Positions 1 to 48,704 of a stretch of 48,704 nt of DNA are shown one piece after another (position 1 is the first letter of the stretch; each line of letters begins with the position of its first letter). Source of the DNA: Desulfovibrionales bacterium. Lineage in GTDB: Bacteria > Desulfobacterota > Desulfovibrionia > Desulfovibrionales > Desulfonatronaceae. The notes under the pieces were generated by a model. It did no database searches and had not been told where the DNA came from. It saw only the letters and a list, made by a program, of their open reading frames with translations. A program made the translations under genes and the position numbers. The stretch is from assembly GCA_007693505.1 (NCBI GenBank), contig REDL01000062.1:1-48704 (forward strand). Direction: 5' to 3'.

Positions 1-77
1 GTAAAGTGTTACCCGGTTTTTGAAATTTTGTTCAAATTTCTATTGCAACGGCACACTTATAAACTTGTGGCAAGCAT

Positions 78-154
78 GACCTGGATACCCGCTCCCCGTC
101 TGCACGGGGAGCGGGTATCCAGGTCGCATTAACTCGGATTCGCTGAGTAGTTAC
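78..154. repeat. Palindromic intergenic repeat with CTGAGTAGTTAC end
   Basis: A perfect 22-bp inverted repeat (78-99 pairing with 104-125, 4-nt loop) would form a very stable hairpin. It is followed at 143-154 by CTGAGTAGTTAC, the same terminal motif that closes the repeats at 1303-1454, 1467-1535 and 11373-11525. The left terminal repeat was not found, so the full extent is uncertain. It is probably a non-autonomous repeat, and it could also act as a transcript-end hairpin ahead of the gene at 218. Confidence 0.6.
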
Positions 155-217
155 AAAACTTGAAGCATGGCAATGACCAATATCCCGACACAATCCCCTT
201 CAGGAAACCTCTTCCCC

Positions 218-1087
218 ATGAAAACATTTTTGGTTTTTCTGTTTCTGCTCCTCCCAGCGGGCGGGGCCAAGGCCGAGTCTCTTCCTGGCCAGACTGATCA
301 GGTAATTCGCTTTGGCGTATCCACCCGGACTTTTCCGGTGGCCAACCGCAATGACGCCCTGGCGGCACTTAAAGTCTGGGTGGATACGGTCATCAGGGAG
401 CAAAACCTCCGGGAAAGCGCGAAAATCACCTTATATGACTCCGTAGAAGCACTCCGAGCTGCTTATGAACGAGGAGATATTGACGCGGCCACGCTGACCA
501 CCGAGGAAATCATGCTCCTGGGGATACAGCCGGATTATATCTACCTCACCAGTCAGGGTGACGGTATTAACGTCAGGTATGTGCTTCTCGTTCATCGTGA
601 TGGCGGCATTAAGGACCTGGCGGACTTGGCGAGTCGCAAGGTGGTCTTTTTCAATAACCAGTACATGGTTTTGGCTCTGCCCTGGCTGGAGACCCTGTTT
701 ACGGAGGTTGCGGGACAGCGGGTGGATCTCCGAAAGATGAACTTTGAGGAGCTTGATAACCCGTCCAAGGCAATTTTGCAGGTCTTTTTTCATCAGGCCC
801 AGGGTGCCTTGGTCACCATGGAAGCCTTTGAACTGGCTTGCGAACTCAACCCGCAACTGCGCAACGAACTCATGGTCTTCCACGAATCGCCGCCGTTGGT
901 CCCAAAAATGTTCGTGTTCCGACCGGATTGGAAAGGGACCACAAGAGATCAGCTTGAGGAGGCCATGTTGAATCTGCACGCCACCCCCGGAGGCCAACAG
1001 GTCCTGACCGTGTTTCAGAGTTCGCGACTCAGCAAACAGCCTGCCTCGGTCCTGGATCCCACGCGAAAATTTCTCGAGGATTATTGA
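218..1087 (+). CDS. PhnD/SsuA-type periplasmic substrate-binding protein
   Basis: A 289-residue secreted binding protein. The start at 218 is preferred over the in-frame ATG at 167 because AGGAA lies about 11 bases upstream and the protein then begins with a clean signal peptide (MKTFLVFLFLLLPAGGAKA, cleavage after AKA). The mature part has the pattern of the phosphate/phosphite/phosphonate ABC-transporter binding protein family: an RFGVSTRTFP opening strand, GDIDAATLTTEEI in the first lobe, and DLASRKVVFFNNQYM at the hinge. No permease or ATPase gene lies nearby. A rhodanese and two histidine kinases follow, so it may present a ligand to a sensor kinase rather than feed a transporter (inference). 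The ligand is unknown. Its stop codon TGA (1085-1087) is the first base triplet of a dispersed repeat. Confidence 0.8.
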   Translation: MKTFLVFLFLLLPAGGAKAESLPGQTDQVIRFGVSTRTFPVANRNDALAALKVWVDTVIREQNLRESAKITLYDSVEALRAAYERGDIDAATLTTEEIMLLGIQPDYIYLTSQGDGINVRYVLLVHRDGGIKDLADLASRKVVFFNNQYMVLALPWLETLFTEVAGQRVDLRKMNFEELDNPSKAILQVFFHQAQGALVTMEAFELACELNPQLRNELMVFHESPPLVPKMFVFRPDWKGTTRDQLEEAMLNLHATPGGQQVLTVFQSSRLSKQPASVLDPTRKFLEDY

Positions 1088-1217
1088 GGTCACTGCAAAA
1101 AGTCCCTTTTCCCGCGAAAACGTGTGATGTGATTTTGCTCAACACCCTGGAAAGACTGAATTCCGGCTTTCGCCGGAATGAGGAATTTCAAGGTTTTGCG
1201 ACTTTCTGCAGTAACAT
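1085..1217. repeat. MITE-like element with ACTGCA-AAAGTC terminal inverted repeats
   Basis: The left end 1089-1104 reads GTCACTGCAAAAAGTC. The right end 1200-1215, read on the other strand, is GTTACTGCAGAAAGTC, so 14 of 16 positions match. Inside lies a palindrome of the CCGGCTTTCGCCGG type (about 1165-1180). The first 55 bases (1085-1139) recur without a mismatch at 48650-48704, where the window ends. No coding sequence is present. This is a small non-autonomous repeat; the transposase that moves it, if any, is not in the window. Confidence 0.65.
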
Positions 1218-1302
1218 CATTATTGGCGGTTGTCGGATGACCGGTCGGCCCGGCAACCCCTGCCCTGAGTGTCACCACAACCTGATCACCATTAACCATT
1301 TT

Positions 1303-1454
1303 GGCAACTACTCAGCAGATCCAGAAAAAGACCTGGATACCGGCTTTCGCCGGTATGACTAACGTGGGAAAGGCTTGCCAAGATACGTCATTCCGGCGAA
1401 AGCCAGAATCCAGTGCAGGAGAATGATCATGAACCGTCTGTGCTGAGTAGTTAC
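1303..1454. repeat. MITE-like element, copy 1 (about 152 bp)
   Basis: The ends are GGCAACTACTCAGCA at 1303 and TGCTGAGTAGTTAC at 1441-1454, which are inverted copies of each other. Inside are two palindromes of the CCGGCTTTCGCCGG type at about 1342 and 1392. The reverse complement of the whole element is closely similar to 11373-11525, including the non-palindromic spacer. That shows a mobile unit inserted in both orientations. Confidence 0.75.
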
Positions 1455-1466
1455 GTTACCCATTTT

Positions 1467-1535
1467 GTAACCACTCATCACAGAGGAATTCTGTTGCCGG
1501 AGCAAGAGCGGACGCAAAATGCACTGAGTAGTTAC
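1467..1535. repeat. Short MITE-like element (about 69 bp)
   Basis: The ends are GTAACCACTCATCA at 1467-1480 and GCACTGAGTAGTTAC at 1521-1535, an imperfect inverted pair of the same terminal family as 1303-1454. The short interior lacks the CCGGCTTTCGCCGG palindromes, so this looks like an internally deleted derivative. It ends about 30 bases upstream of the rhodanese start and may carry or displace that gene's promoter. Confidence 0.55.
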
Positions 1536-1567
1536 ACCATTTTTATACCTGAACCAGGAGGATAAAC

Positions 1568-2356
1568 ATGATGCGCTTCGTTGTTTTGAGCATTCTTGGC
1601 TGGATGCTGTTTGTCGCCGCACCGGCGGTCATGGCGCAGCCCTACACGGACCTCACCGCCCCGGAAGTGAAAACCATGGTAGAGGAAAAAGGGGCCGTGC
1701 TGATCCATGTACTGAGTCGACTCGAGTTCGACATGCAGCACATCCCCGGCTCAATCAACATTCCGATTACCGAAGTTGCCACCAGTAGCGAGCTGCCTCA
1801 GGCGAAAGACACGCCGATCATCTTCTACTGCATGGGCGTCCGCTGACCCTACAGCGTCCGGGCGGCCGGTCAGGCCGCCGAACTTGGCTATCAGAACGTG
1901 TACTCATTCATCGGAGGCATTCCGGACTGGCGCAGATTCAACTACCCCATGGTCGTCGACAGCGCCGCCCAGGAAGTCGAGTTTCCCAGGTTGTCCCCGG
2001 CAGAGGTACACATCCTGCTCCGAGAGCGCCCCTACTATGTCCTGGATGTTCGCCCCCTGGATTTTGACCGTGATGCGTCATTCATTCCCGAGGCCCGGCT
2101 GTGCCCGCTGGTCTACCTGGAGTCCCGCTATGCCCAGATTCCGAAAGATTCGGAAATCATCATCACGGACTGGGCCATGCGCCAATCGCCTTCGGCCGCG
2201 ATATTCCTTCTGGAGAAGGGCTATACGGTGCGCGGTGTCCTGCGGGGCGGCATGGAGCGCTGGAGGTCGGAACACTTGCCGTTTGAAGAACGCATCCCGG
2301 ACGGCACGATCTGCCCGCTGGGCGGTGTCGATGCATCTGAAGGCAAAAAGGATTAG
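1568..2356 (+). CDS. Secreted tandem-rhodanese protein, probable selenoprotein (Sec at codon 93, TGA 1844-1846)
   Basis: If the in-frame TGA at 1844-1846 is read as selenocysteine, this is a 262-residue protein. AGGAGG (1557-1562) provides the ribosome binding site. A signal peptide (about 1-23, cleavage after VMA) places it in the periplasm. Rhodanese domain 1 spans about 27-122 and has the active loop FYCMGVR-U-PYSVRAA. Relatives, as I recall the family, carry C-x-G-x-x-C here, so TGA falls on the second cysteine; Cys88 is the first. Rhodanese domain 2 spans about 140-235 and has ITDWAMRQS with Asp201 in the cysteine position, so it is probably non-catalytic. The frame stays open for 169 codons after the TGA and family similarity continues across it, which argues against simple decay. 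It lies 8 bases from the kinase at 2365, so the two are probably co-transcribed. The likely role is sulfur or selenium redox chemistry or sensing (inference). The alternative is a nonsense mutation from TGC or TGT. Confidence 0.75.
1844..1880 (+). promoter_or_regulatory. Candidate bacterial SECIS element
   Basis: TGA at 1844-1846 is followed, after 14 bases, by a perfect 7-bp GC stem GGCGGCC (1861-1867) with GGCCGCC (1873-1879) closing a 5-nt loop GGTCA. The apical loop opens with GG and contains GGUC, as does the E. coli fdhF SECIS. There are 21 bases between the UGA and the loop, inside the 16-37 range described for bacterial SECIS elements. It lies wholly inside the coding frame, as bacterial SECIS elements do. 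No bulged U is seen in the stem. Confidence 0.7.
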
Positions 2357-2364
2357 CAAAGCAG

Positions 2365-4437
2365 ATGGCTCAAGCCTCTCAGAAGCCCATCATCCGGACC
2401 TTGACGGCCCTGTTTGGACTGCTCGCCCTGGCCATCATTGCCAATGGGGCCTACCTTACCTTGCAACTGGGCAAGGAGTTGGAAAAAAGACTCGCCGTTG
2501 ATCTGGACAACAAGCTGAATCTGGCAATGACGTTGCACGGCAGCCAGATCGAAGGGCTGCGCATCACCTCCAACATCGCCAGGGAGCAAAACCAGAAATT
2601 CAGTGATTTTCTTGATTTCGAGAATGTCGCCGCGCTGACCTCCATGCTCAGAACCATGGGAACCATCTATGATATTGACATCACGCTCCTGTATGACGAG
2701 CGCGGGGAGATCGTCACGTCGTTTCCCAAGGGACCGGACCTTTCTGATCCGAGCTTGTACCGATCTATTCTGGATGTCTCGCCGGAATGGAACGGCATGA
2801 TATCCATGGACACGGCGCTCCTGCAGGAGCAATACTCGGAAATGGACCTGGACCTCGCCGCTCCAACCGTGCCTGCCTTCCATTCCAGCGTCCTTGTTCT
2901 CAACGATATGGGCAGCATTTCCGGTCGTATTGTGCTGATTCGCCTCATTCCTGGAAATGAAAGCCTGATCCAGGCCATATCCGGGTTGATCAATGCGGAG
3001 GTTGTTTACCAGGACGCAATGGGGCGATCTGTCCTGAGCAGCTTCGGTGGGACGGACATGCAGGCTTTGGCCGGAGGGCCGATACAGGTCCAAGAGCGTC
3101 TCTACCATGTGACCCAGGAGACCTTGCTGGACGACAAGGGCGAGGTGGTCGGAAGCCTCTTGGCCGCACTTGAAGAAGGGCCTTACAGGGAGCACCGCAA
3201 GAAAATCCTTTTAGGCAGCCTGGGTTTACTGGTTCTTGCGGCGATATTTTTCGGGGGGGTCATCTATCTCTTGTCGAGCCGGGTCATCGGGAAAATTCAT
3301 TTGCTGAGCCGGGCACTGCGCAGGGTTACCCTGGAAACCACCGACTTCGGCACCCGGATTCCCGCTCCAGAAACCACGGGAGGCCGGGCCCATGACGAAG
3401 TGACGACCATGATCATGGACTTCAACCAGATGATGGTCAGACTCGAAGACACGTACCAGCAGATGATCCTGGCCAGGGAGGAAGTCGAGTCCATGAACCG
3501 CGTGCTGGAATCGCGCGTTCGTGAACGGACCCGGGAACTCCAGGACCAGGTCAAGGTCAAGGAGCAGGCCCTGGCCGATCTGACCGCGGCCCAGGATACG
3601 CTCCTGGAAATGTCACGGGCCGCGGGCATGGCCGAGGTGGCCACCGGGGTGTTGCACAACGTGGGCAATGTCCTCAACAGCGTGAACGTTTCCTGTACCC
3701 TGCTCCAGGACCAGCTCCGCCAGTCCCGGGTGGGCAACGTGGCCAGGGTGGCCGAGATGCTGGCCCGGCCCGAGGGCGGCCTGGCCCGCTTCCTGACCGC
3801 GGACCCCCGGGGACAAAAAATCCCGGCCTACCTGGCCACTCTGGCCAGTGCCCTGGAAGACGAGCAGACGGAAATGTCCCGGGAGGCCGAGGCCCTGCGA
3901 AGCCGGATCGAGCACATCAAGGAAATCGTCTCCATGCAGCAGACTTACGGCCGGATATCTGGAGTCCACGAAGTCCTGCACCCGGAGCAATTGCTGGAAG
4001 ACGCCCTGAAGCTCAACGCCGAGGTCCTGGCCCGACAGGAAATTACGGTCCGCCGGGAGTACGAACCCGTACCCCGAATCAGCGTGGACAAGCACAAGGT
4101 GCTGCAAATCCTGCTCAACCTGATAGCCAATGCCCGGAACGCCTGCCTGGAAGGAAAAAAGGCCGAGAAAACGATTGTCCTGGGCCTGGACCACCCAGCC
4201 CCGGACAAGGTGCGGCTGAGGGTGACGGATAACGGCATGGGAATTGCCCCGGAGAATCTCACCAGCATTTTTCAGCACGGCTTCACCACCCGCAAGGACG
4301 GCCACGGCTTCGGCCTGCACAGCGGGGCCCTGGCCGCCAGGGAACTCGGCGGCAGCCTGGCCGTGCACAGCGACGGCCCGGGCCTTGGCGCAACCTTCAG
4401 CCTGGAACTGCCCTGCACTACAGGAGAAAAGACATGA
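2365..4437 (+). CDS. Membrane sensor histidine kinase (periplasmic sensor, HAMP, HATPase)
   Basis: A 690-residue kinase. A transmembrane segment at about 10-30 leads to a periplasmic region of roughly 250 residues. A second membrane segment starts near 279 ([19 protein letters not shown]), followed by HAMP (about 300-360) and a coiled coil. The phosphoacceptor box [13 protein letters not shown] has His431. The ATP-binding domain shows an N box [10 protein letters not shown], a G1 box DNGMGI, and GHGFGLHSG. It starts 8 bases after the rhodanese stop and overlaps the next gene by 4 bases (ATGA), so 1568-6542 reads as one operon. The periplasmic part could sense the rhodanese, the PhnD-like protein or a sulfur species directly (inference). 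The ligand is unknown. Confidence 0.88.
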
Positions 4438-6542
4438 CTTCTTCAGCCGACAGCGGAGGCTATCGGATTCTGATCATCGACGACAATGTCGCGATTCACG
4501 AGGACTTTCGCAAGATTCTCGAGCGGAGCAGGCCTTCCGAAGACATGCTGCGGGAGATGGAATCCGAGTTGTTCGGCCAGGAGGATACGGCCGTGGCATC
4601 CGCCGACTTTGTCATCGACTCCGCTGCCCAGGGCAAGGAAGGGTTGGAAATGGTCCGCCGGGCCAAGAACGAGAACCGGCCCTACGCCCTGGCCTTCGTG
4701 GACGGTCGGATGCCCCCGGGCTGGGACGGAATCGAAACCATCGCCCGGCTCTGGGAGGTCAGCCCGGAACTGCAGGTGGTCTTCTGCACGGCCTATGCGG
4801 ACTATGCCTGGCGAGACATCCAGGGCGTCCTGGGGAGCAGCGACAACCTGCTGATCCTAAAAAAACCCTTTGACAACGCGGAAGTGCACCAACTGGCCCA
4901 TGCCCTGACCCGGAAGTGGGACCTGAACCGAGAGGTTCAGGCCAAAATCAGCGCGTTGCGGGAAAGCCAGGAAAAAGCCCGCACGGCCCAAGTGGCGGCG
5001 GAAGCCGCCAGCAAAGCCAAGAGCGAATTCCTGGCCAATATGAGCCATGAAATCCGCACCCCCATGAACGGTGTGCTGGGCATGCTCGGATTGCTCCTGG
5101 ACACCGAGATGAACACCGAACAACGGCAGTTCGCCCAAACCGCGCTTACCAGCGCCCAGGGCCTGCTCGGCCTGCTCAACGACATCCTGGATTTTTCCAA
5201 GATCGAGGCCGGAAAACTGTCACTGGAAATGCTGGATTTCGCCCTGCGAACCATGCTGGACGGCCTGACCACCGTTCTGGCCCCAATCGCCCAACAAAAA
5301 GGTCTAAACCTCGCCACCCACGTCGCCCCTGAGGTCCCACCTCTGCTTACTGGCGACCCGGGTCGGCTACGCCAGATTTTGACCAATCTGGTGGGCAACG
5401 CCATCAAGTTCACGGAAAAGGGTGAAGTGGTGGTAATGGTTTCTTTGGTTCACGGTTCATCGGTTGGAGATGCAGTGGTTCACGGTTCACGGTTCAACGG
5501 TTCAACTGTTGGCGGGAGGGCAGTTGATGATTCCGTAGGGGCGAACAATCTTTCGCCCCACAGTGACGCGCCCAATGCACAATCTCCCGACGAGACCACC
5601 TCCCCACCCGTGAACCGTGAACCGTTGAACCCGGAACCCCGGACAGTGAAGCTGCGCTTCTCTGTCCGGGACACCGGCATCGGCATCCCCGAGAACAAGA
5701 TCGGCCTGCTGTTCGAAAAATTCACCCAGGCGGACGCTTCCTTGTCGCGCCGATATGGCGGCACGGGGCTGGGGCTGGCCATCAGTCGGCAACTTGCCGA
5801 ACTGATGGACGGCACGATGGGCGTTGTCAGCAGTGAGGACGAGGGATCCGAGTTCTGGTTCACGGCGCGCTTCACCCTACATCCAAGGACGACGCAGACT
5901 GCTCCGCAACCTGTTTTCGTGGCCGACGCATCGCGTTCCATCCACCCGTCTCCACCTTCCCCCGCCCCTGCCATCGCGCCTACCATCGCAATCACTCGAC
6001 CATCCCAGCCCATCGGCCGGTTCGCCGACCGCAATGCCCGCGTCCTGCTGGTCGAGGACAATATCGTGAACCAAAAGGTGGCCATGAGCATTTTGAGAAA
6101 GCTGGGCCTTGCGGCGGACACCGCGATGAACGGTATTGAGGCCCTCCGGGCAGTCGAAAAACAGTCCTACGACCTGGTGCTGATGGATGTGATGATGCCG
6201 GTGATGGATGGGGTGGAGGCGACGAAAAGGATCAGGAGTCAGGAGTCAGGAGTCAGAAGCCAGGAGTCAGAGGAAGGTGACAGAACATCAGTGGAGGGAC
6301 ATCAAACTTCTGACCCTCAGGTTTCAGGTTTCAGCCCTCAGCCCTCTCAACATTCCAGCATCCCAGCATCCCAGCATTCCAGTATTCCGATCATCGCCAT
6401 GACCGCCAACGCCATGCAGGGAGACCGGGAAAAATGTCTGGAAGCAGGCATGAATGACTATCTGGCAAAACCTATTTCACCGACGGCCCTGGCGGACATG
6501 TTGGAGAAATGGCTGCCTGCCGTAGATCCTCGAGGCCATTGA
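4434..6542 (+). CDS. Hybrid histidine kinase (REC-HisKA-HATPase-REC) with in-frame repeat insertions
   Basis: A soluble 702-residue hybrid kinase. The N-terminal receiver (about 10-165) has acidic residues IIDDN and phosphoacceptor Asp90 (FVDGRMPP). HisKA contains NMSHEIRTP with His205. The ATPase domain includes NLVGNAIKF and DTGIGIP. The C-terminal receiver has Asp585 (VLMDVMMP). Two stretches look foreign to the fold. Residues about 339-402, between ATPase strands, and about 600-652, in the receiver loop before [11 protein letters not shown], are built from intergenic-type DNA repeats kept in frame. The protein ends at [13 protein letters not shown], and just beyond it a +1-shifted Hpt fragment is visible, so the C-terminus is probably truncated by a frameshift. 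It overlaps the upstream kinase by 4 bases and is its probable phosphorelay partner. Confidence 0.85.
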
Positions 6543-6609
6543 CAAAGCCCGTGGGACAGGGAATCTCAAGGCTCTTTCTTTGGAGGCTCACAGTATCAAG
6601 GGATCTGCT
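6529..6609 (+). pseudogene. Remnant of an Hpt phosphotransfer domain
   Basis: In the frame one base off the kinase that ends at 6542, the DNA encodes [17 protein letters not shown] followed by LEAHSIKGSA. The last part is the hallmark Hpt helix, with the phosphorylatable His at codon 6589-6591. Similarity stops by about 6610, and a degenerate MITE-like repeat begins at 6643. The hybrid kinase therefore probably once ended in an Hpt domain that was cut off by a frameshift near 6530 and by loss or insertion downstream. Confidence 0.65.
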
Positions 6610-6642
6610 TTTATACTGCTTTTGGTTGAGTTTTTAATTTAT

Positions 6643-6815
6643 GGAAACTATTCAGCACATCCTGGGCAACGCCTCATTCCGGAGCTGGATTCCCGCCTTC
6701 GCGGCGATGACGTTTTTTTCAATGCCGTCTCCGAGTCAGTCATGCCCGTGCCTGTCCTCTTGCAGACGGGGAGCGGGCAGCCAGACCACTTTTTTCGGAT
6801 GAGTTAAGCAATTAC
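6643..6815. repeat. Degenerate MITE-like element
   Basis: The left end GGAAACTATTCAGCACATC at 6643 resembles the GTAACTACTCAGCA terminus seen elsewhere. The right end at 6797-6815 is only a weak inverted match. Inside are a TTCCCGCCTTCGCGGCGATGAC palindrome-like stretch (6688-6710, written in part) and a GACGGGGAGCGGG stretch that resembles the hairpin at 78-125. This fills most of the 6543-6846 spacer and abuts the Hpt remnant. No gene is seen here. Confidence 0.45.
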
Positions 6816-6846
6816 CAACACGTAACCGGATGAATGAGAGAGGATC

Positions 6847-7599
6847 ATGATACTAGGCATCTATTCCAAGAAGAAGCAACTTGGAAGCGGCTTCGGGGAT
6901 ACCAAGCGGACCGCGGAGCAGAAGACCTACTGGTTTGTGCGCCGTCTGGATGACGACAACTATGAAATCCAACCCCTGAATCAGAATCACGTTCCTTCAG
7001 GAGTCACATTGACCGTTTCCAAAGGGGCGTTCATGACGGAGTATGTTCCGGAGATCGACTATTATGAACGTCGGACCCTACCAGCGTTGCAAACCCTGCA
7101 TCGCAAGATGGAACGGGGCGAAGAATTTTTACAGATGGATCAATTGGACGCCGCGGAGTCCGAATTTGCCAAGGCCCTGTACATTGACGAAGACAATCCT
7201 CAAGCCAGTCTCCGACTTGGGGACATCGCGTGTCGCAAAAAAGATTTCAGAAAACTGAAACAGGCCTTGCAACGGGTCATGGGGATTGACCAGATATTTG
7301 TCGAGACAGAACGCCATCGGTTCAACGAGTTTGGAATGAGCTTGCGCAAGGGCGGCTTTTTTTCGGAAGCCGTCGCATATTATACCAAAGCATTGCAGAT
7401 CAACAGCCAGGATGAGCACCTGTACTTCAACATCGCTCGGGTTTTCTTCGAGATGGGTGACCAGGCCGCATGTATCCAGCACCTGGAGGACGCATTGCGG
7501 ATCAATCCTGACTTTGAGCAGGCTCATCAATTTTTAAATCACTGTCGGCAAACGCCGCATTCCGTCGCTGGAACGCAGCCGGACTTGGAATCACCCTGA
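6847..7599 (+). CDS. TPR-repeat protein
   Basis: A 250-residue protein without a signal peptide or membrane segment. The N-terminal 75 residues form an unassigned domain (YWFVRRLDDDNYEIQPLN). It is followed by at least three tetratricopeptide repeats (about 85-118, 165-200 and 200-233), with helix pairs such as AAESEFAKALYIDEDNPQASLRLG and EAVAYYTKALQINSQ read in sequence. GAGAGGA precedes the ATG. It lies 16 bases upstream of the PilZ gene, so the two are probably co-transcribed. The TPR region presumably acts as a protein-protein scaffold for a c-di-GMP response. No enzymatic motif is seen. Confidence 0.75.
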   Translation: MILGIYSKKKQLGSGFGDTKRTAEQKTYWFVRRLDDDNYEIQPLNQNHVPSGVTLTVSKGAFMTEYVPEIDYYERRTLPALQTLHRKMERGEEFLQMDQLDAAESEFAKALYIDEDNPQASLRLGDIACRKKDFRKLKQALQRVMGIDQIFVETERHRFNEFGMSLRKGGFFSEAVAYYTKALQINSQDEHLYFNIARVFFEMGDQAACIQHLEDALRINPDFEQAHQFLNHCRQTPHSVAGTQPDLESP

Positions 7600-7615
7600 G
7601 CGGAAGAGGAACCTT

Positions 7616-8254
7616 ATGCTTGAGATTGAAGTCGGCGGAAAGCTCATGATGGAGCTGACCGGCATACCGGACAAGCTCCATTCATTTTTCGTGGGGTATG
7701 TCAAAAAACGCGTTGTGATCACCATGATCCCCTTCGTACCGGATGTGAACCGTCCCACACTCCTGGAAAACCTGTACAAGGGAAATTCGGTCACTGCCCG
7801 CTTCATCAGGCAGGGAACCGTTCTCGGCTTCAGCACCACCGTGGCTCACGTCGCGTTCACGCCGATTCCTCTCTTGTTTCTGGAATATCCAAATACCATC
7901 GAGAGCTATAACCTGCGCAAGGACAACCGTGTGGTCTGCCTTTTTCCAATCACAGTAGTCCTCAATGGCGGGGAACAGTTTGGTGGGTTGTCGGATATCA
8001 GCAAGGCCGGCTGCGGTATCGTCATTCCAATCAAGGACGACCAGCCGGGGGATTTTACAATTGACGATGTCATCCATTTTCGATGCCCCCTGCTTTTTGG
8101 CGATCCGCAAGCGGAGGTTCCAGGCAAGATCAAACGGGTGGACAAGAATGGAACAAAGGTGGAGCTGGGAGTGAAATTCAATGATATCGGGGATGATCTG
8201 GTTCGGAGGATCAGCGAGTATATTGAACAGACTCGATATTTCATGGACGCGTGA
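7616..8254 (+). CDS. PilZ-domain c-di-GMP-binding protein (YcgR-like)
   Basis: A 212-residue protein. The N-terminal half (about 1-95) has the layout of the YcgR-type flagellar-brake N domain. The C-terminal PilZ domain carries both c-di-GMP-binding motifs: R-x-x-x-R as RKDNR at 101-105, and D-x-S-x-x-G as DISKAG at 127-132. The gene follows the TPR gene by 16 bases and precedes an EAL-HDOD gene, so a c-di-GMP module is likely. In this family the protein acts on the flagellar motor or another surface system when c-di-GMP rises. The target here is not shown by the sequence. Confidence 0.88.
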   Translation: MLEIEVGGKLMMELTGIPDKLHSFFVGYVKKRVVITMIPFVPDVNRPTLLENLYKGNSVTARFIRQGTVLGFSTTVAHVAFTPIPLLFLEYPNTIESYNLRKDNRVVCLFPITVVLNGGEQFGGLSDISKAGCGIVIPIKDDQPGDFTIDDVIHFRCPLLFGDPQAEVPGKIKRVDKNGTKVELGVKFNDIGDDLVRRISEYIEQTRYFMDA

Positions 8255-8409
8255 TGGAAATCGCGGCTGAATGTCAGCTCAAGTTGGTCGCACAGTCTGA
8301 ATCTCTATTGAGCATAATGACATATGTCCTGCATTGATCAGTGACGTGGGCAACAGCCAGACCTCAGTGCACCGCGAGCGCGAGGAAGCATTACAAAAGG
8401 GAATTGAGT

Positions 8410-9696
8410 GTGAAGGAGATGCAGACCCAAGCGGCATCAATGGAGGAAGATCGGGACAAGTCCGGATGGGTTGAACCCATTTACGTGGCCCGTCAACCGA
8501 TTTTTGATCAGAATATGAGTATCTGGGGTTATGAGCTGCTCTTCCGGCACAGCTCGCAATGCACGACGGCCCGGATCGACGACGCCGACGAGGCGACTTC
8601 CAAGGTGATCGTGGATGGGTTTGGGCTGGTTGCAGATCTTTTGGCACCGTCCCAGAAGGTTCTGATCAACTATCCAGGGCCTATGCTCCTTCAAGGCGCC
8701 CCTCGGGCTTTACCGTCCGAGGTGGCCATTGTGGAGATTCTGGAAACAGTCCAGCCCAACCCGGACATTGTCAGCGCCTGCGCCCAGCTCAAGGCCGATG
8801 GCTATATCCTGGCCCTGGACGACTTCGTCGGCCAGCCGGGGTTCGAGGCCCTGCTGGAACTGGCCGACATGGTCAAGGTGGATGTGCTCAACCTGGAAGA
8901 CTCTCAGCTCAAAGCCATTGTCAGCGATCTGCACCGGATTGGCACGCGACGCCTGCTGGCGGAGAAGGTCGAGGATTTGGCCATGTTCGATCAGTGCCGG
9001 GAGCTGGGCTTCGAACTGTTCCAGGGCTACTTCTTCAGCCGTCCGGAACTGGTCAGCGGTAAAAAGCTCTCGGCCAACCAGATTTCAAAGCTGCAACTGC
9101 TCAAGGAACTGAGTTCCCCGGATCTGGAGCTGCGACAAATATCGGGCATTGTTCAACACGACGTGTCCCTGAGCTACCGTCTGCTGCGCTACATCAATTC
9201 ACCCGGGCTTGGCCTGCCGAACAGGATCACATCCATCAATCAAGCCGTGAACCTCCTGGGGCTCCGCAAGGTCAGCGCTTGGCTGCGGGTGCTGATCCTG
9301 GCCGAGATGAAATCCACGCCCCAGTCCGGAGAGCTGCTTTTTCTTTCCGTGCAACGGGCCAAATTCTTGGAGACGATGAGCAGTGTCGCCAAATCTGACG
9401 GGCTTTCCGGCGAAGGCATGTTCCTGCTCGGTTTGTTTTCCTTCCTGGATGCCATCCTGGGCCAACCCATGGAGGATATACTAAAAAAGCTGTCCCTGGA
9501 GCCTCGCCTGGAAGCGGCCTTGCTGGGGCATGACGCAGACCTTGGCGTTTGGCTGGACTTGGCCGCGGCCTGTGAGCGCGGCAACTGGGACAAGACCGAA
9601 GCATTGCTGACCACCTTGAACCTCACGTCCGATCACACGGCCAAGAGCCTGAACGAAGCCGCCCAATGGGCCAAGCAGTTCCTGGCTGAAACCTGA
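8410..9696 (+). CDS. EAL-HDOD signalling protein (YuxH family)
   Basis: About 428 residues. The EAL domain comes first (PIYVARQPIFDQN, GYELLFRH). It retains many catalytic-type residues: ILETVQP, LALDDFVG, VKVDVLN, LAEKVED and FQGYFFS. However, the signature EAL triplet reads ELL, so phosphodiesterase activity is doubtful. An HDOD domain follows (VSLSYRLLRYINSPGLGL, INQAVNLLGLRKVSAWL). HDOD proteins of this type regulate motility or signalling without hydrolysing nucleotides. GTG at 8410 is chosen because AAGGGAA lies 8 bases upstream. GTG 8341, ATG 8419 and ATG 8440 are alternatives in the same frame. It probably reads or modulates the same c-di-GMP pool as its PilZ neighbour. Confidence 0.85.
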   Translation: MKEMQTQAASMEEDRDKSGWVEPIYVARQPIFDQNMSIWGYELLFRHSSQCTTARIDDADEATSKVIVDGFGLVADLLAPSQKVLINYPGPMLLQGAPRALPSEVAIVEILETVQPNPDIVSACAQLKADGYILALDDFVGQPGFEALLELADMVKVDVLNLEDSQLKAIVSDLHRIGTRRLLAEKVEDLAMFDQCRELGFELFQGYFFSRPELVSGKKLSANQISKLQLLKELSSPDLELRQISGIVQHDVSLSYRLLRYINSPGLGLPNRITSINQAVNLLGLRKVSAWLRVLILAEMKSTPQSGELLFLSVQRAKFLETMSSVAKSDGLSGEGMFLLGLFSFLDAILGQPMEDILKKLSLEPRLEAALLGHDADLGVWLDLAAACERGNWDKTEALLTTLNLTSDHTAKSLNEAAQWAKQFLAET

Positions 9697-9723
9697 CCGC
9701 CTTGCCGGGTTCAATCCGCAGGA

Positions 9724-10887
9724 TCAACAGGTACAGCGGGGGGTGAATACGGCTGCCCCCCATTTCCAGCCGACAAGAGCCAGGAGCACCGTGGCGGAAA
9801 CCACACCGAGGAACCGCCCTTCCTCTTCGTCCGCGCCGATGCGCCAATTCCCCAGCACACCAGCCATAAAGTCCGCCTGTCCGTAAACCCAGTCCACCAT
9901 CAGACCCAGGGCCAGGGTGCAGATCACGATTCCGGAAACATAGATCACCGTGGCCCGGCGGCCCAGGATTTTGGTAATGACGGTCAAGGCCGCGGCGTTG
10001 ACCGCCGGGCCAGCCAGCAGGAAGACCAGGGCCGCTCCCGGGTTCAGGCCCTTGAGCACCAAGGCCGCGGCAATGGGCGTGGAAGCCGTGGCGCAGACGT
10101 ACAGCGGCACGGAAATCACCAGCATGGCCACCATGGCCAGCACGGGATTTCCCAGCCATCGAGTGACCATCTCCGGCGTGAGCCACACGGAAATCCCTCC
10201 GGCCACAAGCACGCCCAGCAAGAACCAAGGGGCGATATCCCGGAACAGGTCGCCGAAGGCAAAGGCCATGCCCGCACGCAGGCGGAGCAGAGCCGAGGTT
10301 TCAGCAGGAGGCTGATCCGGAGTTCGGCCTTGCGGCTGCACTGGAGGCTGCACTGGAGTGCATCCGCATCCTGAGCCGGTCAGGCACGGGGACGTGGACG
10401 GGGACGGGGATGGGGATGGGCTGGGGGAAGGAGAGAATTGGGGCTTGGAAGGAGGGATAGCTGACGGTTCTTTGCTCCGATCCAAGGATTGGACCATGAC
10501 TCCGGTGACCAGGGCCGTGAAAAAGGCGGACAGCGGGCGGACAATGGTCATGAAAGGGTCCAGCAGTGCCCAGGTCACGGCTATCGAATCCACGCCCGTC
10601 TCGGGCGTGGAGATCAGAAAGGCCGCGGTGGGCCCCTTGGCCGCGCCCTGACGACGCAGGCCCGCGGCGGTGGGCAGCACCCCGCAACTGCACAGCGGGA
10701 TGGGCACGCCCACCGCTGCGGCCTTGATCAACCCCGAAAATGACGATGTGCCCAGATGCCTGGCCACCAGGTCGTCCGGCAAAAAGGCCTTGAGCACTCC
10801 CGCGAAGAAAAAACCCAAAAGCATGTACGGTGCCGAGGCCACGAGAACGTCCCACCCGGCCAGGGCCACTTGCAACACCCAATCCAT
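9724..10887 (-). CDS. Metal-efflux permease (SO_0444 / DUF318 family)
   Basis: A 387-residue polytopic membrane protein with two homologous halves. The first half holds the family signature PLCSCGVLPTAAGLRRQGA and the second YVCATASTPIAAALVLKGL. Several hydrophobic helices flank each. The start at 10887 is set by GGAGGTGAAC directly upstream; an ATG 14 codons earlier lacks a site. The central loop is unusual: a Ser-Pro repeat coded by a G-rich minisatellite, then a Cys cluster (CLTGSGCGC) that could bind metal. The protein ends CTC. The family is linked to Cu/Zn or arsenic-type export, and the SmtB-like repressor gene upstream on the same strand supports Zn or a similar metal (inference). Confidence 0.82.
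   Translation of the reverse strand: MDWVLQVALAGWDVLVASAPYMLLGFFFAGVLKAFLPDDLVARHLGTSSFSGLIKAAAVGVPIPLCSCGVLPTAAGLRRQGAAKGPTAAFLISTPETGVDSIAVTWALLDPFMTIVRPLSAFFTALVTGVMVQSLDRSKEPSAIPPSKPQFSPSPSPSPSPSPSTSPCLTGSGCGCTPVQPPVQPQGRTPDQPPAETSALLRLRAGMAFAFGDLFRDIAPWFLLGVLVAGGISVWLTPEMVTRWLGNPVLAMVAMLVISVPLYVCATASTPIAAALVLKGLNPGAALVFLLAGPAVNAAALTVITKILGRRATVIYVSGIVICTLALGLMVDWVYGQADFMAGVLGNWRIGADEEEGRFLGVVSATVLLALVGWKWGAAVFTPRCTC
10388..10427 (+). repeat. G-rich minisatellite, potential G-quadruplex
   Basis: Seven runs of three to five G separated by two to four bases (GGGGAC, GGGGAT repeats) lie on the plus strand. The minus strand, which is coding, reads these as the Ser-Pro repeat in the permease loop. 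Such an array can fold into G-quadruplex in the non-template strand of neither or either gene depending on transcription, and it is prone to length change. Confidence 0.6.
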
Positions 10888-10953
10888 GTTCACCTCCAAA
10901 AACGTCCTCATAAGCGTCCCCATAGGCATCTGGCCGCTGAAAAGCCTTCGAGG

Positions 10954-10983
10954 TGAACATATGACAATACGTTCAGATGTTCA
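10954..10983. promoter_or_regulatory. Candidate ArsR/SmtB-type operator upstream of the permease
   Basis: An imperfect inverted repeat TGAACATATGAC (10954-10965), 6-base spacer, TTCAGATGTTCA (10972-10983) matches at 10 of 12 arm positions. Its ends are TGAACA / TGTTCA, the core of known SmtB-type operators. It lies 67-96 bases upstream of the permease start codon, where a promoter would be expected. Confidence 0.5.
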
Positions 10984-11073
10984 AGAAAAAAGTTGTCCTG
11001 CTTCAGGGCAGATTTGATCTCGATCCTCTGGCGCTATCCGGACCGGTATCGAAATCGTGATCGAAATCGATTT

Positions 11074-11255
11074 GTAACTGCTCAATAACTACGGGCAGGT
11101 GAACCACACAAAAACACCTGGACCCCGGCCTGCGCCGGGGTGACGACTGCGGTAAATCGCCAACGCGGCACTCCATTCCGTCATACCGGCGAAGGCCGGT
11201 ATCCAGGCAGCACAATATTCCGATGCCAGGCTGCCCTGGCTTATTGAGCAATTAC
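11074..11255. repeat. MITE-like element, about 182 bp
   Basis: The ends GTAACTGCTCAATAA (11074-11088) and TTATTGAGCAATTAC (11241-11255) are a near-perfect inverted pair. The interior holds two palindromes (CCCCGGCCTGCGCCGGGG at about 11114 and CCGGCGAAGGCCGG at about 11184). It is inserted in a stretch of GATTTCGATTTCGA-type microrepeats, which continue on both sides (11046-11073 and 11256-11310). It is a relative of, but diverged from, the 1303 and 11373 copies. Confidence 0.65.
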
Positions 11256-11372
11256 ATCGATTTCTGATAAAATTCCGATTTCAATAGCGATTTCGATTTC
11301 GATTTCGACTGATGCCGGCCCATCCTGGGGACACGCCCTGAACACTCAATCGTCTACTATACTGGGAACTTT

Positions 11373-11525
11373 GTAACTATATCAGCACATAATGTGCATG
11401 ATCATTCTCCAGCACTGGATTCCGGCTTTCGCCGGAATGACGTATCTGGGCAGGCTTTTCCCACGCTAGTCATACCGGCGAAGGCCGGTATCCAGGTCTT
11501 TTTTCTGGCTATGCTGAGTAGTTAC
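11373..11525. repeat. MITE-like element, copy 2 (inverted relative to 1303-1454)
   Basis: The ends are GTAACTATATCAGCA (11373-11387) and TGCTGAGTAGTTAC (11512-11525). The 153-base body matches the reverse complement of 1303-1454 closely, including ATGATCATTCTCC, two CCGG-type palindromes and the spacer between them. Together with 11074-11255 it accounts for most of the 10888-11600 gap between permease and repressor. I see no gene in that gap. Confidence 0.75.
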
Positions 11526-11600
11526 GGAACTTTTAAGTTCCACAGAGAACAAAATTGCCCTGGGCCCTGCTTCAGCAGACTGGAGCATCAATTCAAACCA

Positions 11601-11960
11601 CTATTCCGCCACATGCTCCTCGGCCTGCTTGAGCAATCCCACGATGTGCGCGTCGTCCAGGCTGTAGATCACGTTCTTGCCGTCCTTGCGATATTTGACG
11701 ATGCGGGCCGCGCGGAGCACGCGCAGCTGGTGGGACACCGCCGATGAACTCATGGACAGCAGCTCGGCCAGGTCGCAAACGCACAGCTCGGAAATGCTCA
11801 AGGCCTCCAGGATGCGCACCCGAGCGGGTTCGCCCATGGCCTTGAACAACTCGGCCATCCGCTGAAGAGTCGCATCCGGAACCATCCGCCCCGCCACCCG
11901 CCGCACCGCGTCATCATGGACGCACACCTCGCCGCAAACGTCATCCAACCGCTGATCCAT
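11601..11960 (-). CDS. ArsR/SmtB-family metal-sensing repressor
   Basis: A 119-residue winged-helix repressor. The DNA-binding helix is SSSAVSHQLRVLRAA. Two types of metal site are visible. The alpha-3 type has ELCVCDLA with Cys60 and Cys62, plus N-terminal Cys9, Cys13 and His15. The alpha-5 type follows the SmtB spacing Asp103-x-His105-x10-His116-x2-Glu119 exactly. The alpha-5 set is that of zinc sensors, and the Cys set is that of CadC/ArsR-like sensors of softer metals. GAGGTAGAC precedes the ATG. The efflux permease gene lies about 700 bases downstream on the same strand, and the operator candidate at 10954-10983 would be its target. Confidence 0.9.
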   Translation of the reverse strand: MDQRLDDVCGEVCVHDDAVRRVAGRMVPDATLQRMAELFKAMGEPARVRILEALSISELCVCDLAELLSMSSSAVSHQLRVLRAARIVKYRKDGKNVIYSLDDAHIVGLLKQAEEHVAE

Positions 11961-12117
11961 GTCTACCTCGATGAGACGCTCTCGATCGTCAATTTTCTCT
12001 GTTCCTTGCTCACGTTCATCATATCACTCCGACAAAGCCCCGGCTCATCCGTCTCCTGCTTGCATTACCGGAAGCCAGGATATATCTTTTTGCCATATAT
12101 CAACCAGGAGGTATACC

Positions 12118-12360
12118 ATGGAAACGGCAAAAATTTTCTGGTCCGGTCGATCACAGGCAATTCGCTTGCCCAAGCAATTTCGCTTTGAAGGCGGGGAAGT
12201 GCGTATTCGCCGAAGCGGCAACGCGGTCATCCTGGAGCCCATTGCCGACGATTGGTCATGGTTGACGCAGGTCGTCGGCCCGGTGGACGCGGATTTCGAG
12301 GGTGCTCTACGGGAACAATCCGAAGAGCAACGCCGGGATGAGTTGGAGTATTTCACATGA
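12118..12360 (+). CDS. vapB: VapB-family antitoxin
   Basis: An 80-residue protein with the AbrB/SpoVT fold typical of VapB: AKIFWSGRSQAIRLPKQFRF, then GEVRIRRSGNAVILEP. The acidic C-terminal tail (EEQRRDELEYF) is the part that usually wraps the toxin. CAGGAGG sits 5-11 bases before the ATG, a strong ribosome binding site. The gene overlaps vapC by 4 bases (ATGA), which couples translation. Such pairs repress their own promoter, probably within 11961-12117. Confidence 0.9.
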   Translation: METAKIFWSGRSQAIRLPKQFRFEGGEVRIRRSGNAVILEPIADDWSWLTQVVGPVDADFEGALREQSEEQRRDELEYFT

Positions 12361-12752
12361 AATACCTTCTGGATACCAACGTGATTATCACTCTGTTCAA
12401 AGGCGAACCGGTCTTTTTGGAACGTATGCGACGTCATCGCCCGCCGGATTTTGGCGTTCCTGCCATTGTCATCCATGAGTTGTATTACGGAGCGTTCAAG
12501 AGCCGACGCGTGGTCGAGAATCGGGAAAGAATCTCCTCTTTACGCTTCAATATCCTTTCATTCGACTCGGAAGACGCCCGCCTTGCGGGTAAAATCCGTG
12601 CCGCGCTTTCGGCGCAAGGATCGCCCATCGGACCATACGACGTACTCATTGCCGGACAAGCCATGGCTCGTGGACTGGTGTTGATAACGAACAATCGACG
12701 AGAGTTCGACAGGGTGGATGGGTTAAGGATCGAAGACTGGCAGAATGAATAA
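12357..12752 (+). CDS. vapC: VapC-family PIN-domain ribonuclease toxin
   Basis: A 131-residue PIN-domain protein. The acidic metal-binding residues of the family are visible: Asp6 (LLDTN), Glu41 (IHELYYG), Asp95 (GPYDVLIAGQA), and Asp118 near NNRREFD. In this family the toxin cleaves RNA, often initiator tRNA or rRNA. Its length is normal and there is no lesion, so the pair should be active. It sits at the edge of the repeat-rich segment that begins at 10.9 kb. Confidence 0.92.
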   Translation: MKYLLDTNVIITLFKGEPVFLERMRRHRPPDFGVPAIVIHELYYGAFKSRRVVENRERISSLRFNILSFDSEDARLAGKIRAALSAQGSPIGPYDVLIAGQAMARGLVLITNNRREFDRVDGLRIEDWQNE

Positions 12753-12816
12753 CCGCCTTACTTCTGAAAAAACGACCCCTCATCACCCCATATACGCTGA
12801 ATACCTCAGTGTTGGT

Positions 12817-14667
12817 TCAAAGACCGCCCGAAACCACCACATCATACGTCCCCCGCACTGAATTGAGCAACATGACCCGCTCGGCCCCGCACAGGTCCTT
12901 CGGTCGCAGAATTCGTTCCTTCAATTCGCCACGCTCCACCATTTCGGCCCGCATCGTTCCGCCCAGCAAACCGCACTCAATCGGCGGCGTCCAGAGAACG
13001 CCACCCAGGCTGATCACTAGGTTGGCCCGGGTGGACTCGGTCAGTTCGCCGCGCTCGTTTTGCAGCAGAACATCGCTGAAGCCGGGGTGCGTGGCCAGGG
13101 CCTGGGCGTAAATATGGCGATGGGTGGTCTTGTGGTAAAGGAAGATATCCCGGGAATCCACAGCTGTCGTGGCCAGGGTCACGCGAAGGGGAACAGAGGA
13201 CGGCGATGGCGGGGGCAGGTGTTCCAGGGCAACGGCCCCGTCCGTGTTCAGAAGCAGGCGGACCATTTGTGATTTCTGGCCAAATCCCGCGGACAGCCCA
13301 TCCAGCCGATCACGGATCAGCTGCAGATCCAGGGAAAAATCAAAATACTCGGCCGAGGCAGCCAGCCGGGTCAGGTGCCGTTCCAACAGCACGTACCCGT
13401 GTTCCGGGGTCCAGAGCATGGTTTCCAGGAGCCGGAATTCCGGCATCCGCCGATGTAGCACCTCGGCCTTGGTCCGACACTCCGCGTACTCGCCCCGGGC
13501 GTTGGAATCCCAGACGATTCCCCCGCCGACCCCGTATTCGGCCCGATTCCGGCGGCGGTCCATGACCACTGTGCGGATGGCCACATTGAATGCGGCCCGA
13601 AGTCCGGGGTTGGCGCCGGAGGTTGACGGCACGGCCCGCGGCCCCAAGTATCCGACGCAGCCGGTATACAGTCCGCGCGGTGTGGATTCCAAATCCGCGA
13701 TGATGCCCATGCTGGCGGCCTTTGGCGCGCCGGTGATGGAGGCTGGAGGGAAAAGAGCCGCAAAGATGTCCGTCAAGGAATGTTTTGTCCGTGCCCGGAC
13801 CGTGGAGACCATCTGCCAGACCGTGGCGTGCTTCTCTACTCGACACAGATCGTCCACCACCACGCTGCCGGTTTCGGCGATCCGGCCCAGATCATTGCGG
13901 ACCATGTCCGTGATCATCACGTTTTCCGCCCGATCCTTGACCGAGTGGCTCAGCTCATGGGCCATGGCCAGATCCTCGTCCAGCGTCCGGCCCCGCGGCC
14001 GAGTGCCCTTCATCGGCTCGGAAATGATCGTGTCGTGATCCAGGACAAAGAACCGCTCCGGTGAAAAACTGCACACTGCAAAGCCCGGCAGGCGGACATA
14101 GGCGGCATGCGGCGCGGGCTGGTCCCGGCATACTGAAAGAAAAAAATCCCATGGGTCTGAAGAAAAATCTGCCCGCAATCGAAAGGTGAAGTTGACCTGA
14201 TAGCAGTCCCCCGCCCGCAGATGCTCCCGGATCTCACCAAGGGCTTGCCGATAAGCGGATTCCGGGATGGAAGGCGACCATTCCGGAGCCATAGGCTCGG
14301 TTTTCGGCGTGCGCGATGCGATATCAGTACCTGTCCACGGATTGCCTTCGCCGTCGCGGCAAGCAAACCGCTCGATCCGTTCGTAGAGCCCAAACCAGAG
14401 CAACGGAGGACCAGCCTCGAACGGGGTCCGGACTCGAAGTGCAGGATCAAAAGCCGGAGCGGCTTCATAGGAGATGAATCCAGCCGCATACATCCTTTTC
14501 TCGATTGCCAAGCGTTGGATTTGCTCCAATGCTGGACAAACTCGGCCAAGATCCCTGGCCTGAATCACCTCCAGCGGCCTGCGAAAACACAACCAATCCC
14601 CATGGGAAGCGTCCCGCAACAGGACAATGTTTCGCTCATGCCGCATCAGTACCGTTTGGGCCGTCAT
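12817..14667 (-). CDS. pabB: Aminodeoxychorismate synthase component I fused to 4-amino-4-deoxychorismate lyase
   Basis: A 616-residue bifunctional fusion for p-aminobenzoate synthesis (folate pathway, cytoplasm). Residues 1 to about 375 are the chorismate-binding PabB half (EPMKGTRPRGRTLDEDLAMAHEL read in parts, GSVVVDDLCRVEKH, SITGAPK). From about 390 on is a class IV aminotransferase-fold PabC half (LLETMLW, lysine in FLYHKTTHR, LTESTRANLV). No glutaminase (PabA) gene is in the window. It follows the hybrid kinase stop by 25 bases and is the last gene of the minus-strand signalling block, which may be only read-through. Confidence 0.92.
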   Translation of the reverse strand: MTAQTVLMRHERNIVLLRDASHGDWLCFRRPLEVIQARDLGRVCPALEQIQRLAIEKRMYAAGFISYEAAPAFDPALRVRTPFEAGPPLLWFGLYERIERFACRDGEGNPWTGTDIASRTPKTEPMAPEWSPSIPESAYRQALGEIREHLRAGDCYQVNFTFRLRADFSSDPWDFFLSVCRDQPAPHAAYVRLPGFAVCSFSPERFFVLDHDTIISEPMKGTRPRGRTLDEDLAMAHELSHSVKDRAENVMITDMVRNDLGRIAETGSVVVDDLCRVEKHATVWQMVSTVRARTKHSLTDIFAALFPPASITGAPKAASMGIIADLESTPRGLYTGCVGYLGPRAVPSTSGANPGLRAAFNVAIRTVVMDRRRNRAEYGVGGGIVWDSNARGEYAECRTKAEVLHRRMPEFRLLETMLWTPEHGYVLLERHLTRLAASAEYFDFSLDLQLIRDRLDGLSAGFGQKSQMVRLLLNTDGAVALEHLPPPSPSSVPLRVTLATTAVDSRDIFLYHKTTHRHIYAQALATHPGFSDVLLQNERGELTESTRANLVISLGGVLWTPPIECGLLGGTMRAEMVERGELKERILRPKDLCGAERVMLLNSVRGTYDVVVSGGL

Positions 14668-14692
14668 CGCCAGCGCACCGAAGATGGGCGCT

Positions 14693-15883
14693 TCAGGCTC
14701 GCTGGGAGGCTAAAACATCCCCCATCACCATTTCCAGCTTGCCGCTTTCAACGGGTTTGGTCACGAAGGCGTCCATGCCCGCGGCTATGCAGCGCTGGCG
14801 GTCCATGGGCAGAACCATGGCGGTCAGGGCGATGATGGGTATGGTTTTATTGATCCCCGGTCGTTCACCGGAACGGACGATCTTGGTGGCCTCCAGGCCG
14901 TCCATGATCGGCATGGAGATGTCCATCAAGACCACGTCAAAACTCTCTTCAGCCAGAGCTTCCAGTGCTTGCTCCCCATTCTCAACGGCCAGTACCCGAT
15001 GCCCATGCTTGACCAGAAGCTGTTCGGTCATAAACCTGTTGACCGGTTCGTCTTCGGCCAAAAGAATCGAGAATGGCCCCCAGGACCGACCAGGGGCGGT
15101 CTTTTGCGACTCAATTCTGGGCAGGGGCAGGGCCACGGCAAAGGTGCTGCCCAAATACAAATCGCTGTCAACGATGATTTCACCACCCATTTTGCCCACA
15201 AGATCCCGTACCACGGCCAGCCCCATGCCCAATCCACCAAAGCGCTGCGAGTGCGGCCCCGTGACCAGCTTGTTGAAGATGATCTCCTGGCTTTCCTTGG
15301 GCACTCCGATTCCGGTATCCGTGACCGTGATGCAAAGACACGGATTGTCGCTCTTGTCCCTGCCGCGGCTGAACTGAACCAGTATCTCGCCATAATCCGT
15401 GAATTTGATGGCATTGTCGAGCAAGGAACCGACCATATTTGAGATCCAGCCGGGAAAGCCCTGCATGGTGCCGGTAATCTCCGGATCCACATGAATGAAA
15501 AAATGCAACCCCTTTTCCACAGCTTCCTGCTGATGAGCATCCAGGCGTGGCAGGATGTCCTCGGCAAGTGTGAAGGGTACCATCTCATCGTTTTGGGTCT
15601 GCATTTGCAACCGGGAAAAATCCAGCACCTCGTTGACCAGTCGAATCAACTGCGAGGAGGATTGATCAATCATGGCCAGGTAGGAGATCTGAGTCTGGTC
15701 CAGGCTTGTCCCGGAAAGCAGCTCGGTCATGCCCATGATCGCATTCAGGGGTGTTCGCAATTCATGGCTGATCCGGGCCAAAAATTCATCCCGAACCTTG
15801 GCATTTTCCGCGGATTCCTGCTGCACTTTTTCCAACATCCGCTCCAGTCTGGCCACTTTGGCGGCAATTTCGTGACTACTCAT
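14693..15883 (-). CDS. Soluble hybrid histidine kinase (HisKA-HATPase-REC)
   Basis: A 396-residue cytoplasmic kinase with a short N-terminal coiled coil. HisKA has His40 in ISHELRTPLNAIMG. The HATPase domain has DNAIKF and DTGIGVPKE. A C-terminal receiver carries Asp321 (VLMDISMP) and the conserved lysine (VTKPVE). No sensory domain is present, so input must come through a partner. It overlaps the CheA gene by 4 bases (ATGA), so it belongs to the chemosensory operon. It could take phosphate from or give it to the array. That link is inferred from position only. Confidence 0.88.
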   Translation of the reverse strand: MSSHEIAAKVARLERMLEKVQQESAENAKVRDEFLARISHELRTPLNAIMGMTELLSGTSLDQTQISYLAMIDQSSSQLIRLVNEVLDFSRLQMQTQNDEMVPFTLAEDILPRLDAHQQEAVEKGLHFFIHVDPEITGTMQGFPGWISNMVGSLLDNAIKFTDYGEILVQFSRGRDKSDNPCLCITVTDTGIGVPKESQEIIFNKLVTGPHSQRFGGLGMGLAVVRDLVGKMGGEIIVDSDLYLGSTFAVALPLPRIESQKTAPGRSWGPFSILLAEDEPVNRFMTEQLLVKHGHRVLAVENGEQALEALAEESFDVVLMDISMPIMDGLEATKIVRSGERPGINKTIPIIALTAMVLPMDRQRCIAAGMDAFVTKPVESGKLEMVMGDVLASQRA

Positions 15884-18084
15884 ATGCCGTATCGGTTTTC
15901 CTTCACAGATCGATGAGTTGACCCTGTTTCATTGGTTGTGCGGTCATGGACGGCGTTCTGAACCGCCGCGCTGACCAGAGCCTGGACATCCAAAATCAGA
16001 GCCATGGTACCGTCACCGTTGATTGTTGCCCCGGAGATGCCCTCCAGTTCGCGATAGACTCGCCCCAGGCTCTTGATCACGGTTTGATGCTGGCCAATGA
16101 CCTTGTCCACGGCCAAGCCGATCCGCTGTTCCTGGATGGAGACGATCACCACCTGCTCAATGTCCGGCAGCTGGCCATCCTGGTCGAACCAATTCCGCAG
16201 CCGGATAAAGGGCACCGCCTCCCCCCGCAGGTTAAGCATTGCTCCGTTTTCACCGAAATTCGAGCCGAAGCGGTCCAGCTCGACGCATTCCTCCACGGCG
16301 GAGAGGGGGATGACGAATTGTTCCTTGGCCACCTCCACCTGCAGTCCGTCGATGATCGCCAGGGTCAGCGGCAGCTTGATTGATACGCTGGTTCCCTTGC
16401 CAAGCTGGCTCTCCAGCTTGATCGTGCCGCGCAGGGCGTCAATGCCGCGCTTGACGACGTCCATACCCACGCCCCGCCCAGAAATGTTGCTGACCTGTTC
16501 GGCCGTGGAGAAGCCCGGCAAAAAGACCAGCTGCAGGATCTCCTCGTCCGATAAGGCGGCATCCGAGCCGACCAGCCCTCGCTCCAAAGCCTTTGCCCGG
16601 ACTTTGGCCGGATCGATACCTGCTCCGTCGTCGACAATCTTGATCAACACCTCTCCACTGGCATGCTCGGCGGAAAGCAGAATCCGCCCCTTGGGTTGCT
16701 TTCCCTTGGCCTGACGGGCTTCCGGAAGCTCGACACCATGGTCAATGGAATTGCGCAGCAGGTGGACCAACGGATCGTTGAGCTTCTCAATGACATTCTT
16801 GTCCAGTTCGGTCTCCCCGCCCTGGGTGACCAGTTCGATCTCTTTGCCCAGTTCCTTGGAAAGGTCACGCACCAGCCGGAGAAACTTGTTGAACGTGCTA
16901 CCAATGGGCAACATCCGGATACCCAGGGTATTGTCTCGCAATTCATCGCTGAGCCGCTCCAGCTCCTCGGCCAGGCTGATCAAGGCTGGATCGTGACGCT
17001 GGGTCACCAGCTGAGTCAACCGGGCCTGCACAATCACCAGTTCCCCCACCAGGTCTCCCAGTTTGTCCAGTTTGGCAGCCTCCACCCGGATGCTGGTCAC
17101 GGCTTCCTTGTGCTCTGGACGCGGACTACGGGCCTCCCGCACGACTTCCTGCTCGGTCAGAGCGGCCTCCACCCCCTGGGGCGTGACCAAGCCGGCTCGG
17201 GTCAACAACTCGCCCAGGGGACGCTGCTGCTTGAGCACCTCTCGCAGATCCTCAGCTCGGACATCGCCCCGTTCGACCAGGATTTCGCCCAACCGCTTGC
17301 CGACAGAAGCAACGTCCTCCGGGTGGACCATTTCCACTTCCTGGATGGTCAGCTGACAATCGTCCTCCACAAAGATGAACACATCGTGGATGGCCTCCTT
17401 GTCTCGCGCTGTCACCAGAATCATGTCCCACCACGTATAACAGCTCACCGGATCCATTTGGCCCAATGGGGGAATGGCCTCAGTGCGAGCCACGATCTTG
17501 CATGTGCCCAGTTCAGCCAACTCATCAAGCAATGCCAGCGGGTTGGTCCCGGTCAGAAAAATCCTGGCGTCGGGCTTGAACCGGATACGGAAAACAGTGG
17601 TCATGCCCTCCGAGGCGTCCGTGTCTTTCGGATCTGGGGCATCCTTCCCCTGGGCACCGGTTTGACCATCGTCGGAGGATGGGGAATCCTTGCCGCTCAA
17701 GAATCCGCGCAGCGCGGTGACAATCCGTTCGGACTCGGCCTGACACGAGGCGCTGGCGCATCCATCCTGACGGAGCATCTCCAGAATCAAATCCCGGGAT
17801 TTGAGGGTCAGGTCCAGCAGTTCCGGGGTGATGCGTAACTCGTCGTTGCGAACCAGGTCGAAAACGGTTTCCAGCTCATGGGTAAACATGGCGATGTCGT
17901 CAAAACCAAACATCGCCCCGGAGCCTTTGATCGTATGCATGGACCGAAAGACCCTGTTCACCAATTCATGGTCATCAGGGTTGGTCTCCAGCTCCAGCAG
18001 GGCGTCTTCCAGGTCCCCTAAAAGCTCACTCGCCTCTTCATAATAGGCCTTTTTGGCCTGCTGCATCTGCTCTTCACGACTCAT
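15880..18084 (-). CDS. cheA: Chemotaxis histidine kinase CheA
   Basis: A 734-residue CheA. The P1 Hpt domain has His50 (FRSMHTIKGSGAMFGF). A middle region (about 170-315) ends in two consecutive RLGEILVERG / PLGELLTRAG motifs (264-312) resembling MshEN repeats. The P3 dimerisation helices start at about 325 (KLDKLGDLVGELVIVQARL). The P4 ATPase shows HLLRNSIDHGVE and DDGAGID. P5 is a CheW-like domain (EEQ to the end, about 600-734). All catalytic motifs are intact. CheY and STAS genes precede it and a hybrid kinase follows. CheR, CheB and CheD are absent from the window, so adaptation must use products encoded elsewhere or be missing. Confidence 0.93.
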   Translation of the reverse strand: MSREEQMQQAKKAYYEEASELLGDLEDALLELETNPDDHELVNRVFRSMHTIKGSGAMFGFDDIAMFTHELETVFDLVRNDELRITPELLDLTLKSRDLILEMLRQDGCASASCQAESERIVTALRGFLSGKDSPSSDDGQTGAQGKDAPDPKDTDASEGMTTVFRIRFKPDARIFLTGTNPLALLDELAELGTCKIVARTEAIPPLGQMDPVSCYTWWDMILVTARDKEAIHDVFIFVEDDCQLTIQEVEMVHPEDVASVGKRLGEILVERGDVRAEDLREVLKQQRPLGELLTRAGLVTPQGVEAALTEQEVVREARSPRPEHKEAVTSIRVEAAKLDKLGDLVGELVIVQARLTQLVTQRHDPALISLAEELERLSDELRDNTLGIRMLPIGSTFNKFLRLVRDLSKELGKEIELVTQGGETELDKNVIEKLNDPLVHLLRNSIDHGVELPEARQAKGKQPKGRILLSAEHASGEVLIKIVDDGAGIDPAKVRAKALERGLVGSDAALSDEEILQLVFLPGFSTAEQVSNISGRGVGMDVVKRGIDALRGTIKLESQLGKGTSVSIKLPLTLAIIDGLQVEVAKEQFVIPLSAVEECVELDRFGSNFGENGAMLNLRGEAVPFIRLRNWFDQDGQLPDIEQVVIVSIQEQRIGLAVDKVIGQHQTVIKSLGRVYRELEGISGATINGDGTMALILDVQALVSAAVQNAVHDRTTNETGSTHRSVKENRYGI

Positions 18085-18159
18085 GACGTCCCTCCCCCTA
18101 CCGATGCTCCGCGCACCGCGACCCTTCCGGGCAAAAGCTGACGCACGGGTGGTCGAAAG

Positions 18160-18522
18160 CTACCTGACGACCTTTTTCACAACAGCCAGCAATTGTTCCG
18201 GCTTGAACGGCTTGACAATCCATCCCGTGGCTCCGGCATCCTTGCCGGCCTGTTTTTTATCAGCCTGGGATTCCGTGGTCAGCATGACGATGGGGATGAA
18301 TTTGTAGTCCGGCAGGCTGCGGACCTGCCGGATCAATTCGATGCCGTCCATATTCGGCATGTTCAGGTCCGTGATGATCATGTCCACGGTCCCGGACAAC
18401 TTGGTCAACGCATCTTTCCCATCCACGGCCTCAAGAACCTCATAGCCCGCGTCCTTGAGGGTGAAGCCGACCATCTGACGCACACTGCTGGAATCATCCA
18501 CGGTCATGATCCGCTTGGACAT
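18160..18522 (-). CDS. cheY: CheY-like single-domain response regulator
   Basis: A 120-residue receiver. Acidic pair Asp9-Asp10, phosphoacceptor Asp52 (IITDLNMPNMDG), Thr82/Thr83 and Lys104 (IVKPF) are all present. The start at 18522 is chosen because AGGAGTGGAGG lies directly upstream; an upstream in-frame ATG at 18555 lacks a site. The gene overlaps the STAS gene by 29 bases and precedes cheA by 75 bases. It is the likely direct output of this CheA. Whether it binds a flagellar motor or another device is not shown. Confidence 0.9.
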   Translation of the reverse strand: MSKRIMTVDDSSSVRQMVGFTLKDAGYEVLEAVDGKDALTKLSGTVDMIITDLNMPNMDGIELIRQVRSLPDYKFIPIVMLTTESQADKKQAGKDAGATGWIVKPFKPEQLLAVVKKVVR

Positions 18523-18874
18523 CCTCCACTCCTTTCCTGAAAATTCCATTGACATGCCGGGGAGCGAAGCCCGCCTGCTCTGCCTTGTCCAAAATTTGCT
18601 CCGGGATATTCATGAACCGCAACTGCTTTACATCCAGAGACTTGGTGATGGAGTCGACCACCTGAAAAAATGTCAAATCGCCATCTTCCAGGTCTTGCAA
18701 ATCAACATGCAACTGCGCCCCGGCATCCATCACCTCGTTCACGGCCTGCAAAAAGGCCCGGTGCAGTTCCTCGGCCGCATCCACCCCCCAACGGCCGGCA
18801 ATCCGCATCACCCGAGTCTCCGGTCCCGGTGCGGTCAGAGTCCATTCTCCCATGGTCATCCCCTTCTTCTTCAT
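18494..18874 (-). CDS. STAS-domain protein
   Basis: About 126 residues with the anti-sigma-factor-antagonist-like STAS pattern: alternating strands and helices, RIAGRWGVDAAEELHRAFLQAV, LHVDLQDLEDGDLTFFQVVDSI. The position where SpoIIAA-type proteins have a phosphorylatable Ser reads EDGDLTFFQ, so Thr rather than Ser is nearest. The start is uncertain (18874, 18859 or 18853). STAS proteins beside cheY-cheA are recurrent in chemosensory operons of this lineage. The function in the array is not established. The 190-base spacer before it (18875-19065) could hold a secondary promoter, but no clear one was recognised. Confidence 0.75.
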   Translation of the reverse strand: MKKKGMTMGEWTLTAPGPETRVMRIAGRWGVDAAEELHRAFLQAVNEVMDAGAQLHVDLQDLEDGDLTFFQVVDSITKSLDVKQLRFMNIPEQILDKAEQAGFAPRHVNGIFRKGVEDVQADHDRG

Positions 18875-19065
18875 TGCCGGCCTCGCGCGCAAAACGTCCG
18901 ATCCGGCAACGGCAATCCATTCGGGCCTCCGTTGCGTAGCATGTGTCCGTGCCGCGAGTCAGGCCTGAGTAAGACGTTTGGGCGTCGTGTTCAAATTGCT
19001 TCCCAGAGTCCCACAGCATCCTGAAACCGGTTCGTTTTTTCATCCAAAAAAATTCCAGACAAATG

Positions 19066-20979
19066 CTAGAACAACTCCACATTGTCCCCGAAATCTTCCT
19101 TGCGTTGCTTGCCGTCCGGTGACTCTGGGTCATCGAAAAGCTCGATCTCGGGATCGTCGCCAAACAACTCCACCGCGTCGTCGCTGCCGAAGAGTTCCAC
19201 GTCGTCAGCCCCCGTTCCTCCACTCTGCTCGCTGTCAGTCCCCAGATGGACCATGCGCTCGGCCTCCATGGTATACCGGGAAAGCAGCTCTTTCAAACGT
19301 TCAGGACGACGGGCCGGGTCGCACTCCGCGGAAGACTGGAGCATGGCCTGATCCGCCACCTCGGCGAGGGCTGTTCCGAATGTGTTCAGTTCCTGGACGA
19401 TCTGATGGTGAAACGTAATTTCCGCGATCTGGGCCCGCAGATCCGAGCACAACGCGTCACCTGAATGTTGCACATCGGCAAGGAGGGCCACGGTCTGATG
19501 ATCCAGATTGCGCAGGGAGGCAATCATCTCTTCCAGGCGCCCCACCTGCTGTTCCATGCGTCGGGCGTCCCCCGAGACATCCGATAACTTCTGCAACTCC
19601 TGGGCGTGGCCGGAAATCTCCCGCAGCTCGTCAGCTACGATATCCGTCAATGTCCGGGCATCCACGGACAGCCGCTGGATCGCCCCGGCCAAGACCCCGA
19701 GAGCCAGTCCTTCATCGCCGGTATGCGCGGCCTGAACGCTGGCATTCAGAGCAATCAGCTCAATCTCGGCCCCCACGTCCTCGATGTTGCTCACAAACGT
19801 GGCCATTTGGGCCACGGTCTCACCCACGGTGACCATGATCGTGGCCAACTGCTCCCCTTTGGCGGAAAAGCCCCGCATGAAATCAATCAGCTGATGAACG
19901 CTCATCTGGATCTGATCCAGAATGTTACCGCTGGAATCCTCCTCAGCGCTGAGAACTTGCCGCAGATCCCGGTTCAATCCGTCCACTGTGTCCGCGATAC
20001 TGGACAGATCGTTGATCAGCGTGGTGATCGCCTGTTCAAAGGCATTCCCGCAGTACCGCAACTGGGATACCTGCAGGGAGCAGACATCCGCGACCCAGCA
20101 GGCCGTCTCCTGCATCCGGACAAAAGCCTGTTCCCCCCCCCCGGCCAGGGTGTCCGGGACCAGCATCTGGGTCATGTCCTCCACAGCCTCGCATACGTGC
20201 TCCACCTGTTGCCGGGCAATGTCGTGAAACTGGAGGGATGCAACGATGGACCCTACATGCTTGCTCACATCCTTGGTCCGTTGGGCCACGGTCCGGGACG
20301 TTTCGGCGGAGTGTTCGGAAAGGCGGATCAGGGTGGCCAAATTGGCCCGACCACTGCTGACAGCCTGTTCGGTCACGGCCTGTTGTTCCTGGACCAGACT
20401 TCTTGTGCGAGCCAATGCATTCGTGACCTGTTCGCAAAGGACGGTGGTTTCGGCTTCGATCTTCTTCCACTGCTCGATGATATTCTGGCCCAGACTGTCC
20501 ACCTGCCCGGCCAGGTTCATAAACCCTTTACCCTTGTCTCCCAGTCGGGCGCTTTCGATTCGGGTCGTCACCCCGAGCATCTGCAGGGACCGAACAATCT
20601 TGCGAAAACTGCCGGTACGCTGTTCCAGCGAAGAGACCAGGACAACAATTTTCTCCAGACGCCCCACATCCGCTTCCCGGCAGCTCAGCCCACAGGTCTG
20701 GTTGATCTGATCAAGTTCCCCCCCCAACCTCTCCACAATCTGGGCGACTTCCTCCCCGGCGGTCAGCTCGGTCAAGGCCCCGGCCTCCTTGGACATCTCC
20801 CGGGTCTTGGTGGAGAAGGCCTGGATCGTGCTTCCCAGGGCCAGAAATTCGTCCTCGCGGCCGGGAATGACCCGAGCCAGGTTTTGCGAGAGCGACTCCA
20901 GCCGCACAGCCCAGTCTCGGGCGTGTTCCATGAACCGTTCCGGTTCGAATCCACGTGGTTCGGTATCAGACATGGTCAT
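19066..20979 (-). CDS. Soluble MCP-like protein with C-terminal repeated ELF motifs
   Basis: A 637-residue, almost wholly helical protein with no membrane segment. Residues about 390-450 hold a degenerate form of the MCP signalling tip: IELIALNASVQAAHTGDEG replaces the usual [17 protein letters not shown]. CheA/CheW contact residues may therefore be only partly kept. The acidic tail carries four copies of a V/I-E-L-F motif (594-597, 603-606, 612-615, 634-637), the last being the extreme C-terminus (DNVELF). This resembles a tethering or docking peptide in repeated form, but the partner is unknown. The gene starts 16 bases after the H-NOX MCP stop, so the two are probably translated together. 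Confidence 0.7.
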   Translation of the reverse strand: MTMSDTEPRGFEPERFMEHARDWAVRLESLSQNLARVIPGREDEFLALGSTIQAFSTKTREMSKEAGALTELTAGEEVAQIVERLGGELDQINQTCGLSCREADVGRLEKIVVLVSSLEQRTGSFRKIVRSLQMLGVTTRIESARLGDKGKGFMNLAGQVDSLGQNIIEQWKKIEAETTVLCEQVTNALARTRSLVQEQQAVTEQAVSSGRANLATLIRLSEHSAETSRTVAQRTKDVSKHVGSIVASLQFHDIARQQVEHVCEAVEDMTQMLVPDTLAGGGEQAFVRMQETACWVADVCSLQVSQLRYCGNAFEQAITTLINDLSSIADTVDGLNRDLRQVLSAEEDSSGNILDQIQMSVHQLIDFMRGFSAKGEQLATIMVTVGETVAQMATFVSNIEDVGAEIELIALNASVQAAHTGDEGLALGVLAGAIQRLSVDARTLTDIVADELREISGHAQELQKLSDVSGDARRMEQQVGRLEEMIASLRNLDHQTVALLADVQHSGDALCSDLRAQIAEITFHHQIVQELNTFGTALAEVADQAMLQSSAECDPARRPERLKELLSRYTMEAERMVHLGTDSEQSGGTGADDVELFGSDDAVELFGDDPEIELFDDPESPDGKQRKEDFGDNVELF

Positions 20980-20995
20980 CTGGAATCAGTTGTTG

Positions 20996-23104
20996 TCATT
21001 TGGGAACAAATCGAATTTCCGCCCTGGCCGTATTCTCGTCCAGCGGCTTGACCACCACCTCCACCCGTTCCTTCATGAACCGAGCCGCGCTCAGCAGGAT
21101 ACCCTCAAAATAGTCAAACAGCCCCCGCTTGGAGCGATAGTTCATGAACAGGACGTCGCCCTTGTCCTCGTACGTGAAATTCGGGGGCTTGATTCCCGGA
21201 TGCTCTTTGGTCAACTGGGCATGGATGTCGTTCATCTTCAGGTAGAAATCCTTGAGGCTCTTGGCTTTGAAGGAACGGGGGTACATTCTGTGAAATTGAG
21301 GAACGGTAAACATTCCCAACCCCAAGAAGATATCCCGCTTGCTCTTGCCGGATATCCTGCTGACAATCTCGGCCATTTGGTGCAACACCCGGTCCGGATA
21401 GCTGGCCGTGGGCAGAAAGACCGGGTTGCCCAGTTCCTCCAGCACCTTTTTGTGGGTATCCGCACCGAACTGCTCCTTGACGTAATCCAACATCAATTTC
21501 GGCAAAACCCCTTTCATCTGCCCCTCTGATACAGCCAGCTTGCTCATGTCCATGGACGCACCCCTGAAACCCTGGGCGGCCGTGAGCAGCTCCTGGGCCA
21601 GCTCGGCCAGATCCCGAGTTGCCGCGGCGGCCTGGTCGGCGCCTTCGTCAGCCTCCCGGGCAATCTGGGCGATACCCTCGATACTGCGATTGATCTCCTC
21701 CGCGGCAGCGGACTGCTCTTCCGCGGCGGCGGCGATTTGGGTGACCTGGGAGACCACCTCCTCCACCCGCTGCATGATCAGCCGCAGGGCCTCTCCGGCC
21801 CGGTTGGAATGCTCGGTGCTCTCCCGGACCTGCCGTTCGGTCAGTTCCATGGAGGCGACCGCGTCCTTGGAACGCCCCTGGATGGTCAGGATGGAATCTT
21901 CCACTTCCTTGGTGGCGGTCATGGTCTTTTCAGCCAGTTTGCGCACCTCGTCGGCCACCACGGCGAAGCCGCGACCGGCATCCCCGGCCCGGGCCGCCTC
22001 GATGGCCGCATTCAAGGCCAGCAGGTTGGTCTGGTCCGCGATGTCATTGATCACGTTGATGATCCGCCCAATGCCTCCGGCCTGCTCATTGAGCTGGGTC
22101 AAAACCTGAGCCAGTTCCCGAGCCGATTCAGCCACATCGTTGATCCCGGTTACGGCTTTTTCCACCAGCTCAACGCCCTCCTGGGCCGAATGCCTGGCAT
22201 CATGCGCCGCTTCAGAGGCACTGGCGGAATTCTTGGCCACTTCCAGGACCGTGGCGGCCATTTGCTCCATGGCCGTGGCCACGGAGTCCGTCTGCTGTGT
22301 TTGCTGCCTGGCGCCTCTGGCCTGTTCGTCAGCTGCTGCCGAGAGTTCTTCTGACGCCGAAGCCACTCGCTGGGACAGCTCGTTGATTTCCTCGCCCAGT
22401 GCCCCGCTCTTACGATTTTCCTCTACCAATTGTTCACGCTGGGCATGCAGCGCTTCCATATCCATGCACAGCAGGGCAAAACCCAGGGGCGACTCTTGAC
22501 CATGCCGCACCACGGCCAAAACACAGCGCACGGGCCAAGTCCGTCCATTTTTCAGCTTCAGAGACAGCTCCGTATCCAGGCCGCGTCCCCCGTCCAGGGC
22601 TTCTTCCAGTTCCCGCGACGTCGATGAACTGTGCGCATCGCCGAAAAGAACGGCCTTCAGTGGCCGGCCAAGAATCTGTTCTTCTGATGTCTCCAGGGCC
22701 GAGCTGAACGCCGGATTGACCAGGACAACACGCTGCTGAGCATCGCACCAAATCATTGCTGCCTGGAGATCTCCAAGGCCGCGCCGCAGGAACCGAATTT
22801 CTCGTTGCGTGTCCTGAAGTGTTCGAACCAATTCTCCAAGAGCCTGCTCAACCTCATTGGAGGTATTAAGGGAGGTCAGGTCCACAGGCTTGGCCGCGAC
22901 AGCCGCTTCCACCGTCCGCCTGGCCTGAGGGGCTAGGCTCGACATGCCCCTGCCCACAAAAAAGGCTGCTCCGCCCAACGCCAAAGCGCCGAAACCGAAC
23001 AGCCAGGAAAACTCCGTCCACTGGGCCGCCGCGAAAAAAACCAGTGCAACAAGGCAAAGTCCCCAGACCATGGTCCGCGGGTTTACCTGATTCGTTCCGG
23101 TCAT
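20996..23104 (-). CDS. Methyl-accepting chemotaxis protein with C-terminal H-NOX (HNOB) heme domain
   Basis: A 702-residue receptor. Two membrane segments lie near the N-terminus (about 10-55). A PAS-like domain spans about 115-235, then the MCP signalling helices with a canonical tip ([23 protein letters not shown]). An H-NOX domain occupies 530-702. It begins [18 protein letters not shown], has the proximal heme ligand candidate His628 (MNDIHAQL) and the heme-propionate motif Y-x-S-x-R at 656-660. Tyr665 aligns with the distal Tyr140 of the Thermoanaerobacter O2-binding H-NOX. The start at 23104 is set by AAGGAG; the longer 786-residue frame lacks a site. MCP followed by H-NOX is known from Desulfovibrio. 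The protein is probably an O2 or NO sensor that drives gas taxis. Confidence 0.9.
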
Positions 23105-23527
23105 TTTGCTGCTCCTTTTGATCAGACCGATCGCTTTGTCGCCTGCCAACCGCCGGTTTTCTTGACGGGTTTTTTTCGATACGCTGATTTGTCCAAAAAA
23201 CCAAGAGACCCGATCAGGCTTTGTGCCAGATGTCACATAAATTGATGCGGGGATTGTTCGACGGGCAACCTGGAACTTCACCGTCAAATTCTCCTCGCCC
23301 TGCAGCTCGTGAATGCCCTTGATACCCTGGAGCCATCTCATGGTTCCAGGCTTCACCCGAATGAGGGAGTTGATGAACAGAATGAGGGAGTTGATGAACA
23401 GGAGGTTGGGGCAGACAAAACGCCTGCCCCGACAGCATGAAAACCCTCCGGTACTTTCTCGTGGAGTATAATACAGGCGCGGAGGGAAAACGGCAGATTG
23501 AGCCGGTCAACTTCCGTATATTGCTGA
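23105..23527. other. Spacer with 21-bp tandem duplication and GC hairpin
   Basis: No gene is recognised in this 423-base gap. It contains two perfect 21-base tandem copies (23360-23380 and 23381-23401, unit beginning AATGAGGGAGTTGATG). An inverted repeat follows, GTTGGGGCAG (23405-23414) with CTGCCCCGAC (23424-23433). That is of the GGGGC...GCCCC intergenic repeat type also found inside the kinase at 5535-5561. An in-frame extension of the H-NOX MCP runs through part of it but has no start signal. Confidence 0.5.
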
Positions 23528-24031
23528 CTATGCCTCCCTGGCCTCCTCCCCACCGGCCTCCAGCACCACGGACAGTTCTTCTGCGGAAAAAATCTTGTCG
23601 ATATTCAGGATAATGATGAATTCATCGCCCTGTTTGCCCATTCCTTCGATGAACTCGGTCCTGATCCTTGTGCCCAGCCTTGGGGCTGGCTCGATCTGGT
23701 CGGGCTCCAGGTCAAAGACCTCCTGGACCGAATCGGCCAGGGCCCCCAGGATGGTGGATTCGTCGTCCACCTCAACTTCGGTGATGATAATGCAGGTGTT
23801 CACGCTGCGCTCGGTCCGGCTCAGGCCGAACTTGAGACGCATGTCGACAACCGGCACGGCCCGCCCCCGGACATTGATGACCCCACGCAGAAACTCCGGG
23901 GTCCTGGGCACGCGGGTGATGTCCGTGTATTCCAGGACCTCCCGGACCTTGGCGATGTCCATGGCATACAGTTCCTTGTCCAGGGTGAAGGTCAGGTATT
24001 GATTCAATTTTTTTCCCTGCTTTTTGTCCAT
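23528..24031 (-). CDS. cheW: Chemotaxis adaptor CheW
   Basis: A 167-residue CheW: YLTFTLDKELYAMDIAKVREVLEY opens the first beta barrel (given in family order), PRTPEFLRGVINVRGRAVPVVDMR is the conserved core, and FIIILNIDKIF closes the second barrel. GGAGG eight bases before 24031 sets the start; the frame runs 46 codons further upstream without a site. It couples the receptors on either side to CheA. Note that 24032-24286, upstream, contains a GGTTCACGGTTAAGG-type repeat (about 24058-24090) like the one inside the kinase at 4434, and no gene. Confidence 0.93.
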   Translation of the reverse strand: MDKKQGKKLNQYLTFTLDKELYAMDIAKVREVLEYTDITRVPRTPEFLRGVINVRGRAVPVVDMRLKFGLSRTERSVNTCIIITEVEVDDESTILGALADSVQEVFDLEPDQIEPAPRLGTRIRTEFIEGMGKQGDEFIIILNIDKIFSAEELSVVLEAGGEEAREA

Positions 24032-24286
24032 ATGGGTTGCCTCCGAAAAAAAAGGTAGCGGTTCACGGTTAAGGACTCTCGGTTCAGTAGAGGTGGAATC
24101 ACGAACCGCGGTAGGGGTGGACCTGTGTCTTCGCCCTTGCGGGTGGCTGCCTGACCCTGCTTTGTTCAATAATCATGTGCAGCCTGACCGCCCGTGCACA
24201 TTCCGTCCATGCGATTTATCGCGCTCATCCGGATAGGGCGCACACGCAGATGCGCCCCTCCAATGACCTCGTTGAACCCATTTTTC

Positions 24287-26329
24287 CTAGAACTTCTCGA
24301 ACTCATCATCGCCCTTGTCCGGCCCCATGTCCAAGGCCAATCCCCGGCTTTTTGCCGATGACGTCGTGGAGACGGCAGCGGTCTTGCGCGGGGCAGAGGC
24401 GAACATGTTGCCTGCCTTGGCACCGCCGGTCGTCCGGGAGCGTGGCCCTGAACCCGACCCACTCATCCTGAAGAAGGCCATGGTGGCCTGAAGCTCCTCG
24501 GCTTGGCTGGACAATTCCTCGGATGTGGAGGCCATTTCCTCGGCAGCGGAGGCATTTTGCTGGACAACCTGGTCCAGTTGCTGAATGGCCTTGTTGATCT
24601 GCTCCACGCCGATGCTCTGCTCCCGGCTGGCCGCGTTGATTTCCTGAATCAGTTCAGCGGTACGCTGGATGTCCGGGACGATCTTCACGAGCATTTCCCC
24701 GGCCTGTTCAGCCACTTGCACGCTGGACTTGGACAACTCGCTGATTTCCGTGGCCGCGGACCCGCTACGCTCTGCCAGTTTGCGTACTTCAGCGGCCACG
24801 ACCGCGAAACCCTTGCCCGCGTCTCCGGCCCGGGCCGCCTCAATTGCCGCGTTCAAGGCCAACAGATTGGTCTGACGGGCGATTTCCTCAATGATGGAGA
24901 TCTTTTCCGCGATCTGCTTCATGGCTGTCACGGTCTGAGACACTGCCTCACCGCCTTCCTGGGCATCTTTGGCTGCCTGCAGGGCTATCTTTTCGGTCTG
25001 GGCCGCATTGTCCGCGTTCTGTTTGATGTTCGCGGTCATCTCTTCCATGCTCGAAGAAACCTCTTCCACCGAGGCCGCCTGCTCCGTGGCCCCCTGAGAC
25101 ATCTGCTCGGCCGAAGCTGATAGTTGCTCACTACCCGAAGCCACGTTCTCCGAAGCCGCCTTGACCTCACCCACTATCTCACGGAGCTTGGACTGCATGG
25201 TTTGCATGGCCTGACCCAGAATGCCGATTTCATCTTTCTGGTCAACATCCAGTCGAGCATCCAATTCGCCGCCGGAAAGCTCCTCGGAAAAGCGCACTCC
25301 CTTGCTTACGGGCAGAGTAATGGCCCGAGTCAGGAATACGGCAATGATGATTCCCAAAAACAAGGCAATACCAAGGCCAACCAGCATTACGAAAGAGGCC
25401 TGCCCAAGATTGGTCACGGCATCATTGGCGATTCGCTGGGTTTGATCCATACCCAATGCAGCGGTTTCCTGAGCCACGGCGAGGACTGCGTAACCGACCC
25501 GAGTCCGACGCTCGGCGATTTGATCCAAATCCCGCCAATTGGCCATCAAGGATGTCATGGCGTTCCGGTAGGCACCGGCCGCTTCCCGAATCGTGGCGAT
25601 CTGGCGCAAGTCGCCCTCTTGTCGCGTGGTGATGCGAATTGCGTCCAATGTTTGATCAATCTGCGGAAAACTGACCATGGCATCTTCGATTGCTGAAAGA
25701 TCTCGTTCGGCCTGGGCCCTCCAGGCACTGATCCGAACGGTATTGCCCAAGTCGATGACATTGTTGATCTGGGTGATCTTGTCCAACCGTTCCCGCAGGG
25801 CCACTTCCGTTGCCCCTTGCTGGATCTCCCGAATCATGGCCTCGTTTTGGGAATCCAAGAACGCCTCCGCTCCTTCGACGAATAAAGTGGCGCTCGTATC
25901 CATGGCCTGTCTATCAACATCCATGGCCTGAATTTTTGCAACGGTTTGCTCCACAAGGTCCGCGTATTCCTGCACACGATCCTGGGCCGCTCGTGCATTG
26001 TCGCGCAAAGCAGGCAAGTCTTGGCGCTCCGCAAGGCTCAAGGCGTTGCCAAGTTCCGCCTGCAATTCGGCCATTTCTCTTCGACCTTCATCAAGAAAAC
26101 TCCTTTGTTCGGTGAACCCGTAGCCCCGAATCGCATACATAACCTGCAACGCATTGCGCTCCACCTCATTGGCCACGGCCACTTCCGGCACGTAGGCCTC
26201 TGCCAAGCGCTCGGCGTCATTTTCGACGCTGTTCATGTTCCAAACAGCTATCCCCCCCAACAAACAAGAAATGAGAATCAAAACCCCAAAGCCCATGCCG
26301 ATTTTCAGCCCGAGTTTCATGTTTTTCAT
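24287..26329 (-). CDS. Methyl-accepting chemotaxis protein with helical periplasmic sensor
   Basis: A 680-residue receptor. TM1 is at about 8-30, a roughly 285-residue all-helical periplasmic domain (HBM-like arrangement) follows, TM2 is at about 316-338, and then HAMP. Signalling helices have the canonical tip [23 protein letters not shown] and end with EEMASTSEELSSQAEELQATMAFF. The extreme C-terminus EFEKF (676-680) fits the x-[HFYW]-x-x-[HFYW] pentapeptide that tethers CheR or CheB, yet neither enzyme is encoded here. GGAGGGAGTGTA precedes the start. It follows the receiver gene by 27 bases, so both are driven by the sigma-54 promoter candidate at 26829-26845. Confidence 0.9.
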   Translation of the reverse strand: MKNMKLGLKIGMGFGVLILISCLLGGIAVWNMNSVENDAERLAEAYVPEVAVANEVERNALQVMYAIRGYGFTEQRSFLDEGRREMAELQAELGNALSLAERQDLPALRDNARAAQDRVQEYADLVEQTVAKIQAMDVDRQAMDTSATLFVEGAEAFLDSQNEAMIREIQQGATEVALRERLDKITQINNVIDLGNTVRISAWRAQAERDLSAIEDAMVSFPQIDQTLDAIRITTRQEGDLRQIATIREAAGAYRNAMTSLMANWRDLDQIAERRTRVGYAVLAVAQETAALGMDQTQRIANDAVTNLGQASFVMLVGLGIALFLGIIIAVFLTRAITLPVSKGVRFSEELSGGELDARLDVDQKDEIGILGQAMQTMQSKLREIVGEVKAASENVASGSEQLSASAEQMSQGATEQAASVEEVSSSMEEMTANIKQNADNAAQTEKIALQAAKDAQEGGEAVSQTVTAMKQIAEKISIIEEIARQTNLLALNAAIEAARAGDAGKGFAVVAAEVRKLAERSGSAATEISELSKSSVQVAEQAGEMLVKIVPDIQRTAELIQEINAASREQSIGVEQINKAIQQLDQVVQQNASAAEEMASTSEELSSQAEELQATMAFFRMSGSGSGPRSRTTGGAKAGNMFASAPRKTAAVSTTSSAKSRGLALDMGPDKGDDEFEKF

Positions 26330-26356
26330 TACACTCCCTCCAATTCTTTTCAGTGG

Positions 26357-26752
26357 TTACGCGACCTCCGGCCCACGACCCAGTGTCCCGGCGACCTCCT
26401 GCAGCAGTTCCTCGGCTTCAAATGGTTTGTAGATGATTTTTGGACATTCGTCGGGTTGCCATAGCGCTGCTGACGCGTCATGGGCATACCCGGTCATGAC
26501 CATCACGTTCGGTCCAAATCCCTTGCGACGAATGGCAGCCAGCAACTCTGGGCCACCCATGTACGGCATCCGAAGATCGGTGATCACGAGATCGACCCCT
26601 TGTCCATGTCGCATGGCTTCGGTCATCACGGACAAGGCCTCAATCCCATGTCCAGCTTCCAGCACAGTGTAGCCGGCTCGCCGCAGCACAAGCCCGAGGG
26701 AAAAAAGGACCTCTTTTTCGTCGTCCACAATGAGAATTGTTTTCGGGGACAT
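26357..26752 (-). CDS. Single-domain response regulator
   Basis: A 131-residue receiver. Asp10/Asp11, phosphoacceptor Asp59 (LVITDLRMPYMGG) and the lysine in IIYKPFE are present, so it should be phosphorylatable. The start at 26752 follows GGTGGAG. The frame extends 47 codons upstream but that part overlaps the promoter candidate and does not resemble the family. It is the first gene of the minus-strand chemosensory operon. It may serve as a phosphate sink or an alternative CheY for this CheA (inference). Confidence 0.87.
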   Translation of the reverse strand: MSPKTILIVDDEKEVLFSLGLVLRRAGYTVLEAGHGIEALSVMTEAMRHGQGVDLVITDLRMPYMGGPELLAAIRRKGFGPNVMVMTGYAHDASAALWQPDECPKIIYKPFEAEELLQEVAGTLGRGPEVA

Positions 26753-26828
26753 TCTCCACCTGCCGGATGATTGCCTTTCGCCATTGTTCGACCCTGACCG
26801 ACCGACACACAGCGCCATGCCAGCCTTC

Positions 26829-26845
26829 AGCATTTGCCATGCCAG
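26829..26845 (-). promoter_or_regulatory. Candidate sigma-54 (-24/-12) promoter
   Basis: The minus strand reads CTGGCATGGCAAATGCT. It fits the YTGGCACGRNNNTTGCW consensus at nearly all positions, with exactly 10 bases between the GG and GC pairs. Transcription would start near 26818, giving a leader of about 66 bases before the receiver gene. A similar TTGGCACC...TTTGC upstream has 11 bases between the pairs and is not accepted. Confidence 0.6.
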
Positions 26846-26922
26846 AAAGCCTTTGCAATTCAACAACCTGGAATACAAGGAAATACGCCGCAAATACTGG
26901 TGCCAAGCATAAGGGAGGCGAG

Positions 26923-27037
26923 GTCAAGTCAGATTGACGGAGAGCATACGAGACAGGAAAAAGGAGAATGATTGCGGTAAAATAGGTTGGTGATGTCAAG
27001 TCGGCTTGACGGGTAATTTTCGTCAAGCTGGATTGAC
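26923..27037. promoter_or_regulatory. Three GTCAA-N6-TTGAC palindromes (candidate enhancer sites)
   Basis: Three perfect 16-base palindromic sites lie at 26923-26938, 26995-27010 and 27022-27037, with different central six bases (GTCAGA, GTCGGC, GCTGGA). They are centred about 112, 184 and 211 bases upstream of the predicted sigma-54 start. They lie between the NtrC-type regulator gene and the receiver/MCP operon. This is the usual layout for upstream activating sequences of an enhancer-binding protein, and the adjacent regulator is the natural candidate. Confidence 0.7.
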
Positions 27038-27077
27038 ACAGGTAAAGGAAGAAGTAGTAGTTATGTTGTCCCATTGT

Positions 27078-27097
27078 CCGGTGGTTGAAACCACCGG
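27078..27097. terminator. 20-bp palindrome after the NtrC-type gene, possible transcript-end hairpin
   Basis: CCGGTGGTT-GA-AACCACCGG is a perfect 9-bp inverted repeat located 39 bases beyond the regulator's stop codon (minus strand). No T run follows, so intrinsic termination is doubtful; it may stabilise the mRNA 3' end. Confidence 0.35.
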
Positions 27098-27135
27098 CTC
27101 TCCGATACATCCCTTCAGGTTTTTATTCCCGAGCC

Positions 27136-28557
27136 TCAACGCCGCTGATGCAGCCGCTGGTGCATGGCCTGTCGGGAAATGCCGAGCATTCGGGCGGCGG
27201 CGGCCTGATTGCCGCCGGAACGGCGCAGGGCTTCCTGGACCAGATCCTGAAGGGTCTGGTCCATGGTCGGCAGGGGATCGGGGAAGAGGATGTCCGTCCG
27301 CGACGTCGTATCCTGCACTGTTTTCATGGCCGGAGCATCACAGCGGGGAACGGGGCTCTTGACCAGGGTGGCCATGTTTTTTTCCAGCGCCTGAAGGCCG
27401 CCCTGAGCCATGGAGTTGAAGATAAGGGAGCGCAACTCCCGGACATTGCCGGGAAAGGGATGAAACAGCAAACGCTCAGCCAACGGGGAATCGATTTGCC
27501 CACACGGGATTTTCAAAGATTCGCAAGCCTGACGCAGATAATGCTCCGCCAAAAGCAAAATGTCCTGCCCACGCTCCCGCAGGGGAGGCAAATGCACGTG
27601 ATAGGTATTGACCCTGTAGAAAAGATCCCTGCGAAACAGCCCCTTGCTCTCGGCCGCTTCCAGATCCTGGTTGGTGGCCGCCACGATCCGCGCCCTGCTC
27701 CGGCGCGGCCTTTGCGCGCCCAAAGGAAGGTACTCCTGATCCTGGATCAACTTGAGCAGCTTGACCTGCGAGACAAGGGACAAATCGCCGATCTCGTCCA
27801 GAAACAGCGTCCCGTCCGCGGCCTGCTCCACCATGCCCTGCCGATCCTGTCTGGCATCGGTGAACGCCCCCTTGACGTGACCGAACAGCGTGTCCGCGAA
27901 CATATTGTCGTCCAGCCCAGCCACGTTCACCGCGACGAACGGCTCGCCACGCCCACTGAGCCGGTGCAGGGCCATGGCCATGAGATCCTTGCCCGTCCCG
28001 GTCTCTCCGGTGATCAGCACCGGCTCGGCGGTGGGCGCAATCACTTCCATGTACCGAAAGATGGCCTGCATCCGACGATTTTCGGCGATGATCCCGCTGA
28101 AGGCCTCGGGTTGGTCCAGGCGCTCCGAAAGGAGTTTGTCGCGCAGGTGCATGTTCTGGCGCAGCAGCCCGGCATGATCCAGGGCGCGACGCACCGTGGC
28201 CAGGAGCAAGGCCTGTTCCACCGGCTTGACCAGGTAATCGAAAGCTCCGGCCTTCATGCAGCGGACGGCCGGCCCGGTTTCGTCCACGCCGGTGACCACC
28301 ACCACGGGAACATGGGGGGCCTCGGACCGGAAACGTTCCAGGATCGCTTCCCCATGTACCCTGCCAGGCATGAACAAGTCCAACAACAGCAGGGCACACT
28401 GGACATCCGGCAACCGATCCAGCACGGCCTGGCCGTCAGTGAAGGCTTCCACGTTCCCGTAACCGGCCGCGTGCAGGGTCATGCACAGGCTGTCCAGGAG
28501 CGGCTTTTCGTCATCCACGAGAAATATCGGCCATACGGATTCGATGTTCGTTTTCAT
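27136..28557 (-). CDS. NtrC-family sigma-54-dependent response regulator
   Basis: A 473-residue enhancer-binding protein. The receiver has Asp60 (LLLLDLFMPG) and the lysine in YLVKPVE. The AAA+ domain has Walker A GETGTGKD (184-191), the sigma-54 contact loop GAFTDA (230-235), Walker B LFLDEIGD and the arginine-finger region. A Fis-type helix-turn-helix ends the protein (GGNQAAAARMLGISRQAMHQRL). It overlaps its kinase by 4 bases (28554-28557). The palindromes and sigma-54 promoter just downstream indicate that it activates the chemosensory operon beginning at 26752. Confidence 0.93.
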   Translation of the reverse strand: MKTNIESVWPIFLVDDEKPLLDSLCMTLHAAGYGNVEAFTDGQAVLDRLPDVQCALLLLDLFMPGRVHGEAILERFRSEAPHVPVVVVTGVDETGPAVRCMKAGAFDYLVKPVEQALLLATVRRALDHAGLLRQNMHLRDKLLSERLDQPEAFSGIIAENRRMQAIFRYMEVIAPTAEPVLITGETGTGKDLMAMALHRLSGRGEPFVAVNVAGLDDNMFADTLFGHVKGAFTDARQDRQGMVEQAADGTLFLDEIGDLSLVSQVKLLKLIQDQEYLPLGAQRPRRSRARIVAATNQDLEAAESKGLFRRDLFYRVNTYHVHLPPLRERGQDILLLAEHYLRQACESLKIPCGQIDSPLAERLLFHPFPGNVRELRSLIFNSMAQGGLQALEKNMATLVKSPVPRCDAPAMKTVQDTTSRTDILFPDPLPTMDQTLQDLVQEALRRSGGNQAAAARMLGISRQAMHQRLHQRR

Positions 28558-30608
28558 GATGCTGCCTTGAGAAAAATCGTCACCGTGGTTCCCAGGCCCG
28601 GCGCGGAGTCGAAGTCCATCCGCCCTTGATGGCTCTGGATGATGGACGACGTGATGGACAAGCCCAGGCCGGTGCCGCCGATATCATGCCGAGTGCTGAA
28701 GAACGGATCGCAGATCTGCTCGAGATGTTCCGAAGCGATTCCTTCTCCTTCATCAGTGATGCGTAAAACCACGGATCCCTCACCCGGATCGGAATAAATT
28801 TCCAGGACAATCCGGCGATCCTTGTCCGGTAGGGCTTGGCAGGCGTTGATCAGCAGATTGACGACGACCTGAACCAGTTTTTGAAAATCGCCCCGTACCG
28901 GGGGAATATCCGAATCAAGACGCATCTCGAACCGAGTGGTATGCTCGTCGATGGTCTTGCGGAGCATGGTCAAGGCCGCTTCAACAACCTGATTGAGCTG
29001 CACTTCCCTGTTCAGGTTCAGTGGGGTTTGCCGGGCGAAACTCTTCAATTCGGCGACAATCCGCTTGATTCGCTTGCTGCCTTCATGGATGCCCGAGAAC
29101 AGCCTGGCCACATTGTCGCGCATCCGCGGGTAGGGTATTCCGGCCAGCATGAATTCCGAATGCCCGGCATGATGCGCCTCCAGGACCGGCAGGGAGTCTG
29201 CCCATACCTCTTCCAACAGCGGGGCGTTCAGAATGATGAAGTTGTTGGGGTTGTTCACCTCGTGGGCCACACCGGCCACCAGGGTACCCAGCGCGGTCAT
29301 CTTGGCAGCCTGGACCAGTTGTTCCTGCTGGACCTTCTCGCGCATCTGAGCCTGCTTGCGCTCGGTGATGTCCTTGGCAAAGCCGATGGTTCCAGCGATG
29401 TTTCCGTTTCGATCACGGTAGGCCAGTTTATCCGTCACGATCCAGCCCAGCTTACCCGTGGTGCCGACGTACTGTTCCTCGATTCCGATCTTGTTCCGGC
29501 CTGATTGCAACACCTCCTGGTCGTCCAGGACGTACTTCTGCGCGATTTTCGGTGGAAAAATATCATCGTCAACCTTGCCGATGATCCGCTGCGGCTCCAT
29601 GTCCACGGCTTGGCAAAACGCCTTGTTGACCTGCAAATACCTTCCATCGCCGTCTTTTTGCCAGATAAGGGCCGGGGCCGTGTCGAAAATCAGGTTCAAA
29701 TGCTGCTTGGTTGCCAGCAGTTCGGTTTTTTCCCGCTCCAGGTCCTGGAACAACAGTTCAAAGGGACGCGTTACCCCGGAACGGATCAAAGCCAGGTAAA
29801 CGCACATATACGCAATGATTTTCAAAAAATGATCGATAAAATTGGAATGCACCTCGGCACGCACGAAAAAAAGAAGCAGGGCTTCGGCGGCCAGAGAAGC
29901 GATCATGGCCAGGCAAATCAACTGAAAAAAACTGACATCAAGCCGGCTGCGACGGCGAAAAAGCACCACTAGGCCGGTCAGAAGGCCCAGACAGATGACA
30001 ACCCCACTCCAGGCACTGAAAGGTGTCCATCCACCTCCTGGAACATAAACCGTTGGGAAAACTTGCCAATACAGTATGAAGGCCAAAAGGGACAACGCCA
30101 ATCCAGCCCAGAAAGCCAGACCGATGAAGGGGCGCAAACTTCTCCCCAAGAACAGCGCGAACAGCAGCATGGCCAGCCCTTCGATGAATCGGCTGGCGAG
30201 CAAAAGCTGACTGGAAAGGTCCGCGCGCGGCGCGTCAAAAAAAAGGTCTGGCCGCAGCAAGGCCAAAACGTGCAGGAGGTCGATAAAGCCGATGAACAAA
30301 AAAGCCGACCCCAAAAGGAGCAAGGCGTCATTGTTGACGAAGCGCCGAGCGCTCCAGACCAACATAAACACGGCCCAGGCCAGGGCGATGGAAAAGACTT
30401 CCGCCATGCCATGAAAAAGCGTGGCGTTGTACCTGCTGACGATGAACAAAAGTCCAAGAACTGAACATCCAAGAATGTACCAAAGATATTCGGAAAATCG
30501 GCACTCTGTCCCGGCCTTCTTGGAGGACAACGAGCACCCTAGACATGCCGATACCGAGGCGTCTCCATGGTCCCGTTGCTCCTGACAACGCGGCAAATCA
30601 TTGGCCAT
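28554..30608 (-). CDS. MASE3-PAS sensor histidine kinase
   Basis: A 684-residue kinase. Residues about 38-275 hold seven or eight membrane helices of the MASE3 sensor type (for example SEYLWYILGCSVLGLLFIV, AFLFIGFIDLLHVLALL). A PAS domain (about 315-430) has DTAPALIWQKDGDGRYLQVN read as separate parts and the PAC segment GTIGFAKDITERKQ. The DHp box VAGVAHEVNNPNNF has His449. The ATPase domain has NLLINACQAL, DEGEGI and GTGLGLSI. It pairs with the overlapping NtrC-type regulator. Its start overlaps the nadD 3' end by 11 bases. The signal sensed by MASE3 is not known. It probably switches the sigma-54 chemosensory operon (inference). Confidence 0.9.
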   Translation of the reverse strand: MANDLPRCQEQRDHGDASVSACLGCSLSSKKAGTECRFSEYLWYILGCSVLGLLFIVSRYNATLFHGMAEVFSIALAWAVFMLVWSARRFVNNDALLLLGSAFLFIGFIDLLHVLALLRPDLFFDAPRADLSSQLLLASRFIEGLAMLLFALFLGRSLRPFIGLAFWAGLALSLLAFILYWQVFPTVYVPGGGWTPFSAWSGVVICLGLLTGLVVLFRRRSRLDVSFFQLICLAMIASLAAEALLLFFVRAEVHSNFIDHFLKIIAYMCVYLALIRSGVTRPFELLFQDLEREKTELLATKQHLNLIFDTAPALIWQKDGDGRYLQVNKAFCQAVDMEPQRIIGKVDDDIFPPKIAQKYVLDDQEVLQSGRNKIGIEEQYVGTTGKLGWIVTDKLAYRDRNGNIAGTIGFAKDITERKQAQMREKVQQEQLVQAAKMTALGTLVAGVAHEVNNPNNFIILNAPLLEEVWADSLPVLEAHHAGHSEFMLAGIPYPRMRDNVARLFSGIHEGSKRIKRIVAELKSFARQTPLNLNREVQLNQVVEAALTMLRKTIDEHTTRFEMRLDSDIPPVRGDFQKLVQVVVNLLINACQALPDKDRRIVLEIYSDPGEGSVVLRITDEGEGIASEHLEQICDPFFSTRHDIGGTGLGLSITSSIIQSHQGRMDFDSAPGLGTTVTIFLKAAS

Positions 30609-31356
30609 GGACAGAGCCTCTTCTCAACGGGTCCGGCTTGAGACCCTCGGCAGCGCTGAAATCACGCCTGGTTCCTCGCGTTATCCAATACCGGTCCACC
30701 AGGCCTTGCTTCCGGGTCAATTCGGCCAGGACCGCTTCCGGAGCAAGAAATCGCAGGTTTCGGCTCTTGCGCCAATATTCCCGGATCATGGTCGAACTGA
30801 TGTTCACGAACGGTGGCTGAATCAACAGGATCGACCGCGCATCGCCCTCCAGAGACCACTCCCAGATCCGTCTCCACCCCCGCTCACGCAAAATTGGTTC
30901 ACCGCTTCGAGGCCAGTGATCTCGAACAAAGTCCCGCGTCGCCTCCAGACCCATGTCCTGCCGGGAAACGGCCACGAAGTGGGCCTTGCGGGTCAGGGCC
31001 AAGCCATTTTTCCAGGACGGCAGGGTCAGCAAGTCCGGGACACCGAGTAAAAAAAAGAGCCGGCTTCCGGGTAGCACCCGCGCCAGCTCTTCCAGCGTAT
31101 CCCCAGTGTATGACGGGCCGGGTCGCCCCCCTTCGATCAGCGAGCAATTAAGGCCGGGAAGCCCATGTAGGGCTGTTTGCACCAGACGGCATCGCAGACC
31201 AAAGGGCAACAGCTCCCGCTGTCCCTTATGCGGCGGGAATGCGGCCGGAACCAACTCCACTCGCTCCAGCTCCAGAATTTCCCGGGCTTCCACGGCCAAA
31301 CGCAAATGGCCATGGTGCACGGGGTTGAAGCACCCGCCAAAGACACCAACCTTCAT
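30598..31356 (-). CDS. nadD: Nicotinate-nucleotide adenylyltransferase
   Basis: A 252-residue enzyme of NAD synthesis that adenylates nicotinate mononucleotide in the cytoplasm. The nucleotidyltransferase motif GGCFNPVHHGHL is at the N-terminus and ISSTMIREYW (the ISSTxIR motif) near 195. It is longer than most NadD (about 200-215 residues), with about 30 extra residues at the C-terminus that run over the kinase start. That makes it the head of, or a fusion of convenience with, the signalling block. proA lies upstream in the same orientation after a 181-base gap, as nadD and proA often do. Confidence 0.93.
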   Translation of the reverse strand: MKVGVFGGCFNPVHHGHLRLAVEAREILELERVELVPAAFPPHKGQRELLPFGLRCRLVQTALHGLPGLNCSLIEGGRPGPSYTGDTLEELARVLPGSRLFFLLGVPDLLTLPSWKNGLALTRKAHFVAVSRQDMGLEATRDFVRDHWPRSGEPILRERGWRRIWEWSLEGDARSILLIQPPFVNISSTMIREYWRKSRNLRFLAPEAVLAELTRKQGLVDRYWITRGTRRDFSAAEGLKPDPLRRGSVHGQ

Positions 31357-31537
31357 ACAACCGTCATCTTAAACTGCGTGTTAAAAGCCCTTATCCATCA
31401 AGTCCGTTGAAAAACCCCAATTGCAAGGAGAAAAAAAGTTCAATACTAAAGCATGGTTATCCATATGTGAGAGTTTGAACTTCCTCGAGCGACGCAGCCA
31501 TTGGGAGTTTTTAAACACTGTCTGGGACTTTTCTGGC

Positions 31538-32809
31538 TCATTCCCGGATCTGGCCCTGGCCAAGACCAACGAACTTCACCCCGGTCAGTTCCCGGACGCC
31601 CATGGGGCCATAGGCATGCAACTTGGATGTACTGATCCCGATTTCCGCGCCCAGGCCCAGCTGGCCACCGTCATTGAACCGGGTGGAAGCGTTGACCAGG
31701 ACCAGGGAAGCGTCGGCCTCACGCAGAAAGCGCATGGCTCGATCGTGGTCTCTGGTGAGAATGGCCTCGGTATGGTTGGAACCGTAGAGAGCGATATGCT
31801 CCAGGGCCTGGTCCATGTCCCGGACCACACGCACGGCCAGAGTCAGAGCCAAAAATTCTCGGCCCCAATCACCCTCATCTGCCGTATCGGCATCGGCCTT
31901 GGATTGCAGCAGAGGCAGGCTTTCCGGGCAGGCCTTGAAGCGCACTTCCGCGGCACCCAGCCGTTCCGCCACCTTGGGCAGAAACATCGAGGCCACGTCC
32001 TTGTGGACCAGCAGGCACTCCAAGGCGTTGCACACCCCGCACCGCTGCACCTTGGAATTGAAAACGATATCCAGGGCCTTGTCCAGGTCCGCATTCTGAT
32101 CCACATAGATGTGGCAAACCCCTTTGTAGTGCTTGAGCACGGGCATGGTGGCCTGGTCGGCCACGGCCCGGATCAGGGATTCACCACCGCGGGGGATAAC
32201 CACGTCGATCAACTCGTCCAGCTTCAGCAAATACCCCACCGCTTCCCTGTCCGTGACCGGCACCAATTGGACGGCGGCCTCGGGAAGTTCCGCGTTCCGC
32301 AACGCCTCGGTGATCAGGTTGGCCAGGGACTGGTTGGAATGAAACGCCTCGGATCCGCCCCGCAGGATGGCCGCATTGCCGGCCTTGAGGGTCAGGATGG
32401 CGGCCTCGATGGTCACGTTGGGTCGGGATTCGTAGATCATCATCACCACCCCCAAGGGTACGCGCATCCGCCCGATGCGCAGCCCGTTGGGCCGCTGCCA
32501 CATGGTTTCGATCTCGCCCACAGGATCGGTCTGGGCCATGACCTCCAGGCAAGCCTGAGCCATGGACTCCATGGTCGCCTCGGTCATCCGCAGGCGATCC
32601 ACTCTGGCCGCGTCCAGCCCGGAAGCCAGGGCAGCGTCCACATCGCGCTGGTTGGCCTTCAACACCTGTCCTGCCCGGTCCCGCAGCAACTTGGCCAAAT
32701 CCCGCAGGAAATTGTTCTTGCACCGGCCTTCTGCCTTGGCCAGTTCCTTGGCCGCCCTGGCGGACTCCTCGGCCATTTTGCCCATCAGGGCCTGAAGCTC
32801 TTTCGTCAT
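31538..32809 (-). CDS. proA: Gamma-glutamyl phosphate reductase
   Basis: A 423-residue enzyme reducing gamma-glutamyl phosphate to glutamate semialdehyde with NADPH (proline pathway). The family core PLGVVMMIYESRPNVT, the catalytic Cys260 in GVCNALE, and IPRGGESLI are present. Its length is typical. The start at 32809 is preferred (GGAGAACGTC upstream); the frame extends 95 codons further but that part is antisense to the next gene and has no site. It is divergent from the flavoprotein gene at 32935, with both promoters in 32810-32934. Confidence 0.95.
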   Translation of the reverse strand: MTKELQALMGKMAEESARAAKELAKAEGRCKNNFLRDLAKLLRDRAGQVLKANQRDVDAALASGLDAARVDRLRMTEATMESMAQACLEVMAQTDPVGEIETMWQRPNGLRIGRMRVPLGVVMMIYESRPNVTIEAAILTLKAGNAAILRGGSEAFHSNQSLANLITEALRNAELPEAAVQLVPVTDREAVGYLLKLDELIDVVIPRGGESLIRAVADQATMPVLKHYKGVCHIYVDQNADLDKALDIVFNSKVQRCGVCNALECLLVHKDVASMFLPKVAERLGAAEVRFKACPESLPLLQSKADADTADEGDWGREFLALTLAVRVVRDMDQALEHIALYGSNHTEAILTRDHDRAMRFLREADASLVLVNASTRFNDGGQLGLGAEIGISTSKLHAYGPMGVRELTGVKFVGLGQGQIRE

Positions 32810-32934
32810 GACGTTCTCCACTCGACTCGACAACTCCAACGTCAGTCGGTACGTGTTCAGCGATTCGAAAGTCGACCCCCGTATAACCGGCCAACTCAAC
32901 CAGCACATCCTGATCAAAGCCAAAGGACCTCGCC

Positions 32935-33381
32935 ATGCACGACGCCATCCGTGACCTGATCCAAGGCCAGACCATCTGCGTACTGGCCACCTCTCAAGAC
33001 AACACCCCGCACACTTCCCTGATGGGCTACGTCCCGTCCGAGGATTGCTCAACCTTTTTTTTGGCCACCTACCGCAACACCCACAAGTTCGCAAACCTGC
33101 AGGCCAACCCCAATGTCAGCCTGCTTGTGGATAACCGCACCCCCCATACAGGTTCCCAGCGCCTGGAGACCATGGCCCTGACCGTGCACGGCCGGGTCGA
33201 AATCCTTCAAGACCCGGAAGCATGCCAGAGAGCGGCCGAACGGCTACGTAGCCATCTGCCGCACCTTCAGGAGTTTCTGGCTGGAAAGGATATCGCTTTC
33301 ATCGCCGTCCATGCAAAGGATTTCCTGTTGCTGCACGGCCCCACCGAAGCGATCTTCGAAACGGCTAAGCCTCAGTATTGA
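32935..33381 (+). CDS. Pyridoxamine 5'-phosphate oxidase-like flavoprotein
   Basis: A 148-residue split-barrel protein: ICVLATSQDNTPHTSLMGYV forms the first strands, and THKFANLQANPNVSLLVDNR the FMN-proximal region, followed by GRVEILQD. This family binds FMN (sometimes F420 or heme) and covers many small reductases, so the substrate cannot be named. AAGGA sits about 8 bases upstream. It stands alone on its strand, divergent from proA. Nothing further is seen until the cheW remnant on the other strand. Confidence 0.8.
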   Translation: MHDAIRDLIQGQTICVLATSQDNTPHTSLMGYVPSEDCSTFFLATYRNTHKFANLQANPNVSLLVDNRTPHTGSQRLETMALTVHGRVEILQDPEACQRAAERLRSHLPHLQEFLAGKDIAFIAVHAKDFLLLHGPTEAIFETAKPQY

Positions 33382-33500
33382 GCATCATTCCGGCTCCCCT
33401 CTGTCCACCCCAGGCCTCCTCAAAGTCCGAGGCATCCGCCCCTCAAGGAGAGTGCACTCTCGCCCGGAAAAAGCAGTGGGGACAGACGAGCCATACTGCC

Positions 33501-33757
33501 CTACGCCGGCTTTTTCTCTTTGTCCTTAACCAAATGACGGATCAGCCGTTCAGGGTCCAGGATTACCAACATACTGACATCCTTGAAACTTGTTTCGGGC
33601 TTGACCACGAACTCCACGTAACTTTCCTGACTATCCAGCATCCCGTTGGCTTTTTCCACGCGGTCCATGCAGACCCCCGGAATCTCGCCCAGGTCGTCCA
33701 CCAACATTCCGACTTTGGTGGAGCCTGCCGTGTGACCACCACGACCTGCGTTTCCAT
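33501..33757 (-). pseudogene. Truncated, frameshifted cheW remnant
   Basis: The minus strand encodes the C-terminal half of a CheW. METQVVVVT lies in one frame, then after a one-base shift near 33730 AGSTKVGMLVDDLGEIPGV, LDSQESYVEFVVKPE and VSMLVILDPERLIRHL follow. In the first frame a TAG stop lies just upstream (about 33766), and no N-terminal CheW half is found beyond it. The gene is therefore broken. It sits 375 bases before the divergent MCP at 34134 and may be the relic of an adaptor that once served that receptor. The rest of 33382-34133 shows no gene; a GC hairpin lies at about 34000-34017. Confidence 0.75.
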
Positions 33758-34133
33758 GCCGTTTTCCTAGTCCTCCCGATAGCTGGAACCACACCCACAC
33801 CGAGGAGCCCACCAGTCGCGGAAAGACAAGGGCCGTCCCATGGCGGGAAACTTGGGTGGACACCCAGATCCGCCTCCCCCTTCTGATCGTATGAGGAGGA
33901 GGAAATGGTCGACCGGATGAAAGAGCGGAGTTACGACAAAAGGCATCCTGCTTTGCCGGAAACTGTTTTTGGGAGTCCGGCCCTTGGGGCCGCCCGGTAT
34001 GGGCGGGCTTTACTTTTACCAAGAAAACTGTTTGGAATATGATGAAAAAGGCATCAAGGCACGCTTTACCCTCAAACTCCCGCTCACTTCGATTTCCCGT
34101 ATCCCACCCAGAAAGCCAAGGAGACAGGCTCAT

Positions 34134-35723
34134 ATGGATACCTCTAAGCTTGCCGTTCCAGCCGTTGGACTCGGCGTCCTTGTCACCATCGGCAGTGCCC
34201 TCACCACGCTTTTCATTGGCGCCTCCGTGGTCACTGGAGCCATTATTTCGGCTCTTGCGGGTCTCTTTGCCTTGGCCCTGGTAGGGACGCCCCTGTTGCT
34301 TCAGAATCGTTCCTTGACCCAGGCTTCCTCCGAGTTGAATAATCTTGCTGCTGGAAATTTTCAAAAGGCCACCCTGGAGTCCAATCGGAATGCAAAAAGT
34401 CTGCCGGATCTATTCGCCGCCCTGGAGGCCGTATCCCACGTTTTGAAGTACGAAAAAGGCATGAACAAGGGCATTGTTGAAGGACTCCCCATGCCCTTTC
34501 TCCTGGTAGACACCAAGGAACGGACAACATTCTCCAACCAGGCCTGCATGGATATGCTCCAGATCGACGGCCCCCCGGACAAGCAGTATGGCCGAACCCT
34601 GGCCGAAATCTTCTACAACGACCCTGCGCGCCAGACCCTGGTGGGCAAAGCCATGCAAACTGGGGAGGTGTTCAAGAACACGGAAGTCTCCATCCAGGGC
34701 CACAAAGGCGGAGTGCGGCATGTCCTGGCCAACGTGTATCCGCTCCATGATTTGGACGGGGTCTGCATTGGCGGTTTTGGGCTGTACCTGGACATGACGG
34801 CCCTGAAGACCCGGGAAACCCAGATTAGTGAGCAGAATGAATGCATCTCCCGGGCAGCTGAACAGGCCACAAAAGTCTCCAACTCCATGGCCTCGGCAGC
34901 GGAGGAACTGGCCGCTCAGGTGGAGCAGGCCAGCCGAGGGGCCGAGGAGCAGCGGGACAGGACCGGCGAGACGGCCACGGCCATGGAGGAAATGAACGCC
35001 ACGGTCCTGGAGGTGGCCAGAAACGCCTCCCAGGCCGCCGAGGCATCGGACCTGTCGCGGACCAAGGCTATGGAGGGTGCGAAAGTGGTGGGGGAATCCG
35101 TGGCGGCCATCAACAAGGTCCAGCAACAGTCCGAGGAACTGAAAGCCAACCTCGGGCGGTTGGGGCAACAGGCCACCCAGATCGGTCGGATCATGACCGT
35201 GATCGAAGACATCGCGGACCAGACCAACCTCCTGGCCCTGAACGCAGCCATCGAGGCGGCCCGGGCCGGGGACGCGGGACGGGGATTCGCCGTGGTGGCT
35301 GACGAGGTGCGCAAACTGGCCGAGAAGACCATGAACGCCACCAAGGAGGTCGGGCAAGCCATCTCGGACATCCAGCACGGCACCAAGGAGAACATCGAGG
35401 GCATGGAAAAGGCCGCTGCGGCTGTTGCCAAGGCCACGGCCCGGGCCAACACCTCCGGCGAGACCCTACAGGAGATCCTGGTCCTGGCCGAACAGGCCGC
35501 GGACCAGGTCCGCTCCATCGCCACAGCCGCGGAACAACAGTCGGCCACCAGTGAGGAGATCAATCGCGGCGTGGAGGACATTAACCGCATCTCCGCTGAA
35601 ACCAGTGAGGTCATGAACCAGTCTGCCCAGGCCGTCTCTGAACTGGCCCGGATGGCCGCTGAATTGAACGCCATCATCGACGACATGCGGGCTCAGGCGA
35701 AGGACGAGTGCCCTGCGGAGTGA
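34134..35723 (+). CDS. Methyl-accepting chemotaxis protein with PAS domain
   Basis: A 529-residue receptor. Two closely spaced membrane segments (about 8-50) with almost no periplasmic loop mean sensing is cytoplasmic. A PAS domain follows (about 115-225: [20 protein letters not shown] read in part, [13 protein letters not shown]). The signalling tip is canonical ([23 protein letters not shown]). No C-terminal tethering peptide is present (ends KDECPAE). The start at 34134 follows AAGGAGACAGG. It is distant from the main chemosensory operon and lies beside a dead cheW, so it must use the CheW/CheA encoded elsewhere. It may report redox state or energy, as PAS-MCPs often do (inference). Confidence 0.9.
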
Positions 35724-35883
35724 TCAATGGCAGGTGAAGCCGCGCGCGCCGAGAGCAAACCACTCCCAGTGGCCGAGATATCGACCCTCCATTTAAAAAG
35801 CGGTTGCGCCTGTGCTACAAAATACTCTACTGATCGCAATATCTTGACGTATTAATTTGCAACAACAACTTTGGAAGCATAAT

Positions 35884-36156
35884 TTGCTAAATTTTGAACG
35901 GGATACAGACAAATCTCTTGAAAACAGCAAGAAACACGGCATTACCGTCCACGAGGCAAAATCCGTGTTTGCTGACACAAACGGCAAGCTCATCGATGAT
36001 CCAGACCATTCCGATGAGGAAGAGCGATACATTCTGCTTGGGTTGAGCGCCAACCTTCGGTTGCTTACCGTCTGCCACTGCTACCGTGAACAGGACAGCA
36101 CAATCCGGATCATCTCCGCCCGTAAAGCTACCAACCCAGAAGCAAAGAACTACTAA
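35884..36156 (+). CDS. brnT: BrnT-family ribonuclease toxin
   Basis: About 90 residues with the BrnT pattern: FERDTDKSLENSKKHGITV, AKSVFADTNGKLIDDPDHSDEEER (two parts), and IRIISARKATNPE. In this family the protein is an RNase-like toxin neutralised by BrnA. The start is a TTG at 35884 with GGAAG five bases upstream; a TTG at 35857 is the alternative. The region 35790-36200 is clearly more A+T-rich than the neighbouring genes, consistent with recent acquisition. The brnA frame follows at once. Confidence 0.82.
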   Translation: MLNFERDTDKSLENSKKHGITVHEAKSVFADTNGKLIDDPDHSDEEERYILLGLSANLRLLTVCHCYREQDSTIRIISARKATNPEAKNY

Positions 36157-36164
36157 AAAGAGAG

Positions 36165-36386
36165 CATCTTAGGCGCAAAGAGTACGACTTCTCCAAAGCC
36201 AGAAAAAACCCTTACGCGGCCCGGCTCAAAAAACAGATCACCCTCCGATTGGATGAAGAAGCCGTAGACTACTTCAAATCCATCTCGGAAGAAGTTGGTA
36301 TCCCCTACGAAAACCTCATCAACCTCTACTTGCGAGATTGCGCCGCATCTCAACGCACACTGGACTTGTCCTGGAAGGATGCGTGA
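36165..36386 (+). CDS. brnA: BrnA-family antitoxin frame without a standard start codon
   Basis: The frame encodes LRRKEYDFSKARKNPYAARL, then LKKQITLRLDEEAVDYF and GIPYENLINLYLRDCA, ending LDLSWKDA. These are the BrnA (ribbon-helix-helix) features in the right order, directly after brnT. No ATG or GTG occurs between the in-frame TAA at 36123 and the end. The only TTG is at 36246, which would remove the N-terminal third. The codon where the family's Met is expected reads CTT. Either an unusual start is used, the product is made by coupling to or slipping from brnT, or the antitoxin has been lost. The coordinates give the visible homology, not a proven start. Confidence 0.6.
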   Translation, partial: HLRRKEYDFSKARKNPYAARLKKQITLRLDEEAVDYFKSISEEVGIPYENLINLYLRDCAASQRTLDLSWKDA

Positions 36387-36438
36387 TCCAAATCTTGCCC
36401 GTATTGCAGGGAAAACCTTTGTCCTCACTCCCAAGCGC

Positions 36439-36469
36439 AAAAGGCCGGTGCTCTCGCACCGGCCTTTTT
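36439..36469. terminator. Bidirectional intrinsic terminator
   Basis: GGCCGGTGC (36443-36451) pairs with GCACCGGCC (36456-36464) across a 4-base loop, flanked by AAAA on the left and TTTTT on the right. Both strands therefore carry a hairpin followed by a T run. It lies between the brnA frame (plus) and acs (minus), which converge here. Confidence 0.85.
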
Positions 36470-36519
36470 CATGTAACGGTGTCGGCGGGACACGGCGCAC
36501 TCTGCCCTGCCGCCTTGGG

Positions 36520-38436
36520 TTAGTCTTCCAGCGTGGAGATGTCCCCAACCTCCTGACCGAGTTCCTCGGCCTTGAGCACCCGACGCATGATCTTGCCGCT
36601 GCGGGTCTTGGGCAGCTTGTCCCGGAACTCAATGGTTTTGACAATGGCCACAGGGCCGAGTTCATTGCGGATGTGCACCTTGAGTGTCTTGACCAACTCA
36701 TCGGACGCCTCGAAGCCTTCGGTGAGGGTGACGAAGGCCTTGGCCACCTCGCCCTTGATCTTGTCTGGGATACCGATGGCCGCGGCTTCGGCAACGGCCT
36801 TGTGGGCCACCAACGCGCTTTCCAGTTCCGCCGAACCCAGGCGGTGTCCGGCAATGTTCATCACGTCGTCGGAACGGCCCTGGATCCATATGTACCCATC
36901 CTCGTCCTTGCGCGCCATGTCCCCGGCCAGATACACGCCGGGGATCTTTTCCCAGTATGTCTTCTTGTAGCGCTCGGGGTCCTTGTAGAGGTTCCGAACC
37001 ATGGACGGCCAGGGTTTGCGAACGACCAGCAGCCCCCCCTTGCCCGCCGGCACCGAATTGCCCTTTTCATCCACCACATCCACGTCAATGGCCGGCAGCG
37101 GCTTGGTGCAGGAACCGGGTTTGAGCACGCTCACCGGCAAAGGGCTGACCATGATGGAGCCGGTTTCGGTCTGCCACCAGGTATCCACCAGGGGGCATTC
37201 GGAACGGCCGATATTCTTGTACATCCAGACCCAGGCCTCGGGGTTGATGGGCTCACCCACGGAGCCGAGAATGCGCAGGGAAGAGAGGTCGTGCTTCTTG
37301 GGGTATTGGGTACCGAAGCGCATCAGCATGCGCACCAAAGTCGGCGCGGTGTAGAGAATGGTTACCCCGTACTTGGCAATCAGGTCCCATACCCGGTCAG
37401 CCTGGGGATACAGCGGGTGGCCTTCAAAGATGACCGTGGTGGTTCCGGCGATGAGTGGTCCGTACACCACGTAGCTGTGGCCGGTGATCCAGCCGGCATC
37501 CGCTGTGCACCAGAAGATGTCCGTTGGCTTGATATCAAAAACCCAGTTCAGGGTCCGGTTGATGCCTACCTGGTAGCCTCCGTGGGTGTGCACGATGCCC
37601 TTGGGCTTGCCCGTGGTTCCGGAGCTGTAGAGCAGAAAAAGCATGTCCTCGGAATCCATGGACTCGGTCGGCGATTCGGAGCTTTCCGCCCGCACCAGTT
37701 CCTCGTACCAAAGGTCACGGGCTTCCTGCATTTCCACCTGAACGTTGGCCCGGTGGACAACGACCACCGTTTCCACGCTCTCGCAGTTGGGGCCGATCAA
37801 CGATTCGTCGACAATGGATTTCAGATGGACGGCCCGGCCGTTGCGGTAGAAACCATCTGCGGTGACGATGACCTTGGGCTGGGCATCTTCGATCCGATCA
37901 CGCATGGCCTTGGCCGAAAAACCGGCGAAAACCATGCTGTGAACCGCTCCGACCTTGGCTGTGGCCAGCATGGCGATCACGGTTTCCGGCAAGGGAGGCA
38001 TGTACAGTAAAACCCGGTCGCCCTTCTGGACGCCCAACGAGCGCAGGGCGTTGGCGAACTTGTTCACGGCCCGGTACAGCTCAAAATAGGTCATCTTCCG
38101 CGAGTCACCGGCCTCGCCTTCCCAGATGATGGCCAGCTTGTTCTTGTTGCCCGTCTTGATGTGCCGATCCAGAGCATTATGCACGATGTTGCATTTGGCC
38201 CCGGTGAACCATTTATAGAACGGGGCGTCGCTTTCATCCAACACCTTGTCCCATTTGCGATACCATTCCAATTCCTTGGCAGCTTCCTCCCAGTAGCCCA
38301 ACGGATCATCCATGGCCTGGCGGCGGGCATTCTCCAGGGTTTGCGGATTGGCATTGGCTTCAATGACCATCTGCGGCAAGGGCCGAAAGACGCGATCTTC
38401 TTGCAGCAAGGTTTCCAGGGCGCCGTCTTGTGACAT
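36520..38436 (-). CDS. acs: Acetyl-CoA synthetase (AMP-forming)
   Basis: A 638-residue enzyme making acetyl-CoA from acetate, ATP and CoA by way of acetyl-AMP. Visible motifs: the P-loop-like YSSGTTGKPKGIVH, TWWQTETGS, the GRSDDVMNIAGHR hinge, and the regulatory acetylation site PKTRSGK with Lys615. Its length is typical. GGAGGAGACATC precedes the ATG. It ends at the bidirectional terminator 36439-36469. The LytTR regulator gene is upstream on the same strand (204-base gap), and could control it. In an anaerobe it would serve acetate assimilation or recycling. Confidence 0.96.
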   Translation of the reverse strand: MSQDGALETLLQEDRVFRPLPQMVIEANANPQTLENARRQAMDDPLGYWEEAAKELEWYRKWDKVLDESDAPFYKWFTGAKCNIVHNALDRHIKTGNKNKLAIIWEGEAGDSRKMTYFELYRAVNKFANALRSLGVQKGDRVLLYMPPLPETVIAMLATAKVGAVHSMVFAGFSAKAMRDRIEDAQPKVIVTADGFYRNGRAVHLKSIVDESLIGPNCESVETVVVVHRANVQVEMQEARDLWYEELVRAESSESPTESMDSEDMLFLLYSSGTTGKPKGIVHTHGGYQVGINRTLNWVFDIKPTDIFWCTADAGWITGHSYVVYGPLIAGTTTVIFEGHPLYPQADRVWDLIAKYGVTILYTAPTLVRMLMRFGTQYPKKHDLSSLRILGSVGEPINPEAWVWMYKNIGRSECPLVDTWWQTETGSIMVSPLPVSVLKPGSCTKPLPAIDVDVVDEKGNSVPAGKGGLLVVRKPWPSMVRNLYKDPERYKKTYWEKIPGVYLAGDMARKDEDGYIWIQGRSDDVMNIAGHRLGSAELESALVAHKAVAEAAAIGIPDKIKGEVAKAFVTLTEGFEASDELVKTLKVHIRNELGPVAIVKTIEFRDKLPKTRSGKIMRRVLKAEELGQEVGDISTLED

Positions 38437-38640
38437 GATGTCTCCTCCTTGGCGGTGAGCTATGAACGTCGTGTAGGTAGTTAGGGTCCGCGGGGCACAA
38501 GGCCGATATACGAACCCCTCTCCGATTCAGGGTCGTGTTTCCGTTACGGATGCATCCAGAACATGATCCGGATACAATGGCGCATTGATTCTCGGCGAAA
38601 GGGAAGGGCGAAAGGGTAAACGGCAACGGTTGCCCGGCAC

Positions 38641-39504
38641 TCAGAGACCGAGAATCTGCTTCAAATCCGCGATTCGGCGGCGACTGACCGGCAGCTCAAT
38701 GCGCTTTTTCCCCGTGGTCCGGAGCATGAAATTGCTGCCCGGCAAGGAGGCAATTTCCGTAACCAGGTCCAGATTGACCAGGAACTTGCGATGTACCCGA
38801 AAAAAACGATGCGCTCGCAAACGGTCCTCAAGGTACTTCAGACGAAAGGAGGTCAAATACTTGTCCTGATTGGTGTGAACGAAACTGTAATCTTCATAAG
38901 CTTCCACAAAGACAATCTGGCTGTAGGGAACCAGAATAACCCGGCCCTCCAGGGTGATGGGTAGTTTCTCGATTTCCACGGGGCGGATCTGGTTGTAGTC
39001 CCAGGCCTGACGCAGGGCCTTGAGAAAATTGTCTTCGTCCTCCTCCTCCATGGCGATCTGCAGGGTTTCCTCATCGCCCTCGAACTCCACGCTTTTTTTG
39101 GAATTGCCCTCAGGTTCGGCAATATGTGCATCGGCCGGGAGCCGCCGCAAGCGGGCCAGGGTCCGTTGCAACCTCTCCGGGGAACATGGCCAGAGCAGGT
39201 AATCCGTGGCTCCCAACTCAAAAGCCTTGAAGGCCTGGGTTTCATCAGTGGCCAAAAACACCATAGCCGGGCGATGCTTGCGTTGCCCAAGAATCTGGGC
39301 CAGCTCCAGGCCACTGACCCCCTCGGGCAGTTCCATTCCCAGAAAAAAGGCATGGTAACCAACCCCTTCCAGCAGCTCCATGGCCTCAAAGGCGGAAACA
39401 GCCTCCCCCAGCACCTTGACCCCGTCCAATTCTCGCAACTGTTGCCGCAATTCGTGCCGCATGTGCGGATCAGGATGGACCAACAGTACACGAAGTTCGC
39501 TCAT
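38641..39504 (-). CDS. LytTR-type regulator with degenerate receiver domain
   Basis: A 287-residue regulator. The N-terminal domain (about 1-120) has a receiver fold, but key residues are replaced. The acidic pair is changed (HPDPH), the phosphoacceptor position reads Gly56 (FFLGMELP instead of FLDxxMP), and the conserved lysine is Trp105 (YLLWPCSPERL). It should not be phosphorylated. An acidic linker (EEEDEDNF) leads to a LytTR DNA-binding domain (about 185-287: VPYSQIVFVEAYEDYSFVHT in parts, FRVHRKFLVNLDLV). No partner kinase is adjacent. It is upstream of acs in the same direction, so acs control is plausible (inference). Confidence 0.88.
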   Translation of the reverse strand: MSELRVLLVHPDPHMRHELRQQLRELDGVKVLGEAVSAFEAMELLEGVGYHAFFLGMELPEGVSGLELAQILGQRKHRPAMVFLATDETQAFKAFELGATDYLLWPCSPERLQRTLARLRRLPADAHIAEPEGNSKKSVEFEGDEETLQIAMEEEDEDNFLKALRQAWDYNQIRPVEIEKLPITLEGRVILVPYSQIVFVEAYEDYSFVHTNQDKYLTSFRLKYLEDRLRAHRFFRVHRKFLVNLDLVTEIASLPGSNFMLRTTGKKRIELPVSRRRIADLKQILGL

Positions 39505-39805
39505 GACATCACCATTGCTTCCGGGTTCTCGTCGACGGATGCTCCAACGCTACATAAAATACGCCCATCATCAGCTCATGCCACTTTCAGCCCGAATCGG
39601 CAAGGCATGGTCGCTTCCTAGCCCATCTTCCAAACCACCGGCAAGAGCCGTCGGGAAGGCCACTCCTTTTGCCCTGACAACCAGGCAACACCTTCAGGCC
39701 GCCAAGCTTTGCAGGCCATGGTCCGCTCGAAGTCCATGATGCGCACAGCCGAATCCCGTGTGGACCATTGTTTCGAAAAACACACGGCAAAAAAATCCAG
39801 ATTCT
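39505..39805. other. Spacer without recognised features
   Basis: This 301-base gap lies between the LytTR regulator and mobA (both minus strand). I see no convincing reading frame, RNA gene or strong hairpin with a T run. It should hold the promoter of the LytTR regulator, but none stands out. Confidence 0.5.
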
Positions 39806-40432
39806 TCAGACAATCCCCTTTGACCAGGTTCCGGCCGTTGCGGTTTCCAGATGGCGCAACATGGAAAGATCGGCCGGATGATTGACGTTGAAAAACGGGG
39901 TGGCTTCGGAGCGTGGATATGGAATATGATGACGCATTTCTTCAGTCACAATTCTGTTAAGCTGATAAAGCCCGCGGTGAAATGCCTGTTCCAGCAGGGC
40001 CAGGGTCCCGGGTTCGTAGATTGCTACCAGGGCCTCGATATACCCGGTCTCTTCCTGCTGGAACGTGGTCATCAGCGCCGAATCCGGCTTTTCCCGCCAA
40101 GCGGTTTTCAGCCGACGCAATATCTGATCGTCCATCAACGGCAGGTCGCAGGATAACACCAGACAGGGCCGCTCAAGTTTCTTGAGGGCCGTGGCAATGC
40201 CGCCTCCTGGGCCGCATCCCGGCTCAGCGTCAAGAAAGCTCGGCACGTTCAGCCCATGATCCTCGGGAAGCCTGCCAACGATGTGCACAGTGGTACAGTG
40301 GCGTTTCAACAGATCCACGGACCGGGAAAGCAGGCTGACACCGGAAAAAACCACTCGTGTTTTATCCTGGCCCAGACGGCTGCTCTTGCCACCGGCCAGG
40401 ACAACCCCAGCCAACGCTCCCAATTGCTTCAT
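39806..40432 (-). CDS. mobA: Molybdenum cofactor guanylyltransferase
   Basis: A 208-residue enzyme that transfers GMP to molybdopterin to make the bis-MGD cofactor of formate dehydrogenases and related enzymes. The nucleotide-binding motif GVVLAGGKSSRLGQDK opens the protein and VLSCDLPLM carries the metal-binding Asp. FFNVNHPADL is the usual C-terminal motif. The start is 40432 or 40441. It lies 75 bases after fdhE in the same direction, so the pair likely forms a formate dehydrogenase maturation unit. Confidence 0.92.
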   Translation of the reverse strand: MKQLGALAGVVLAGGKSSRLGQDKTRVVFSGVSLLSRSVDLLKRHCTTVHIVGRLPEDHGLNVPSFLDAEPGCGPGGGIATALKKLERPCLVLSCDLPLMDDQILRRLKTAWREKPDSALMTTFQQEETGYIEALVAIYEPGTLALLEQAFHRGLYQLNRIVTEEMRHHIPYPRSEATPFFNVNHPADLSMLRHLETATAGTWSKGIV

Positions 40433-40507
40433 GGTCGCCATCCCCCGTTTTCCGCAGTGCCGCGTACCCGGTGATATTGGAATGGATGGGTGCTCGCAGG
40501 TACGAAG

Positions 40508-41407
40508 CTAGAACCCAAAAGCCGAGAGAGTCGGGCGGACATGCCCTCTGGATTGGGCCAGCACGTCCAGAGCCAGCGATTCCAGATCGTCCAGTACGGG
40601 AACGGAAATTCTGTCCAATTGCCGGAAGTCCGCGGTCTTGATGTACATGCGACAATGCTCACACAGTTCGACCCGGTACCCAGGCAACTCATCAACATTG
40701 AAGTACTGCAGTTTTTTCGGGTCCCGCTCTCCGCAGTACACACAACCAATCCGGCTGACGCGATAGGCACTGTGACAGTAGGAACAATGCATCATCCGAC
40801 ATCCCTCGCGCGTTTCCAGACTGGAGATATAGGGCAGGCTGCCACAGACAGGGCAGTGGCCGTGCTCCCACATTCCTTCCAGCGGGCGAGACGCGACGAT
40901 TTTTTCAGCAACGTCCCGGATGAATGGCGTCAAGGCACTTTGGGCCAGAAAAAAAAGCAGCTTCGGGGTACCCGGGGTTTTCTCGGCCCAGATGGCAAAA
41001 AAATCCTGATCTTCCTCCAGGTAGGCACGAAAAAGGCGCTCGGCTTCCAGTTCCTCGGTTTCCAGGGCCTCAATCACCCGATCCGCGCCAATCTCCAGTT
41101 CCGACCCGTAGCTTCGGATCTCCGGAAGGAGCGTGGACAAAAGTTGTGCTGCCCCGACGAAATCAACGGGGAAGGCGGCTCGCGGCAACAGGCTGGCCCC
41201 CTGAACATGCCGCTGCGGGTCGGTCAGTTCCGGCACAACCGCCGATGCAGCATCATTCTGCTCAGTCAGTTCGGCCTTGACCTGAAACTGCCTGTCCGCC
41301 ACGGTCTCCAGAAGCGCAAGCATCGCATCCGGAAATCCACCTTTCTTGCGAAGCGCGGCGATTTTCCGGGAAAAACGCCGCGCTTCCTTGTCACCATCAT
41401 TTTGCAT
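40508..41407 (-). CDS. fdhE: Formate dehydrogenase accessory protein FdhE
   Basis: A 299-residue protein with four CxxC pairs in the C-terminal half (CPVC, CSYC, CVYC, CEHC) that bind metal as rubredoxin-like knuckles, the hallmark of FdhE. The N-terminal half is helical. FdhE is needed for active respiratory formate dehydrogenase. The start at 41407 is set by GAAGGAGG; the frame extends 27 codons upstream. With mobA downstream, it implies a Mo/W formate dehydrogenase encoded elsewhere. That enzyme is often selenocysteine-containing, which agrees with the probable selenoprotein at 1568. Confidence 0.92.
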   Translation of the reverse strand: MQNDGDKEARRFSRKIAALRKKGGFPDAMLALLETVADRQFQVKAELTEQNDAASAVVPELTDPQRHVQGASLLPRAAFPVDFVGAAQLLSTLLPEIRSYGSELEIGADRVIEALETEELEAERLFRAYLEEDQDFFAIWAEKTPGTPKLLFFLAQSALTPFIRDVAEKIVASRPLEGMWEHGHCPVCGSLPYISSLETREGCRMMHCSYCHSAYRVSRIGCVYCGERDPKKLQYFNVDELPGYRVELCEHCRMYIKTADFRQLDRISVPVLDDLESLALDVLAQSRGHVRPTLSAFGF

Positions 41408-41660
41408 CACCCAATCCTCCTTCTGTGTATATCGACCCATGACACTTCCGGGATCAAAAGCAATCTGGCCACACTGTCTTTTTTCCATGTCGATCGAGCC
41501 AACTTGTTACTGCTGCAAGCCTTACTGGAACAATCACGGACAATCAATGACAAGCAGGGCGAACTTCGCTAGCATTTTGCGCATGGCGCTTCCATGGACG
41601 ACAAACACACCTTGTTTCGAATCAGGAACAGGCCCAAACAGCCATCGACCGAAAAACCCC

Positions 41661-42890
41661 ATGCTCAACACCATCCTGACCAAACTTCGCCATGCTCTCC
41701 AGGTATCGGCTACTGATAATCCGACAAAATCCACGGACAATACCGTGCTGGACGCAACCCTGCGTCAAGCCAGAGCCGCCGAACCGCCTCCGGTCGTCTG
41801 GCTTCTGGGTAAAACCCAGTCCGGCAAGACCTCCATCATCCGCTCCCTGACCGGCAGCCCGGATGCCCAGATCGGCAATGGTTTTCAAAGCTGCACCCGG
41901 ACCGCCCGTTTCTACGACCATCCGGGTGACGTTCCGGTCGTCCGTTTTCTGGATACACAGGGTTTGGGCGAGGTGGACTATGACCCTTCCGAAGACCTGG
42001 CATTCTGCGAATCCCAGGCCCAGCTGATCATTGCCGTGGTCAAGGTGACCGACAGTCTTCAGGACGCCGTTTTCGATGTTCTGCGGGCCGTGCGCCGGCG
42101 TCATCCGGACTGGCCCGTAATTGTGGCCCAGACCTGTCTGCACGAAACCTATCCGGCGGGCTCGGAGCACGTGCTCCCCTACCCCTTTGACACCCCCGGC
42201 TGGGAGCAGCGTGTCTTCCCGGACCTGGCCCGAAGCCTGCTTTTCCAACAAAACCAGCTCGGTACCTTGCCTGGGAACGGATCGGTCTCCTGGGTACCTG
42301 TGGACCTGACCCAGCCCGAAGATGACATCCAGCCCCCAGACTATGGCCTGGAAGCCCTTTGGGGCGCAATCCAGCGGGCTTCCCGGGTCGGCCTGGGTGA
42401 TCGATTGCGCGACGAAACTCGTCAGGCCGATCCCTTCAGCCAGGCCGCTCACCAGCAGATCGTGGGCTATGCCATGGCCTCGGCTGCCATGGGCGCCCTG
42501 CCCATGGTGGACATGGCGGGTTTACCGGCAATACAGATAAAAATGCTCTATAAACTTGGAGAAATGGCCAATTTCTCCTGGAACAAACGGCATATTGCCG
42601 AATTTTCAGCGCTGCTCGGTCCGGGCATCGTCACTGGCTATGGACTGCGCATGGCCGGTCGCAATGTGATCAAAATGATTCCGGTTCTGGGCCAGACAGG
42701 CGGAGCGGCCTATGGGGCGGCCAGCGGTGCTGCCCTGACATTTGCTTTTGGCAAGGCGGCCTGCTTCTATATGCATCAAAAGGCTCAGGGGGCTCCGGTT
42801 TCAGCCGAAGAGGTGCGCAAGGTGTTCACCGAAGCCGTTCAAAAAGGCCGAGAATTGATTCAATCGTTCAGAAACAAGGACCCGAAGTGA
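41661..42890 (+). CDS. P-loop GTPase with C-terminal DUF697-type membrane domain
   Basis: A 409-residue protein. The G1 loop GKTQSGKT is at 50-57, a T in the G2 region (CTRTARFYD), and G3 reads FLDTQGLGEVD. The usual NKxD (G4) motif is not evident (VAQTCLHE in its place). The C-terminal part (about 265-395) has small-residue-rich helices (GYAMASAAMGALPMVDMAGLPA in parts, GAAYGAASGAALTFAFG) like the DUF697 domain. The start is uncertain: 41661 has no clear ribosome binding site. It overlaps the next gene by 4 bases, forming a two-GTPase operon. The function is not known; a membrane or envelope-stress role is a guess. Confidence 0.78.
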   Translation: MLNTILTKLRHALQVSATDNPTKSTDNTVLDATLRQARAAEPPPVVWLLGKTQSGKTSIIRSLTGSPDAQIGNGFQSCTRTARFYDHPGDVPVVRFLDTQGLGEVDYDPSEDLAFCESQAQLIIAVVKVTDSLQDAVFDVLRAVRRRHPDWPVIVAQTCLHETYPAGSEHVLPYPFDTPGWEQRVFPDLARSLLFQQNQLGTLPGNGSVSWVPVDLTQPEDDIQPPDYGLEALWGAIQRASRVGLGDRLRDETRQADPFSQAAHQQIVGYAMASAAMGALPMVDMAGLPAIQIKMLYKLGEMANFSWNKRHIAEFSALLGPGIVTGYGLRMAGRNVIKMIPVLGQTGGAAYGAASGAALTFAFGKAACFYMHQKAQGAPVSAEEVRKVFTEAVQKGRELIQSFRNKDPK

Positions 42891-44521
42891 TCAGCAAGCT
42901 TGCCCTGCTGCGCGGGTTCGGTTTGATCCGCTTGCTGGCCATGCTCCTGGCCGCGTTGCCGCTGCTGGCCCTGCCGATCCTTGGCCTGGCCTGGATCTGG
43001 ATGTCCGAACACCGATCCCTCTGGCTGGCCGCCATGGGTGGTTTTGCCGTGGCCGGTTACGGACTGCATCTGTTCGGGATCCAGTTGGAACGCTCCCGAA
43101 ACAGGGAACATTCCGGCGGCAAATCCAGGCAGGCGGAGCCCCATGCAACAACGGCTGACCCCAATTGGCCTCCCCGGGACGAGGCCTGCTGGGAAAAAGT
43201 GGAAAAACTGGCCCAGGGCATATCCTCCCAAGACTGGAAAGGTCTGGATGTCCAGCGCATCGCCCTGCTGGGCAGGGATACCCTGGATGTGGTGGCCGGC
43301 CACTACCACCCTGAGGCGGAAAAACCTCTGCTGGAGTTGACCATTCCCCACGCCCTGCTGATCATCGAACGGGCCGCCCGGGATCTGCGTCAAGATATCC
43401 TGAACACCATCCCCCTCAGCCATCAGTTGACCGTAGGGTTTCTGCTCCGGATCAATCGCTGGAAGGAAACGGCCCAGCAATACGAAAAGCTCTATCGCTT
43501 TGGCCGGGCCGTCTTTTCCCCGTATTCGGCCCTGTTCCATGAGGTGCGTCGCAAGCTGGGCAACAACATCGCCGGATACGGCCTGGAGAGCGTCAAGTCC
43601 TGGCTGCTGCGCGAGTATGTGCGCAAGGTGGGGTTTTACGCCATCGAACTCTACAGCGGCAAACTCCTGCTGTCTGAAGATAGTCCATTGAGCCGGACTA
43701 CCGTCGCCACCCGCAAGGACCTGATCAACCAGAGCGCCACCCAGGACAGTTTCCAGCACAGCTTTCAGGACGACTCCGGAGCAAAAGGGGTGTCGGACGC
43801 CCCAGAACCCCTGCGCATCCTGGTCGTGGGCCGGGCCAATGTGGGCAAGTCCAGCCTGATCAATGCCCTGTTCGGCAGACTCACTGTCGTTACCGACGCC
43901 CTGCCCGGGACCACCCGGGCCATGCGGGCCTATCGCCTGCAGCGCGATGGCCGGGATGAGGCCCTGATTCTGGATGCCCCAGGGTGTGACACAGACCTAC
44001 TGCCGGCCACGGTTTTGCGCCAGGCCGTGCTGGACGCGGACCTGATCCTCTGGGTCACGGCGGCCAACCGGGCCGATCGCCATGTAGAGCGGGAACAATT
44101 GGATCAAATCCGCTCCTGGTATGCCGAGCGTCCTGCCCGGCGCCTACCGCCCCTGGTTGTCGTGGTGTCGCACATTGACATGCTCCGGCCCATCAAGGAA
44201 TGGGATCCCCCCTACGACCTGAACGAACCCGATGGACCCAAGGCCGCGATCATCCGCGCGGCAACGGAGGCCGTGGCCCGGGATCTCAACGTCCCCCAGG
44301 ACCTGACCATCCCGGTTTGCCTGGCCCAGGATCGGCTGTACAACGTGGAAGACACCTTGGCCGCGGTCATCCTGGAACTCCAGGATGAAAGCGAAAAGGC
44401 GCGATTTTTGCGCTGCCTCGAGGCCCGAAAGAAAGAGGAGTCCTGGGGGAATGTGGTCCAGCAGCTCAAGGCCGCAGGGCGTCTGCTGGGAGACAGGGTG
44501 CTGGGGGCGATCAGGAAATAA
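42887..44521 (+). CDS. Membrane-anchored GTPase (Era/YcjX-like G domain)
   Basis: A 544-residue protein. Two N-terminal membrane helices (about 8-38 and 45-65) are followed by a roughly 240-residue helical region. The G domain starts near 308 with G1 GRANVGKSS. G2 shows LPGTTRAMRAY, G3 DAPGCD and G4 VVSHIDM. The GTPase motifs are complete, unlike the upstream partner, so the two may work as an unequal pair. It ends 9 bases from the convergent gene at 44530. No function is assigned beyond GTP binding at the membrane. Confidence 0.8.
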   Translation: MISKLALLRGFGLIRLLAMLLAALPLLALPILGLAWIWMSEHRSLWLAAMGGFAVAGYGLHLFGIQLERSRNREHSGGKSRQAEPHATTADPNWPPRDEACWEKVEKLAQGISSQDWKGLDVQRIALLGRDTLDVVAGHYHPEAEKPLLELTIPHALLIIERAARDLRQDILNTIPLSHQLTVGFLLRINRWKETAQQYEKLYRFGRAVFSPYSALFHEVRRKLGNNIAGYGLESVKSWLLREYVRKVGFYAIELYSGKLLLSEDSPLSRTTVATRKDLINQSATQDSFQHSFQDDSGAKGVSDAPEPLRILVVGRANVGKSSLINALFGRLTVVTDALPGTTRAMRAYRLQRDGRDEALILDAPGCDTDLLPATVLRQAVLDADLILWVTAANRADRHVEREQLDQIRSWYAERPARRLPPLVVVVSHIDMLRPIKEWDPPYDLNEPDGPKAAIIRAATEAVARDLNVPQDLTIPVCLAQDRLYNVEDTLAAVILELQDESEKARFLRCLEARKKEESWGNVVQQLKAAGRLLGDRVLGAIRK

Positions 44522-44529
44522 GCCGTGGT

Positions 44530-44892
44530 TCAGGAGGATGCCGACTCCAGAATCGAGGCGGCAACATCGACAAAGGCCTGGTGGGCCATGGCCGCCTGCT
44601 CCTGGTCCGCGAAGCGGAAACAGATCCGCTCATGACCGCTGCGGGCCATGTCTTCGTCCAGGGTCAGTTCAAGCTGGAAGGCCCACTCCTGGCCGCCGCC
44701 CAGCAAAGTGCCATTGGGAGATACAAGAGGACTGACCTGCAGGCAGGAAAGGCTTTCGCACTCGATGTTGCCGTAAAAGCGGTGGCCGTTGCCGACGAAA
44801 TGGACGGTTCTGCCGCGCACGTAGATCTCCTCCAGGCTGTGGAAGGCCAGCAGCATGGCGCAAAAATCGGTTGCCTTGGAAACCGGGTTCAC
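44530..44892 (-). CDS. Conserved hypothetical protein
   Basis: A 120-residue soluble protein, starting at GTG. It begins MNPVSKATDFCAMLLAFHSLEEI and is rich in beta strands (VHFVGNGHRFYGNIE, FQLELTLDED, ERICFRFADQEQA, each a separate strand), ending in a helix. No family was recognised. It lies 7 bases after the HD-domain gene on the same strand, so co-transcription is likely. An accessory or unknown cofactor role cannot be told from sequence. Confidence 0.55.
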   Translation of the reverse strand: MNPVSKATDFCAMLLAFHSLEEIYVRGRTVHFVGNGHRFYGNIECESLSCLQVSPLVSPNGTLLGGGQEWAFQLELTLDEDMARSGHERICFRFADQEQAAMAHQAFVDVAASILESASS

Positions 44893-44899
44893 GATGGGG

Positions 44900-45454
44900 T
44901 CACTTCAGGTTGACCTGGTCGGCGATGGTGGCAATGGAGGCCACGGCGTCGTTCAAAAAGTCATCCAAGCCTACCCCGATGGTCTCACACTCCCGGATGA
45001 TCTCTCGATTCACCGCCGCGGCAAAGGCCTTGTCCTTCATTTTTTTCTTCAGACTTTTGGCCCCCAGTCCCTCCAGCTTCGTGGGTCGGATCAGGGCCGC
45101 GGCGGAAACCAGGCCGGTGACCGTCTCGGCGCAGCGCAGGGCGCGGTCAAACGTGGTGGACGGCGCGGCGCCGTTGCGCTCGCCGTTATGGGCCTTGATG
45201 GCCGTCAGGGCCTCTTCGGGCAAATCACCGGCCAGCCATGCGGCCGCCCGCAATCCATGCTCTTCGGGCAAATCCTTGGTTTCATGAAAATCCAGGTCAT
45301 GCAGTAGCCCGGCCAGCCCCCAGACCTCCTCATCCTGCCCCAACCGCCTGGCCAGTCCTCGCATCACCGCCTCGGTTTCCAGGGCATGATGCAGCATATG
45401 CTGTTCCTGGCCCTTGCTTGAAAGCATTTCCCAGGCGTGTTCACGCTCTATCAT
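44900..45454 (-). CDS. HD-domain protein (putative phosphohydrolase)
   Basis: A 184-residue protein of the HDIG-type HD superfamily. The HD pair is LAGLLHDLDF, preceded by histidines (HMLHHALETE) and followed by AIKAHNGERNG, all expected metal ligands. Such proteins hydrolyse phosphate esters or nucleotides; the substrate is unknown. GGAGATAATC sets the start at 45454. The gene sits 22 bases after argB, and between argB and the hypothetical gene it may be part of one transcript. Confidence 0.82.
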   Translation of the reverse strand: MIEREHAWEMLSSKGQEQHMLHHALETEAVMRGLARRLGQDEEVWGLAGLLHDLDFHETKDLPEEHGLRAAAWLAGDLPEEALTAIKAHNGERNGAAPSTTFDRALRCAETVTGLVSAAALIRPTKLEGLGAKSLKKKMKDKAFAAAVNREIIRECETIGVGLDDFLNDAVASIATIADQVNLK

Positions 45455-45476
45455 GATTATCTCCATTGCTTCCGGT

Positions 45477-46355
45477 CTAAAAAATGATTTCCGTCCCGAT
45501 CCCGCCCTTGGTGAACATCTCCAGTAGGATGGAGTTCTCCAGGCGGCCGTCGATGATGTGCGCTTTTTCCACTCCGGCCTCCACGGCTTCCAGGCAGCAT
45601 TTGACCTTGGGAATCATCCCGCCGCGTAGCACCCCTTTTTCCAGGGCTTGCACGGCTTTGTGCCGGTTCATGGAGGAGATCAGATTGCCTTCGGTGTCCA
45701 GAACCCCGGCAACGTCCGTCAGCAGGATCAGCCGTTTGGCCTCCAAGGCCCCGGCCACGGCCCCGGCCACGGCATCGGCGTTGATGTTGTAGGTCTCACC
45801 ATCGTCGTCCACACCCACAGGGGCGATCACCGGGATGAATCCCTCCTTCTCCAGGGTACGGATCAGGCCGGTGCGGATGTCCGTGACCTCGCCGACCTTG
45901 CCCAGGTCAATGATTTCCGGCGGCATGTCCTTATGCGGGATGACCATCTCCATCTTCTGGGCGTTGATCATCCGCCCGTCCTTCCCGGAGAGGCCCACGG
46001 CCTTGCCGCCGTGCTGGTTGAGCAGGTTGACGATCTCCTTGTTCACCTTGCCGACCAGCACCATTTCCACCACGTCCATGGTCGCTTCGTCCGTGACCCG
46101 CAGCCCCTCCCGGAACTGGCAACAGATGCCCAGCTGATCCAGCATCTTGCCGATCTGGGGCCCGCCGCCGTGCACAATCACCGGATTGACCCCGATGTAA
46201 CGCAACAAGACGATGTTCAAGGCGAAGGCCCGCTTGAGCTGTTCGTCCTTCATGGCGTGTCCGCCATACTTGATGACCACGGTCTGCCCGAAAAAATCCC
46301 GAATGTATGGGAGCGCTTCAAGCAGGGTTTTGGCCTTGGCGACCTCATGTTGCAT
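45477..46355 (-). CDS. argB: Acetylglutamate kinase
   Basis: A 292-residue enzyme phosphorylating N-acetyl-L-glutamate in arginine synthesis. The amino-acid-kinase motifs are present: [10 protein letters not shown], the glycine loop [39 protein letters not shown] (read in parts), [15 protein letters not shown], and the C-terminal [22 protein letters not shown] region. Length and motifs are normal. GAGGCTTGCC precedes 46355; the frame runs 6 codons further. It follows hslU by 50 bases and may be co-transcribed with hslVU. Confidence 0.95.
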
Positions 46356-46405
46356 GGCAAGCCTCGCTGGCAAAAGTATTATCCTGGTTCAATGACGATT
46401 CCATG

Positions 46406-47775
<1,370 letters not shown>

Positions 47776-47776
<1 letters not shown>

Positions 47777-48342
47777 CAGGTGCTTGTCTCCTTCTTCGCT
47801 TCGCTCTTACGCAAGGATTCGAGGGTCAGTTGATCGTTGGTGAACACGCAGAGTTCCGCGGCAATGTCCATGGACTTGCGCACGATGTCCTCGCAGTCCA
47901 AGGGAGTATTCCGGGACAGGGCTCTGGCCGCGGCCAGGGCGTAGCTTCCGCCGGAGCCGATGGCCGCCACGCCGTCATCGGGTTCGATCACGTCCCCGGT
48001 GCCGCTCAGCAGCAGGATGGACGACTCATCGGCCACCAGAAGCATGGCCTCCAGCCGCCGCAAGTACTTATCCAGCCGCCACTCCTTGGCCATTTCCACA
48101 CTGGCCCGCACCAGATTGCCGCCGAACTCCTCCAGCTTGGCTTCGAAGCGCTCAAACAGGGTCATGGCATCCGCCGTTGCTCCGGCAAACCCAACGATGA
48201 CCCGGTCCTTGTAGATTTTCCGCACCTTGCGAGCCCTGTGTTTCAAGGCCACGCTCTGGCCCATGGTCACCTGCCCGTCCCCGGCCATGGCCACTCCGTC
48301 CGCACCGCGAACGGCGAGGATGGTGGTTCCGTGTAACTGCAT
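47776..48342 (-). CDS. hslV: ATP-dependent protease peptidase subunit HslV
   Basis: A 188-residue N-terminal-threonine peptidase. The start [11 protein letters not shown] implies that a short five-residue propeptide is removed to expose Thr6 as the nucleophile. AGDGQVT, the KHRARKVRK strand, and [15 protein letters not shown] are typical. It heads the hslV-hslU-argB run on the minus strand. The C-terminal tail is longer than in E. coli (176 residues) by about a dozen residues. Confidence 0.96.
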
Positions 48343-48380
48343 TGTATGGCTCCGTTAAGGATAAAAAAGAAATTGCAATA

Positions 48381-48650
48381 TCAACGTGGAACAACGGTAC
48401 TCGTCACCCAGCGGGCTTCAATGGAGTCCACAGAGAGTTCAGCACCACATCCCCATTCAACAAAATATTTCCCATTGCGGATATTCATGAACCCATCAAG
48501 ATCGTGCAGGGGTTGAAACGCTTCCGGTTCAAGGTAGGGGCGAATATCGAACAGGCCTGTTCTTCCATCTCCAGAGACGATATATTTTGCGGAACGACCT
48601 GGGCTATTCTCATTGGTCCAGACCCCGAATTCGAAAAGGATGCTTTCCAT
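48381..48650 (-). CDS. DUF2442-type small protein
   Basis: An 89-residue protein. The core GLFDIRPYLEPEAFQPLHD, then FMNIRNGKYFVEWGCGAELSVDSI follows the DUF2442 pattern (F-D-x-x-P-Y-L, then W-x-x-G/x-E-L). The N-terminal 20 residues (MESILFEFGVWTNENS) do not resemble the family, and the start codon abuts a dispersed repeat (48650-48704), so the natural N-terminus may have been replaced. DUF2442 genes often travel with small partner genes of toxin-antitoxin type; none is seen here. Confidence 0.6.
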   Translation of the reverse strand: MESILFEFGVWTNENSPGRSAKYIVSGDGRTGLFDIRPYLEPEAFQPLHDLDGFMNIRNGKYFVEWGCGAELSVDSIEARWVTSTVVPR

Positions 48651-48704
48651 GAGGTCACTGCAAAAAGTCCCTTTTCCCGCGAAAACGTGTGATGTGATTT
48701 TGCT
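48650..48704. repeat. Second copy of the 1085-1217 repeat, cut by the window edge
   Basis: These 55 bases match 1085-1139 without a mismatch, starting TGAGGTCACTGCAAAAAGTC. The remainder lies beyond the window. It confirms that the element at 1085 is a dispersed repeat. Confidence 0.8.

Follow-up and report, generated by a model that had tools for sequence, protein, structure and literature searches.

A predicted selenocysteine rhodanese and its conserved gene pairing with a double Cache sensor kinase

Selenoproteins are mostly known as enzymes. In Vibrio quorum sensing, the sensor kinase LuxQ reads LuxP, a periplasmic binding protein that binds AI-2 and whose gene lies beside that of the kinase. 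In streptomycetes, the HbpS-SenS-SenR system comprises a secreted protein that modulates a sensor kinase by its redox state (PMC4991794). Rhodaneses containing selenocysteine (Sec) have been reviewed as five forms, numbered 1 to 5, with the motifs UxxS, UxxG, CxU, UxxG, and UxxxxU, respectively (PMC13188914), and rhodanese or sulfurtransferase selenoproteins are also mentioned in PMC9312934, PMC1088965, PMC2398784, PMC5029168, and PMC8318568. The last of these names a histidine kinase as one of its putative new selenoproteins, a different claim that places Sec inside the kinase itself. A word search of the review returns 0 matches for a CxxxxU motif and 0 occurrences of "histidine kinase", and its rhodanese passages mention no kinase partner. 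The available parts of PMC1794560 and of the deep-Sep paper (PMC12013277) contain nothing on the pairing of a rhodanese selenoprotein with a kinase. Among the papers found on rhodaneses or selenoproteins together with histidine kinases, none describes such a system, as judged by titles and the opening lines of abstracts, an earlier description being possible.

The rhodanese gene and its in-frame TGA

The window, which designates the whole stretch of 48,704 nucleotides analyzed here (contig REDL01000062.1 of a Desulfovibrionales bacterium), encodes a predicted selenocysteine rhodanese followed by a histidine kinase (Table 1). The frame opened by the ATG at 1568 runs through a TGA, its codon 93, and stays open for 169 further codons up to a TAG (2354-2356). 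Pfam analysis reports two rhodanese stretches in this ORF (PF00581; 86.1 bits for a cut-off of 22.2). The first-pass annotation had described a tandem rhodanese with an in-frame TGA at the place of the second active-loop cysteine (C-x-G-x-x-U) and rhodanese similarity continuing over the 169 codons; each of these elements is borne out, the active loop reading C88-M-G-V-R-U93 in the translation.

Table 1. Features of the rhodanese-kinase locus and its surroundings (window coordinates)
Feature	Position	Strand	Basis
PhnD-like periplasmic binding protein gene, upstream of the rhodanese	167..1087	+	Pfam
Shine-Dalgarno-like AGGAGG, six bases 5' of the ATG	1556..1561	+	read directly
Predicted selenocysteine rhodanese, 262 aa, Sec at codon 93	1568..2356	+	translation, Pfam, relatives
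Signal-peptide-like N-terminus, residues 1-23	1568..1636	+	judged by eye
Cys88 codon, catalytic-position cysteine of domain 1	1829..1831	+	relatives
TGA, codon 93, predicted to be read as selenocysteine	1844..1846	+	TGA in 30/30 clade copies, Cys in more distant relatives
Predicted SECIS hairpin, stem 1861-1867 with 1873-1879, loop 1868-1872	1861..1879	+	synonymous-codon control, covariation
Histidine kinase, partner gene, beginning 8 bases after the rhodanese stop	2365..4437	+	HATPase_c, weak HAMP; homologous sensor in 22/22 loci
Predicted periplasmic LuxQ-like double Cache sensor, ~residues 30-282	2452..3210	+	AlphaFold2 model, LuxQ 2hje match
Hybrid kinase with receivers, probable next phosphorelay step	4434..6542	+	HisKA, HATPase_c, three Response_reg stretches (Pfam); function inferred
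PilZ/YcgR-like protein, possible cyclic-di-GMP output, putative member	7616..8254	+	Pfam
HDOD protein with EAL match, possible output, putative member	8341..9696	+	Pfam
ArsP-type permease gene, inside the repeat-bracketed segment	9724..10929	-	Pfam

Residue 88 is a Cys in all 22 rows of the relatives' alignment and in all 30 distinct clade copies described below, the latter read together with their TGA status by a script that selected for Cys at this position, since it only sought a Cys five residues before TGA, TGC, or TGT, other residues there being invisible to it. In the second rhodanese domain, the place of the catalytic Cys is occupied by Asp201 (Asp in 30/30 clade copies), and this domain therefore probably plays a structural or binding role. 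Cys179 was considered as a third redox residue and dropped, being a Cys in 24 of the 30 copies only. The structure model of the rhodanese is of moderate quality (pLDDT 70.3, pTM 0.55), and its domain 1 matches known rhodaneses with Z values of up to 15.2. The signal-like N-terminus, as judged by eye, suggests that the product may be secreted or periplasmic.

Four relatives from named records (Geobacteraceae, Desulfobulbus, and two Desulfobacteraceae MAGs; 51-73% identity over the best segment) all possess a TGA at the place of codon 93, within FYCMGxRUPYS. A scan of the phylum reports a rhodanese match at E <= 1e-20 in 14 of 395 genomes. A profile search of 257 genomes of one class reports 26 matches of at least 296 bits, each containing one TGA, and one further partial match (G667:C385:2-412, query 119-254) that begins past codon 93. 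These 26 matches, together with the window, L060, L062, and L063, make up the 30 distinct copies, every one with TGA at codon 93; L118, which is the very record of L061, was left unused, and this copy, listed as L061 or L082, enters the count a single time. The 30 copies group as one clade (support 0.90) in a tree of 54 sequences rooted at the midpoint, from which loci L031-L048 and L135 are absent. Over the 22 rows of the relatives' alignment, codon 93 encodes Sec in 16 (L071 with a one-residue shift), Cys in 5, and Gly in 1, and the anticipated alternation of Cys and Sec thus holds with one exception; the tree sisters L109 and L110 carry Sec and Cys, respectively. The protein sequence of the relatives is conserved beyond codon 93.

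Regarding the Sec machinery, the genome of the window (3.94 Mb in 136 contigs, 98.5% complete) contains all of selABCD, on which the selenoprotein reading hinges: selA (607.5 bits), selB (383.7), selD (328.6), and tRNA-Sec (82.4), each above its cut-off, ARAGORN concurring on the tRNA-Sec. Among the relatives' genomes, selB exceeds its cut-off in 5 of the 6 of a first set, the sixth, that of L061, having only partial matches at contig edges. A second set comprises 18 genomes, 16 of them with the clade, of which 11 have selB above cut-off and G540 has a partial match; a search at E <= 1e-60 returned no selB in the clade genomes G484, G667, G679, and G541, each less than 90% complete, and G484 probably represents the L061 genome a second time. 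The two genomes of this set outside the 16, G660 and G661, possess selB. In the window's genome, the reading frame of selD itself includes one TGA close to its start (NAAGUASK; L026, contig C37), and the gene probably encodes a Sec-containing SelD.

Outside the clade, a Sec lies five residues past the catalytic-position Cys in L048, L051, L066, L067, L068, L074, L075, L076, and L109; the C-x4-Sec geometry is therefore found in several rhodanese subfamilies and extends more widely than the kinase-linked clade. The window's genome encodes a second C-x4-Sec rhodanese on contig C26 (L135, ~4736-5899, plus strand), with an in-frame TGA in VVYCRDFRULLSEIAA. It adjoins a 455-residue protein with three rhodanese matches, near the counterparts of which a match with one TGA is seen in several genomes of the same genus.

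The predicted SECIS hairpin consists of the stem GGCGGCC, the loop GGTCA, and the stem GGCCGCC, its first base lying 14 bases past the TGA, so that the 7-bp stem, the loop, and the distance from the TGA proposed initially are borne out. Taken alone, the window hairpin is of ordinary stability (z -1.04), 25 of 200 shuffles giving an equal or better fold; this fold, not being significant, was not used as evidence, and the case for a SECIS is the comparison with relatives. Rfam analysis at gathering scores returns no match in the window. The 30 clade sequences align gap-free after the TGA, and the six inner pairs are all formed in 27 of them, as compared with 2.7 on average and never more than 8 over 500 synonymous-codon shuffles; the pairing cells of this alignment amount to 91.9%, and one loop position is G in 30/30 copies. 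The covariation score is 0.336 versus 0.178 in shuffles (0/500 reach 0.336) and no higher than 0.126 when the partners are slid. In columns 21-33 of the hairpin alignment, the pair is CG in 16 copies, UA in 11, UG in 2, and GC in 1. Pairs changed on both sides show no excess (3 versus 2.2 in shuffles, 185/500). The six inner pairs are present in 5 of eight Sec relatives outside the clade (shuffle mean 0.8, maximum 5) and in 4 of 43 Cys relatives (mean 1.5, maximum 6). The 43 Cys relatives nevertheless exceed their shuffles in paired cells (66% versus 53%), in a set with many near-identical members, 20 of which have one common loop sequence.

If we assume instead that the TGA truly ends translation or is an error, what follows it would be a pseudogene or an independently started fragment, a view with which the ordinary stability of the isolated window hairpin is in line. 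However, this explanation has to contend with the invariant TGA of the clade, the protein conserved past codon 93, the covarying hairpin, and the full Sec machinery. A read error hiding TGC or TGT at 1844 is excluded, as genomes of independent records show TGA at codon 93, and the same relatives, together with the 30/30 clade copies, rule out a pseudogene. A true stop is thus extremely improbable, and, because of the Sec machinery, the TGA conservation, and the SECIS comparison, the product of ORF 1568-2356 is almost certainly a selenoprotein.

Conserved pairing of the rhodanese clade with a sensor kinase

The position beside a sensor kinase, pointed out by the first-pass annotation, is a conserved feature of the clade. 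At the 22 distinct clade loci whose surroundings were read (window, L060-L063, L117, and L119-L134), a homologous sensor kinase lies downstream of the rhodanese in 22/22. The window's sensor retrieves the downstream homologue by tblastn in 20 of these loci; the sensors of L130 and L132 were found by reading, and a sensor profile built without them detects both (in G679 and G664). The two genes share one strand, 8 bases apart in the window, and follow one another on the same strand at the other loci. Tandem rhodanese genes occur in 9 of the 22 loci, the pair of L127 being cut by the contig end. In L117 and L119-L125, two differing Sec rhodaneses, with loops C-M-G and C-L-S, are located upstream of one kinase, and both copies have Sec in the eight pairs other than that of L127.

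In the class of 257 genomes, a rhodanese match at E <= 1e-35 is reported for 50, i.e. 18 with the Sec clade (best match of at least 296 bits) and 32 with other members only (at most 192 bits). The sensor profile, derived from 19 linked kinases, matches 19 of the 257 genomes once each, namely the 18 Sec-clade genomes and G660. The sensor adjoins the clade rhodanese in 18/18 Sec-clade genomes and is found, in this profile scan of one class, in 0 of the 32 genomes with only non-clade relatives. As the profile stems from linked kinases, the detection of these is built in, and unlinked sensors that have diverged could escape it. The G660 kinase (L154, L156; contig 98) has no rhodanese within 1.5 kb upstream, in a genome that possesses selB. 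Within the class to which the window belongs, the search detects the sensor in 1 of 348 genomes, that of the window. For both genes, the closest relative is a Geobacteraceae MAG (73% identity for the rhodanese, 59% for the kinase), which suggests a transfer of the pair between lineages. Ten scanned kinases retain the sensor but differ in their cytoplasmic parts (kinase only, receivers, Hpt, PAS), and the selected link would therefore be that of the rhodanese with the sensor. The kinase alignment (A5) leaves out L127, L130, and L132 and contains a re-cut L121.

The AlphaFold2 model of the first 322 kinase residues, computed with five sequences, has a pLDDT of 82.4 and a pTM of 0.71. Its top structure by Z is LuxQ (2hje; Z 16.4, rmsd 3.1, 195 residues, 12% identity), ahead of DctB (14.6) and KinD (14.1) by only ~2 Z units. 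Foldseek E-values place a WalK-YycH integrative model (TM-scores 0.21 and 0.12) ahead of the LuxQ entries, which take ranks 2-5, 7, and 8. The computation thus shows the modelled sensor to be a LuxQ-like double Cache domain, a shared fold that shows no function. Two motifs are conserved in the sensor, EQ..K...-LD.D and HD.G..YG. The window's sensor has zero Cys in residues 30-300, and Cys positions are scattered among 20 compared kinases. A Cys-free sensor cannot take up a disulfide from the rhodanese, so that the chemistry must sit in the partner or in a ligand; a thiol relay from rhodanese to kinase sensor is accordingly ruled out for the window.

Among the neighbours of other clade loci, domains of cyclic-di-GMP signalling are found in L060 (receiver-GGDEF-EAL), L132 and L134 (receiver-GGDEF), and upstream in L126 (GGDEF-receiver-HD), and stand-alone receivers upstream in L117, L124, and L126. 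Other neighbours are unrelated to signalling, such as a glycosyltransferase (L128) and Band_7 proteins (L060). Pfam analysis of 20 selected neighbour proteins returned no DNA-binding regulator. The PhnD-like gene of the window was set aside as a part of the module, since none of the other 21 loci, which include short contigs, contains a match to it. A 150-bp repeat with internal palindromes and TGAGTAGTTAC ends is present at 1306-1454 and 11373-11523, in opposite orientation and 89% identical. It brackets a stretch of ~10 kb with the rhodanese, kinase, PilZ, HDOD, and ArsP genes, which might be a mobile segment. In tetranucleotide composition, the window correlates at 0.985, and its first 10 kb at 0.956, with 28 further stretches of its genome, versus 0.722 for L060, and wrong binning of the contig is therefore unlikely.

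A possible sensory role for the gene pair

The rhodanese clade and the kinase very probably form a functional pair in some sense. As to how, we lean slightly, by analogy, towards the selenoprotein being a periplasmic co-sensor of the adjacent kinase in the manner of LuxP with LuxQ. The linkage at 22/22 loci, its presence in 18/18 versus 0/32 genomes, the first place of LuxQ by Z, and the Cys-free sensor speak for such a role, while the narrow lead of LuxQ over the small-molecule binders DctB and KinD, the orphan kinase of G660, and the fact that LuxP is not a rhodanese speak against it. Cys88 would accept sulfane sulfur (polysulfide, thiosulfate, or persulfide) or become oxidised, and Sec93 in the same loop would resolve it as a selenenylsulfide or relay the persulfide, a Cys88-Sec93 selenenylsulfide or transfer centre being plausible from the loop sequence. 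In bovine rhodanese, Thr252 lies five residues after Cys247 in the persulfide-holding loop, and a selenol at the equivalent place could touch the persulfide. The changed rhodanese would be read by the kinase through non-covalent contact, as LuxP is by LuxQ, and a phosphorelay would carry the signal onwards, its probable end points in several loci being cyclic-di-GMP enzymes. We consider it as likely as not that the genes make up a two-component system with a selenoprotein as its periplasmic input, in which a LuxQ-like kinase would be switched by one or two Sec rhodaneses responding to sulfane sulfur or to the redox state.

The same observations could also be accounted for by a periplasmic selenoenzyme (a sulfurtransferase, or a polysulfide or peroxide reductase) producing or consuming a small molecule, which the Cache domain would sense with no contact between the proteins. 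Sec usually serves catalysis, the other double Cache sensors of the structure list (DctB, KinD, and PctA) bind small molecules, and a sensor devoid of Cys agrees equally with this explanation and with direct contact. However, an enzyme acting through its product needs neither the strict linkage of one clade to one sensor nor the tandem copies seen in 9/22 loci, and we hold it to be rather unlikely, although less so than a kinase that senses another cue and merely controls the expression of an adjacent protective rhodanese. The latter is improbable: regulators and their targets are often neighbours, but the genes follow each other on one strand, 8 bases apart in the window, the outputs examined are cyclic-di-GMP or receiver proteins, and the selected neighbours comprise no DNA-binding regulator.

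If the selenoprotein acts as a co-sensor, the strict and repeated pairing of the clade with its sensor would make selenocysteine the entry point of a signalling pathway, and the gene pair suggests a joint sensing of sulfur or redox chemistry outside the cell. When the TGA is taken as a stop, the gene is split into fragments, and such inputs are thus missed.

Comparison with known rhodaneses and sensor systems

The rhodaneses described in the review (PMC13188914) and the window's protein have in common a Sec in the rhodanese active loop. The U-P-Y-S segment of the latter agrees with the UxxS motif of form 1 (reference WP_010941598.1), and on this motif the protein may belong to that form. The form 3 model NF041203 (rhodanese_LYCAU) scores 66.8 bits, below its cut-off of 115, and the form 5 model NF045694 (TsoB) 49.8 bits, below its cut-off of 805. 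The UxxxxU motif of TsoB and the window's loop have an equal five-residue spacing. The same loop geometry is seen, with Cys replacing Sec, in C-x4-C rhodaneses such as BH2092 (3o3w/3nhv) and in relatives with FYCKGPKC. Unlike the loci of the Sec clade, the 12 kb at L136, where a Cys relative is encoded, contain no match to the sensor.

HbpS, the secreted partner of SenS, is not a rhodanese, and the opening of the abstract of PMC4991794 does not mention Sec. The double Cache sensor of the window resembles that of LuxQ (Z 16.4) at an identity of only 12%, and its partner is a predicted Sec rhodanese rather than an AI-2 binding protein of the LuxP type, so that the likeness to LuxP-LuxQ is of the "works like" kind only. 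Both pairs share the same arrangement, in which the gene of the partner lies beside that of the kinase.
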